Below, piece after piece: positions 1 through 64,000 of a stretch of 64,000 nt of DNA (the stretch's first letter is position 1; each line of letters opens with the position of its first letter). The DNA is from Rhytidiadelphus loreus (Eukaryota; Streptophyta; Bryopsida; Hypnales; Hylocomiaceae). The notes beneath the pieces are model-generated. The model was given only the letters and a program-made list of their open reading frames with translations. It was not told the origin of the DNA and searched no databases. The stretch covers positions 28,277,001 to 28,341,000 of the forward strand of contig OX344765.1 of assembly GCA_947034895.1 (NCBI GenBank), in the 5' to 3' direction. The translations under genes and the position numbers were made by a program.

Positions 1-2798
1 TTGTCTGGCGTTTCGTATTCACGCTTCACACAACCCCGGACTGAAGTGGCAAATTCATTGTCCTTGCGGAACAAGAACAGGAGAGGAACGTCATCAGCTA
101 TGTTGCGATTTGTGCAGTTGTCCAGCATCTCTGCCTTAGCTGGCACGTAAGATGACTGCACGCAATCATAGTCCTTCAACTTGTAGGCCACGAATTTTAT
201 GGCGGCCTTCACGTCAACCTTGCTGCGCAAAATGAAGAGCCAGACTAGTGGCTCTGACATTTTCGACTCCATAATGTCTGAGAGAAACTTCAGCAGCAGG
301 TCAATTTCAACTATTTTGTTGGTGACCTTGCTCTTCGGATACTCTCTCACGTCCAACAGCGCCAAATAAATCTCACGTTGTTGGTATTGGTACTGCGTAC
401 TGGTCACCAGTGCCTTTGCCGCAATATCAATGCCCCTGACCTGCACACTTCCAGCTGGCTCTGGAAGCCTGTACTTCAGTCGCATGAACTGAGAGAACAT
501 ATGAAGGACCTCGGGAAAATTCTTCCCCAGATCCTTCGCTCGTTTACTCCAAGCGTCGTTTTGAAGCCTCTTCTTGAAGTATTCGTTCTTCGGGTGCGAG
601 ATGAGGAAGTCCCATGATGCGGATGTAAACTTGTGTCGCGCTTTCCAGGACTTCCATGTCCTTTCAATGACATCTCCCCCATTATCTATCAGTTTAAGGG
701 CGGTTTTGATGGCTGCGAGGTCCTGGATGATCACTTTCTTTCTCTTCCTCCGCTCCACCCAATCCCCAGCAGCCATGTTATCGGGGACTAGGATTTTCGT
801 CTTGGACACAGACACCTTCGGATATGTGGCTATCCGTTTCGGCGTTTCACCGAGCAAGTGCTGCGCAAATACTCCGTAGTCCTTGTTTGTGAAATGTCCG
901 CAGTGATAGAAGAACTCTCTCTTCAGAGACATTGCTTTCCTCTTGAAGCCTTTCAGATCCTTAAATTGCAGCCCAGTTATAGGCTCAATTAACTCACCCT
1001 CTGCATGCTTCGTGAGGAATCTCTCCCAAAACGCGAAGAGATCATCGGGTAATGTGATGATCTGAATTTCATTCTTCAGATCGTTCAGGCTTTTCACACA
1101 GGCTCCTTCTCTTCCTGGGTTGAAGTTCTGATATCGATCGAGAACTGCAATGGTGAATTCCTGCTCACCAAAGAAATTCACAAATATTAGAAATGTTTAG
1201 TTTCGTGACATCATTCAGATATACATTATCCTCGAGTCGACGATACTTGTTAACCCAATATATTCACTAACACATTAATTCCTACATCACTCAATGTACC
1301 ACAGTAGTTTTATATGTCCATTTATCATTGGCTGAAACTCTTGCACTATCGTCGACTCGACGATACTTAAAAATAAATTCGCCTCACCTCGTACTTTGCC
1401 AAGTCATATACTGCCTTATTTCTCCGGGTCACCGCCTCCGTTGCTACATCTGTGGCTCTCTGGCAGGTCAACCAGATATTCCGAAGGCTAATTATCTGAT
1501 TTCCCCATGTCGGTTGGGCGTGATCAAGGTGATTTGTGTAGTTGTAGAACTTCGAGATGTTCCTTAACTTGTTTGGATTCAAGGACCACACAATCCAAGC
1601 GTCCCAAGTTTGGAGCTCTATCCTCCTAGCCTCACCGCACCCTTCCTTCTGAAGCTCCTTTGAAGCGGTTACGCTATGCTGGCCATTAATTATCATGAAT
1701 TTGCCAGTTCGTATGTCGTCCCATTTCTCCGACTTCTTCTGCAGCAGCTCGTTATTTAGATCCACAGGAATGAGGCATAGAATTTGTCGCTGCTTCTTGT
1801 GCCCTAGTTGCACAAGTTCATTTTTCACTGAGTCGACTATGTTCGTCTGCAGTGTGCGAATGATGTACTGGTCTCGCGCTATTATGCACATGTACAACCT
1901 CCTGGTCCAGAAGGAAGCATGACTTGTGATCACTCCAGAAATCTCGTTGATAAATGGCAAACTTCTCGTGCTCTTTCATTTTGGATTGTGATATCGATGG
2001 CGTTGCTTCTGCTGTCGTTAGTATTGACCCCGAACTTCCTGCCTCGGCAGTTCCACCCGGAAGGTTTGATTTTCTCCTCTTCCTACTTGATTCCCCTGGT
2101 TGCTGTTGGAGTGGATCCCGCTGCCTGGGTTGGGACATCGCTTGTGATGGTCTGGTACTGCGACTGCCCTCCCCAATACGACCAGAAGGAGGTTGCTGAC
2201 CAGCATCAGATGCTCTCCTTGTTTCTCGAGACTGATTCCCACCCACGGTTGGGAGAGGAACCATATTTGTTAACGCGTAATGGTCTAGCGTTTGCCAAAT
2301 TAGTCGCAGTCTACTTGCGTTGGATTTGGCAGTGCCGTTCCTCCAGGGAACGTATCCGCATTTTTCAAATTCTTCGTTCAAGGAATCCATTTCGGATCCC
2401 TCTAGGAAGGTCATGAGGTTCTCCAGGTCAAACTTCCCGTGGTAAGCATTGACGTCGAGTACAAGAGAGTGACAATGCTTTCCTGGGTTCCCAGTATCAT
2501 CTACATCCCGTAGGACTATGACTACGTAGTTGCTCTGGTAGTCGTCGATTAGAATGACCTTCTCTTTCATGTTCCACGGGAGATATTGGGTTTTTCCCTG
2601 TGCTCGATATCTTAAATATACGTAATTCCTCCAGCGGCTAACCCCGAAACTCCACGTATTGATATGCTCTTTTAGTTGCCACAATTTTCCATAGGTGGCC
2701 TCCATTTCAAGTAGGAATGGTTCATTGTCAATGGGGTTGTTGAAAGGCTCGAGGTGACATTCAGTCACTAAATAGTTGTAATCATCCTGAGTCGCCAT
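1..2798 (-). CDS. Gene A: ParB/sulfiredoxin-like (NGQHS) protein, frameshifted, 3' end outside window
   Basis: Two exons, read right to left: 2798-1388 and 1160 to the window edge. The start is the ATG at 2796-2798. Residues 1-185 form a conserved-looking globular region, followed by a Ser/Gln/Pro-rich linker with a basic nuclear-localisation-like stretch RKRRKSN (about residues 239-245). The frame is then lost by +1 near 1885-1895. It resumes with ARDQYIIR, then INGQHS at about 1670-1690, then a Trp-rich stretch (TWDAWIVWSLN, QPTWGNQ). The NGQHS box resembles the G-x-x-R/S loop of the ParB/sulfiredoxin fold; that assignment is inference. The second exon has about 386 codons open without a stop and is not recognised. 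The single indel suggests a recently broken gene, an assembly error or a programmed frameshift. The gene is divergent from gene B and shares its palindromic sites. Function is unknown. Confidence 0.7.
1227..1245. repeat. Palindromic 19-mer, copy 1
   Basis: TATCCTCGAGTCGACGATA, one mismatch to the consensus TATCGTCGASTCGACGATA. It lies in the intron of gene A. Confidence 0.85.
1347..1365. repeat. Palindromic 19-mer, copy 2 (perfect)
   Basis: TATCGTCGACTCGACGATA, a perfect inverted repeat around one central base. It lies in the intron of gene A, 22 bp from the splice donor. Confidence 0.9.
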
Positions 2799-2849
2799 CG
2801 CTTGATTCCTGGTTTTTCCATTTACAGAAATATTTTCAGTACACTATGA

Positions 2850-2868
2850 TAACGTCGATTCGAGGATA
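2850..2868. repeat. Palindromic 19-mer, copy 3
   Basis: Three mismatches to consensus (TAACGTCGATTCGAGGATA). It starts 52 bp upstream of the gene A start codon. Confidence 0.6.
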
Positions 2869-3063
2869 GATTAAGGTCGATGTTATCCACAGTATTAGAT
2901 CGCTTTCTGAATTGTCATGGTTTATGGACTTCCCTACTTTTAACTGAACTCAGCCTAATTGCACAAAATTTATGTGTGGGGTTTCTTTATGTATTTTTCT
3001 CCTCTATTTCTTATGGAATATGTTTATGTTCTTAATAGTTACTTGCCTTCAGTGTTTGAAATG

Positions 3064-3082
3064 CATTGTCGAGTCGACGATA
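3064..3082. repeat. Palindromic 19-mer, copy 4
   Basis: CATTGTCGAGTCGACGATA, two mismatches, in the 5' flank of gene A. Confidence 0.8.
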
Positions 3083-3257
3083 CCCACTGCAGCTTTCGGT
3101 ATGGTTGATTATGTAATGCCTCTGCATTTTTGTTTTATTTTATGACTTCATTATGTACTTTTCTGAGCACTGGTGTCAGTGACTCGTCGTTATTCGATTG
3201 CAGGTGCTGGTTGAGGTCATTAGTTTCTAATCAGTCTTTTGATTTTGGATTTCTAGT

Positions 3258-3276
3258 TATCTTCGAGCCGACGATA
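3258..3276. repeat. Palindromic 19-mer, copy 5
   Basis: TATCTTCGAGCCGACGATA, two mismatches, in the 5' flank of gene A. Confidence 0.75.
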
Positions 3277-3303
3277 GACTCTTTGTGTGTCCCAATATAT
3301 ATG

Positions 3304-3322
3304 TATCCTCGAGTCGATGATA
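3304..3322. repeat. Palindromic 19-mer, copy 6
   Basis: TATCCTCGAGTCGATGATA, two mismatches, 27 bp from copy 5 in the 5' flank of gene A. Confidence 0.75.
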
Positions 3323-3984
3323 AACCTTTTCAATGTGCAAGGAATTGATCAAGTGAACAGAAACCCTAATTCCACAACATCAGACACCTACAGTTCTCAG
3401 AGAGTTTATGGTGTTGCAAAGAAAAGTAACTACAATGTTTCAAACAAGCATTACAGTATTCTGTACGTGGTTTTCTTCAAATATAATATTGAAGAGCTGA
3501 TTCAACTAAACCCTACATGAAAGTTACAGAAAACACAGACCTTGAAATCTCTTTCTTGCTGTACTTGTGGACGCTCCTCCCAGAAAGCTTGAAGAATGAG
3601 CACAGCAACTGATAAAATGAAAGTAGAATTAGCTTAAACGAAAATTCACTGCATAGATGATTGCAAATTTGGAAGTAACCCAAAACCCTAAATCCTTCAT
3701 TTCAAACCAAAATCGAAGGACAAGCAACTTAAGTTGCTGAAATCATTGAAGTTGAAAACTATAAGACCTAAAGTCACTGAAGTTGAAAACTGATTTGAAA
3801 AAAAAAAAAAAAAAAACTTGGACTTTTCAAATCAAATCTCACACTCATTCTCGTAGTCAATCCTACACAAACCCTCAGCAACAACCCTGCACTCCACAAA
3901 ACAACATCACAAAATGAAGACTGCACATCGAAAAGAGAGAAACAACAAGAAAACAGTGGAGAAGAAAACCTAGTGAAGCACGGT

Positions 3985-4470
3985 CGGTGGTAGCAGGATT
4001 CGGCAGGATCAACGCTGGAGGAGCGCAGCAGCAGGAGCGCACGAATCCACAAGCAAGAGCGCACGCAGAAATCCAGGAAAAGAAAAGCGCCGCGCAAGTC
4101 CGCAAGCTGGAAACTCTAACTCTAACTCGGAAGCATCAGGGAGCTGCCACAAGCACAAGAAACCCCAACTCCGGCACGACCGCAAGCACAAGAAACCCTA
4201 ACTCCGCCACGGCACGCAGACAGTAGGGAAGTACAGGTTCAAAGTGCGAATCCTCCATCCGCATTCCGAGGAGAGAGAAGATTGAACGAGCCTACACCGA
4301 GCCGCCGAACAATTGCCGAAGCAATTACCAAACCTGAAGCTGAAACCGAGGCCGAGCCCCGGATACCAAACCTGAGGACAAACCTCGCCGAAGCTACTTA
4401 CTAGACATAATCCCGAGTCCCCAAGTGCCAAACCTAATGATGAACCGGAAACTTACAAAAGCAAACTTAA
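3985..4470. other. GC-richer block upstream of gene A (possible promoter/leader)
   Basis: This stretch is distinctly richer in G and C than the DNA on either side and lies about 1.2-1.7 kb upstream of the gene A start. It contains two copies of a 34-bp-period repeat (about 4145-4173 and 4179-4206, core acaagcacaagaaaccc). No convincing ORF or TATA box is seen. A promoter and untranslated leader for gene A, read leftward, is the simplest guess. A poly-A run lies just before it at 3798-3816. Confidence 0.3.
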
Positions 4471-7400
4471 ACAAAGCTTCTTAAACCTACCGAGCTTGAA
4501 ACGAAATGCCTCGAACACTATGAGGCACCCTTTTGGAGATTGGCACCAGAGGGCTAGATTTCAACATTTAAAAATATATGTCTACTTTTTACCAGCTAAA
4601 AGTTAAAAAATTTGCCTTGAATTTCCTCTTTGTATTTAAAATATGGATGAAATTGCGAAATTTGCATAAAGAAGTACTTGAATAGGACTGAAAAGTCTTT
4701 TTGTAACCAAAACATGGATGAATGTAGAAATACAATGCTTTGCCAATTTTGAAATGATCAACATCATGGCACTTTGTGAAAAAAGAAAAGAAAAGGGTTG
4801 CTACCAGTAGAAATGGAAGGCTAAAGTGCAATTCTTAAGAAGTGTACAATTTATACTAATATTTTTAGGAACATGAAGGAAATTTATAGTTGATAATTTT
4901 GAAAATTCAAAAATTATTATTGCAAATTTTAAAAACAATGAACTTAGAGATGTCCCCATGAATAGAAATTAATTCCATATGTAAAATAATTCCACGTGCA
5001 TGAAGAGCAAGCTTTTAGTATGAATCCTTTTTAATTAACTTCTAAACGATTCTGATTTTTTCTGGGATTCCCATCTCCTTGAAGACAATTTTTGAAAATA
5101 ATTATTGGAGTCTTCAAAAAAATGTGAAGAAGTTAAAAAAAAATAATAGGTTGAAGTTGTAAATAACTTGCACATGTTGAATGCATGAGCATTTTGGGAA
5201 AAACAATTTATTTATAATTTCCTAGGGGATATGCAGATGATGCCCGTAAGCTGTGCTTTAAGAAGAATTGGTCCGCAAAAGAAAAATCATCCATCTCATG
5301 GAAAAATGTAATGAAGATAAAAAAAAATGATAGGCACAAGTTTTAGGCGTCTTGTTTATTGTAAGACGCTTTGGTGTTCTATTTTATAAAATTACAGAGC
5401 ATGTCTCATTGTTTCCATGTTTTATCTTCCAAAAAAAAATGATAGAATTATAGTATACCCTAAACCCTTAGGAAATTATACTTGTGCCAAACGTATAAAA
5501 CTTTGACATATTTATGTGAAATTGAATACGTTCTAAGTATGTGACTTACAGAAATAACCCTATTGTAAGTTTTGCTAAATTTGTACATGAATTAAATTAC
5601 AAAATACTATCAAAACAATTCTTAATCGAAGAAGACGTTGTACAACATAAATTGTTTAAATTCAAAGAATTTAGAAGAGTTTGATGTCATGACCATTTAA
5701 CATTACTCTTATTTTCTTCTTTAATTTAAAGTAAAGTGGACCTTCGGAACAACCCTAGGCTAAAGTTCACTTAAAGTAGATATTATGTACCTTAAATGAA
5801 GGGTGTAGGCAAAACTTCATGCCCTACTTACTTATTATTTCCAACCATAATTGGTCAATCTTTGTACAACTTTATTAATTTAGTTAACTATGACATTGAA
5901 ATAATTAATAACACACTTTGTACAAAGAAGTACTCATGTTTACTATTGGGGCATCCCAATCCATGAGTTGAAGCGTAACTCACTTTAAAATGCACCATGA
6001 TTGTATTAGGACATTGCAATTACTTATGGTCTTTGCAATTGTGACCATTTTTTTATGTCATAATCATTATGAATCCATGCTAGCACACTTGAAGCTATTC
6101 TTTAATGTGTGTTGTTTAAAAAACAGTAAATACAAGTATGGTCAATGTTGAAGAAGTCACTCCAAAGTTCTTACAAGTAAGACCAATTAAATTATTTTTA
6201 TCTCCATGATATTAATATTGTTCTAGAAAACCACCCTAATCCTTTTTAAATTATTTTCTAAAAAATTATAAAAATTGCTTCAAAAAAATATAGGCAGATT
6301 ATATTTTCAATAACAACTGTATTTTGCCCAAAAAACTAGCATTGCCCATAACATTCTTATGATTGGTTTCAATGTACCCAACCAAAGCTCTAATTTTCAA
6401 AAGCAAGAACAAAATTTAAAGGTATTATGACTTTTTCCAATTGTTCAGTACTAATAAAGACATACAGCATGTACCTCATGTAAATAATTTCTTCCTCAAC
6501 TTCTTGTAATCATAAATATGCAACCTATTCCAATTTTTTGGACCCACCTGGTAACACGTATTGTATGCCATGTATTCTTGGGCTTGCGTTTCTACACTAC
6601 CGGTCATAGAAATATTCTTTTTACGTCAAGATTAGGTGGTACATCTCAATAAATATTAGCATCAACCTTACTTGATCATGGACCCTTCATCTCAAGAGTA
6701 TTTAGAACTTATCCCTATTTTCTTGGCCCCCGTTGACACACATATTGCATGCCATTAATTTTGTTCCTTGAATCTATAAACTGCAAGTCATGGTTTAATT
6801 CCTTCAATACAAGTATTACATAGTACTGCTCTTAAAATACACTTCAGTTGGTTAAAAAACATGTAGAAGTTTTCAATGTTTAGGAGATGTACAATTTCTG
6901 ATAGAATTCATTTCAATGAACACTATTGTATTATGTTTCCAAGGTGAATAACTCATGAACATGAAAGTCCATACCTTGTAGTTTAAAAAATCAAATGTAT
7001 TTAATTCATATAAGGAATAAGAAAAAAAATATATGTAAGTTATAAGATGTAGAGTTCAATGCATTACCAATTTCAGTTTATTGAACACTACTTTGAACCC
7101 TAAACTTATTACTATGTAAGCATCTTAATTATTGAAAAATGAATCTATAGGATGAATGGAAAACATTGTTAGACAAGGTGAGGTTCATTTGAACTATAAT
7201 TCTCCAACTTCATGCTACGCACATTAACTATTAAACTTTAGGATGAACTTCAAACACAATTCTACTTATCAGTTATTTGAATACTCATTTCTTTCCTATG
7301 TTTCTTTTTCATCCATTTTCACTAAATTTCTCAACCGAAAATCACATGAACTTCTCAAGCTTCTCTTAGTCACAAATTTTGTAGATTCCACATGCAAAAG

Positions 7401-9289
7401 GAGAGTTCAAAGCTATTCATAGTTTTAACACCCTCAGACATGATAAAACATTATAATCCTTCAACCCTTAAATGATATTGTGGTGTGTTTTCTTTTCCTT
7501 TGAGATCTCAGACATGTCTACTTCAAATTTGTAAGGTTATAAGTTTTTGTAAATGACACAACATACCAGAAAGTTGTCTTGTAGTCCAATTTAGAGCAAA
7601 TTCTTAGAGGCTCAAAACAAATCTTGGGCATTTGGGGGTAAAATATGCCAAACAAACATGATTTTAGGAAGTTCTGCTTTCCTTGCAAAAAAAATTTGTA
7701 TTTTAGAGAGTCACCTAATGGAAAAAAAACCCTCAGAGGATAAGAGGTCAAATACCCTGAATCGTGAAAGTTGAAGACCCTAAACCCTAAACCCTAAACC
7801 CTCAGCCATTGCTTGTGGGATATATTGTTTTCCAAAGTCTGTGGTAGAAAAATCCCCCTTTGGAGTAACATATATTTTTTATAAGGAATTATAATGTTTA
7901 ATCCTTATAAATAGATCTAAGTTTGTTACTGGCCTGTTTTTGTTAAAGGCTATTAAGTACTTGCTTTATACTAATTTTTGGTGGGTTTGGAGTTGTTTTA
8001 TGTATACCCTCACCAAAGTTTTAGTTACCTAATTACTAGGCTGGAATTTTTAGAAAACCTTGGTTGGAGTTAGTTTTACTCACCATTTATGATAAGATAG
8101 TCCCTCCCTCCCTCCTCATGTCACTTCAAAAACTTACCCTCCTCTTAGATTAATTGGCCATACATTTCATTTTCATTCTTTAGGAATATTGGTACCAATT
8201 TGTATGATTTTTTCATCATTGGTTACTCTATATTTCTTTTTCTTTTTAAACCTTGGGTTGGTTTGAAAAATTATTTGTGGTCCTAATTTAATTACATCAA
8301 TAGGATGTATATTAAAATTTACCACTTGAATAGCTATGGGGTTTTGTAGATTATAAAGACCAGTCCCTCATAGATAAAAGTCCAAAAGTGATATGGTTAA
8401 GCCATCACTTGTCTATACCATTCTATATTTATGGATGGTGGTTGTTATTTGGAAATCAATAGGATCTGTATGCACATGGTCTTTGTATCCATGCATGATG
8501 GACTTATGGACCCATATTAATTGTTGGGGGCCCTTATGGTACATGAGGGTTTGACTTGGCCCTTTCCTTGAGACCCAAGGCATGTTCCTTTGACCTAAAA
8601 TTAGGGTTTTTTGGAGCCCAAGCTGTTCTCTTCTAAGTTCCCTAAATTTTCTTCCCTAGTTCCCAATGAATTCTTTCTTGGTTCCCAAGGCAAAGAGAGA
8701 GTATAAAGGCTTAGTTGTAACCCTGCCTCAGCCTCTTACACCTGCTTAACTGTGGCTTGCTAAGTTGAGTTTCACAAAGGGTGATTTTTGTTGGAAGTGA
8801 CTGCATTTGTGAGGAGGGATGGCATCTTCATGGGTTTTTTAACTCACAATTTGGTGGACTATGGTTTATTTGTCATTTTCTTGCATGAAATATTAATTGA
8901 TGGGTAGTTTTCCTATTGTGATTGCAATGACACGCTGTTGTGAACTGAAGACACCTTGCATACGCAATTCTAACTAACTGTGTGTTTGTTGGATTGTATG
9001 GGTGCATGTGAGGTTCACAGCCTCTTTAGTATTTCTACCCTGACTACTTACTCCAAAGACTATGACAACTATTTTTATGGGTTACTAAATCATGTTGTAT
9101 GCTGGTTTTAGTTATTAGCTTGATCATGATGATTTTTTAGACTCTAAAAAGTTACCTGACATTTTGGAAATTTCTTCCTTGTAAGGATCTTGTTATAATT
9201 CCTTATTTGGTTTAGAAAAATACACTTCTTTATTTTGTTATCTTTTATTAAGGATGATTTGTTGGTTCTAATGTTTTTGGTATTACCTA
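4471..9289. other. AT-rich intergenic DNA, no gene seen
   Basis: I see only short chance ORFs in this stretch. The recognisable items are an interstitial telomere-type repeat at 7778-7802 and, at about 8520-8780, a TATA-containing segment (gtataaaggc at 8701-8710) that might be a retrotransposon LTR remnant. Confidence 0.5.
7778..7802. repeat. Interstitial telomere-type repeat (CCCTAAA)n
   Basis: Three perfect CCCTAAA units and a partial fourth. This is the Arabidopsis-type plant telomere heptamer and supports a plant origin. Single or double units also occur near 20461 and 24823. Confidence 0.85.
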
Positions 9290-10460
9290 AAGTTATGCTA
9301 GTTCTATTGGAAATTATTAGTACTATTGAGTCTATAATTTTTGTGGAGAAATTTCTCAAACCTTATTGATTTGGAGTTATCAATTTAGGTAGGAGATTTG
9401 CAGTCTATATTTTCTTTAAAAGCCTTGGTGATTTGATAGAATTACTTTGTATAGTACCTATCTTATCAAGTTTTATTTGGAATTCATTAGTCATATTTTA
9501 AACTATGATTTTCCAACTTAAAGTTTTGGCTTGATTGATTTGATAGGCCTTACTTTAATAGTATCTATCTCATCAAATCTTATATGGAGATTATTAGTAC
9601 TACGATGTCTTTGATTTCCATAAAAACTTTTAAATCATTATTGATTGGATGGTTTGACTTGAGAAAAGTAGCCATAGCATCAACTAAATAGAAAAGTGAT
9701 TAGTCTGTGATTTCTTGAAAATCTTTTTTAGAGCTTTGTTGATTTGATAATTGGCAGTATCTATCTTATCATAAACTCTGGAAATCATTAGTTTGGTTTT
9801 ATCTATGATTTCTTTAGATGTTTTCAAAAGCCTCTAATTAAATAGCTTTATTTAGGCTAATGCCTAAATTACCAAATTACAATTTGGAAATTATTTGTAG
9901 TGTTTTAACTATGATTTCTTATTTTGTTTTTAGAACCATATTGATTTGGTGGTTTAAACTCAAAGCAGTATCCATCTTATTAAATGTTTGAAAATCATTT
10001 TTATTAAGACTTTTTAGGGGCCTCTAAGATTTGATAGTTTTACTTTGTAATGTCTATCTTAGCAATTGGATATCATTAGTAGTGAATCCTCTATGATTTC
10101 TTTACGGCTCTGATGATCTATAGGCCTAATCTGAAAAGTACCTATATGATCAATCACAAATTAGAAATTATTAATACTATTATGATTTCTTTTGGAAAGA
10201 TTGTTGATTTAGTGGTTTAAATTACATCAACAATAGTTTGGAAATTATTTTAAGCCTTGATTTGATAAGGTTTTATTTGGTAGTGCCTATCTTATCAATT
10301 AATCATTTGGAAATCAATAGTTATGTTTATTCTATGATTTCCTTGTATATTTTATGGCTTGGTTGATTTGATAAAGGTTAAACTTGGAATTTGCCTTGTC
10401 TATCAATCATTGTTTGGAAAGTAATAGTCTTGAAAAGTTTATGATTTGGAAATTTATAGG
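9290..10460. repeat. Degenerate tandem satellite, period about 85-110 bp
   Basis: About ten diverged units follow one another. Each contains a tttgatag-like start, a box like tatctatcttatca, then ggaaatcattagta, then tatgatttctttg. The tatctatcttatca-like box is seen near 9457, 9564, 9668, 9758, 9860, 9967, 10050, 10138, 10282 and 10393. No coding potential is seen. Confidence 0.65.
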
Positions 10461-11366
10461 AAAAGCCATGTATAGGGATGTCCCTCCCACCCACCCGGGT
10501 TTCCTAAAAAACGTACACCTTAAATGCATACCCACTTTTATAAAACCCTGGAATCATGGCGAAAGGCTGAATCTGAAATAGATAGAATCGCACGAAAGCA
10601 CTCCTAAAAGGATGGCACTTTGTTTTTTCATGCTCTGACAGCGAAGCGCATCTCCTCGAGGTCAACGGAATACGGAAATAGAGGGCAACTGTGAAAGAAA
10701 GGAATCTTCTTTTATTGTATTCTTGTCAAAAAGTCTTTAAAAGCGCTCCCGAAAACGGGAAGCATTTAATTATTGTTGTCAGTGCAAGTGCATGAATGAG
10801 CCGTTAATATGCCGTTGATTTCTACAAATTTTGAATTCTAAAATGTTCGCGCCCATTCTTTCCCGCCCTTCCTACGGTACAGATTCTTAGTTTTTATTGG
10901 GTACCTTCATGCCGCGGCCTCGAATTCGCTTTGGATCCGCGCACCTGAAGTTCTTCTCTTCATTTTCTTGCAGCTCTAGCACTTGCGGACACCACGTTTT
11001 CTACTTATTTCCCAAGAAGACTTTGTTTTTCTGTTGCTGGTTATGTAGTCTGTGGAGAGCTCCCGAATCTCTCCCGTGGTCCTTCATTCTCAGAGTTAGT
11101 AAGTTGTATTTTGATTTGGGCTTTTCCACAGTACTAATCTTTGTCTACATGTTTGTGCTTCGAGTCGTTTCTTGAATGATCCTATGTTCATATTTGTGAT
11201 GTAAGTATTTGTCTGTTCGTAGTAATGAATGAGTTTTTGGACTTCTGGTATGGAAGAAGATGTGTGTGTGAATTCTATCGCTTTGACTAGTTTTGTGCAC
11301 TTCCGATTCTTACGGCGGAAAATGCGGAAATATGTTCTGCGTACTTATAATGTCTTCTATACATGG
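10461..11366. other. 5' flank of gene B, distal part
   Basis: This is more GC-balanced than the satellite before it, with a C-rich patch (cctcccacccacccggg, about 10484-10500) and a CpG-containing stretch at 10900-11100. It probably holds the promoter and non-coding leader of gene B, because the gene B start codon follows a splice-acceptor-like site and so needs an upstream exon. I could not place that exon or a TATA box. Confidence 0.3.
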
Positions 11367-11385
11367 TATTGTCGAGTCGACGATA
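11367..11385. repeat. Palindromic 19-mer, copy 7
   Basis: TATTGTCGAGTCGACGATA, one mismatch, in the 5' flank of gene B. Confidence 0.85.
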
Positions 11386-11414
11386 ACACAATTCAGTCAT
11401 GAAAATCGCAGAGT

Positions 11415-11433
11415 CATAGTTAAGTTGACAATA
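11415..11433. repeat. Possible decayed palindromic 19-mer
   Basis: 13 of 19 positions match the consensus (ends GACAATA). It is listed only because it sits between two good copies. Confidence 0.25.
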
Positions 11434-11505
11434 CCCTTGAGCAACTAATTATGGATTTTCATCGTAAAATCCAAGATACCCATCCTCCACCAAATTTTGG
11501 AGGGT

Positions 11506-11524
11506 TATCATCGACTCGACGATA
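11506..11524. repeat. Palindromic 19-mer, copy 8
   Basis: TATCATCGACTCGACGATA, one mismatch, 5' flank of gene B. Confidence 0.85.
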
Positions 11525-11813
11525 ATAATTTTCAACGGAATGCTTCGGGAATCCTGAATTTGATGGAATTCCATGCCCACCTAATTATGAAGAGTATCAT
11601 CCAATTAACGGTAGAAAATTTCTCAGTAATGAAATTGTACGGAATTAACTGTTTTGAGCAAGTGATTGTAAGTACATATAATTTATTGGATAATAATTAT
11701 TCTGGAAATATAGGTTATTTAATTAATTCCGTTGCCTACAATAAAAAATTCCATCCCGTTTTTGTCTTACAGTGGAGTCCCAGAATAGTGGTTTGCCATC
11801 ACCTACCTCATCT

Positions 11814-11832
11814 TATCGTCGAGTCGAGGATA
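11814..11832. repeat. Palindromic 19-mer, copy 9
   Basis: TATCGTCGAGTCGAGGATA, one mismatch, 5' flank of gene B. Confidence 0.85.
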
Positions 11833-12053
11833 AGCTGGAGTTCTCCTTTAGTCAAGGGCACTAACTACTTTGACATTGATGTACACTCCTTTAGTAAAGC
11901 TATTGTGTTCATCTTCAATCGAAAAATCAATATACTAGACAAAGATGTCGTTCTTGTTGTAATTGTGTATAATTACTTGTTCTTTGAGATGACATGATGA
12001 TTACTGGAATTGCGACATACACTCTTAGTCATGAAAATTCATGATTATTACTT

Positions 12054-12072
12054 TATCCTTGAATTGACTATA
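12054..12072. repeat. Possible decayed palindromic 19-mer
   Basis: 14 of 19 positions match the consensus (TATCCTTGAATTGACTATA). Confidence 0.3.
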
Positions 12073-12223
12073 TTTACATAGATTGTGTTCATCATGAAGT
12101 TCAGGTATTGTGCTTTATTCAAAGTGTCATGTCACGTAGTGAATGAATCTAATAGTGTAATTGCCTAAAATTTGGGGTCCTCTGTTTTCTTTTTTCTACT
12201 AAGGAATTTGAACTTTCACTGAT

Positions 12224-12242
12224 TATCGTCGAGTCGATGGTA
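12224..12242. repeat. Palindromic 19-mer, copy 10
   Basis: TATCGTCGAGTCGATGGTA, two mismatches, about 150 bp upstream of the gene B start codon. Confidence 0.8.
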
Positions 12243-12339
12243 TTGATGATCCACTAATGAGATGAAAATCTAGTTATGAGAGATTCCAGTACAATTTGGA
12301 ACGAATTCCGTGACCTGCATTTTCCATTTGCGTTTTGTT

Positions 12340-12358
12340 TATCGTCGATACGAAGATT
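12340..12358. repeat. Palindromic 19-mer, copy 11
   Basis: TATCGTCGATACGAAGATT, four mismatches, with the left half-site intact. It lies 32 bp upstream of the gene B start codon. Confidence 0.55.
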
Positions 12359-12390
12359 AAACTTTCTCATGTCATCTGATTTTTTGCAGA

Positions 12391-15264
12391 ATGGATATTC
12401 ATGGACCTGATGAATTTGCGGTTCCAGTACCCATATTACCTCCTGGTGTCGTTGGCTGCGAGGGGTTGCCTCGGCCATCCTGGATTACGAAGTGTGTCAC
12501 CCTACAAAATGAAGCAGGAGATGACGTTGCAAAAGGAGTTTGCCAAAGTGTTGATGTGGATCTTGTCATCGATAGTGATGGGAAGCCCTTAGGTGATGAC
12601 CGTGTTGCAGTGCAAATTGCAGAGTCATTATTCGAGGCAGAAGTCTCTTCAGGGTGGATGTGGTCAATGAAGGCATGGCACATCAAGCAAGTGTTCTTGA
12701 ATGGTATCAGTTTGTATGACCATGACCAGACACATATATACAATACGGCTATGAATGCCCTGAATCGCCGCATTCGAGTTGGTGTACGTTCTTATGAGAC
12801 GTCTCGGGAGAGGAGGGAGCAAGTCTTGCCTCCCAAAAAAGAATCCTTTCTCACTCCACAAGCAATTATTGAAGTGTCTACAAAACCATGTTGCCAAAAG
12901 AATTGCACACAACATTTTCCGCGTCACGAAATTGAGTCTATACGGTATCAATTGCATGTGAAAGGTGGAGTGTATGTCCGCAAGCTTTGCCTTCTTGAAG
13001 CACATAGGCAATCGCGCAAAGACACTGCTGGAAAGGAATGGATAACTTTGAGAAACATTGATGTATGTCTCACTACGTGGTGGACCATCCATGGGATTTC
13101 AAAAGCTACCTTCTACAGGTTCAAGCACATGGCCAAAGAGGGGAAGGAAGCAGAGGCACATGGGAATTTGGGATTGAAAAAACCTCGTACACAAACTCTA
13201 CAAGCGACCGCTACACTTCGGACGTTGATTGTAGGTGAAGCCGACAAAATGCCACACAAATCAAGAACACTAGATTCTGGGGAGAAAGTCCCTGCAATGG
13301 TTTTGCCGTCAGTGTTTCGTTGGAGTGAGCAACTTCCAAAAATCAACAAGGCTAATGAAGCATTCAATTTGCCTCCAATCTCCTCCAGTGGTTTAAGCAA
13401 CATTCGGCGTGCATCTTTCTCTAAATATGCTACAAAGGCTCGCGGAGACTCTTTCTCTAGATGTGGTTTGTGCGATACATACAAGCAATTGAAGAGTGCT
13501 TGTACTCCGTTGTCCATTGCGCAAGACAAGTGGGGGAGAATTTTAACTACCCATCTTAGTGGGCAAAAGGCCCACAGGGAACTTTATTATGGGTTCAGGC
13601 AAATATCTGAGGAATTTCCTAAAAAAATGTTGTGCATCATCCATGACAAAATGGATCATTCAAAGACCGCCTCACCTCACTTTTCTCACAAGACAAAAGC
13701 AACTGATTCTTTTATGAAAATGCCTGTGGCTATAACGGGTATGATTGCTCACAGTCATGGCGATGTTCGGTATGCTCACTACAGCTTAGACATTTTTCCA
13801 ACGGACTCAAATCATACTGTTGGATCTATTGCGAGGTTGTTGCGTGATCTCGAAGGAGAGCCCAAGAATTCATCGCGTACATTATTTTCAGAGGAGAGGA
13901 GTCAATCCACTTTAACTCATGCGTTGTTGGATGGCTCAGACATTTGCTTAGATTCTCTCCTTCCTCCTCCTGGAGAACCAATCCCTTATAGGCCTTTGCC
14001 GCCGATATTGGCCCTCCAACTTGACAATGCCTCAAGGGACAACAAGAATCGATGGGTTTTTGCTTTTTGCTCACTAATGGTTTACAAAGGCATTTTCCGC
14101 GAAATATATATTAACTTCCTCATTGTTGGCCACACTCATGAAGACATTGCTGCTCTTTTTGGTAGATGGAGCACAATGTTGAAGAGCAAGGATTATCCTA
14201 CACTTCCCAAGCTCATGAAATCCTTTATGGACTGTGAAACCCACCCCATCATTCCTCATTTCATTGAAGAAGTTCCTGATTTCAAGCAATTTGTGCAAGG
14301 ATACTTGAGTACAGGCGGGGATTTTTTGGAAGGTCATTCAACATCACAACAATTCAAATTCTACATGGATTCAAGTGGATGGCCCTTGATGGAGTACAAG
14401 AACTTGTGTACAGACAAGGATTGGTTGCCACAACATGGTAGAGGAATTCGCTTATGGGCGGAAACTGAAGATGGACGTCCCAAAGTGCCGAGTGGTTCTC
14501 CACCACCTTTGGCTCCCCAACAGATGAAATCATTGGGAGAGATCAAAAAGGGTTTGGATGGTTTCATTGCACATTGGAATAGAATGGCCAACAACGAAGA
14601 TTCTGGATCTTTTGGGAGAAAGAATGACCCCATAAAAGATTATTGGAAAGGTGTGAGAACCGCTCTAGATGAACCACTACTGGTGCGTGAGACCTTAAAA
14701 GATGGATTTTGGCCGGCTTCTAGGGTCACGGAAGAACTAGAAGACACAAGGCGAGAAGATGGCACAGTGCGTGAAGAGTTTGCAGAAGATCCACCTTTTG
14801 TTGGACGCAGACGTGATCGACCTAGACCTTCATTCCGTATTGCACGTGATGTATTTGCAGGTTATTTTGTGGTAGTACGTCCCGCTGATGAAGATCCAAA
14901 GCCGTTTTGGTTGGCAAGGGCGCTAACAAATCCGAATCCAGATCCAGGGCATATTCATCAGATCCAAATTCAATATTGGACACATGTTTCTGGTCGTCAC
15001 ATTGATTTGGATACATATGCTGGATGGGACACAAAAGTAGGGAATGTGTGGCGCGAAGACTGTGTCATCCCACCGTGTTGGTCAAATACGGACTGTATAA
15101 TGACAACTTTTAAGCCACGTGGAAAAAGGGGGGCCGAAGATCAACCTCAAGTTATTACAAAAGTTACAATTCCAAAGCCGCAGATCAACATCATCAAATC
15201 ATCAGTGGAGGCCTTTGTATCTAATTCAAGCAATGGTGCTTTCTCGGTTGGAGAAGAAGAATAG
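12391..15264 (+). CDS. Gene B: DUF7869-type protein with DDE-like motifs (mobile-element associated)
   Basis: One open exon of 957 codons ending in TAG. The ATG follows ttttttgcag|A, a good splice acceptor, so an upstream leader exon is likely. Visible parts, in order: a Cys cluster CCQKNC (167-172); a CGLC...C finger-like motif (358-371); IIHDKMDHSK with D419/D422; LQLDNASRD with D545; VGHTHEDI with H581, H583, E584 and D585; and a C-terminal Trp-rich, SH3/tudor-like stretch (about 828-890, FWLARA, IQYWTHV). The D...D...E spacing recalls an RNase H-fold (DDE) transposase or integrase. I recognise the LDN and HTHED pair as the DUF7869 type found in transposon-like plant genes; catalytic activity is inference. 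The absence of any stop over 2.9 kb suggests recent selection or recent arrival. Palindromic 19-mers crowd its 5' flank. Confidence 0.8.
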   Translation: MDIHGPDEFAVPVPILPPGVVGCEGLPRPSWITKCVTLQNEAGDDVAKGVCQSVDVDLVIDSDGKPLGDDRVAVQIAESLFEAEVSSGWMWSMKAWHIKQVFLNGISLYDHDQTHIYNTAMNALNRRIRVGVRSYETSRERREQVLPPKKESFLTPQAIIEVSTKPCCQKNCTQHFPRHEIESIRYQLHVKGGVYVRKLCLLEAHRQSRKDTAGKEWITLRNIDVCLTTWWTIHGISKATFYRFKHMAKEGKEAEAHGNLGLKKPRTQTLQATATLRTLIVGEADKMPHKSRTLDSGEKVPAMVLPSVFRWSEQLPKINKANEAFNLPPISSSGLSNIRRASFSKYATKARGDSFSRCGLCDTYKQLKSACTPLSIAQDKWGRILTTHLSGQKAHRELYYGFRQISEEFPKKMLCIIHDKMDHSKTASPHFSHKTKATDSFMKMPVAITGMIAHSHGDVRYAHYSLDIFPTDSNHTVGSIARLLRDLEGEPKNSSRTLFSEERSQSTLTHALLDGSDICLDSLLPPPGEPIPYRPLPPILALQLDNASRDNKNRWVFAFCSLMVYKGIFREIYINFLIVGHTHEDIAALFGRWSTMLKSKDYPTLPKLMKSFMDCETHPIIPHFIEEVPDFKQFVQGYLSTGGDFLEGHSTSQQFKFYMDSSGWPLMEYKNLCTDKDWLPQHGRGIRLWAETEDGRPKVPSGSPPPLAPQQMKSLGEIKKGLDGFIAHWNRMANNEDSGSFGRKNDPIKDYWKGVRTALDEPLLVRETLKDGFWPASRVTEELEDTRREDGTVREEFAEDPPFVGRRRDRPRPSFRIARDVFAGYFVVVRPADEDPKPFWLARALTNPNPDPGHIHQIQIQYWTHVSGRHIDLDTYAGWDTKVGNVWREDCVIPPCWSNTDCIMTTFKPRGKRGAEDQPQVITKVTIPKPQINIIKSSVEAFVSNSSNGAFSVGEEE

Positions 15265-16607
15265 TTTGTAGCTATATTAGTCAGTGAACTATTCTTGTTG
15301 CCATGATTGGGACAAACTATGAATTTTGCAAATTAACGTTTTAAGAGATTTGCAAGTATATATTATGTTGTGTAGACAATATTATGATATTATGGCCATG
15401 TAAAACTCTTCATTTCTATTAATAGTATGTTTTCATCCTTATTATTGCATTAAAGTATAATGCATTCACATTTTTTCCAACTTCTATTTTGTTGCCATGT
15501 ATATGAAGCGAAATGTATCGTTCTAGAAATATGTAGATTAGTATTTTCTTCAAGGTATTTTCATTCAAGGTACTCTCAATTTTAAGGTAATGTTTTACTT
15601 TAAGTATAACATCTTCATCTATCTTATTTCTATGCTTATAATGAATTAAACAAATAAAAATGTTAGTTGTTAGTTGTAGCTCCTTTTTTTAAAAGTATCT
15701 AAACAAATAAAATAGTGTTTTGACATTTTTGAGTCTCAATTTATTGAACAGTCTCAATTTAATGAACACTAAATGCACTTTAAATATAGAATAAATTAAA
15801 ATGAGACTCAAACTTGTCTCAAAATAATGAATAAGGCCTTCTTGGAGTGTAATGAAAGGGTGGTTGAAGCCATGTATAGGAAATGAGTAGGAATATCTTA
15901 CAATGATTATTGAATTGATTTGTTGATGATTTAGACGATATTAGGAACAACTAAGTAGTTGCTTCTATGTCATGAAGGTAACTAAATCTACACAAATTGC
16001 CTAGGATTACTTGGGGATAGAGTGTATTTAATTTTGGCACAATTCAACCCTTAAAAGACATTTGTCTATTGAATAGACAATTGAAAATTTGGGTAGGATT
16101 CTATGAAGTCAATTTTAGTTGGATGGTCACATAAATTTTAGTTGGATGTTCCTTTTAATCGGATATACCCCTTTAGTTGAATTTTTTTTTTAATCAAGTG
16201 CTTAGTTCAAATGTCATGTTGCTCTAAACTTTTCAAGAAACTCAGATAGCTTTGGGCAACTTTTGTAAAACTCCTCTTTTACTTTTGAAATTTGGTAGGC
16301 ATATAACTTACATAATACAAGATACAAAAGTAAAAAGAAATAAACATGTATAGTGTAAAAATCTCACTTCACAAGGAGTGAAAAGTAATTGGCCCTATTG
16401 GGCAAGATTAGAAGAAAAAAACTCTTCTAACTTCAAACATTCTAATCTTTCACTTTGTGTAGTCAAAGTTTATGAAAAAAATTCTACACATTCACATAGT
16501 AGTCTACTACAAATTTGTATGTTTGAAAAAAAATTCATTTTTTTTTCACTATCTAAAAAAATGACAGTTTCTTATAATTTTTGCTTGAAATATGCCTTAG
16601 TCTCTTA
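15265..16607. other. 3' flank of gene B, no gene seen
   Basis: AT-rich DNA with only weak AATAAA-like polyadenylation candidates (for example near 15652). No palindromic 19-mer occurs on this side. A small imperfect inverted repeat around gagtctcaattta is present near 15730-15830. Confidence 0.4.
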
Positions 16608-17061
16608 GAGCATATGCAATGCACACGGGAAACACAACAATATCAGCATTGTGCTGGGCCCGGACTAATATTTAATTAAAATTGTGCTCCAATGCAACCA
16701 TTATTGGGGCCTTCAATTCTATAGCCTTGGTATGCGACCACTCAGAACCGGCTAATTTGCAATATTTGAAGGGCCCACAAGTTGGCCCATTGTAAGAATA
16801 ATAATGATTGTCAACCCTTTTCCACATTGTAGATTGTGCCAATCAATTCAAATGTCCCTCGTTTCAATGAAAAGTTTTTTTTTAAATGTAGATTCTTTTC
16901 TTTCTTTTTATAATGCAAAAAAATTCACTTGATGTTGGGATTGCCAACTTTACATTTGGTCAATTTTTCCAAAGAAAAACCCGGCACTTCCAAGGCCTCA
17001 TGGAATGGCCTGCCATTTCTTGTTACAGGGCTTGTATATTGAGTTTGCATTGCAGATGCTC
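16608..17061. mobile_element. PIF/Harbinger-like MITE (454 bp)
   Basis: The terminal inverted repeats are GAGCATATGCAATGCACAC on the left and, reversed, GAGCATCTGCAATGCAAAC on the right (17 of 19 match). Each end is flanked by TTA (16605-16607 and 17062-17064), the 3-bp duplication usual for PIF/Harbinger elements. There is no coding capacity. Confidence 0.75.
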
Positions 17062-17068
17062 TTAGGGG

Positions 17069-17326
17069 TTAAAGGCTCCATCATGATCCTTTTGACTTTT
17101 TGCAAGTAATGAGTGGCATTGACAATTTTAGATGTTTTTACCTCAAGAATTGAAAATTTTGTACGACACCTAGGTTCCCACCAAAAAACAACCACATTTT
17201 AGTCACCTTTAAAGGCTCCAACATGCCATGCTTTCAATTTTCACAAGTAATGAGAGGCATAACCTCAAGAATTAAAATATTGTACCACACCTAACATCCC
17301 ACCAAATCCCACCACTCTTTAGGGTA
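17069..17326. repeat. Tandem duplication, two units of about 140 and 118 bp
   Basis: Units at about 17069-17208 and 17209-17326 share aaaggctcca, caagtaatgag, cctcaagaatt and gacacct/cacacct in the same order. The first unit has an extra ~20 bp in the middle. Confidence 0.6.
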
Positions 17327-17623
17327 GTATGTTGATGAAGCAACCCTTTAAGGGTTGGTCGGCCTTTTAGATGCACAAAGTATTTTCCCTTATTTTTCCC
17401 TTGAAGAGAAATTGATGAGGAATCTAAAACATCTTTTTTGGAGCATGTATGAATTAATTATGAGTTTCCAAATAATTTTGCTATAGGCACCTATTCTTGA
17501 TCTATCTTGCAAAAATTCAAACACGCTTAGTTTGAAAAATGATATGACTTTACCAAAAACAAGCATTATGCCATGCAAAAAGTAATACACAAGGTTCCAA
17601 AATGTGACCATTAGTAAACTTAA

Positions 17624-18469
17624 CCCCTAAAGGTTTTTGACTATGTTTTCACCCCAGATGCTCCAAAATTGTAATTTCTAGTACAAGTTCCAAATTTTAG
17701 AAAAAAAACCATTTTGGGACACATGTAACTATAGGATCTTGTAGTGTTTTGGTTTGAAAAGATGTAGAAAAAAATTCAAAAATTTCCACCATGTAAATTG
17801 CAAGATATTAATGTTTAAAATGACAAAAACCCTTTTGTCGGCCTTGAGAAAAACCAAGGAGTGACACTTTACAAGGTCAAATTTGTAGTGTGCATTTGGT
17901 TCGAAATGGATTCACTTTGACTCTTATTCCATCCATTGGCAAAGTATGAACCAATATTTGACAAATCTTATCACACTTTCACATTATCAACAATCCATTT
18001 AGTGATCATTACATATCCATTTCAAAACCGCTTATTGTCCATTACAAAGTTTCTGTTATAGAGTTTCTTATAGGAATACTTTGAAGAAGAGGGTCGCAAT
18101 AACACCGCACTCCTATAGTCCCTTATAAGTTAAGATCTTTGATCGGCAATCTTACACGAGTGAGCACCCTCTCTTTGCAAATTATCCCCACTACACTGTA
18201 AATGTCTTATTTCCTGTAATGGAGTCCCTCCTATCCCGGGGTTAATCCTTAATCGCTCCAACATCCATATACTGAACAATGAACAAAGGACTTGGACGTG
18301 CTGTTTAGTCCAGGTAACTTCTCATTCATCCAATGTAACACTTGAGTCTTCAAAATACAACCTTCCTTAATGACCAATTTCATGAAATTACGGGTAAGTG
18401 ATGTTTCTGTAGAAAGATACCTAAGCAAAAATGTGCCAAAATTTGAAAAAGGATGGAGGCGTTAAGGGG
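17624..18469. mobile_element. TTAA-bounded element (846 bp), piggyBac-like target
   Basis: It starts CCCCTAAAGG directly after TTAA (17620-17623) and ends GTTAAGGGG directly before TTAA (18470-18473). The terminal repeat is short (about 7-9 bp). The first ~270 bp match 38525-38800 closely in order and content, which supports a dispersed family. It has no ORF. TTAA duplication is the piggyBac hallmark; the class call is tentative. Confidence 0.45.
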
Positions 18470-18473
18470 TTAA

Positions 18474-19769
18474 AGATCTCCAGCTCCAGCATGCTCTCCG
18501 TGTCATTGGATCACAGTGGGTGGGCGATAACTGAGTTGTCAATCACAGGCAGCTTTTCTATTTTGAGCGATGTATCGATCTATCTGACAGGGTTGGTTAC
18601 AAAACAAAAGCGCTGGGACGGACTCACAGGGATCAAGGCAGTTAGCTCGAGACATTCTCATTTACCAAAGCAGCGTGGGAATCGATAGTGGCAGATCTTA
18701 ATGTCCAACAAACCAAAAATAACAAAATGAAAATGAGTTGTCCCCAGCACAACTGAACCTTGAATGCAAATCAAAAGGAGTGACATGATGTCGTCGGCCA
18801 GACGGTACGTAGATGAAGGCTGACGACGTGCCTGCCATGCATTGCAGAGCATTGATAGCTAGCGCGCGTACAACTTGAAGTCTACAACAGCGACGGAGTT
18901 GGTGAGACGATGGACGCTTGTTAATTAGTCTCCGGTGCTGGGTGGGGCGTCATCGATCAGTACTAATTAATTAAGTTGACGTCCTGCACTCAGCTCCAGC
19001 TGCCATCCTAGCTACCATCCATGTTTGCAAGCAAATGAGTGCTCAAGGTGGTTGCCGCGCGCTAACTTGCGGTAGGTTGATCAGTTGGGACAAAGCTCAG
19101 GTGTGATAATTAATGTAGTGATGACGACAGAAGGCGCGTCCTGCAGTACGTCAGCGCAATGAGGGGAAGCTACAATATTCATGTAGCTTGCAACGTAACA
19201 CTCGGACTTTATTGCGCCCATTCTTGTTTCTCTTAACTGCCCCCAAAATGGTGTGTGCAGGAGTAAGTAGCTGTTCATTGGAAGAGAACTGACTGAGTGA
19301 GAAGAGGAGGACCGAACTGATCAAAGGAGGCCTTGCAGAGACAAAAAGGTAACTGTACATGTGAGGATCGGAAGAATGTGAAGGACGTTACTTGAGAGTG
19401 AGGCAGTGCCACAGGTCGAGATGGACACTCATTGGAAAAAAAAATCATGGATAGCAAAAGACAGATCTAGAAGGATCTCTCAACAGTGCCGCGTAGCCAC
19501 AACAAGGGGAACGAATCAAGAACAGCCATGCTCATATAAGTTAGACTCTTTGTAGTTTTTGTATGAAATTGTGATTGAAGGTCATTTTAGTTGGAAATGT
19601 GAATCAGAATTAAGTGTTTGTGAAAAATATGACTAACACAACCGTACTGTTTGGAGGGTGGCATTTTTTTAAACCTAAAGTCAGAGGAGGTTGTCAGTAT
19701 CCAAAGAGTGGAGGCAGTTGGCAAATTTATGCCCAAGTTAGAGGAATTGTTGACCATCCTCAACCATTC
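18474..19769. other. Intergenic, GC-richer, no gene recognised
   Basis: The part 18480-19500 is richer in G and C and less repetitive than its surroundings, with several short chance ORFs and no recognisable product. It may be old single-copy DNA or a promoter region for the decayed gene that follows. Confidence 0.3.
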
Positions 19770-22140
19770 TCAACCGTTCATGGCCGATTATTGTCTTGCT
19801 CCATCGATCGATTGACACACACGTCTAAATCAGTAGAGTTTTTTTTGCTCCAATCACTACAGTAATGGAAACATGCTCCACATGCATAGTCTAATGCCTA
19901 CACTTGATCTAATTTGTGTGGGTCAAAAAAGTTAGTCTATGCGGACCATGTTTCCCGAGGGAATCAAGCAATGCTCAGAATCAAGCAACCGGAATATGTA
20001 GTTGGATGTCTGACTTCCATCCCCCGGGGAGTGCTATTGAGCACAGACAGCAATGTGGGATCAAAGAAGTGCATGTCAAAGCCTGGGATTCATCAATTTG
20101 TCGATTCTTCTCATACCATTGTTGCACTTTGTAAACCTCGCAGATAGAAATTCAAGCAAATCGGTACCGAAACAAAATGGCCAACACCTCTGAAGAATTG
20201 CAGAAACCTACAATTGGATTGATTTTCATCAGAAAATACCTTACGATCGGCAGTGTTTACAGCGACTAGCTAGGTATTCTAGGACACCGGGCCACCCGAT
20301 TTCACTTTTCTGAAGTAGCTGCGGCGACAGGTGCAATAATCATGACAGGTGCAATCACGTGCAGAGTAATTTCCAATGCAGTTAATTGCACACGTAGACC
20401 TAAGAAGGATTTTCGCAGAAGTGATGATTCTCGGGTTGCGGTTAACCACTTTGCTTGTAAACCCTAAACCTTCGAAACTTCAAACTTCAACCAGCTGAAG
20501 GAAGGGTTTACCCTAACATTCAATGAACTAGATAAGAGAAAAACTGATGCAAAGCAGGGCTTTATTTTTTGGGCGAAATAGTGCCAGATTGCACCCAAAA
20601 TATAAATAATTTGTGTAAAAAATGGTGACAAATTGTGAAGTTTTTACCATAAGAATTCAAATTATTTAAAAAAAATCTTGGATAAAATCGCTAGATTCTG
20701 GATGAAAACTAAATTATGGATCAGTATGTGATCGGGTAAAAGCCCTCCATTGTTTCAGTATTGTTTCAAATTGTTCACAATAGAGTATTGAAAGTATGTT
20801 GTTGCAGTATTGCAACAATACTACAATAATATAGTTTAGGTGTAAATGCTATCTCTCCATTGCAACAGTATTGTTGCATACTATTTGCAGTTTGGACACA
20901 ATATACTTTCAATACTCTATTGTGAACAATTTGAAACAATACTAATTGAAAGCAATGGGGGGCTTTTTCACTATGGCGGCGGGTAGAGTGAATATACGTT
21001 ATTGAGATATTTTCTATCCAATATGTGAAATGAATGTTGAAATTTGGAGCATCCCTATAACATTTTATATTGTGACTTTGGCACTTCATAAAATATGAAA
21101 AGAAAACTTGATACAAAGACACCTAGAAGTAGTCACGACAAGAAAGTAATAAGTGCTCCCATGTTGTTTGATTGCAAGACGCACACCATTGCTAGAGATA
21201 TTGATGTGACTTGGAGTAAGCTCTTTGCTTCGACATTGATATAAGGGAGGTGATAATTAGAGTTGTGTGGGTATCAATACCAATAATGGTACCAATAGGA
21301 GGACCTATCTCTTTTTTATTGGTTTAGGCAACTTCCCAAGTGATCTCTTACCAATAATGGTATTGGTATGGACCACTATCCACATGATACCTAGGATATA
21401 TACCTATGTCAATCCTATGTATTCTAGTAAAATAATACGTTATTGATATATGTCAAGTATTTAAAAATATCCTCTTTTGATTATTCCCCCCTCTTCTTTA
21501 ATACTAATTTCTATATTGATAGAAAAACTATTCTTCAAAAAGTAGGAATTTAGTGGATGGAAATCTTTCAATACTTGAAGGTATGTAGACTTCAATGGAA
21601 TTGAATTATGAACAAGTTGGTTTTGGGTCAAAAAGTAACACTCAAGAATGGGGAGGGGGATAGGAATGGAATATTCTACCTTCACAAAAATAGAAGCTCC
21701 TAATTGCAACACCTTTTATCCTCAAGCACCTAAAAATGGTCTTGAATGAACTCTTCTATGACTCAAAAACATCAAGACTTTTTGAAAGCAACCAATGAGA
21801 GGCTAAGAGCTTTTTGTAGGGAGCTTTTTGAAGTAATGAATGAAAGTTGGGACATTTCGTGCTTCGAAGGTGTTTATTCAAAGTTAGCTTTAAGGTATGT
21901 ATAAATTACTATGAATCATCAACTTTGAAAAGTTGTAAAATATTATTAGAGCATTGTAAATTATGAAACTACTTAGGTTGCATTTCTCTTGAGTTTGCTA
22001 ATAATTTCACATCAATTTTTCTTGTCATTCAATCTTCGAGGTAGTGGGACCTCAAAAAGTGTTCTTTTTAGGAGTTGTTACTTTATGTCATTCTTGAAGC
22101 ACCAAAATTCTAAGAGTGGCTATGGAAGAGATTGGCTACA
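19770..22140 (+). pseudogene. Decayed partial duplicate of the glucosidase I gene (5' part)
   Basis: Blocks match the GCS1 gene in the same order. 19776-19830 matches the 5' flank at 23580-23660. 20031-20110 matches the start-codon region 23759-23840, sharing gagcacagacagcaatg. 20265-20275 matches the end of exon 2. 20330-20545 matches intron 2 at about 24685-24905. 21165-21255 matches exon 3 with its intron border, and 22088-22135 matches exon 4 (tcattcttgaagcaccaa). Frames are broken throughout, and the exon 3 acceptor CAG has become CAA. A hairpin MITE sits inside (20738-20969), and unrelated sequence fills 21256-22080. No block matches exons 5-23. This is best read as a truncated tandem duplication by DNA, not retrocopying, since intron sequence is retained. 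Confidence 0.75.
20738..20969. mobile_element. Hairpin MITE with ~65 bp near-perfect terminal inverted repeats
   Basis: The left arm (from about 20738, AAAAGCCCTCCATTG) and the right arm (to about 20969) are inverted copies for roughly 65 bp, including ttcaaattgttcacaatag on one side and its complement on the other. The DNA can fold into a long hairpin. There is no ORF, and target duplication was not resolved. It interrupts the GCS1 pseudogene and is absent from the intact gene at the matching place. Confidence 0.75.
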
Positions 22141-23575
22141 TATTCCTATGTAATAAAATTAAAACTCAAATATATGTTCATAGGCTAAATTGCATTTAGA
22201 TATGATGTTTGACCAAATGTCTTTTTGAGTTCGTCTTTGACTTGAAATGATAGCTAGTCCATCATTAAGGTATTTAGCTAAAACATTATGGTTCAACAAG
22301 ATGAATTGTTGTATTCATCATTTTTACATGAACTTAAAAGTCATTCAATGGACACTTTATAAACATCACTTTTAAAATTGCAATATTACAATCATTTATG
22401 CATTGAGCCACTAATGGATGCTAACATTCAACCACAAGGATTATAATGAATGTTTTCAATAGCTTACTGTAAGAGCTAAATACAACCAAGTATGTTGAAA
22501 AAACAAGTTTAGTTTTTTTGTTCTTTAGGAATGTGGCTAATTTAGACATTTGGTTCTTTATAATTTTTGTGCAAGGTTCTAAATTAATTTAGCAAGGATA
22601 CAAGAAAATTTGTAAATTTGTAAAATTGAAAATTATATATTTAGATTATTTTCAAGCCAAATTTTATTTTTCTAAAAATGCTTTTAATTTGCGTTTCCCC
22701 TCCTACTAGAGTCTCAAAGAAATTAAATTCTCAACATCTAAAAACAATTTTTTTTTAAGGTGCATTATCTTCAATTGGTGTTCAAATGATAATTTTTAAA
22801 ATGAGATTATTAACAAATTGAAGAAAAATCTAGCCCATGTTGTTTTGTAATCTTCTAATGTTGGGATAACATTTTACAAATTTCCTAAATTGAGAATATA
22901 TGAATCTTATGCATAAACCTAGATTCACCTTAAATAGAAATCCTTGAAGTACAAGAATGTCTCAACTTTCATTGGTTACTTTAAAAAGCTCTTTGCTTCT
23001 CATTTGTTCTTTTAAAAAGCTTGTAATGGTTTTGATTTGTAAAGGAGTTCATTCAAGTTCATTTTCAGTTTAGGTATTAGAGATTAGAAGGTGCTTCATT
23101 TGGGTGCACTTACCTTAACCACTAAACATTGTGAAGTCCATGTTTTAGATGACAAACAAAGTGCTTTTGGACAACATTTTGTCTAACTCACTTCTCTTGC
23201 ATTCAAATCCATCTTGGTTTCTTTAAAGATAACCTTCCTTCACGACCAATTCAATAACTATACAACTACCAATATATAAGCAAAAATGTACAAAAACTCA
23301 AACAAGGATTAGGGCAATAAAGGAATTAATTGTTAGTTCTCTAAAATCCATATCCTTGAATGATGGACAAAATGCTTCAATTGACAAACCTCATAGTTGA
23401 ATCCAAAGTAATTATTGAATCTTGAATAACTACACTTTCTTTAGGACCGATTTCATAATCTTGAGGATAACAATACATTTGTATGAAGAGAGAAGCAAAA
23501 ATATGTAAAAATTCAAAAAAAGATTTGGGTATTAAACAATTAAAGAGGGAGAGACTGTTGGGGCGAATTTGGACA
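22141..23575. other. Intergenic between pseudogene and GCS1; repeat relics
   Basis: No gene is seen. Segments 23225-23334 and 23428-23540 resemble each other and the right end of the TTAA element (18336-18474). They share agcaaaaatgt, caaaaa and a terminal ...aaagg/aTTAA, and look like relic ends of that family. Confidence 0.45.
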
Positions 23576-23781
23576 CTTGAATGGCCGATCGTCTTCCTCG
23601 ATTGTTCGATTCTCACGTCCAAGTCATCGGAGTTTAGGGTTGCAATCCGTTGCTCCGATCGAGCAGATGCTCAACACTCCGCACCGACATCTGTTTCCTC
23701 ACAATCGCAAAGTGTCGGGAAGAGAGGCAGGAATCTGACGAGCAGGAAATTCTTTTGGAGTGCAATTGAGCACAGACAGCA

Positions 23782-26700
23782 ATGCGGGATCGGCGAGGAG
23801 CTAAAGCTTGGGATTCTTCCGACGATTCTTCAAATCCCAAGCCTGTGAAATCTCGACCTCCGAAGCCTCCGTTGCGAGCACGTCGAGCTGAATCGAAGAA
23901 ACCCTGTTGTTGCAAACCGTGTCGCCATGGCTGGCTGGCTGTCCTGCTCGTGGCTGCTGCTCTGGTTGGCCTGGTCCTCGCTGGAAGCCACTTTTATCCC
24001 AATTTTCAATGGACGTCGGGATCCAAGCCTCGGGCTCTCACGCCGTTTCCTGGGAAGCTTGTCTCCGCTTTGCCGCAGGTACTACGATTAGCAGCTCAGT
24101 TCGTATGGATTTGATCATTTTTGAATGTTCTGGTAGTTGGGGTTGTGATTGTGAATTCGGTGGAGTTCGATGATCATGAGTTTCAGTTGGATTTGCTGTT
24201 TTTTGAATATTTTCTTAGTTGTGGTTGTGCATGGGAATGGGGTGTAGTTTCAAGGGAAGCATCGAGAGCGTCTGTTTTGGGGGACGTATCGTTCGACGCT
24301 CTACTTAGGGATTCGAGCTAGGTATTGCAGCCTGGCCTTGTTGATTGGTTTCAATTTTTGGAGTGTGAATGGGTGGGGGTGCTCAAGGATCAGGAGAATT
24401 TGTGAATTGAGCTAGGGTGGTGAATGATCAACAGATGCATGGTTACGATTACTGATAAAAATCCCCTGGAGATATTCTAGAATATCTAATGGCTTGAAAC
24501 CCTGTGTGTTGGAACACCGTTTTCTGATGTAAACCAGGCCAATTGTAATGCAGCTAAGTTTTCTAGAATACCTCTGAGGGGTCGGTTTTCGACGACACTG
24601 CAATCCTTAGTGGTTCTGGTTCATTTTGTTTGTGTTCATGTTTTTCAGGGACACCTGATTTCCGTTTTCATCAGAATGTCTGAGACCTCAGGTGCAATAA
24701 AGTACAAAGTGATTTGCGATTCGACGTAATTGTACACCTAGACCTAATAAGGATTTTGGTGTAGAGAATCAAGTGTTACAGAAGTTCAGGTCATCCTCTT
24801 TGTTCCGGAATCCTAAATTTTAAACCCTAAACCCTAAAGTTCAATTAGTTGAAGGGGAGGGTCTCGACTTTAACATTCAACTAGATAGAGAATAACTGAT
24901 ACAGGGACACCGAATGGAGTTCGTGAAAAGATGGTGATGGTGTCGCGTTGTCTGATTGCAGGACACCCAAGTCATTGCTGGCGGGGCTGATGTGGTTGGG
25001 AGTAAAGGATAACCGCTATTCGCTTCGGCACACATGTGAGGAAGGTGATAAACTCACAAAGTATGCTTGGGTGCGTCACGATGGAGCTACCTATGGGCGT
25101 CAGGTAGTTGCAACCAGTTTCAAATCGTAATAATTTTTTTTCAAATCAATGTGCTACGTCTCCCTTAGATACTGCACACGTGGTTGATTTGCTTTCCTTA
25201 CATTGCAGGAAATAGTAGATCAAGGGCTTGCAATATCTACATCATTCTTGAAGCACCAAGATTCTGAAAGTGGATATGGAGGGGATTGGGCAGTTCGTGT
25301 TCAAGTGGTAGAGAAACTACCCACAGAAAGGTGTCCCATCTCTAACGTTGCTCTTAACCGTGGTTTGAAAATAAGCAATTTGATTGATCATATTGTTCAT
25401 CCAATTGGTGCTAACTTTTATATCACCAGAGGTAGTGAAGAACATTGCATTTGTTGGTCAGAAAGTAAATAAAACTGGAAGAAAGAAAGTCCCCCAAACT
25501 GTCAAGAAAATCATGAGGCCCAGTTTGTGTTTCTTGGTCCTGTAGTTGACGTCGCTTCTTCCTTGATATTCACACTTCTCGTGTGAGTGCTGGGTTTGTT
25601 TTTGAGGACCTAGAAGCAATCTTGGACAGGACATGGCTTAAAAATGTGTGCATGTGTTATAGAAATCGTGCTTGGTACTGAACTCTGTTGTTCTAAAGAG
25701 GATTTTGGTTTTGGGTGTTAAGGGAACAAATCCAAGCTCCTGGTCGTCAAGTGTCACTTTTCTTCTACATTGCAGATGAGGGTGGAAGTACTGTGCAGCT
25801 CTCTTCGGATGTGTCTGGAGATGGTAGGTTTGCATCTGGCACTGCTAACGAGGTCGGTGGTTGGGAGCTTCATATCAAGGGCCAGGTATGCGACGTTCAT
25901 ATCCGCAATTGAGTTGAAAAGTCTCCGGTGCTTGTGAGCTTGAGTTAGAAAGTTGAAGAATTACATCGATCCTGGCTGGAGTTTTGCTAACGTTGTCTTC
26001 GTTGCTGTGGTTCAAGGGAACCAAAGCTTCGACCAGTTTTGTGGGACTCCGCCGCCGACACACTCACAATTTGACCGAGTTGGTTTGGCAAGTGCTTGAG
26101 ACGCAGGTACACTTCTGAGCCATAACGTGACCATAATGATTCAGATGAATTGAGCTGGTCCTTTTGACAGTTACAGTTCCAACGTTATGAAGGAGACCAT
26201 AGATTTTGATATCGTCATTGATCAGCTGGCTGGACATTCGAAGACAGTTAGTGCTATTCAGATTCGTAACCAACTGAAGTTATTTTGTGTGCTCAGAATT
26301 CTTCCAATTTGCATCCAGATGAGTATCGTGATTTGTAGTGCTTCTGAATCTTTTGTGAATTTGAGAATATTAGGCACGGACACATAATCGAATTGAACTC
26401 CCAAATGCAGCCGAGAAGTCTTCAAACATTGGTGTCATCCAGGTATTCGTTTCTGTTCTGTTCCATCTTGTGTTTTCCTTCGATAGTTGGTGAGCGTATT
26501 TTGGAGCTATTTGTTTGAGTTTGAGCACTCATGTTCCTATTTCATTCCCCGTGATTTCACGGAGTCAATGCTTCATTTTCGGCGTTTCCCTCCTAGGATA
26601 CTGATGTATTTGTAATGAAACCTATTTTATGCCCAGATCACTGGCGTGGCACCTCTATCATTCGACGTTGTCTTTGTGTCTGGCACACAGAGAAAAAGTG

Positions 26701-29700
26701 ATGGAACTGGCGTACGTGTTAAGAAGCTTTCAGGTATTCTGTTCAATTATTCAAAGCTTCTCTCAATAAAAAAATAAGAGTAGATACGTTTTGTTAATCA
26801 GCTGCCGTTATACACTTGTACATGCTGAGACTGAGTATTTGTGGAGTGAGTTTTCGTGTAAAATGTTCCTATTTGCTTACAAAGACGGTTATGTGATGTA
26901 AAGGTTGTTAATATGTTCCGGCAACGCGGTTACTCTTTATAGCACGGGTTTTCCGTCAAATCTTCTGATGCATACCCGCCTTTGATGACCTTGCGTTAGG
27001 AATCGAGCTCACCCGAAAACTATCAGATCGTGAAGAGATGTTTGAAAAGCGGTTTCAGTCAACCTTTAAACTGGAAGACAAGGTATGTTTGACTGTAGCT
27101 CATTGGAAATAAACGGTCCATCTGTCATCACTTCAGAAAAATTAGTGCCTAGAAAGATGGATGTAAGATGAATAGATCCTAAAGTGCATGTTGCTGCCTC
27201 TTTCTGAAGTGGTAACAGGCATTCATCTTTTGATTTGAAATACTGATTAATGCGTTTTAGACAAAGTACTTCTGATGAGGTGCTCTTTGTTCTTATGAGT
27301 CCAGATTTTACCCATGACGGTTATCAGACTCTATGCTTACATATTATCACATAGAGGAAACCTCAATAATTGTTGCAGTTTGAACCCTGAAATTATAAGC
27401 CATTTTTTCGGATGGTCATGGATAGGTGAAGGGTGAAAGGGAGCTGGAAGTTGGAAGGGTTGCACTTAGTAACCTTCTGGGCAGCATTGGATACTTCTAT
27501 GGGCAGTCTTTGATAGCAATTCCACCTGAGCATCAAGTGGGTATTCCATGCGTTCCTTGTCCATGCTTCCATAATTTCCACTGCAAATATCAGTTGCTTT
27601 GCTAATCTCTCAGTTAAGATATTGATATCTACATAAGAATAAGATATTGATATCTTTCATTTGAATTGTTTGTGTGCTGCACTTGCCTTTGTATTTGATT
27701 GGGTTATTTATTGCTAGTAAGTGCTTTCGATGGAGCAGGACCATGAAACAAAAGATGGAGATGTTTGGAAATACTGGCCTGCGGCATTGTATACTGCTGT
27801 CCCTAGCCGCTCCTTCTTCCCGCGTGGTTTTCTCTGGGATGAGGGTTTTCATCAGCTCCTGGTAAGGTAAGATTGACTTAAATTCTGCCTGGATTCGATT
27901 CTTACAAATCAGTCACTGATTCCCCCAATCCTGCTATATTTATGTGCTTTGAGAGTGCGTTTTTGAGACCTGTTCGGAAGCCATGAAGCTGGTAGTCATC
28001 TGCGAAATTTGGAGTTCTGAAATACCACTTATTACTTCTAAACTGTGCAGTCGATGGGATCGCAAAATGAGTAAGGAGATCATAGCTCACTGGTTTGATC
28101 TTCTTAACATAGATGGTTGGATACCTCGTGAACAAATTCTTGGAGATGAAGCTCGCAGGTATGTATGAAGGGTATGTAGCAAAGTATGATTTCGATTCTT
28201 CATCCTCTTGGTTTGCGTTGCAAGCTAGTGTGAATCATTTCATGTCTCGCCTGCATATGGCTGCCATGACTTTTGATGTTTTGATGCAATGGACTATGAC
28301 ACTGAGGAGAAACCGAGAACATTATCTATAAAGTAAACTAGAAGGAACTGGATGAGACTTTATAACGGCTGGATCTGTGATGCAGCAAAGTTCCTGACCA
28401 ATTTATAAAGCAACATACAAGCAATGCAAACCCTCCGGCACTTTTCATGGCTATACACAGTAATGAATCTACTGCTTGGTTTCCACATTTTTAATATCAT
28501 GTTTTTTCCTAATAAATTAGGAGGTCATTTCTGATTTTGAGTAAGATCCGGTCAAGTTACTGCTTGGTTTCCCTGTTTACTCTAGAGTCTGCAAAAGATT
28601 TGGTGAACTCCTTGGGATTGTATTTCCTTGTTCGAAGATTGCTGGAGTGATGCGGAGATGATGATGTTCTTGGGTTTAATGTCTGCAGAACTTGCATCAG
28701 CCTATGAAGTAGAGAAAGCGTTAGGACTTCCAAACGAAGAAGACGAAGAGTTTTTTGAGAGGTTATATCCAAGACTTGAAGCCTGGTTTCAATGGTTCAA
28801 TACCTCCCAAACCGGTGTGCCCTCTTTACGTAACTATTGTTCAGCGTGCACTTTGTTCAATTTTAGGTGCTTCTTGTGAGAAATTAAGAATTTGTGTGCA
28901 CATAGGCTCCCTGAATTCTCATTCTTTCTGTCTGGTAGCTCTTGTAGGCGCTTGTGAAGTTTTCTCGTTCATAATATAATCTGGTGTGCATTGAAATGGT
29001 GAGCTCCGTTGGGATACTTACAGCGTATAGTTGGAGTTTGAGCAGGGAACGTGCCGAGCAGCTATTACTGGCATGGACGTAATACACAAACAAAGCGTGA
29101 ACTAAATCCGACTGTGAGTGGGCTGTACATCTAGTTTTTGCTGGAAACCTACTGTTGATTGTTGAAGCGACGGTGCCACTGGAGGGATCAAATGAAACAA
29201 TATGTAGCAAATTTGTCGAAGAATTACCTTTATCAGAATTTGACATTTTTTGGGATTTCTTTTGTTATGGCAGACCTTGATGTCTGGTTTGGACGATTAT
29301 CCAAGAGCATCACACCCTTCCGACCATGAGCGGCATCTGGATCTGCGATGCTGGATGGCTTTGGCTGCGCAATCATTAGCCAAAATAGCGTCCATTGTTG
29401 GAGCTTCAAATGGGGTAAGATCTTCTCGGGTTGGAGTTCAGTTTTACATTCATTTCTATTTGAGATCGTTCAACTGAAAAGAATAAAACTAATATCAAAA
29501 CCCTCCATTCTTCTTTATCGTGTTCTACCTGCGTTGGCACCACCGTATGTTATGACCCTTTTGATACGACATGTTAGAAGTGATGGAAATACGGTTTGAG
29601 TTCTCATCATGCTATTCTTTGATGGTTGATGGCATGACATAAAAACATCATCGGTCCATGATTTTGGTTGGTGGTTAATCACTCGGGCATTAAGATAAGT

Positions 29701-31782
29701 TCTCCTTGTGTGCAGGCCTACATGGCAACAGCGGCACAGCTAACAGATCTACGGGTCCTTAACAAGGCAAGAATTTTGTGTTCATCCAGTCGTACACATT
29801 ATTTTTACAGCTTCACCTGACTATTTCCTCGCTGTAAACTTCAACTGCTGTGAATTTATATTCATCCGATCTCTCTGGTTGGTTCTCTAGAGGTTTAGTG
29901 ATGGAATTATTTGCAAAAATTGTGCAGCTTCACTACGATGCAGACAGTGGGCGTTACCTCGACTATGGACTCCACACTGAAGAGGCATGTCACGTTCTGT
30001 CACCCCCATTGAATTAATCATACTGAATGAATGCGTAATCTGTTAAACAGGTATGCTTTTAATACCTAAAATGCCCAAATGGCCTCTTCCTGGGAGATGG
30101 ATCATGGAAATGGAGATGAATCATTTAGGAAGGTGACAAATGTAACAATAGAAAGAAGAAATCATATCCTCCTTTTTTGGATGCTACAACATGTTGAGAG
30201 CTACAATAATCTGCTATTAGGCTCCAATATGTGAACTGTCGATATTTAGCTTGGGTACTTTGGATTAATGTGATTATTTCAATGTGGTTCTGGAGAACGT
30301 TACTTGGTAAGTATATGAAAGCTATCTAGATTTGATAAACTTTTCAAATCTTGACAGTTTAATGACTGCATGTAAACGCTTTAATGGACCTTTTACAGGT
30401 GAAGCTTGAGCGGCAGAATTTCGTGGACCATCAAACAGGTTACATGCAGTCGGAATTAGAACGGGTAGTACTGAAACCTCCAATGCTGGGTTGGGTTCCA
30501 CACTATGGCTACAACAGTCTCTTCCCTTTGCTCATGGACATCCTGCCTCTGGTAAGTCATCCTAATGTAATCTTGAATTTTCGTTGGCACCTGTTTGGCC
30601 AATGTCTTATGTCGTTAATAATAGTGTAGGAGTCCAGTATTTCCTTACGGTTCTCCTTTTCGTAATGGCTCTCTGCCCTTAAAGTTCCAGCATCCGTGCA
30701 GGACTCGCCAGAGTTTAAAAACCAGCTAGAACTTCTGCGCAATGAGTCCAATTTGTGGACATCCTTTGGACTTCGTTCACTTGCCACAACTAGGTAATAC
30801 TACAAAAGCCCAATCATCAACTATTGCGTAAAACATGCTCACAAATGCGAGATATCTATCACTTGTGGTTCTTGTTAATACTCCAGCCAGCCCTCATTTT
30901 TAAAGATCTTTCATCAAGTAGGGTTTTTCGAATAAGCTGAACACCATATATCTTTTGAATTCTGCTTATCGCCCCTATCGGGTTACCTAGACTAACACCA
31001 TGTTAAGTCCACATTTGGCGTCTTCTATTTGAATTTCTTGTGCTCATGGGGGGTTGGTTTCTCTTGGTTTGGGTAGCTCTCTCTACATGAAGCGAAACAC
31101 AGAGCATGATGCACCATATTGGCGAGGACCTGTCTGGATGAATATGAACTATCTGGTGCTCTCTGCACTTAATCGTTGTTCAAAAGGTTAGTTCAAGCTA
31201 GAATCACTTGTTGAATTTTCAAAAGATATTTAGAATATTTTAATGTAAGATTGCCCCAGTTTGGCATCAGACATTTGGATTATAAAATGAACTTTCAAGT
31301 CTGAATGCAACCAAAGAATGTTTAGTCAATATTTACAGATTTAGAACTACCACATCCATTGGTTGTTTTAGATTTTTCACAAAAACGTCGTTCGTATGAC
31401 ATCTTACCCTGTCGTAAAACTGCAGCTGAAAGGCAGCATAGCAGCAGATGCAGCGAAATTTATACTCAGCTTCGAGCAAATCTGATCAGGTGCATAAAAT
31501 GCTACTTTCCAAGACATCTCTCTCTCTTTAGGTCCCTTTTCACTGCCTTGGAAGCCAATTTTGGGTCAAATATTTGTTTGGGTCTCCTGTCTGGTCAATT
31601 CCGTTGGATTAATAGAAGGCCACCTTTTGTCTGATGCGTGTAGAAATGTGGTGAAGCGGTACCATGAGAGTGGTTATCTTTGGGAGCAGTATGATAACGC
31701 CAACAAAGGGAAGGGAAAGGGATCACATCCTTTTACAGGATGGACGTCACTAATACTTCTTATCATGGGAGACCTCTACTAA
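23782..31782 (+). CDS. GCS1: Mannosyl-oligosaccharide glucosidase (alpha-glucosidase I, GH63)
   Basis: The enzyme removes the outermost alpha-1,2-glucose from Glc3Man9GlcNAc2 on new glycoproteins in the ER lumen. Exons: 23782-24078, 24248-24321, 24962-25103, 25209-25330, 25723-25885, 26017-26106, 26374-26442, 26637-26733, 27000-27082, 27426-27536, 27739-27866, 28051-28158, 28386-28459, 28689-28814, 29043-29113, 29274-29414, 29716-29766, 29928-29984, 30399-30551, 30702-30793, 31077-31186, 31426-31489, 31644-31782. Phases agree at every join and give 853 aa, close to the ~850 aa of plant homologues. There is a basic Cys-rich cytosolic tail, one membrane segment (51-68, type II anchor), FLWDEGFH (447-454), [12 protein letters not shown] (589-600, probable catalytic acid Asp), [10 protein letters not shown] (763-772) and GYLWEQYD (818-825, probable catalytic base E822). 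The exon 13/14 join is the least certain. Confidence 0.93.
25331..25722 (+). other. GCS1 intron 4 with a segment shared with a Stowaway MITE
   Basis: About 25398-25485 of this intron matches 34106-34200, the interior of the Stowaway-type MITE, in order. It includes gatcatattgt, tttatatcaccag, tgaagaacatt and aaataaaa.tgg. The intron therefore carries a relic of that element. Terminal repeats are no longer clear here. Confidence 0.55.
29767..29927 (+). other. Apparent GC-AG intron of GCS1 (intron 17)
   Basis: The coding join ...RVLNK|LHYDAD requires the donor AACAAG|GCAAGA, which matches the usual GC-donor consensus (AG|GCAAGT) except at the last base. The acceptor is gtgcag at 29922-29927. 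No GT donor in the right phase lies nearby. Confidence 0.7.
29985..30398 (+). other. Apparent GC-AG intron of GCS1 (intron 18)
   Basis: The coding join ...LHTEE|VKLERQ requires the donor GAAGAG|GCATGT and the acceptor ttttacag at 30391-30398, phase 0 on both sides. The alternative GT, four bases further on, gives the wrong phase. Confidence 0.65.
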
Positions 31783-33463
31783 AGGTCCTTCCCGTACGAC
31801 TGGAAATTTTCTTATGTGGCAAGAAACGAAAGAGCCGCCATTGTTGGGGTGTTGTGAGGAAGGGCAGTTGTAGAACAATAGTGCGCGTCAGAATGGGGTC
31901 CCGGATTCAGTTGCTATTATGCAAACGATTCTTCTCTGGATTTAGAGAAGTTGCCACCTTATCAATATCCTGTACGTAACGTCCTTGAAAGGAGCTGCAA
32001 ACATCTTGGGTTTAACAGCTAATCGGAGGAAGAATTAGGGTGTTCGAGATGCTCCAATTCTTCGACATCTTTTCCTTGGTACAAATCCTCACATCCTCAC
32101 ATCTTGAGTTCAAGAATGAAAGCTTTGGTAGTCAGTCGATTAAGTTAGGCAACTGCCAACTTATGTGCAAGTACAGTGAAAAAGTCTAGCAATCAACACT
32201 GTTTTGAAATTTATGTAATTTAAAAATATATATATATATATACATCTTCAAAGGGCTAGGAAATTGATTGGAAAGGAATATGTAGCTCTTCTCCATCTTT
32301 GTAGGAACACTGAAAGTTAAGTTATTGTTTTCTCTAAGCCAAGCTCTTACATTTGACATTTACTCATTCTTAATTCGAGGATTGGGATTAGGCCCGTGAA
32401 ACTAATGTGGCACAAAAGCTGATAGTATGGTAACAGGAGAGAAAGTTGGAGTTTCTGTATCTTTGAAGGAAACAATGGGATAGTGCCATGCCTGGGAAGT
32501 TTACTGCATCGGTCTTTTCCACATTGGTAATGTGGTATGTTTTTGATGCTTGAAATATATGAAGGAATCCTCGCAGCTAAAATCAAAATCTGAGAATGGA
32601 ACATGCAGTTGACACTGTAGTTTCAAAGTCTCAGAAATGGAACCAGAACTGAATTCGTGCTTCTGAGGAAGAGAAATTTCAAAGGTTACACCGAGGACTG
32701 AACCTGGATGAAAATCAACATATCTCTAATGCAATCCTAAACATCTCATCAAATGCGTTTCTTAACTAAGACTTTCAGGAGGTGCTACGATCATGCTCTA
32801 GTAGCTGACTGTTTCAAAATGAAAACGTTATTTCTTGAACTGGCAGTCTCATCACAGTTGTGGACGGACTTTCACCATGTTGCGAACAATTAAGATCTCA
32901 GTCATCGTGCAAGAAAAGTCTCACTTGGAATGCTCGTGAGACAGCAAAACTTCTACCAAAGTCTTGGCAACGGATCTCCTTTCTTGAAACTATCACTCTG
33001 ATATGACTGTCAAAGTGTCAACCCTGTACCCAATAAACATAGGTCATACATGCAAATTGAATTTACTAATAAACATAGAAAATACTAAAACTGATTGGGA
33101 CCTGATCTCATCAACTGGCCTTCAATTAGCATGTTTTCGCTACAGGTCTATGGCCATCCATCTTCAAATGGAAATGGGTTTGTCAACTGCTATTTATAGT
33201 GGTCTTCAACCTCCCTCTTTGAAATTGCACTAGAAATTTGTAGACGGTGGAAAAAAATTGATCTCAACACTTTTTCCTCCCATATTCGAAAGCGTTCTCT
33301 CCGAGGTTCTACACTGATCATTCTCCCAAATATCAATGCTCATACATATTTTTCAAAATTTCTTGAAGGGGTGCATATAGTATCCTCTACCTTACATGCC
33401 ATAGATATGTTGATACAATGGCATGTAACCAGAACAATTTTCAAAGAGCTTCCACGGCGATGC
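31783..33463. other. 3' flank of GCS1; no gene recognised
   Basis: It contains the GCS1 untranslated 3' region and a short (TA)n run near 32229-32242. Further exons of the minus-strand gene ending here may exist, but I could not identify them. Confidence 0.4.
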
Positions 33464-33833
33464 TGCAAGATTGATGAAGAGGGAGTTTTAACAGAGGGAA
33501 TTTAACAGAGGGACCGAATAAAAAGACTGGGGCACATACATGTTTCAAGTTGAAATTGATGTCAATCATTTCCGCAACAGAAGCGATTCTTTCTCCTGTT
33601 GTTGCAAGACGGTCGCTCTGGTGCGCCAGAGCCATAGCCAGTCGCTCCGATGTGTTGGTCATCCTTTCCGCGGTGTTGGTGATGCGGTCCCCCTGGGTGG
33701 CCAAAGTGGTCATCATATGGTGCGCGATTTTCCCACTCTGGTGAGCCATGGCGACAGATCCCACCACAACAGCTGCTGCTATCACTACACAACCCCAAAA
33801 GGTTCCTGCAGGTTCAGGAACTTGGGGTGACAT
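33386..33833 (-). CDS. Small membrane / heptad-repeat protein, unknown function, 3' end uncertain
   Basis: The ATG is at 33831-33833. Exon 1 (33833-33540) encodes 98 residues: a short hydrophilic start, a hydrophobic helix (about 12-30, FWGCVVIAAAVVVGSVAMA), then an amphipathic helical stretch of near-repeats (TNTAERMTNTSERLA, HQSDRLATTGERIA). A donor CAT|GTATGT and an acceptor tcttgcag on the minus strand define a 74-bp intron (33539-33466 or close to it). The following exon starts CATCGCCGTGG and stays open to a possible donor AAG|GTAGAG near 33386. Later exons are not placed. It runs towards the GCS1 3' end. The pattern suggests a single-pass membrane protein with a coiled-coil domain. I do not recognise the family. 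Confidence 0.45.
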
Positions 33834-34041
33834 GCTCCAAGCGCCACTACCGTCTTGAGAACCCTACACAATATTTTTTTTCAAGTCTATTGATGCTTGA
33901 AATTCTGAACCATCCTTCACCGCTAAAACATACTGTACACACTCCTGAACTTTTTGTGTTGTACACACTCGTATGGCATTTGATAACAGTCCTCAGTCTG
34001 ATATTTGGATTTTTTAAATTTACCAAATCTGTACAGAAGTA

Positions 34042-34285
34042 CTCCCTCCGTCCAGAAGTAAGTGTCAACAGTTTTGTTTAAAACGTTTGATACCAATTTC
34101 ATCGATCATATTGTGAAAAACATAATTCAAAAGGCTTTCAAACTTTATATCACCAGAATCAATGAAGAACATTCCATGTTGAACCCTAAATAAAATTGGA
34201 CACCAAAAAAACTCCATATGACCTGCTCAAAACAACCTTAGAAACATGAGTTTCAAAGTGGACACTTATTCCCGGACGGAGGAAG
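34042..34285. mobile_element. Stowaway-type MITE (Tc1/mariner), 244 bp
   Basis: The ends are CTCCCTCCGTCCAGAAGTAA and, reversed, CTTCCTCCGTCCGGGAATAA, continuing to GTGTC (21 of 25 match). Each is flanked by TA (34040-34041 and 34286-34287). The CTCCCTCCGT start and TA duplication are the classic Stowaway signature. It has no coding capacity. Confidence 0.85.
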
Positions 34286-34287
34286 TA

Positions 34288-35512
34288 AATATTTGCATGT
34301 GAAGATCCGGTGGTAGTCGAGAGCTCAATCGTCCTCAATACCTGAAAATCATTCTAACCATAGAATTTTCCAGTTCACAAAATTGATGAAATGTGATGAC
34401 TCCAGTTCGTATAAAAGCTACGTCTGCTATAAAAGAAAGCAATGCACAAGCATGCGAGTCACAACATTGCCTCATAAGTTGCACATTAAGGGAAATATAG
34501 ACATCCATTTTAGGTTGCAACCTTGTAAATTAAGTGAACCAGCAACAATCAAATTCGTTTATATTGAACAATCAACTATCACGTGCAAATCGAATGGGAA
34601 GGACAAACCTTGAAATGACATGACAATATTCTTGCTCGCAAAATCAGGAAACGCAGAATCAGCACTGCGTACTCGTCTTTGCCCTTGTTCTCAGGTAAGC
34701 TGAGAAAATCTCAAAAATTTGTTGTTATTGCCCCAGACAATGTTATGGATGATTTGTTCTAAAAATTCTCCAACAAATTCTCCTTCAAAATGATTCCAAC
34801 AAACGGACTTTCTGGACTACACTGCGCATCACAAGCCAATCCACTCCTTAACCGCCTCGCTACTCTGCATGTTGAAATTCTCCGCCCTTCACATTATTTC
34901 ACAAAGACTTCTCATTTTCCTTCACAATAGATTAGACAATACAATGCTCCCAATAAATCCGGGTTCTGAGTTTCATGTTATCTCCATTGCATCCCCCAAT
35001 TGAAGATATCTCGCTTCTGACACAAGTAACACTAATCACATCAACACCGGCAAATTCTTAGTTACACGCAACAACGTAGGCCCTTTCTATGATTTCATAG
35101 CACAATAATTTATAGAACTAGGTTGCACAAAACTACGTAAGACTTCGCCTGAACATCTACAGCACTTTCGCAAGAATGTCAGCCTCCGCTCCTAACACTA
35201 ACCATGTCCACCGGTTTGGTGTTAGGGTTCGGTGTTCCAAGAATGAGGTTACCTTCGAAACAACAACATTCCTCAATTGTTTAGGATGTCGTTTGAGCAC
35301 TTGTGAAAAACACCTGGATGCCACTAATGCACAGTCTCTAAGATTTAGCATCCTCACATCGAACACATCGGTCAGTGCCTAAACGACGAAAACCCGAAGG
35401 TCATGTCAGGTCCAGTTCATTTACAAATTGGCCATTTCTGCCGTGTGCATTTTCTTGCATAGCATGGAAGAGAATTCGAATTTTTCTTCTTGAATTATTT
35501 ACACTCAATTCT
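34288..35512. other. Intergenic, no gene seen
   Basis: Single-copy-looking DNA without a recognisable ORF. It could contain the promoter of the minus-strand gene at 33.8 kb only if transcription starts far upstream. Confidence 0.35.
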
Positions 35513-36168
35513 CATACAATCCTACTCAACCCTACCGAAGTTCAGCTTAAAAAAAGAAAATTTTCATTTTTGGTGAAAAAGAAAAAGTCATTTTTCATGG
35601 TTTTACATAATATTTTATAGAATACAATTGGTGATGAATTTTTTAAATTTGATTGCATGAATATGTAGTTAACATCCATACACACATCTTTCATATTAAA
35701 AAACACCCCATTAAGTAACAAAAATATAAACACCAAGTAAGGGCTCAATTGAGGTGTCATTTGACCAAACTTTGTGAAATAGATATCTCTATATTTTGAA
35801 TTAGATTTTGGCAAAGAAATTGTACCACCATGCTCAAATGTACCAAATTAGTTACCACATGAGTGACAAATAGAAAAATCTAATTATAATAAAGAATATC
35901 TATTCTTACAACATTTGGACATTGTCATCCTAACACTTAAAGCTCTGTAGAAGGAATTGTCAAACTATTTTGAAGAAATTTGTCTAGGAAAAGTTGTGCG
36001 TATGGATGTTCTCTACATATACCCATAATCAAACTTAAAAAATTCAACACCAATTGCTTGCAGTAAAATATCTTGTAAAACCATGAAAATTGACTAAAAA
36101 AATTCACCAAAAATGATCTTTTGGTTTGTTGAAGCTGAAATTTGGTAGACTTGAGTGTGATTGCATAA
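35513..36168. mobile_element. Foldback element with ~190 bp inverted arms (656 bp)
   Basis: 35513-35705 and 35980-36168 are inverted copies at perhaps 75-80 percent identity. Shared blocks include ttcagctt, catttttggtga, catttttcatggttttaca, caattggtg.tgaatttttta and aacatccatac.cac. Two similar minus-strand ORFs arise only because the arms mirror each other. No target duplication was found. Confidence 0.7.
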
Positions 36169-36900
36169 GGATGCAATGATAATTATATCTACCAAAATCT
36201 ACCAATTACACTACACATTGTACACAAAAATTTGAAAGCCTCCAATGGGCAATTCGTAAATGAACTGGACCTGACTGTACTGTACAAAGCTTCAAAAGTC
36301 TACTCTCATAGCAACAATATTATATTTCATGCAGATATTTCAGCTGCATTGAAGTATTTCATCATGTGTGTATATTATAGTGACAAACATCATAGTGTAA
36401 ACTCGATTTCCGTGTCATTCTATAATTAGAAAATAATAGACATTGAAAATACATCCAAAGTTCAAATTGCAATTAAATATTCAATATTGAATTTTTTTTC
36501 AAAATTCAAATTGGAGTAGAAACTAGAGTAGATGACCTTCATTTTGTTAGTTGGGTTCAAACTTAAAAAACATCATTTTTGTGGAGAAATTTTAGATTTA
36601 GAGCAAGGAGCAACAACTTCCCAAAATACTCTAAAATAGCATATTTTGTGATCCATTTTTTTTAATAACTTCTTATCTATGTGAAGACAAACACTAGCAA
36701 GACTCCAAACTCAATTGGATACTCTTCATCACCCAACATGAAAGGTCAACAAAAAACTGTTTGGATGAAAAAATACTTTCGGACGCTTTCTTTTGAACAG
36801 TATTGTCATCAAAATGCCACGGAATGGCGTCCGCGGCGCTTGAGGGTTAATCACGATTCTCAAGTGTATATTGAGTTAATATAAATTACGAAAGAAACTG
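36169..36900. other. AT-rich intergenic, no gene seen
   Basis: No feature is supported here apart from short chance ORFs. A CG-rich patch (ggaatggcgtccgcggcg, near 36820) stands out from its surroundings. Confidence 0.35.
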
Positions 36901-37179
36901 TCAAATGCTTTTCATACAAAGCTTTGCGAAACTAACTAAAGCTAGGGCCGGAGGCATTGTTGGGATTTTCAAAGCTCCTTACTCTCATTGCAGCATCTTC
37001 ATCTGCGCAGCACTTCTATCCGCACAAGAGATTATACAACTAAGTATTCAATTATCCATCACACAACTACTCAAATTGCCTACAAGACTCTGCTTTCAAC
37101 GATGCCTCCTAGAATGCGCTCTCCTAAGCATTACATTGCTCTGTCAACCTCGAAGAGGTGCAGAAACGGAGCTTGCCTT

Positions 37180-37640
37180 CCTTCAATCCGTCAACACTTC
37201 CTTTGCTTCAATGCTTCTACGTGCCTCGTTAGCTTCCGTTTAATTGCTTCAGGAGTTCCGCTTCAATGCTTCTACCTACTGTACCTCATTAGTTGCCGCT
37301 TGCTTCACTACTTCCGCTTCCTTCTTTACATCCGCTTGCCTCAGCAGCTACGCTTGCTTCGCAATTTCCGCTTGCCTCACTAGTTCTTGCTTGCTTCACT
37401 AGTTCCGCCACTAGATCCCCTTGCCTCGACAGCTCAAGTTGCCTTCGAAGCTCCGCTTCCTTCGTATGTTCCTCTTTCCAGGCAATTTCCGCTTCAATGC
37501 TTCTAAGTGCCTCATTATTAGTTCCCCACTAGTTCTGCTTGCTTCTTGAGCTCCGTTTGCGTCTGTAGCTCAGCTTGCTTCGCAATTCTCGCTCGTTCCA
37601 CCAGTTTCGCTTGCCTCGCTAGTTCCGCTTCGAGGTGCTT
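37180..37640 (-). repeat. Imperfect tandem repeat encoding coiled coil, frame-broken
   Basis: On the plus strand, gcttgcttc/gcttgcctc and agttccgc boxes recur every ~18-24 bp (for example around 37304, 37334, 37348, 37367, 37387, 37610). On the minus strand this reads as repeats like EAELVKQAEIAKQA, with frame changes near 37500-37530 and 37390-37400. It continues the C-terminal coil of the ORF at 37518-38198 and looks like slippage-prone coding sequence now decaying. Confidence 0.5.
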
Positions 37641-38198
37641 GCCTCGTTTGCATTCATCGTGCGACGGATCGTGCAAAGGCATCGCACAACTTAGGGTTTG
37701 CAATCCAAGAGCCAACTCTTGCACTTGGAGATCGTCGTGCTTTGTTAGATTGAAAAGGACCTTCGAAAAGTCTAGCATACAAAACGAAGGAGAGCAACCA
37801 TAAAGTTGACTCCCTTTAATCACTCCACAATCTTCCCAATGGTGCAACACTTGCAATGTTTTGCGGATGATTGGAGTTTTGAGAAAAATTGATTGATATT
37901 GGTGGATTATGTAACTCAGAATTTGTAATCCCACAAATTTGTTATCTATTGTTATAGTGTTGTTTTGTAAAAGAGATGGAGGTATAGTGGACAATATCTG
38001 CAACTTTGGTTGTATGACGCTCACGAGTGTTGACGTAGTTGTGGTTTTCAAGAGGGGATCTAAGAGTAATGACAACATCTTGTTACTATTAGATGGCAAT
38101 ACTTGGAGAAACAATTTTAAATATCTTCTTGGAGTATCCACATACTTTGTCAAATGTCCATCTTGAGTCAACAATATATCAAGCTCATCTATATCCAT
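37518..38198 (-). CDS. Unrecognised ORF with C-terminal coiled-coil repeat
   Basis: 226 codons from the ATG at 38196-38198. Residues 1-175 look globular (Leu-rich, STLVSVIQPKLQIL, HHWEDCGVIKGS). Residues about 186-223 are a charged Ala/Glu/Gln/Lys/Arg helix with an 11-12 residue beat (HLEAELARQAKLVERARIAK), which predicts a coiled coil. The stop falls inside a longer repeat tract that stays open in another frame (see the next feature), so the true protein was probably longer and the gene may be broken. The neighbourhood is repeat-rich and gives no clue to function. Composition is unlike the AT-rich flanks. Confidence 0.4.
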   Translation of the reverse strand: MDIDELDILLTQDGHLTKYVDTPRRYLKLFLQVLPSNSNKMLSLLLDPLLKTTTTSTLVSVIQPKLQILSTIPPSLLQNNTITIDNKFVGLQILSYIIHQYQSIFLKTPIIRKTLQVLHHWEDCGVIKGSQLYGCSPSFCMLDFSKVLFNLTKHDDLQVQELALGLQTLSCAMPLHDPSHDECKRGKHLEAELARQAKLVERARIAKQAELQTQTELKKQAELVGN

Positions 38199-38524
38199 GG
38201 TTTTTAAATTAAAAATATAATCTTAATAGGTATTAGATTCTTTTAATATATCAAGGAATAAGAAATAAAATTATAAAGTAGAAAATCCTAATATATATTA
38301 AAAAAATAAGTGTGCAAAAATATTATATTGAAAAGTAAAAAATAATATTTTATTGAAGATAAAGTAAAAAGATTAAAAAATTTAAATGAAACTAAAAGTA
38401 AAGTATACAATAAGATTTTGCTATTGAAATTAATTTTTGAGTTATGACAATTATTCTCTAATTATGTAGATTAAATTCTGGATAGAAATCATCAAAAGTT
38501 TGTCAATTGTCAAAAGTTTATTAA
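38199..38524. other. AT-rich spacer, no gene seen
   Basis: A/T runs only, upstream of the minus-strand ORF. Any promoter for that ORF would lie here, but none is recognisable. Confidence 0.35.
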
Positions 38525-40407
38525 TCCCTAAAGGTTAGAGACTATGTTTTCACCAAAAACACTCCAAAATAGCCATTTCTAATACAAGCACCAAATTTTA
38601 GATAAAATTATTTTTTGGACACATGTAATTGTAGGATCTTATAGTAAAATAGTTTGAATAGATGTGGAAAAAAATTCAGAATTTTCCACCACGTAGATTA
38701 CAAGATATTAACATTTGAAGTGACAAAAATCATTTTTTTGACCCTGTGAAAATACGGGCAGCTTCACTTCACAAGGTCACATTTGTATGAAAAATTGTCC
38801 AAAATGTTGGTTACTCTTTGGATTCATTCCTCAAGTCAAGTTGACTACATGCTTGAAAATTTTTACATCATTTGGAATTGCACAAAATATAGGAAAAAAA
38901 TAGTAAGTAGAAAGAAGTACAAAGTGATTCAAAACACTAAATTATTAAGAATTTAAATATAAAATATAAAATTTCCAATCTCAACGGTGGTAATGTAGTA
39001 ATAAAAAATCTACATCATAATTTTATATTTTTTTCAAAAAATATAAAAAATTGAGTTAACCCCTCATCGCTTGAGGGGACGAAAAGTGTCCCTCATGTAT
39101 AATTCAAAGTCCTCTAACTCTTGCATCCGATATCCGAATTCAATAAAACTTGTTGTTAAAGTTGCACTCTCTCTTCTAGTTTGTGTGGTAAAAATTCCAG
39201 ATCAATCTAAGATTTACAAATTAAATGGGAGCCAATCAAAGTTCACAGGTTCAATTTGAATTCACCAAACTGCATTTGATGGCTGAAACTTTTGGGGGGT
39301 GTATCTCCTTCATAAAATGTTCGTTTTCAATCAAATTTGTTGGGTTATGTTTCCCTTTTAGTCTTGTTATTGTGGTAAAATTTTCATGTCAATACAAGAT
39401 TCTTTGAATGTTTGGGAGCAATTCAAAATTTAAAATCCAGCCATTTTTGGATTACAGTGAAATTTGGCGGCTTGTAACTTCTTCATACAGTGTCCATTTT
39501 CAATAAATTCTTTTGGAAAAGTTGCGCATACTAGTCTAGTTTATGTGGCTAAAATTTCACATGAATCCAAAAAGTAATGAATGACTGGGATGCTTTTTAG
39601 TGGAGGAGGTTTAGCCTTACATGGTGTTTTTTGCAACTTTTCATGCTATTTTTTGACATTTCAAATCTGTTTTGCAGACACATTGAGTCAATTGAATGAT
39701 AATTTTTTTCACCAATGTGTTTATATGTTGATTTTGAATCACTTTATAGTCTCAAGTTTTTTCATTTGAGTAGGTTTAGAAGTCGAATTTCACCTCCAAA
39801 TGCATTTTTTGGAAAATTTCAGCATCTTTTTTTAACACTAAAACATTATAATCTTTCAATCCATGCGGTCAAATGGCTTCAAATTTTTTCTGTGTCATCT
39901 ACAACATGTTCACTACAATAATGTACGGTTAAGATTTCTATAACTTAGCGACATCTAAATTTACAGCACTTCAAAAGCAACGCTGTTTTTTACCTCGTTT
40001 GGACTTCAGGCGATGAGGGGTTAAATAAAGGACTCTAAAGTTTATTTTTGAGTAGGGAATTTATAACTACCCGCATACTAGAACACCTCATAACTTTCAT
40101 CTTGTAAATCAAAATGGAATGATTTAAAACTTTCCATCTACATATAATTCTAGAAAACCAATTTCAAATTTTTACTTTTGAAAAAAGTGATTTTTTAAGA
40201 AATTTTTGGGTTGCCCGTTGAAAATTACATATCATGCAATAACTTTTGAACCATGTAGTCAAAAGTTATGAAAATTGTTGTGCCTTAAAGCCACTCCTTG
40301 GGCACATGCTGTGTGAAAATTTTAGAATAAATAAATAAAAACTCCATTCGTAGTGAGTTGCCCAAAATCGCTATGTTGCCAAAAAATGGTGTTTTGACCT
40401 TTAGGGG
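38525..40407. mobile_element. TTAA-type element, outer (hosts a second one)
   Basis: It starts TCCCTAAAGGTTAGAG after TTAA (38521-38524) and ends ACCTTTAGGGG before TAAA (40408-40411). The terminal repeat is about 11 bp (CCCTAAAGGT). The first ~275 bp match the left part of the element at 17624. The right target site differs from TTAA by one base. There is no ORF. Confidence 0.45.
39060..40020. mobile_element. TTAA-bounded element, inner (961 bp), piggyBac-like
   Basis: The left end CCCCTCATCGCTTGAGG and right end (reversed) CCCCTCATCGCCTGAAG are exact mirror images for 11 bp and 15 of 17 overall. Both abut TTAA (39056-39059 and 40021-40024). It lies inside the outer TTAA element. The interior is AT-rich with no transposase. 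Confidence 0.65.
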
Positions 40408-40411
40408 TAAA

Positions 40412-41860
40412 GTCTAGAAGAATTATATAAACCTTCTTTTGGAGCAATGTTTCTACAATGAGAACACTATGCAAAAGTCTTTAAAAAACACATGAGTGTG
40501 AAGATAGGGGTTTGTGTATTCCATAATGTGTAAATAGTAGACCAAAAGTTACAAAAATTGATTTAGTTCTATACTAGCTCCTCCCAAAATATTCTTAAAA
40601 TATTTATAGATATCTTTAGACTATTCTATAAATATTCAAATTTTGTAAACCATTCTTAGAATATTTGTATTATTTCATACCCCCTTTCTAAATACCTTTA
40701 GAATGCATGTAAATTCAAAGAAAAATAGATGTTTGCATTGTTTGATATAGCTTCTAATAATGTAGTTATATTAGCAGCCAAGAATGTCTAATTGTCTCAA
40801 TATAATAGCTCAAGAATTAATGGCATTGTTCTTCACAAACATAACAACTCATCTTTAAAGTATTCAATTAAAAATGGCCCTAGCTATCCAATATCATTAT
40901 AATTCTCTTCAATTAATGATTGCATATCATTGCCATGCTTTAATACATAAAATAGTCAAATACATGTTGTGTGAATCATAATACATGCATGTTTTGCCAC
41001 AAAATTCAAACTTCAAAGCAATGCATCAACAATCTACTCTTGTGATCCTTTGAGAACAACATGTAATATTAGACAAAAATCCCTCTAAACACTAAGATAA
41101 TTTTGTCTAACGATGTTTAAAAATCATTTCAAATATCATATATTCTTCAATTAGCTTATTTTGAATAATATCAATATTGCACAAAAACTTCATTCCAAAT
41201 TACCATAGTAACCTCCCACATTGTATCAATCATTGATTGTTTGTTGATGAAGCATATTGAATCTTCCAAGGTTGAGGTTGGCAGCCTAAAGGTTGAATGA
41301 GTAGTTTTACTAATATTTAATGACTTAGCAATAGAATCCAACAATGACACTAAAAACATGAGTCTATCTTTATGGCAAAATTTAGCTTCAAGCACATCAT
41401 ATAAGAGACATCCTCAAAAATTTATTAACTTTGCCTTTTGCCATTGATGCCAATATTTCTTCATAACTTGCATGTTGTTCTTGGTTCAAAAGGGGCTCAC
41501 ATCTTTCAATTGTAGCTTAGAGCACATCGTAGTTCTATGTACAACCCTTGATAATAAACAAATTGGGGCAATCACTTTGCTACAATCCAATCCATTGTTT
41601 ATGGTGGCATTAGTGAAAAGTGTGTAAGTAAATTATTGTATTTAGCCTTCAACTCTTTGTTTAGAAGACCTAAACTAAAATCAAACACTTGGTCTTCTAT
41701 TGGATTTGGTATATTGTATTGTATTTGCAAGTGGGGTTACAAGTCATCAGAAAGGTGTTTTTGAAATCAAATTCATAGTTACTTAGATGGAGAAGAAACA
41801 TTAATATAAGCAATCTTCAATTATGGACAGTAATCGTGATTGAACCCTGTTTTCATAAAT
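40412..41860. other. AT-rich intergenic, no gene seen
   Basis: No coding or repeat structure that I can support. Confidence 0.35.
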
Positions 41861-41915
41861 CATTAGAGAAAATTTGGAGCAATAGAGGGCCATTGGACTT
41901 TCTACAATAATGCAA

Positions 41916-41918
<3 letters not shown>

Positions 41919-42010
<92 letters not shown>
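41919..42010. repeat. Compound microsatellite (TAA)n(TAG)n
   Basis: About 15 TAA units pass directly into about 15 TAG units. The complement reads as a poly-tyrosine ORF, which is an artefact. Confidence 0.95.
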
Positions 42011-42122
42011 TTTAAAAAATAAAAAAATAGGTACCAAGTGATAACCTCAGGTGCCCTTTATATTGGTGATCAAAAATTAATTAATTTTAAAAATGATATT
42101 TTTTTAATTCTTTAAATTTGCA

Positions 42123-42683
42123 CTTGGGGGGGCACTAAGTTCTACTACAACAAACCACGTACAAACAAGTGGTTTCTAATAAACTATAATTTCAACCTAA
42201 ATTTTTGAGTATTTTTTAATAATGACTATATCTTTCTATTGCCAAAATTTCCAACTCAAATAAAATATGAAGTGATTTCTAGAAGAGGTTGAAAATGAAT
42301 TAAAATGGCATGTTTTTCAACTCAAATAATTATAGAGAACACATTTAGATGACCATTGAATCAATATTCAATTCAAAATGAGCTTTCAATAGAGAGTTAT
42401 TTTTTGAATTTTTTTGTTTATTTTTTAGACAATTTTTTCTTATATAATATAGGGGTGTGAAAGTTATTTTTCAGTTCCACAATGTATTCTTTTACTTCAA
42501 AAATTTGTAACTAATTATTATTAACAAATAAAAATATCAATAATTCAAAACATAAACTTTCAATGTAGAAAAATCTATTCATATTTTATTTCTATATTTT
42601 TATTTAAAATTCAAAAAGTATATAGGGGTCCAAAGCTTTGTTTTCACGTGGTTTCTAATGGACACTCTAAGTGACCCCCTGAG
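42123..42683. mobile_element. hAT-like MITE, copy 1 (561 bp)
   Basis: It is flanked by the exact 8-bp duplication AATTTGCA (42115-42122 and 42684-42691). The ends are CTTGGGGGGGCACT and, reversed, CTCAGGGGGTCACT. The interior matches copy 2 (52914-53496) over almost its whole length, for example aaactataatttca, aaaatggcatgtt, cttatataatata and aattcaaaacataaact. An 8-bp duplication is typical of hAT transposons. Confidence 0.85.
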
Positions 42684-42742
42684 AATTTGCACAACTACCC
42701 AAAGTCAAATGATCCTATTGAGGCTCCAAATTTTCTCTAATG

Positions 42743-44640
42743 TGATGCTTCTTGTAAACATTGTGCCCATTAGCCATCATCTTCTATAAAAACTCTTGCG
42801 GTCTTGCCAAAATGCTCACTTGAAGGTTAGATATTCATGTCCATCTACTATTATTAAAAAAAAAATAGGCCCTCAAACTATAGTTAACAACATACATAGA
42901 TAGTATTGTTCTCTAGTAGCAAGATTTGCAAACATAGACTACGAAAAGCAAAACCAATGTTTTGAGGTATCTCAATCAATTTTTTATTCCAAACAAAATG
43001 TGGTTCCATATAACTCCATATGAACTTTAAAATGAAACATGAATTTCAATCTTCATTTTTCAGGACATGAAATTATCAATGTAGAAAATCCCAATTAATT
43101 TCATAAAAATGATATTTTATAATATTTAGTGCAAAAGAAGAAAATAAATTGATAAATACAATGAGTGACAAACAAAACTAAGTATGGATTTAGAACTTTT
43201 TTCATTCAAACAACCATACCATAACCATCAATGGGCAAAGTCCAAAAGTCACATATATGAAAGTTGTAGTATGCAACATATAATACATTACTATGGAATT
43301 TTGAAGGAAAATTAGTTGTGATTTGAAAGAATTTTTTTTCAAAGTTAGGCATGTCTAAAACTTGATTTTGTATGCCATAATTTGGAATTTAAAAAATTAT
43401 TTTGTCAATTTTTTCTTAGAAATCCAAATTTTTTTTTGTACCTTGTCATTTCAAATTGTTGTACACAAAATTGAAGAAAGTTGACATTTACAAAATCCGT
43501 ATTTATTGATTTCAATAATATAAAAAACCCAACAACACTAGTTTATGAGCCTAAAAATGCAAGCTTAAGAGATGTGACTCTTGTGAGTGTACGCCTTGAG
43601 TGCCCAAAGTGTCAACTAAAAAAACTTTGAATTTTTGGGGCCAATAGAGAGAAAAACGGAGACATTTAAAATTTTACTATTTATAGTAAAATTTCAGCCC
43701 TATTCCCGTGGACCTATGACCATGGGAGCATGACTAGCACACATGCTGCACTTGTCTTGGTGTCCTAGTAGGCAATAGTTTTAACGCACTTTGGGCCCCA
43801 TTTTTCTCTTCTCATGAGAATATTTGTTCTAATTCAAGCTCCTAAAGGGATTCCAAAGGAAAACAAATGTTTTCAATAGTTTACCAAGGGCTCATATAAT
43901 AGATACCCTCCCTCCCTGTTGTGTGCAAATTTTTAGAGCGTCCGAACCCCTAAACCTCCAAGGGGATTTTGGGTTCCCAAAGGGTTTACCAAGGGTGATG
44001 GAATCGTGACACATACATACAAAAAATCATTTTCTGGAACACCTCCTTTTCAAGAGCATCACTGTTCTGATTCAATCCCTTCTTATGCCATATCATTTTG
44101 TAAGCCCACATTCAAACCAACACTCATCTTAATAAAACTACAGCAAAGAGAAGTTGGATTATAAGATAATAGTGAATTTTTATAATAAGGTAAAATATTA
44201 CTACTACTAACATGATCCAAAAAATATTTTAATAAAAAAAATATTAATTAATTAGAAAAAAGAAAAGAGTACATGAATCCTAAGAGAATATGTACCAAGG
44301 CTCATCAATGTGATGTAGGGCAGTTCCTAAGAAAGTCCCTGAATTTTTTAGACAAATATCAACATCAATGTACACAATCTTTTTTTCTAAATAAGACTTC
44401 TCAGGAGTATAGGAAAGCATCCGACTTATTTGCGCAAAAAAATATTTTTTTTTTTGCGTTTCCCCCGAGATAAATGTGTTTTTCTTTGGGGTAAATGCAA
44501 CCTACATCACAATCCTCTGTCTGAATTGTGGAAAATCTTGGCCACCAGTTACACCTGCACGGCCCCCATTTCGATGGGAGTGAGTCACTTGGGGACAAGG
44601 GCCTCACGTGCACCCATATACCAAAACAAACAATTAATAT
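42743..44640. other. AT-rich intergenic, no gene seen
   Basis: No supported feature. The short ORF at 44273-44473 looks like chance. Confidence 0.35.
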
Positions 44641-44952
44641 CATTACATGTGTTTTGGCTCTCGGGGAGGGTTGCGAGTTCCCAACTTGACACCCCCCCCC
44701 GAGAACCGCCAATATCGGTTGTTCCCGACTTGTGCTGACCTGGCCGAGAGACGGCCAGGTCAAATTTTTCGAAAAAATAAAAAATAAAAAAAATAAACTT
44801 TGTTTCTCATTTTAAGGACTTGAATTTTTTTTTTTTAATTTTAATTTTTTCAAAAAAAATAAAATCTGACAGCGGCGTTGTTTTACTGCCGGGGGGACAG
44901 TGCCGGGAACGGCCCTGAAACGGCCCTTAAAATCCTGAAATCTCTTCTAATG
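44641..44952. mobile_element. CATTAG-family element, copy 2 (312 bp)
   Basis: It begins CATTACATG and ends, reversed, CATTAGAAGAG. It shares with copy 3 the blocks gggagggttgcgagttccc, ttgtgctgacctggcc, the AT-rich A/T middle and gggaacgg.cctgaaa.gg. The GC-rich arms flank an A/T-only centre. Confidence 0.6.
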
Positions 44953-45216
44953 GTTTCAATGTGCATGCAAGGTGTCTTAAGCTCTATGAGAGTCAATCCA
45001 TTCTTGATCTCCCTTTTGGCAATATTCGATACTCTATTTCCATGCAAGTAGAGATGAATAGTAATAAGTTATGGTGTAGTTCCCGATATAGTTGTGGTGC
45101 ATTGTGATTGATTACAAAGTCTCTTGATATTGCAACCTTTTAATTTTATATAATTTCAAAAAAAACTATCCTCTAACTAAGCCGTTTTAATGATGATGAC
45201 CTTTGCATATAATACA

Positions 45217-46875
45217 CATTAGAGAAATTTTGAAGCCTTAGAGGGCCGCTAGAAAGGGACATGAGAAGTCTATTAGTAGTGGAATAGGTTGATTGACAAT
45301 TATAGCTGCAGTGCATTGTCAACTTGTGTGAATTTCAGCATATGCAGTTCGATTGTGTTATGACAAGTTCAAAATAATGAATGCACATCTAACTATACGC
45401 TCAAGGCATGGGATACAATAATGAACTGTATATGCTCAAGGCACGAGATGTTGCAATAAAAGTAATTGTAAAGAAAATCCAAATATTGGAAAGAATTTCA
45501 TCACAATTCAATGCCAAACAATTTCTACTAAACAATGGTTAGAGTGATCATTTTTATAATGGAATTCATTGTCCATCATGAATCCTCAAAAAGTATGGAA
45601 TAATTTGAAAATGAGAGCTTGATCACTAATTGTGAAAACACATGAATTGTGTTTAATGTAGAACTTCATACCTCATTTATGCATAGTAAAAGAACTTTTT
45701 TTAAGAACTTTTGAACTATGAAAAATTGGTAAACCAATCTAACTTTCATCTCTAAAAATCCGTTTGTGATTTGGAGCCTCCAATCAAAAGTCAAGAACAA
45801 AATTCGGAGAAGGATTGGTAGGGTCATTTTCTTTGACATTTTCAAACATCTACTCTGAATTTTGTCCATAATTTTTGATTGAAGGATCTAAATATCAAAC
45901 GGTTTTTTTGAGATGAAACTTGATTTTCTTTTCTACCTTTTTTTAGTTCAAATTTTTCTAAAAAAAATAATTCTACAATGCCAAAATGAGGTCTGAAATT
46001 CTACTTTCACCACAATTCCTATTTGTGCACTTAACTATGAGCGGTTGAATTCCTACTCATCCAAATTAACATATCCCACATGAATTGTTCTACCTTCTAT
46101 ATTCCACTTGTATAAAGAGATTGCTTATGTAAATTATAGGACTCACCTCAATAGTGCCTTCCTATTTTTTGCGAGGTACTTTCTCAACTAGTAAAATTCA
46201 TGAGATGGGATTCAGCCATTGGGGAGGGCTGTGAGTTCCCCAGTAGAAATCCGCCAAAACCTGCCGTTCCTTGCTTGTGCTGACTTGGCCAAGCGACTGC
46301 TAGGTCAGATTTTTTGAAAAATAAAATAAAAAAATAAAATTTAACCTTATTTTTCATTTTAAGAAATTTTCATTTTAAGAAATTTTCATTTTATTTTTAT
46401 TTTATTTTTTAGGAAAAAAAAAATTCTGACACCCGCGTTCGATGGGGGCCGGGGGAACGGAGCTGGGAACGGAGCTGGAAACGGGCATGAAATGGCCCTC
46501 CAGCCCCCCCCCTGAATCCCATCTAATGCTTGGGTATTTACATCATTAGAAGAAATATCAATCTTTCGGAGGGTTGCCAAGCAAAGCTATTTCACAGCTT
46601 GGCCTGTCACTCTAGAACTGTACTGCTTGCCGAAACTGTCAGAAATTGTGATTTTTTATTTTTTATTTTATTTTTAAATAAATTTTTTAAGATTAATTTA
46701 AAAAAAAAATTTACTCGTAAATTTCGGTTCCTGCGCCACCGTTGCTGCAGGTTTAGCCGGGCGGAAATTGGGAAAAAACGAATTTTTGAGCAAAAAAAAA
46801 AAAAAGTGAATTCCAGGGTACCTCGGAGGGCTATAGAGCAGCCCTCCAGAGGCCTACCTGAAATTTTCTCTAATG
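45217..46875. mobile_element. CATTAG-family element, copy 4 (hosts copy 3)
   Basis: The left end CATTAGAGAAATTTTGAAGC and right end (reversed) CATTAGAGAAAATTTCAGG both go on to a GAGGGC(C/T)GC box. Copy 3 (46199-46528) is nested inside. Pairing of these two ends is inferred from their similarity. Confidence 0.45.
46199..46528. mobile_element. CATTAG-family element, copy 3 (330 bp)
   Basis: The left end CATGAGATGGGATTCAG and right end (reversed) CATTAGATGGGATTCAG match at 15 of 17 positions or better. The interior is colinear with copy 2 at 44641-44952. Confidence 0.7.
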
Positions 46876-46898
46876 TGAGTTGCATACCAGGGATACTT

Positions 46899-47145
46899 GG
46901 CTACATCATTTTCTTGCATGTTGCCAGTTCAACGTCTCTGGCACTTCTCCAAAAACAAAAAAACAAAAATACTCCTTCAAAGTTCAAACATGCCTATTCC
47001 AAAAAGGACTCGTAGTTAGTTTTTTGAATACTAAAATATTTGACTACATCATTTTCACGTGTGTTGCACTTTAACACTTCTCCCCAAACAAAAGAAACAA
47101 AAAAACAAAAACCTCTTTCGAACATGCCAAACAGTGAAACATTTG
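46899..47145. repeat. Tandem duplication, period about 142 bp
   Basis: ctacatcattttc, cacttctcc, acaaaaaaacaaaaa and aacatgcc recur in order from 46899 and again from 47041. Confidence 0.55.
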
Positions 47146-47429
47146 AAATTCGCACGCCGTATGCATGATTTGACAAGAATGACACAGACTGATCGAAGAA
47201 ACATTTGAAGATTGCAACTATTTGACAAGCTAGCTAGAATGACACAAGACTGATCGACTGCATGATGAGTCACCTGCCGCTTTTGTGTGTAAGTTACAAG
47301 TTACAACCACAGCCAGTGTCACTGCTTCCGTCACCTTCAATTTCGGTGCCCTTCCTTCAGTTAACTTACTTGCCGATCCGATCGATCGAGCTCTTCATGC
47401 AATCTTTGCAGTCATTACTCCAAGTCTGT

Positions 47430-47690
47430 CTGTACTTTTCCAAAAATATTTTAAAAATAAATTCAGAAAAAGCTCCGGCCTTCGATTTCAACGTACGATC
47501 GATGAGGATTTATGGCGTGCAATTTCGGTCCCCTAACTTCGAGCTAGCTCTTCATGCATTAGCTACTCGATCGAACAGGCAATGAATGTACAGACTTTCC
47601 CAAATTATTTAACAAAAATAGAATTCAGGAAAAGTTCCGGCCTTCGATTGGATCGATCGATCCATGAGGATTATATATTGCGTGCGTGAA
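47430..47690. repeat. Tandem duplication, period about 160 bp
   Basis: Copies at about 47437-47515 and 47597-47680 share tttcc.aa.tattt, attcag.aaaag.tccgg and ccttcgatt, then gatcgat..atgaggatt. The area is rich in GATCGATC. It has no recognised ORF. Confidence 0.5.
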
Positions 47691-48387
47691 ACTTGGGTCA
47701 GTCTGACTGTGGCCATGCGTGACTCGATCTGTCTGCGGCTGAGCAAAAAAGACGTGCAACTTGCTCAAAGACGACGGAACTACTGCTAGATCAGACAACA
47801 ACTTACTGATCGAAAGAGTATGGCCAATCGTCATGCTTTGAACTGCCGTGGGAGTTTGGGTTCGTACTCCTGCTCAGAAAACTGCTCTTTTTACATCATC
47901 ATTTCCAGGCTCTACAATTTTCAAATGGACGGATGCTTCACGGGCTTGTATTAAACTCAATATTCTTTAAATCATGCCGGGGTCAGACGTGACTTCATAA
48001 CAATTTAAAAAAAAAGAAGAAGGCAAAAGGCCGTCCTTCAGTTTGTTTTTTAACAGGAGGGAGAGAATATTCAGCTGTTTGTTGCAGTTCGGATTTTCAA
48101 TCACACGTGAACTCAAGGGGGCCGGGAATCAGAAACCAGGATGATCATGGAGGTGAGATCAATATCTACGGTAGGGAGACATTGACACTGGTGCAAGAAC
48201 TCTTCTTCAATATGGATTTCTCCAAGATTTACTCCGTGTTTGCGAATATAATATTTTTGCTTGCATGGAGTCAAAATTGCATAGAGTCAAAAGATGCTCA
48301 ACTACCAATGTTGAATAGTGTAGTTAATTATCAGTTGTTTGCCAATACCTTGTGACCCTTTTAAAGTTAAAGCATGTGACCAACTTA
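47691..48387. other. Intergenic, no gene seen
   Basis: Slightly GC-richer DNA following the tandem repeats. ORFs are short and unrecognised. Confidence 0.3.
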
Positions 48388-50077
48388 TCCCTTTGTCCTA
48401 GAATGATCTTCATGACTAACTTTGAATGGTAGTTCCCCCTCCATCTATGCAATCATCAATGGCAAAAAAAACAAATGAAATAAACAAAGAAATCAATCAA
48501 CATTGTTTGTTCTTATTTTTTGCAATAGCTTCCTTGAGTGTTGCTTAATTGAAGGAGATTAAGTTTTGAGAGGCTGAATAGAAGTCTGTGTACATGGTCT
48601 TGGGCCCATACTAACTACCCACAAAATGACAACTTCACACTCAACAATCACTACAAGAAAACCCCATTTTTAAGACAAGCTAATAAACGTACAGATACGT
48701 TTCTTTTTAACATCCGATATGCCCCATCGATGTCTAAAAAAATCCATCAAGATTGTCAGGACAAAAACATAGTGAAATCTGACAAAATGTGTCTTGTTTT
48801 TAGAGTGACATTACAGTAGACAAGGTAAAAAAAGATGCCAGAAGCGTGCTACGTGGTAGCTACATCACCATCACATAGGTGGGTAGTGCCTTGTGGGATT
48901 TTTTTCACTAGCTAAAATAGCACCTAATGTCATGTTGTCTAAGAAGATTAATAAAAGTTTTGAACAACGTCAACTTAGACATCAAGAACAATTTTGATAT
49001 TGTTTTTAGCAATGTCTTCTTAGATGCCTAAACATTTTTTGAGACGTTTTTTTAAGACATCAACTTTGACGTCCAAACATTTTGCGATATCAATTTTGAC
49101 ATACACCATACATTGTATTTGATATTTATGTCACATAGTTTGAAAAGCCACTTATTATGAGTATATTGACAAGAAAAGACAAGTTATTTATACATGTAGG
49201 GTGATAGGAGGGAAGACAAATCATATGGAACATGTGAATTTTCTAAATTATACAAAATTATTGAAATTGATGTCAGAAGGAAGATCTAGACATCTCAACG
49301 AACATCTTTGTTGATATCACAAAAAACATTTGAACATCTTAGATGATGTCTTAATTGATGTCTAAAAAAAACATTGTTCAAATTTTCAAATGGCATTACA
49401 TTGTGTTGATCATGTGGCATGCCACTTCATCCTTATTGGATGCCATGTCTCTCGAATGCAACATTAGGTGTCATTTTTTATATTTAAAAAAACAACATGT
49501 CACATGGCTACCCTTCCCCTATGTTTTTACATTTGGTTTGGATTTTTTCTCAGTCCATAGTAACTTGCACTAACTTACCTAAAATTAAACCAAAATCCTT
49601 TGTCAACGTAGTAGTTAGAACTATGTTTTCTTGGATGTTGTATAGAAAGCAACTATGTTTTTTTTATGTCTCCTATAACATCATTGCTGTATAAGACATC
49701 AACTTGTTTTGCCGATGACATCCAAATGTTTTTTGGAACATTCAATTCAATTTTGACTACCATGGTTGCCAAACAATCTTTGTGCTCCTATTTGGAAAAA
49801 CATGTTTGTTTGTTGCTAACATCCAAAAAAACGGGGGTTTCATATATTGAATTAAGTGTCCACCAATAATCCTTGAGAATGCCTCTAAAATTCTACTTTT
49901 CAATACTCCAAAATTGCACTTTGAAAAGGGCTCTGAAACTCAAAGTTTCTAAAATACTAGGTAAAACCAAATTCTAAGTACTTACAACAAAAAATGAGTT
50001 TTAAAAATGTTATTAGAAATTTAGTCTTGATCTAGAACATTTTGTCCAACATAAAGATCATTTAGGGACAAAGGGAG
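48388..50077. mobile_element. Stowaway-like element hosting a CACTA element
   Basis: The left end TCCCTTTGTCCTAGAATGAT and right end (reversed) CTCCCTTTGTCCCTAAATGA both continue to atctt.atg. They are flanked by TA (48386-48387 and 50078-50079). Without the nested element it is about 490 bp. The CTCCCTTTGTCC start and TA target point to a Tc1/mariner-type MITE. Confidence 0.6.
48649..49849. mobile_element. CACTA (En/Spm) non-autonomous element 1 (1.2 kb)
   Basis: It begins CACTACAAGAAAACCCC, the textbook CACTA terminus, and ends GGGGGTTTCATATATTG, a diverged mirror of it. It is flanked by the 3-bp duplication AAT (48646-48648 and 49850-49852). Subterminal repeats built on gacatc/gatgtc and caaacatttt are visible. 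There is no transposase. It lies inside the Stowaway-like element. Confidence 0.7.
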
Positions 50078-50079
50078 TA

Positions 50080-51115
50080 CCATATAAGGTAAACTAGCCT
50101 ATAACAAGCAAACCACCTATAATAGACACCTTGGAAATGACCCATTACAATCTTGCATCAATCCATGACAAAAAAAATTCAATAAATGAGATGTGGGCTC
50201 TATTAGGTTGAGTTAGTGACCACAATCAATGTTTTGGGTGATAGTGATGGAATGATTAGTGACTACAATAGGAACTTCTACCTTTTTAGCATGAATTCAT
50301 TACATGAATTGACTTTTTAGACCTTCAAGTTGTGGCCATGTTACGAAATATTGCCACTGCTTTACGTGAGTAAGATGACCATTTTGGAAACACTTTTTGT
50401 TGGTTTTGGAATAATCTAGAGACACTTTGGGGCCAATTAGGCAAAGTACTTTAAAATTTCATAACAAATTTATACTTTGTCAAAAAGAAAATTTCAGTAG
50501 CTTTCTCCATTTCTCACACTTTTCTTTATATGGAATGTAGAAAAATTTCAACAGTGCCAACAAGGCAAACCAATCATTTTGTCTATCATAGGATGGTTCA
50601 CTTTAGTCAAACTTCAAAATCTTTTTTTGTCCACACTCTATTTTGCCACTATATATGAATGCAATTTTTTAATTTCATTTTGTAGAAGTGATATTTCATA
50701 TCTATAAGTGATAAAATCTCAGATTTTTTATAAAGGTTTGAAATTATTGCAAGTTTTTAAGGAAAAAGTAAGAAAATTCACATCAAATACAAATTACAAA
50801 TCATTTCCTACAATGTATGTTATAGTGTAAAATAGCTAGTAAATCTAATCATTTTTTGCAAAGTACCTCGGTAATAGGTCTCATCTTTTTAGGATAAAAT
50901 TTGCTTTCCCATTTTTCAAAAGTTTTGTTTTGTTTACAATAACAAACAGTATGGAAGCTCAAAGTATAGATTTTGGGAAGTAGATATTAATACACAAGCT
51001 CTTTATTTGCTCAATCACATTGATATAATTTTAGGGGAACGATTGCATTTGGAAATCTCATCTTGATGTGTTTCTTTTGTACTTTTTTATGAGGATGGGA
51101 TTCTCTATTAGTCTT
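50080..51115. other. AT-rich intergenic, no gene seen
   Basis: No feature that I can support. Confidence 0.35.
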
Positions 51116-51334
51116 CATTAGAAAAAAAATGGGGCCTCTACAAAGTCATTTGACTATGGACTAGTATGGTAGTCAAAGGTGGCTAAATTGAAAAATTGAA
51201 AAAATTAGAAAAATAATTTTTTAAACATTTAAAATCTAAATCTAACTTGGCTTTTCAAAAAGAAATTATTCACCTATATTTGACTACTATCCAAAGTCAA
51301 ATGACCCTATAGAGGCCCCAAATTTTCTCTAATG
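51116..51334. mobile_element. CATTAG-family MITE, copy 5 (219 bp)
   Basis: The left end CATTAGAAAAAAAATGGGGC and right end (reversed) CATTAGAGAAAATTTGGGGC share about 55 bp of inverted similarity, including GGGGCCTCTA and GTCATTTGACT. This is the shortest and cleanest member of the family here. Confidence 0.7.
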
Positions 51335-52851
51335 TTTACTTATGACCATTTGGTGGACAATTCCAACCACTATGGTAGGACCACCCAAAATCGAACAAAT
51401 TTGTCTCACAATAATATTTTTTAATGAAGCTTGTTTATTCTTTAATATACAAATTGGTGCTAAACTTAGTTGAAGTCCAAAAATGAAAATTTTACTTTAT
51501 ATGCAAAAAATCTTCAAGGTAAAATAAATTTGGTTGATTTTCTAGAATCACACCTACTTATTTCAATGTCTTGTTATTGGATATTGTGCAAGAAACACTT
51601 TCTGATTTTGTTGCATTTTCACAATACTCGTGGATTTTGGAAGGAGTACTTTAAAATTATATTTTTTTATAATTAAAAAATATGGCCAATGTATATTCCT
51701 TTACAAAGATTGTATGTAGGAAGATGAAGTATATACATTTTTTCTAATTAGGAGAACTAAGAAGTGTAGAACCTCAAGAAAATAAGTACTTTTACACTTT
51801 AATTTTTTTTAAATAGTTTTTTTTTAAATTAAAATAAAAATTGGCCATTTATAACAATTTTTTGGAGATGGTCATTCATCAAAGGAACCCTCAAAATGAT
51901 ACTTTATATGTCTCAAAATGCAAGCATAATGAAGCTCACTTCGTAGACTTCCATACAACGTAGAATTAACTATTTTAAAATTCTTCCAAGCAATATTTTC
52001 TAGTCTATTAGATGACCACCTCCTCCAAATTTTAGCTTCAAATTTGTTTTGGGGGGATAGAAACAATATTAAATCCTTCAAAATTGGCAAGTGAGTTATA
52101 AATTGGGGATTATTTTTAGATACTAAAATACTTTTGAAAAATGGATTTTTTTTATAAAAGGTGTATACTAGTCATTAGTATTTTATCCATGATTCTTTTG
52201 GAGCTAGAACACAAAAATTATGGCCAAAAAACAAATCATTAAGTAACATGTGACAAAAATAATACAAGTGTTTTTTGCAATTGTCCATGTACTATTTGTT
52301 ACGTTTTTCTATTTCTAAAATTTTGTACTATGAGTACTACTACTACATTTGAGTACTATTGGCCACTGTGATTGGAACATCACCTCCATCCATTTTCAGC
52401 TAGATTTATTGTTACTTCAATACAAGTATGTTTTTTATGACTGAGGTGGATTTGATTGAAGAAATATCTTTTCAACACCAAGTTGTTGTCAGAGATGTCA
52501 TCCATTTATAACATCAATTTCATTAAAGTAGCAAAATTTTGACACCAAAAATTGACATATACATATGTACATAAAGGTCTAAAATTTAGGACAAGTATGG
52601 ATTTATATTTTCGAGTAAGTGTTCTAAAAGGTGCCAAAGTATTGAAGTTCCAATAATGTAATGAAATTGACGTTCTACCTAGGGAACTTCCTTTAAATAC
52701 TATAAATATTGCTACTACATTTGGGTTTTATTGCATAATAGGGAGTATAATTTTCACAAAAATTGCATCCTTCTACATTCTAATTTTCTTCAATAAGAGG
52801 AATAAATTATAAAAATTGAAAAAAAATTGACCATTGTTAGGAACTTAGCGA
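51335..52851. other. AT-rich intergenic, no gene seen
   Basis: No supported feature. Runs of gtact/agtact words occur near 52330-52360. Confidence 0.35.
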
Positions 52852-54755
52852 CACTATAAGAAATCCACGTTTTTTACTATGTTTTATTGCAAATGCGCAA
52901 TGTCTGATAAAACCTAGGGGAGGACACTCTCACTACATTTAGGGTACCTACGTGCGGCGGTGGAAAAAGTAATTCATGTAATTCACCTTGAATAAACTAT
53001 AATTTCATTCTAAAATTTTGAGCTTTGTTTAACAATGACTAAAGGTTTCTATTGACAAAAAATTCAATTCCAAATAACATAAGATATATTGTCTAGAAAG
53101 GGTTGAAAAATGAACTAAAATGGCATGTTCTCCAACTAAAATATTTATAGAGCTCACATGAAGATGACTATTGCATCAATATTCAACCAAAATAAACTTT
53201 CAATAGAAAGCTATTCTATATAATTTTTTTTTCATTTTTCAAATTTTTTTTCTTATATAATATAGAGGTGTGAAAGTTATTTTCAGCTTTACAGTGTATC
53301 TTTTTTCTTCAAAAATTTATAACTAATTACTATTAGCACAAAAAAATACCAATAATTCAAAACATAAACTTATAAAGTAGTAAAATCTATCCATAATTTT
53401 TTTTTTGAAAAAGAAATTAAATTTTAAGGTGTATTACTTGTTTTACTTTTTCCGCCGCACGTAGTTTGCTAAAACATAGGGAGTGTCCTCCCCGGGGATA
53501 AAACATGAAGATTTCAAAGGACATTTGGACCGAATAGCTAGATTTTTGTTGATGTTGTAGAGAACATTGGCACATTACTATAAATCCAAGTTGATGTTAC
53601 CATTGATGCTCACGTTTCATTTGACATGATTTTTGTAAACGTTGCAGAGAACATTGGCATATTACTGTAAATTCAAGTTGATGTTATCATTGTTGCTCAC
53701 GTTTTAATTGACATGACCAAAGACATGCTAATGTTTTTTGGAACATCCTAAAAACATAGACTATCATGTTAACAAGTAGACCCATTTTGACCATGGATAA
53801 TTTAATAAAAATTACTATGGTCCATGGTAAAATGTTGATCAAATGTGAAAATTTTAGGGGAAGGCCACATGGCATGCTTTGCAAAAAAGGACAATGGATG
53901 GATGTGCACCACGGATGAAAAGACAAGCTCTTTATACAAGTGGGGTGTTAGGAAGATTGACAACCCATATAGGATATGTAAAGCAAGAATTGTGTTCAAT
54001 ATTCAATGTTTGAAACAACATCTACATGTTTGAAACAACGTCTAGGCGTCTGAAATAATGTCATGATGTACAATGGTCAAGTTCCCATATTCTAGTTATC
54101 CCATATCTTTTGTCACACCATAGAGTCATGGACAGACAATGAATATAAATAGGAACTTTCTAGCTTTCATTCTCACTAACTTTTAATGAAGATATTCCTT
54201 CATTTTGCTATAAAAAATTCTCTTGGTAGGATAATGGTAAGTTTTTTTTAATTCTTGGTGAATTGAATAATTTTTCTTCATTTAAATTTTATTTCTTTTT
54301 TGTTGATCTTGCCTTATGGGAGATATGCACCAATTGATGTTTTAAGGAACGTCTAATGTGACATCTCAAAAAACATCAAAATTTTCAAATGATATAAAAG
54401 TGTGTTGACTAGGCATGCCATGTCATCATTATTGGTTATCACGTAACTTTTCCCACCACCACGTCAAGTGCCATGTCATAGACGGGTTGGATGAAAAAAT
54501 CCTACGTGGCTCTCATCACCTACGTGGCGTTGATGTGGCATCCACATGTCACATTTGGGAGAGCTTGAAAGACCATGTTTTTTGTGATGCAAAAAAAACA
54601 AGGTCACATTGCCCATGTTTTTTGAGATTTCAGGATGTTTTTTGCTTGTCTATTATAACAAATTTTAGGTGACATCTATGTTGATCCCTTCCACATCAAA
54701 ATGAACACTGTGTCACGTTTTTTTAGACATAAAAAAACTTTGTTTTCTTATAGTG
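52852..54755. mobile_element. CACTA (En/Spm) non-autonomous element 2 (1.9 kb, hosts a hAT MITE)
   Basis: Both ends read CACTATAAGAAA when oriented inward, followed by a T-rich gttttttta.tgt stretch. The right interior (about 54340-54460) matches element 1 (about 49340-49450), including gacatct/gatgtct words, caaaattttcaaatg and tggcatgcca/aggcatgcca. A clean 3-bp duplication is not seen (cga versus tgg). The hAT-like MITE at 52914-53496 is nested 62 bp inside the left end. It has no transposase. Confidence 0.6.
52914..53496. mobile_element. hAT-like MITE, copy 2 (583 bp)
   Basis: It is flanked by the exact 8-bp duplication GATAAAAC (52906-52913 and 53497-53504). The ends are CTAGGGGAGGACACTC and, reversed, CCCGGGGAGGACACTC. 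Further in, both arms carry CTACGTGCGGCGG and GGAAAAAGTAA. It is colinear with copy 1. Confidence 0.85.
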
Positions 54756-55796
54756 TGGAGATAGTTGGGGAGAAAGGAATGTCACATTTTTACTCTTCCA
54801 TTCATTTGTACATAAAACTATTGTGATTGGAAGTCTTTAGGTACAAGAGTAGGAGACAAATATAGTACTCTGATAAAATGGTGTCTATAGATCAAAGGAT
54901 TAGTCCTTCTAAATATTATACTATTAGCTACTAATTAACTCACCCCAAAAGGTACTAAAAAGTGTTCAACGACCATGAATACTTAATATAGTTGTATAAA
55001 GTGAAAAAATACCTTGCAAACTGCTATTATATTATAAAGGATAATTTGTTATAGTAATCAAAATTTATTACAAATAAAAACGTATTATTTTATTACAAGT
55101 AATAAGATTATTTGTAACTAAAATATTTTATTCAATAGTTATACATTGGACTTATCATTATGGTGTTTACAAAATACACTCTAGGAATACACTTTTCATT
55201 AGCCCTCAACAATGGTGGTCTTTTGGCCATTAATAAGTTTATAATTATCAGTTATAATTCCAAAAGGCCCAAGATTCATTAGATTATTCTCCCCTTTCAG
55301 TGATTTTTTTATATTTTTTATAATAGGGATTATTATATTCATCCCTCCAATATTGGTTTAGACTTTAGACTAATAATATTTTTAGATCAAATAAATAACT
55401 TGAATTAATAATTGAAATTTGGATCCATTTGATCTAAAAAAGTCCAAACTTGCAAAGATTTTTTTTTCTAAAATAGATTAACCTTAGTCTTATACTAAAC
55501 TCAAAAAGACAAAGTTTTGGAACACTAGTATACAAACAATGGATGAAAATATTCAATAGAGCGCTATTCATATTGAAGGGTCAACATTATTTCAACATTA
55601 TTTCCATCTCACAATAAATCACATGCATGCAAGCAAAGTAAAATGCTCAACTCGATGCCAGTCTAAATAGTTCTAAAAAAATACTCAAAAAAATTAAATT
55701 TGTATATGTGGAAGATAATTGAGCAAAAAGTGCAAATTTTTTTATACAAATGAATGCTCACCTTTATGCCACCTATATCCGGGGTTTTACCTATAT
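54756..55796. other. AT-rich intergenic, no gene seen
   Basis: No feature that I can support. Confidence 0.35.
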
Positions 55797-55799
55797 TAA

Positions 55800-56526
55800 G
55801 GAGATTGCAAGAATTAGTGGTTGATTTTGGCATCCTATAGCATGACGGACTTGTCTTTCACTATAATTTTTGATGCATGAACTTGATGAACTTGAAATTT
55901 TTATTGAAGATGTATGTTTTGATAGTTTTCAAATTCCTTATTTAATATTTCTTTTTTAAATTTAATATTTAAAAAGTCTATTTTGCTAATTTGTCATATT
56001 TTGAGGTTTAGAGGGTTTAGTACTATATGAGTCACCAAAATTAATGATCTAAAGAAGAAATTTTTATGGTCTATTCTCATGGTAGGCGGAAATGTTTCTA
56101 TCAAAGAGCGTCTAAAAATATATTATTTTATGTCTTCTACATTTGTGCAAAAAGAGCTCCCTTAATAGCACACTTGTGAACATTGAAGATGGTTTCAAGA
56201 TCATTCTTCTGGTGAAATCTTATCACCATAAAGTTATCACAAATGGATAATTTTTAGTTCTTTTGTAGATCTTTTTTCCTATTATTTACAAATCAAAACA
56301 TCAAAGTATCTATTTTCTTGAGATTCTACACTTTTCTAGTTCTCCTAGTAGTTACTTAAATTTTTTTTTAATACTTTTCCTTGATGAAATACCTTCTTCT
56401 TGAAGGTGTTTACATTGGTCATATTTTTTGTAAACTGTTTTTCTAATTTTATAGTACTCCAAAAAAAAAGCATTAAAATTGCCCACACGCTACAAAATTA
56501 GCCACCAATTCTTGCAATTATCAACC
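55800..56526 (+). mobile_element. PIF/Harbinger-like element, inverted pair, left member (727 bp)
   Basis: It starts GGAGATTGCAAGAATTAGTGG and ends, reversed, GGTTGATAATTGCAAGAATT followed by GGTGG. It is flanked by TAA (55797-55799 and 56527-56529). The interior matches the right member in opposite orientation, for example aacttgaaatttttat.gaagat and gctaatttgtca. It has no ORF of note. Confidence 0.65.
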
Positions 56527-56529
56527 TAA

Positions 56530-57255
56530 GGGTGATTGCAAGAAAGACCGAACAATTTTGGTAGCGTTTGGTCAAAAACTATGTTTTTTTTGCCCAATAC
56601 TAGGAGTACTAGGAGTACTACAAAATGGAGCAATCTTAGCCGTTGATCTAAAAAATCAACGGCCAATAGTACTTTTGAGTACTTTATAATACTGAAACAG
56701 TACTACTTAAAAAAAATGACAGTTTGTCACAGAAAGTAGATAAAATAAAGTATAAATTAATAAAAATTAGAAAATCATGAATAAAAAACAACTAAAAATT
56801 GGCCATTTATAAAGACTTGATAGTGATTACATTTCACCAAAAACTAGAAGTTGAAACCATTATGAAAGTTTGGAGTGCTATACACAAGGGACCCCTATTT
56901 GCATGCATGTTGAGGACAAAGAATTGTGTTTTTTTGAATTCCCTTTGGTGGACACATGCCCATCTAGTGTGGGAATAGGCCACAAAAAGTCAAGTGAACA
57001 TCATGTTTTTTGGATACTTCACAATACTAAAAACCCCTAAACTGCAAAGTGTGACAAATTAGCTAAATTGATATTTAATTATTATATTATTTTTTAATTT
57101 TTTTGAAAAATAAAAAATCTCATGTTTTCTGAGTTAGTAATCTTCCATAAAAATTTCAAGTCCATTGGCTTTAGTTTCTAAAAGTTATGGCCAAAATAAA
57201 CTCCGTCACTTCAATTGTGACGCCTCATAGGACCGGTCTTTCTTGCAATCACCCC
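56530..57255 (-). mobile_element. PIF/Harbinger-like element, inverted pair, right member (726 bp)
   Basis: The ends are GGGTGATTGCAAGAAAGACC and, reversed, GGGGTGATTGCAAGAAAGAC. The left TAA (56527-56529) is shared with the neighbouring copy, and the right TAA is at 57256-57258. It contains gccgttgat...atcaacggc, a short internal inverted repeat at about 56639-56663. Confidence 0.7.
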
Positions 57256-57258
57256 TAA

Positions 57259-59589
57259 GTATAAGGTAATCGCAAATAATTTTGAATCCTTTTGAAAATC
57301 AATTCTCATAGAATCTTGCCCAAAATGTACAATCTCTATTTATAAAAGCCTTCTTAGGGTCACATTTAGATACATCTATTTTTAGCACTTTGAAATTTTG
57401 TAGTTTATTCATTCAATGTCAAAAACATGTCTAAAAAGAGGATCAAGACCCCTCTTTAGCTTTCCAACAACATCCAACAAAAGAAATTAAGCAATTCAAT
57501 AATAGAAAATAGTGTTCAAGTATTTCTATTAGGTGCATGTATTTAAGTGTAGGTAAGTTCCTTTTGAAATACACATTAATAGGAAAATTTGGTGTAGCTG
57601 GGGATGCACTAATAATGATATTTAGTGTAAACCACACTATTTGATTTATAAATGCTATATATGTTTTTAAGCTTATCTTATAATTGATGTATTGAACAAT
57701 TTGAGTTCAATAGTCTAAATCACCAAGGACCAACAAGCAAGCAATTTGGAGTGCACAATTTCAATCATGTTTTGAAACCTCTGCTCTTGATGAATATTTT
57801 TACCAACTATGTTTACATCAATCCCTTCTTAGAGATCCTGTCTTTGAATAGTATAGATGGTTACACTCTTGGTAAAAATGAAAAAATCTTCACCAAAAAT
57901 AAAACTTATAGCATTTTCAAATTAATCAAGGTAGATCAACCTAATTTCATTCGTTGTCCAATTCCATCCCTTACTTTTGGCCCCAATTCCATCCAAAAAA
58001 ACATTCAAATCCGTTCATTTTTTTGACAAAATTAGTGAATTAATGTCTGCAAGGTGTAACGTGTCAATCCCTTATTGGTGAGTAATTAAGGTTGTTATGG
58101 GATGTTTATGGGATGCTTATGACTCCACTCTATGGGTAGTTTTGTAATTCCGAGGAAAACCAGTTTCGAAATTAATAGAAATTACAATTTCCACCAAAAA
58201 ATTATAATTTCACTAGGGTTTGATTCGTGAAACAAGTGCACACCTTTGAAAAATATGTGCCTGTCTTTGAGTTGGTCCCAAAATATTTCGATAGCAAATC
58301 CATCTAGTAAGTTAGGTTGTTTGTTTGTATGTTTCATTTTGTTTTGTTTGCTACAACAAGATCTCCTGGACTGTGTTTCCCTTGGTCATGTTTTTGGTAT
58401 TGTCGGAAAGCTCTCCACGAGGAGGGGTGCACATGTTTTGTTTCGTGTGAGGTTTCTTGACATTTGCATTTACGGTGGGAAAGTTATGGAGTTTTGAGTT
58501 ATTTTTGGTTGTAAAAAATTAAAAAATCAATTACTTTGACTTTGACTGTGGCAAGTGGCAACAGCAGAGGGCACACTATTGTAGTCGATCAGGGTGGTAA
58601 TACGCTAAGTGAGGTTACCCTAATAAATATTATTAGCAGACTTAGCATTAGCAGTGTCGTTGGTGTTGACTGCTGACGTCATCTCCAACAAGTAGCTGAG
58701 TGGCGTCATCAGCCTGAACTCCCAGGCAACCGGGTAACCCCTCCAGCACGTCAGAGTCTTGAGGAGCCTCTCCCGATTGTTTACTCTTTTACGGCAGACC
58801 CCTCCTCCCAGCGTGGGTGCATGATGTGAGGCATGCGATTTACACATCAGTCCACTCATTTTCCGATCCTCGAGGGATGTCAACTGGCGAGCAGCTGCGG
58901 CTAGCTAGCTATGGTGGTGGGCCGGGACCCCGCTCGATCGCTTCAATCTCGATCCATGGATGGCTCCGGAGCAAATGGGACCACGGGGACGGACCAATCA
59001 GAGCTCCCAGCCTTTCTCCGTGCCTTCCTGACGTCCCTCCAAACTGATGGATCCGGAGGGAGACTTGGCTTTACGTTTGCCGACCCAATCTCTTCTCGAA
59101 TTGGGCATGAACTCAGTGTCCGGTGCCTGCCCTGGTAGCGTGCAACCAGGCCTCTTATTCTTCGCCCAAAAGGTGGAACAGCCTGTAGAATGGCAGTCTT
59201 GAATAGGACTTTGAGTGTCACTCGATCGAAGCTCGGTCGGTCTGAGGAGTTCATGAATAAAATATACTAGATTCCGATCTCAGAATAATACCAACTTTAT
59301 ATAGTTTCGGCAACTTACGGGGATCCAAGGGTGGCTAGCGATAGCTTCGAGTTTGCATAGATTTGGATCCATTAGATCTTGAACATACTGGTACGAAAAC
59401 TCTGGTCTGAGCTGGGATCGATCACTAGCCATACGCATTTATATATTTAGCCACTTGCTGCTTCTAGCTCTGACTAGTCTACAACTGAATCAAATCAATG
59501 TACTGTGCTTCCGGCCGGACGACTAGCTCAGTCAGTTCAAAACATGACGTTGGGATCAATTAATGGCCACCGCTTTCTAACGAAATTAT
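57259..59589. other. Intergenic upstream of the CCD gene
   Basis: The AT-rich part to 58500 holds no gene. The GC-richer part 58550-59500 has GATCGATC words and a few short ORFs on both strands (58817-59138 plus, 58620-59254 minus), none recognisable. It is best treated as promoter-proximal DNA. Confidence 0.35.
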
Positions 59590-59597
59590 TATATAAA
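59590..59597 (+). promoter_or_regulatory. Candidate TATA box of the CCD gene
   Basis: TATATAAA, 141 bp upstream of the start codon, with GATC-rich DNA between it and the ATG. The spacing fits a leader of about 110 bases. Confidence 0.5.
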
Positions 59598-59737
59598 TGA
59601 AGCCGATTGCTGCTTGCGGGTGTTTCTAGATCTAGAACTGATGAGCTTGATCTAGATCGATTCCGATCCAGTTGCATTTCGTGTCTCTGTCTCGAGCTAG
59701 ATCGATCTGATCAGAAGAGTCCGAAGATCGATCGATC

Positions 59738-62700
59738 ATGGACATGATGGTGACGCCAGTGAGCCTGACTCGCCCTGGTTACAGTTTGGTACCCGATGGA
59801 GGCTCGTCGTCGTCCATGCAGTTACGAAAACTGCCAGGGTTCGTGAAGCTCCAGTGGCAATTGTATCAGCCAAAGCCAGTGAGAGTTTCGCAGTTTCGCA
59901 GGAAAGCACTGTCAGTGGCGGCCATTACGACGTCGACGTCGCCAGGCAAGAACTTGATTTCGACGACACGGAAGCACACGAAGTGGGCGATTTCATTGTG
60001 CGATCATCTGGAGAAGAAAGTGATGCAATGGGCGGATGGGACTTGCGAGACGGAGGTTTGTTACCTTCTTCGGGAGAATTATGCCCCTGTTTCGGAGATG
60101 GCTCCGACTTCGGATCTTGCCATCACTGGCTCCATTCCTGTACGTACGGTCAAGAGAAATACAGTATGAAATGTCGTTTTTTGTCTATGTATGGAAATTA
60201 GATAATGTCCTGTGTCCAACATGCATTCCTTGTGTATGGTAACCTATCATCACTGGACACTAACCGTGAAATTATTCAAAAGTTGCATAGATTGACATTT
60301 TAATTTGGATTAATTTCTCCTGTGTAATATTCGTATCAATCGAAACGACTAATGTTTTCTTTGCTAGATCGAGCTAAAAATGGTAAACCTCGCCGATATC
60401 AGATCGAGGAGGGATCGAGGGAAATACAGAGATCTAGAAAATTCAGAGGATCACTTGCAAGACTAGATCAATGATTACGATCTCGCTAATTTTCCTTCCA
60501 TCTCTGACTGATAGTCTCTGGTTCCTCAGGTCGTCACCTTTATTTACCTATTTCTGGTAGCGTAAATAGATCGATCGAGTAACTGTTTTCTATAAGTTAT
60601 AAGGCTAGGGATGTTAATTATTCGAGACATTTGAATCTTCCGTTGACAGTGGTTGCTCTGTGGATCTGTTTGTGAAACCAGGCATGCATGAACGGCGAAT
60701 TTCTTCGAGTTGGCCCGAATCCGAAATTCGAGCCCGTAGGTGGATATCACTGGTAATTAATTGCGGTGTGCGGGGACAGTCGACAACATCATTTCCATTG
60801 TAATTTGATTTGGTTTTCGCTGGAATTGCAGGGTTCCCTTTAGATTATGGGATTCTTGAAAGAATGAAACATGAGACAGTGAGCGCCTGAGTCAGTGCCC
60901 AATGTTTTCTTCTTCAGCTCCTACCTTGTGTGAAGACAGGGCCACGTAAGGCCGGAAAATAGACTGGCAGACCATTTCATTATAAAGTATGAAATGCATT
61001 AAGTCTAGATCTGATCGATCTGTTTGCAGGGGAAAATTATTGCACTTCTGCAATTCGTTTTAAGTTTTTCTAACTGGTAGACAGTTTGTTTTCCCGTCAA
61101 TTTCTCAAACGTCAGTTATGCTAATCTTTGTAATATATATGCCAATCAGTGATCAGTCCAACAATACCTCAGTGGTCAAATTCGACTTCGTTTAATTGGC
61201 ATGTCTCAGAGTGCCAAAACTGTGATGTTCAAGTGCTAAAAGATCCGCGTACAGAGTTCCAATCTCTTGAAATTTCGCTTTTATGATGAATTTGAGGTTT
61301 TTATCGGAGAATAATCTTGCCAAAGACAAAAAAAATTTCAATTGAAAGCGTTGAAACAATTTTTTTGGTGTCCCGTCGTTTAAGTCTCTCCGATTACCAA
61401 AATTAGATTCTTCTTTCCACTCTCTGACAAACCATCTCCGAAGCCTTTGGTCCTAACTGCTGGTATGAGAGAGCCAGAGCCGGACCTTAGCTTAATTAAT
61501 TGTTAATTCTTATGAAGTCAACATGCCAATTCCAATTTTCTTGAATTGGTATTGGTATTGCAGGTTTGATGGGGACGGCATGATTCATGGATTGAATATC
61601 AAAGATGGGAAGGCCACCTATGTCGCACGATATGTTCGAACTTCTCGGTTGGTACAAGAGGAGTTTTACGGAGCACCCAAATTCGTAAAGGTATAAAATA
61701 AATAGCATTGAAGTTCAATGTTCTAGCGATCGAGACTGAAGTTGAAGCCTTAATCTATCTTACCAAAGTAATGATCATGACCACCTTATCAGAATTACCA
61801 ACGCACGGAATCTCCAATTTGATTAATTCCATCTACTAATTGCGTTTGCGTTTTTGACTACTCCCAGACTACGTTTCAAATCTTTACTCTTTTTAAAAAT
61901 AAAAAAAAACTTCATGTTTTCAAAGACTTTCACTTTAACGACATGATTGTCAATTCATGCAGAGACTTAGAACGATCTTTGTTGGTCGGTGCAGGTAGGA
62001 GACATGAAGGGCGTGCTGGGGTACTTTATAGTTGCGGTGGGTGTACTTCGCAAGATGCTAGGCGTGTTGGATTTCTCCAATGGCGAAGGCAAAGGTATGT
62101 TGAAGCTCACGCCACTTAAAAACATTTGTGGCCAATGGCGCCTGCTGCCCCCCAAAGGAAAGTTGCCTATTACTGACCACTTCAATTCATGCATATGGGC
62201 CTCCTCAGTTTCGCCCCAACTGAAGTTAAAAAAGGCGAATCACAAGGATTTTGTTCTGAAATGCCCCGCTTTCCAGCTTTATGTGCTACAGTTGGTGAAA
62301 AAGAAGAAGTGATGAAATTATTAAAAAATTAGGTTTGGCCAAACCCACGTGAAGTAAGATTCGGTTGGGGTTGAATATTCGGCTATCGATCGATCGATGT
62401 CGTGTGACCACAGGAGTAGCAAGTGCTATCAGCGTCAATTTCGTTAAATTGGCATGATTTGGGGGCGACAGATAATTTGATATTCAAGTACTGTCTTGGT
62501 AAAAATCTCTAAAAAAACAGTAGGACTGCTACAGATTACATGTTGCGCGCTCTGAACTGAAAGGGCCAAAGTCATTTTTCATTCTTGGTGGCTTTTGCTG
62601 GAGGTCCTCACAAGAAAACGAAGTCAAACTTGGAGCTTTGTATTCGAGCAAAAAAAGGACAATCATGCTTAGATATGGAATTTGTTAAAAATGCACTTTT

Positions 62701-64000
62701 TTTCACGTTCATACTTCAGTTATCAACTAGTGTGTCCTGTGCCGTTGCCACAGTCAAGATAAAGTAAAAGTAATTTACTAATTTTCTAATTTTTTAATTC
62801 CTAAAAACTTAAAATCTTTTGCATCATGAGTCGGAACACCATAAAACAAAGCCCATGCACCCCTCCTCATAGAGGGCTTTCCGACCGTACCAAGAACGTG
62901 ACTGGCATGCACGGTTCCGGAGATCTTACCATAACAAACAAACAAAATGAACAGTCTAACTTAAGGTATCTTTATAGTTACTCTTAATAAAAATGAATTT
63001 ATTAGTAGTGAAGGATGATGGTCTTCAGAAACTGAAAGGAGTGGGTACGAATTATAACTTGGCTCTTTTCAAAGGGTTTGCAAATTATAAAGCCCCATTT
63101 AGATTATATAAGTTCCTATTTTGTGCACCAAAATGTACTTGATTGAAATCCTTTATGGGCAATTTTGTTAAAATGGCATCATTCCGCTACTTTGGCAGTT
63201 TTTATAGTTCTAAAATGTACAATTGTCTTAGATGTTTGAAATTCATATCTCTATTAATGTTTGAAATCTACAATAGTCCTAGATGTCACTTTTATAGTTT
63301 AGACCGTATGGTCTGAACTCTGAAATCTATATCGGTCCTAGATTTCTAAAATCTATATAGTTTGAAGATTTTTCAAATCTATACCTATCCTATATGTCAC
63401 TTTCATAATTCATACCGGGCGGTCTGAAAATGGCACATGGAATACCACTATTTTAACAAAATTGCCCATCTTTGTACACCAAATTTGAGGAGTCAGAATG
63501 CGTTCAATATTCAAGTGTGCCTGTATAGGAAATTTCGTTAAAATGGCCAAATTTCATACGCCATTTTTCCATTCATTTCCTTCTTTAGCTCTAAAGTCTA
63601 GGACTAGTATGAAATTTCAAACTGCACTGTCTAAAAGTCTGTGGAATACTCCCATTTTATCGAAATTTAGTGCTGTGGCAACCCTTTGCTTATGAAGAAT
63701 ATGTGTTGATGCAGGCAACACGGCGCTCGTCTTCCATAACAAGAAGCTTCTCGCGCTTGATGAGATGGATAGACCATGTATGTCAGCCACCCTCAAAAGA
63801 ATTGTATAGACTGAGATACATTGGTACTACGAAATTTCATGCTGGTGTAGACGTATTTCCCTGTTTCCTTATTAATTTTCGGAATCATGCAAAAAAAGAT
63901 TCAGTGAAATCATATATATTAACTAAATCAAAAACATCATGTGAGCTTCTTCATCAATAAGAATAAAAAATAAAAAAATATGCTAATATAAGCTTCTGAG
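59738..64000 (+). CDS. CCD1-like: Carotenoid cleavage dioxygenase, CCD1-like, 5' half (runs off the window)
   Basis: This family consists of non-haem iron dioxygenases that cleave carotenoid double bonds to apocarotenoids; CCD1 acts at 9,10 (9',10'). Exons: 59738-60139, 60682-60752, 61564-61690, 61995-62094, 63715-63777, with consistent phases. Matched motifs are [55 protein letters not shown] and [20 protein letters not shown], all CCD1-type. The visible ~253 residues cover roughly the first half. The iron-binding histidines lie mainly beyond the window. Exon 1 carries about 60 residues more than I expect before the core, Ser/Arg/Lys-rich and poor in acids ([19 protein letters not shown]), which suggests a plastid transit peptide, whereas classical CCD1 is cytosolic. 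Intron 4 is 1.6 kb and contains MITEs. The symbol is by similarity only. Confidence 0.88.
63155..63469. mobile_element. MITE in CCD intron 4 (about 315 bp)
   Basis: The inverted ends are ATGGGCAATTTTGTTAAAAT on both sides, followed by ggcatcattcc and gtggtattcc. The flanks read CTTT on each side, a possible target duplication. The interior has repeated gaaatctat/cctagat words. Class is unassigned. Confidence 0.65.
63524..63672. mobile_element. Related short MITE in CCD intron 4 (about 150 bp)
   Basis: The left end TAGGAAATTTCGTTAAAATGG and right end (reversed) TAAATTTCGATAAAATGGGAG resemble the ends of the element at 63155-63469. It sits 43 bp before the exon 5 acceptor. Confidence 0.45.

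Follow-up and report, generated by a model that had tools for sequence, protein, structure and literature searches.

Among described systems, the closest are the VANDAL21 and VANDAL6 transposons of Arabidopsis, which carry a transposase gene together with further genes, and whose VANC proteins go with motifs enriched in the introns and upstream regions of the element, sparse in coding sequence and specific to each subfamily (PMC5735166; PMC10398659). VANC motifs are 8-9 bp long and form same-orientation tandem repeats, VANC proteins contain DUF1985, and demethylation has been demonstrated (PMC5735166; PMC10398659). A second relevant group, the Sola DNA transposons, has a DDD transposase and is found in the moss Physcomitrella patens (PMC10741241).

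The moss locus resembles VANDAL elements in that a short motif is enriched in the element's own non-coding DNA, in the pairing of a probable transposase with a further gene, in the confinement of the motif to non-coding parts (across the window and three related loci, none of 32 sites overlaps the roughly 16.4 kb of exon) and in its spelling, which diverges with the gene A subfamily, although linked inheritance alone would also make spelling track the gene A tree. It differs in that the motif is a dispersed 19-bp palindrome and not an 8-9 bp tandem array of the VANC kind; the window, by which we mean the whole 64-kb stretch of DNA analysed, contains 16 tandem arrays, none of which overlaps a site. 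Nor does the protein family match: no DUF1985 hit was obtained with Pfam at E ≤ 1 in 25 exon-1 and 45 exon-2 relatives of gene A. Demethylation is an Arabidopsis result, and an anti-silencing role in the moss would be assigned by analogy.

ParB and parS make up partition systems of bacteria and plasmids, ParB-methylase fusions occur in phages, and both ParB-like and methyltransferase folds are found in sequence-specific DNA-binding proteins. Gene A relatives are predicted to combine a ParB/sulfiredoxin domain with a DNA-methyltransferase domain, and palindromes are present near gene A in the window and in the three related loci. Gene A differs from ParB-parS and from the phage fusions in being a spliced eukaryotic gene with other site sequences, and no partner ATPase was seen with it. 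GQHS stands where GERR, the ParB nucleotide-binding motif, is expected, and I-N-G-Q-H-S is invariant in the 25 rows of alignment A2. The modelled methyltransferase fold is shared with beta-class N6/N4 DNA methyltransferases (CcrM, M.BceJIV, M.RsrI), but the DPPY-type motif IV, sought as [DNS]PP[YWFH], and the DPFxGSG-type motif are each absent from all 45 relatives; this domain is probably not a catalyst. In one subfamily an FCP1/NIF phosphatase-like domain has apparently been added to the gene A protein.

Palindromes and genes in the window

A consensus scan of the 64 kb found 11 positions matching TATCGTCGASTCGACGATA at ≤4 mismatches and no further one, which confirms the original prediction of at least 11 copies with 0-4 mismatches (Table 1); at five mismatches just 12054 and 18789 were added. 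Its view that chance is a very unlikely origin also holds, since 60 first-order Markov windows contained on average 0.017 positions at ≤4 mismatches (maximum 1) and none at ≤3. The predicted placement was reproduced as well: the intron of gene A holds two copies, another four fall within the 524 bp preceding its ATG (2798, minus strand) and the remaining five within the 1,024 bp preceding the gene B ATG, and the recognised exons of both genes have none. That the central base is C or G proved correct for nine copies; the other two have T on the plus strand. Sites within a cluster are 46 to 1,500 bp apart. Mean pairwise identity of the sequence flanking the 19 bp is 26%, against 27% for random sequence, and because the flanks are thus unrelated, fragments of a longer dispersed repeat were ruled out as the source of the copies.

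Table 1. Palindrome copies and gene features, in window coordinates
Feature	Position	Strand	Description
Gene A exon 2, coding	1..1160	-	Continues beyond window; degenerate beta-class DNA-methyltransferase-like domain suggested via P0094
Gene A intron 1	1161..1387	-	GTGAGG...GAGCAG; contains copies 1 and 2
Copy 1	1227..1245	.	Gene A intron; TATCCTCGAGTCGACGATA; 1 mismatch
Copy 2	1347..1365	.	Gene A intron; perfect, 0 mismatches
Gene A exon 1, coding	1388..2798	-	ParB/sulfiredoxin-like domain suggested via relation to P0063
Copy 3	2850..2868	.	Upstream of gene A; 3 mismatches
Copy 4	3064..3082	.	Upstream of gene A; 2 mismatches
Copy 5	3258..3276	.	Upstream of gene A; 2 mismatches
Copy 6	3304..3322	.	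Upstream of gene A; 2 mismatches
Putative 5′-UTR intron of gene B	11201..12390	+	Donor candidate GTAAGT at 11201, acceptor TTTTTTGCAG; contains copies 7-11
Copy 7	11367..11385	.	Upstream of gene B; 1 mismatch
Copy 8	11506..11524	.	Upstream of gene B; 1 mismatch
Copy 9	11814..11832	.	Upstream of gene B; 1 mismatch
Copy 10	12224..12242	.	Upstream of gene B; 2 mismatches
Copy 11	12340..12358	.	Upstream of gene B; 4 mismatches, weakest of 11
Gene B	12391..15264	+	957-aa uninterrupted DUF7869 protein, probable transposase

Exon models were built from homology and splice consensus. Exon 2 of gene A is 64% identical to P0094, and in exon 1 homology switches reading frame at 1887/1888 with about four residues absent; this copy of gene A therefore looks frameshifted, unless the sequence is in error. 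Read in the sense direction of gene A, copy 2 starts 22 nt past the donor GT, and for 9 of the 11 copies a firmly bounded intron is missing. The gene B sites probably lie in a 5′-UTR intron and not in a promoter, the acceptor CAG directly preceding the gene B ATG; perhaps the same applies to the upstream gene A sites, where an acceptor is present 5′ of the ATG and the donor candidates are all weak.

Gene B matches DUF7869 with an E value of 1.4e-42, and its protein is probably a transposase. Acidic positions conserved in alignment A1 (D419/D422, D545 and D587) could form a DDD triad, which, together with the occurrence in moss, would be a likeness to Sola elements. DUF7869 itself may be linked to Sola transposons. 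Sola-type elements have terminal inverted repeats and a 4-bp target duplication; here neither element ends nor target duplications were found, and the left end lies beyond the window. P0068, P0098 and P0010, relatives of gene A or gene B, each come from a contig listed as 46,150 bases long, and each gene has clusters with hundreds of members (P0011, 647; P0119, 700), which suggests that genes A and B belong to one multi-copy element.

Several searches gave no match: Rfam at gathering thresholds for the window, tblastn against plasmids for gene B, defence families at E ≤ 1 for three proteins, NCBIfam near its cut-offs, and PDB sequences for three profiles, where nothing significant appeared. 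A prokaryotic or viral origin was rejected, viral contigs being without loci related to three protein alignments; exact palindromes of the three spellings were absent from them too. Publications on DUF7869 were not found by name, no title indicated a moss element among the matches listed for the half-site and core strings, and combined terms for the element gave no match by title, none of which proves absence in print.

Palindromes beside gene A relatives

Three gene A relatives, L001-L003, were examined as DNA, all from one contaminated metagenome-assembled genome (MAG). All three have 19-bp odd palindromes at matching places (5, 8 and 8 sites, respectively), spelled TATCCTCGASTCGAGGATA or TCAGCTCGASTCGAGCTGA with both halves altered together around the common core TCGASTCGA. 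Of the three half-site spellings, TATCG, TATCC and TCAGC, each followed by TCGA, the last two occur in contigs of the same MAG. Both intron ends were identified around 16 of these 21 sites, the other five (four upstream in L001, and 6592 in L002) being without a firmly bounded intron. Beyond the 19 bp, the arms are symmetric copy by copy, with 72 of 105 pairs matching at positions 10-14, a value equalled or exceeded in 5 of 5,000 shuffles. This extended symmetry hints at a hairpin or at a palindrome-making mutation process.

Unspliced ORFs of further gene A relatives run on into the intron and encode the palindrome. Of 145 ORFs, 13 are exactly compatible with one of the three spellings and 31 with ≤1 mismatch, whereas 60 permuted half-site motifs gave no exact case and at most one within one mismatch; the 13 include the L001-L003 genes themselves (P0086, P0088 and P0089), and eight of the 31 have a near-identical stretch, GIVASTI, in common. 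P0064 encodes a palindrome at the intron position of window copy 2. Position 5/15 is self-symmetric in 13 of 14 frame-0 read-through sites (8 P-E, 5 R-D and 1 P-D). Allowing two mismatches, 15 of 25 gene A ORFs scored against 0-4 in shuffles, a noisy scan in which some gene A matches fall within the protein body; in gene B relatives the score was 4 of 62, including three matches within the protein body.

When spelling was placed on the gene A protein tree, two changes sufficed, the minimum for three states, and none of 200 shuffles was as low. Read-through tails served to assign labels manually to 17 of 28 rows, then 16 after P0066, whose tail ends inside the site, was dropped; P0069, with mixed halves, was excluded, and P0070 and P0078 each bear two spellings. 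The result did not change without one doubtful label, or without that label and the two two-spelling rows; the tree carries a long-branch warning for L002/L003 and P0087. Because distant gene A relatives have a respelled palindrome of the same kind, the palindrome is probably an address tag for the element's own DNA-binding protein.

Possible function of the palindromes

The reading to which we give slightly better than even credence is that the palindromes are cognate sites of a mobile two-gene moss element, with gene A encoding the reader protein and gene B the probable transposase. The reader would consist of ParB/sulfiredoxin-like and catalytically degenerate beta-class methyltransferase-like domains, and a homodimer of it, or two of its domains, would bind the double-stranded DNA of the palindrome within introns and 5′ regions, both those of gene A itself and those of gene B. 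Binding would mark copies of the element, allowing the two genes to be expressed or shielding them from silencing, a mode of action that may be like that of VANC proteins on VANDAL transposons, and reader and palindrome would diverge jointly within each subfamily. The original prediction of a single factor acting on the two genes, such as a protein of the element itself, is thereby borne out in part. On the gene A side it is supported by the recurrence of the palindrome beside relatives with predicted ParB-like and degenerate methyltransferase domains, by covarying halves and by a spelling that follows protein phylogeny; on the gene B side support is thin, as a readable palindrome 5′ of the start was found in 1 of 62 homologous ORFs (P0003), and L001-L003 yielded no gene B.

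The main rival is action at the RNA level, a pre-mRNA hairpin near the 5′ splice site through which a protein of the element or of the host would control splicing of the element's introns, since in 23 of 24 measured cases the first palindrome of an intron 1 or 2 begins 15-30 nt past the 5′ splice site, 17 of them at 21-26 nt past the donor GT (20 hand-picked ORFs with a found site, the window and the loci). DNA binding alone does not account for this spacing, and the firmly intronic sites of L001-L003, their copy-specific complementary arms and the covariation at position 5/15 would also suit a hairpin. The distances, however, are biased to short values because ORF tails stop at the first stop codon, and for sites of gene B and intron 3 the distance to the donor is 166 to 241 nt. 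Of the 11 window sites, 8 have a broken pair at position 5, while the other eight pairs are broken in 8 of 88 instances, so that sequence is kept and pairing is not. Moreover, 28 of 32 sites have C or G at the centre; in the sense direction this base is C in 16, G in 12 and A/T in 4. Being nearly equally C and G, it can be understood as a C:G pair readable from either strand, natural for DNA and odd for an RNA loop. We consider the hairpin rather unlikely, though the foremost competitor.

Also unlikely, in our judgement, is a eukaryotic ParB/parS-like system within a transposon, in which a protein of ParB plus dead methyltransferase, apparently with the FCP1/NIF phosphatase-like extension in one subfamily, would load at self-specific palindromes set at a fixed distance from the 5′ splice sites in the introns of the element and protect its chromatin or control its transcription and splicing; each subfamily would have a private code because site and reader co-diverge. 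Doubtful to a greater degree is the proposal that the palindromes are internal sites of the gene B transposase, or symmetric products of template switching without regulatory role. Copy-specific symmetric arms fit a mutation process that corrects palindromes, and subterminal transposase-binding sites are a known type of repeat, but these sites lie in introns near the starts of two divergent genes, away from element ends, and the same placement is seen again in relatives; random spread would be expected to reach the other 50 kb and the exons too. Least probable is a host transcription or chromatin factor whose binding the element exploits or suffers, for although the window offers no off-element site for comparison, a single host factor is unlikely to read three subfamily-specific spellings, of which TATCC and TCAGC come from one (contaminated) MAG.

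Private codes of the kind entailed by the reader reading are so far known from one group of Arabidopsis transposons. If it is true, anti-silencing or self-recognition by a private DNA code evolved a second time, in mosses, by means of an unrelated ParB-methyltransferase protein, which would point to a general transposon strategy, and the natural series of spellings could be used to map the reader residues that determine the site. Also recorded here are the fixed spacing of palindromes from 5′ splice sites and the predicted joining of a ParB fold to a methyltransferase fold in a eukaryote.

Palindrome copies in the window

The original prediction of at least 11 copies of a CpG-dense palindrome clustered at two divergent genes was borne out by direct scanning of the 64-kb window, in which 11 copies of TATCGTCGASTCGACGATA (≤4 mismatches) were found, every one beside gene A or gene B. 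The improbability claimed for such words is also upheld; 60 simulated windows that keep the dinucleotide make-up gave a mean of 0.017 copies per window at ≤4 mismatches and zero at ≤3. Searching de novo for odd palindromes of 19 bp recovered several of these copies, together with AT-rich chance palindromes. Among the 22 half-sites the letters TATC-TCGA are almost invariant and the fifth letter varies (G in 13, C in 4, A in 3 and T in 2), and the sequences flanking the copies have no relation to one another.

The two genes of the proposed element

Positions of gene A and gene B in the window
Feature	Position	Strand	Basis
Gene B	12391-15264	+	single 957-aa frame; DUF7869 match, E 1.4e-42
Gene A exon 1	2798 (ATG) to 1388	-	homology
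Gene A intron	1387-1161	-	
Gene A exon 2	1160 to window edge	-	homology

Since homology of gene A to its relatives P0063 and P0064 switches frame at 1887/1888, with about four residues fewer than in the relatives, the copy in the window looks disrupted by a frameshift, or the sequence may be in error there. Gene B relatives include proteins of Physcomitrium patens and Ceratodon purpureus, which makes a moss origin of the window probable; P0018, from C. purpureus, belongs to locus KC19_VG078600, in which "VG" may denote the V sex chromosome. A 46,150-base contig is listed for each of P0068 (gene A exon 1), P0098 (gene A exon 2) and P0010 (gene B), and protein clusters number hundreds of members per gene (P0011, 647; P0119, 700), from which we infer that both genes form one multi-copy, two-gene mobile element. 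Between the genes, at 9307-10447, is a set of seven 34-bp repeats (TTGGAAATTATTAGT...), diverged in sequence, which may belong to the element.

Palindromes at related loci

Scanning genome contigs with gene A exon-1 relatives yielded three loci, L001-L003, all from the cyanobacterial MAG AVDCRST_MAG81. Its contigs CADCWO010000074.1, CADCWO010000243.1 and CADCWO010000269.1 carry genes of moss-like elements with spliceosomal introns; the gene A-related contigs are therefore eukaryotic contamination. De novo palindrome scanning found five sites spelled TATCCTCGASTCGAGGATA in L001 and eight each, spelled TCAGCTCGASTCGAGCTGA, in L002 and L003. They share length, odd centre and the core TCGASTCGA with the window palindromes but differ in the outer letters of each half. 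Of these 21 sites, 16 are intronic, with both intron ends recognisable; four lie upstream in L001, adjoining an acceptor before the ATG, and the remaining one is at L002 6592. In L002 the gene A relative is followed by an FCP1/NIF phosphatase-like exon (5224-6024), with DLNG as its DxDx motif, and consensus splicing would keep the frame.

ORFs of gene A relatives extend beyond the exon end into the intron, and the intron-encoded peptides were examined for compatibility with the palindrome in any of three spellings (half-sites TATCG, TATCC and TCAGC, each with TCGA). An exact fit was found in 13 of 145 ORFs, three being the genes of L001-L003 themselves, and a fit at ≤1 mismatch in 31, eight of which have one near-identical stretch in common (per spelling 4, 8 and 2 exact; 16, 10 and 7 at ≤1 mismatch). 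Control motifs with permuted half-sites (n=60) gave 0 exact fits and at most 1 at ≤1 mismatch. Symmetry at the variable position was seen in 13 of 14 frame-0 read-through cases. Among gene B relatives, a site upstream of the start was found in P0003 only.

Co-divergence of spelling and gene A

On a gene A exon-1 tree of 28 rows, 17 with readable spelling, the three spellings require two changes, the minimum, and none of 200 shuffles was as low; this holds with 16 and with 14 labels. The TATCG rows form one side of a branch (support 98/96). Such agreement would also be expected from linked inheritance; the change of every site in a copy, in both halves, is what asks for a shared reader.

Comparison with known systems

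According to PMC5735166, VANC21 acts on its own element, VANDAL21, by binding a short motif that lies in introns and further non-coding parts, and VANC6 affects other elements via other motifs. The putative moss system follows the same logic, a motif in the element's own non-coding regions that differs between elements, but has a different protein, a palindromic site and a dispersed layout, and membership in VANC was therefore set aside. It is better placed beside VANC, as a previously undescribed form of this type of system. A bolder reading is a ParB/parS-like system with putative loading at the palindromes; gene A relatives have a predicted ParB fold, and their nucleotide motif does not agree with that system.

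DNA- or RNA-level recognition

Putative recognition of the palindrome as DNA is favoured over action at the RNA level, the less probable reading. For DNA speak the centre base, which on the sense strand is C in 16 and G in 12 of the 32 sites (28 in all), and the position-5 pair, which is broken in 8 of 11 window sites, against 8 of 88 for the other eight pairs. For RNA speak the distance from donor GT to the start of the first site in introns 1 and 2, which is 15-30 nt in 23 of 24 measured, and the arms past 19 bp in L001-L003, which mirror each other within individual copies: at positions 10-14, 72 of 105 pairs are symmetric, against a mean of 56.5 after shuffling, and 5 of 5,000 shuffles were as high. 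The corresponding count in the window is 20 of 55 pairs, with 541 of 5,000 shuffles as high. The complementary extensions in L001-L003 hint at a hairpin constraint or template switching. Their letters are copy-specific yet complementary, up to 17 pairs (L003 4392).
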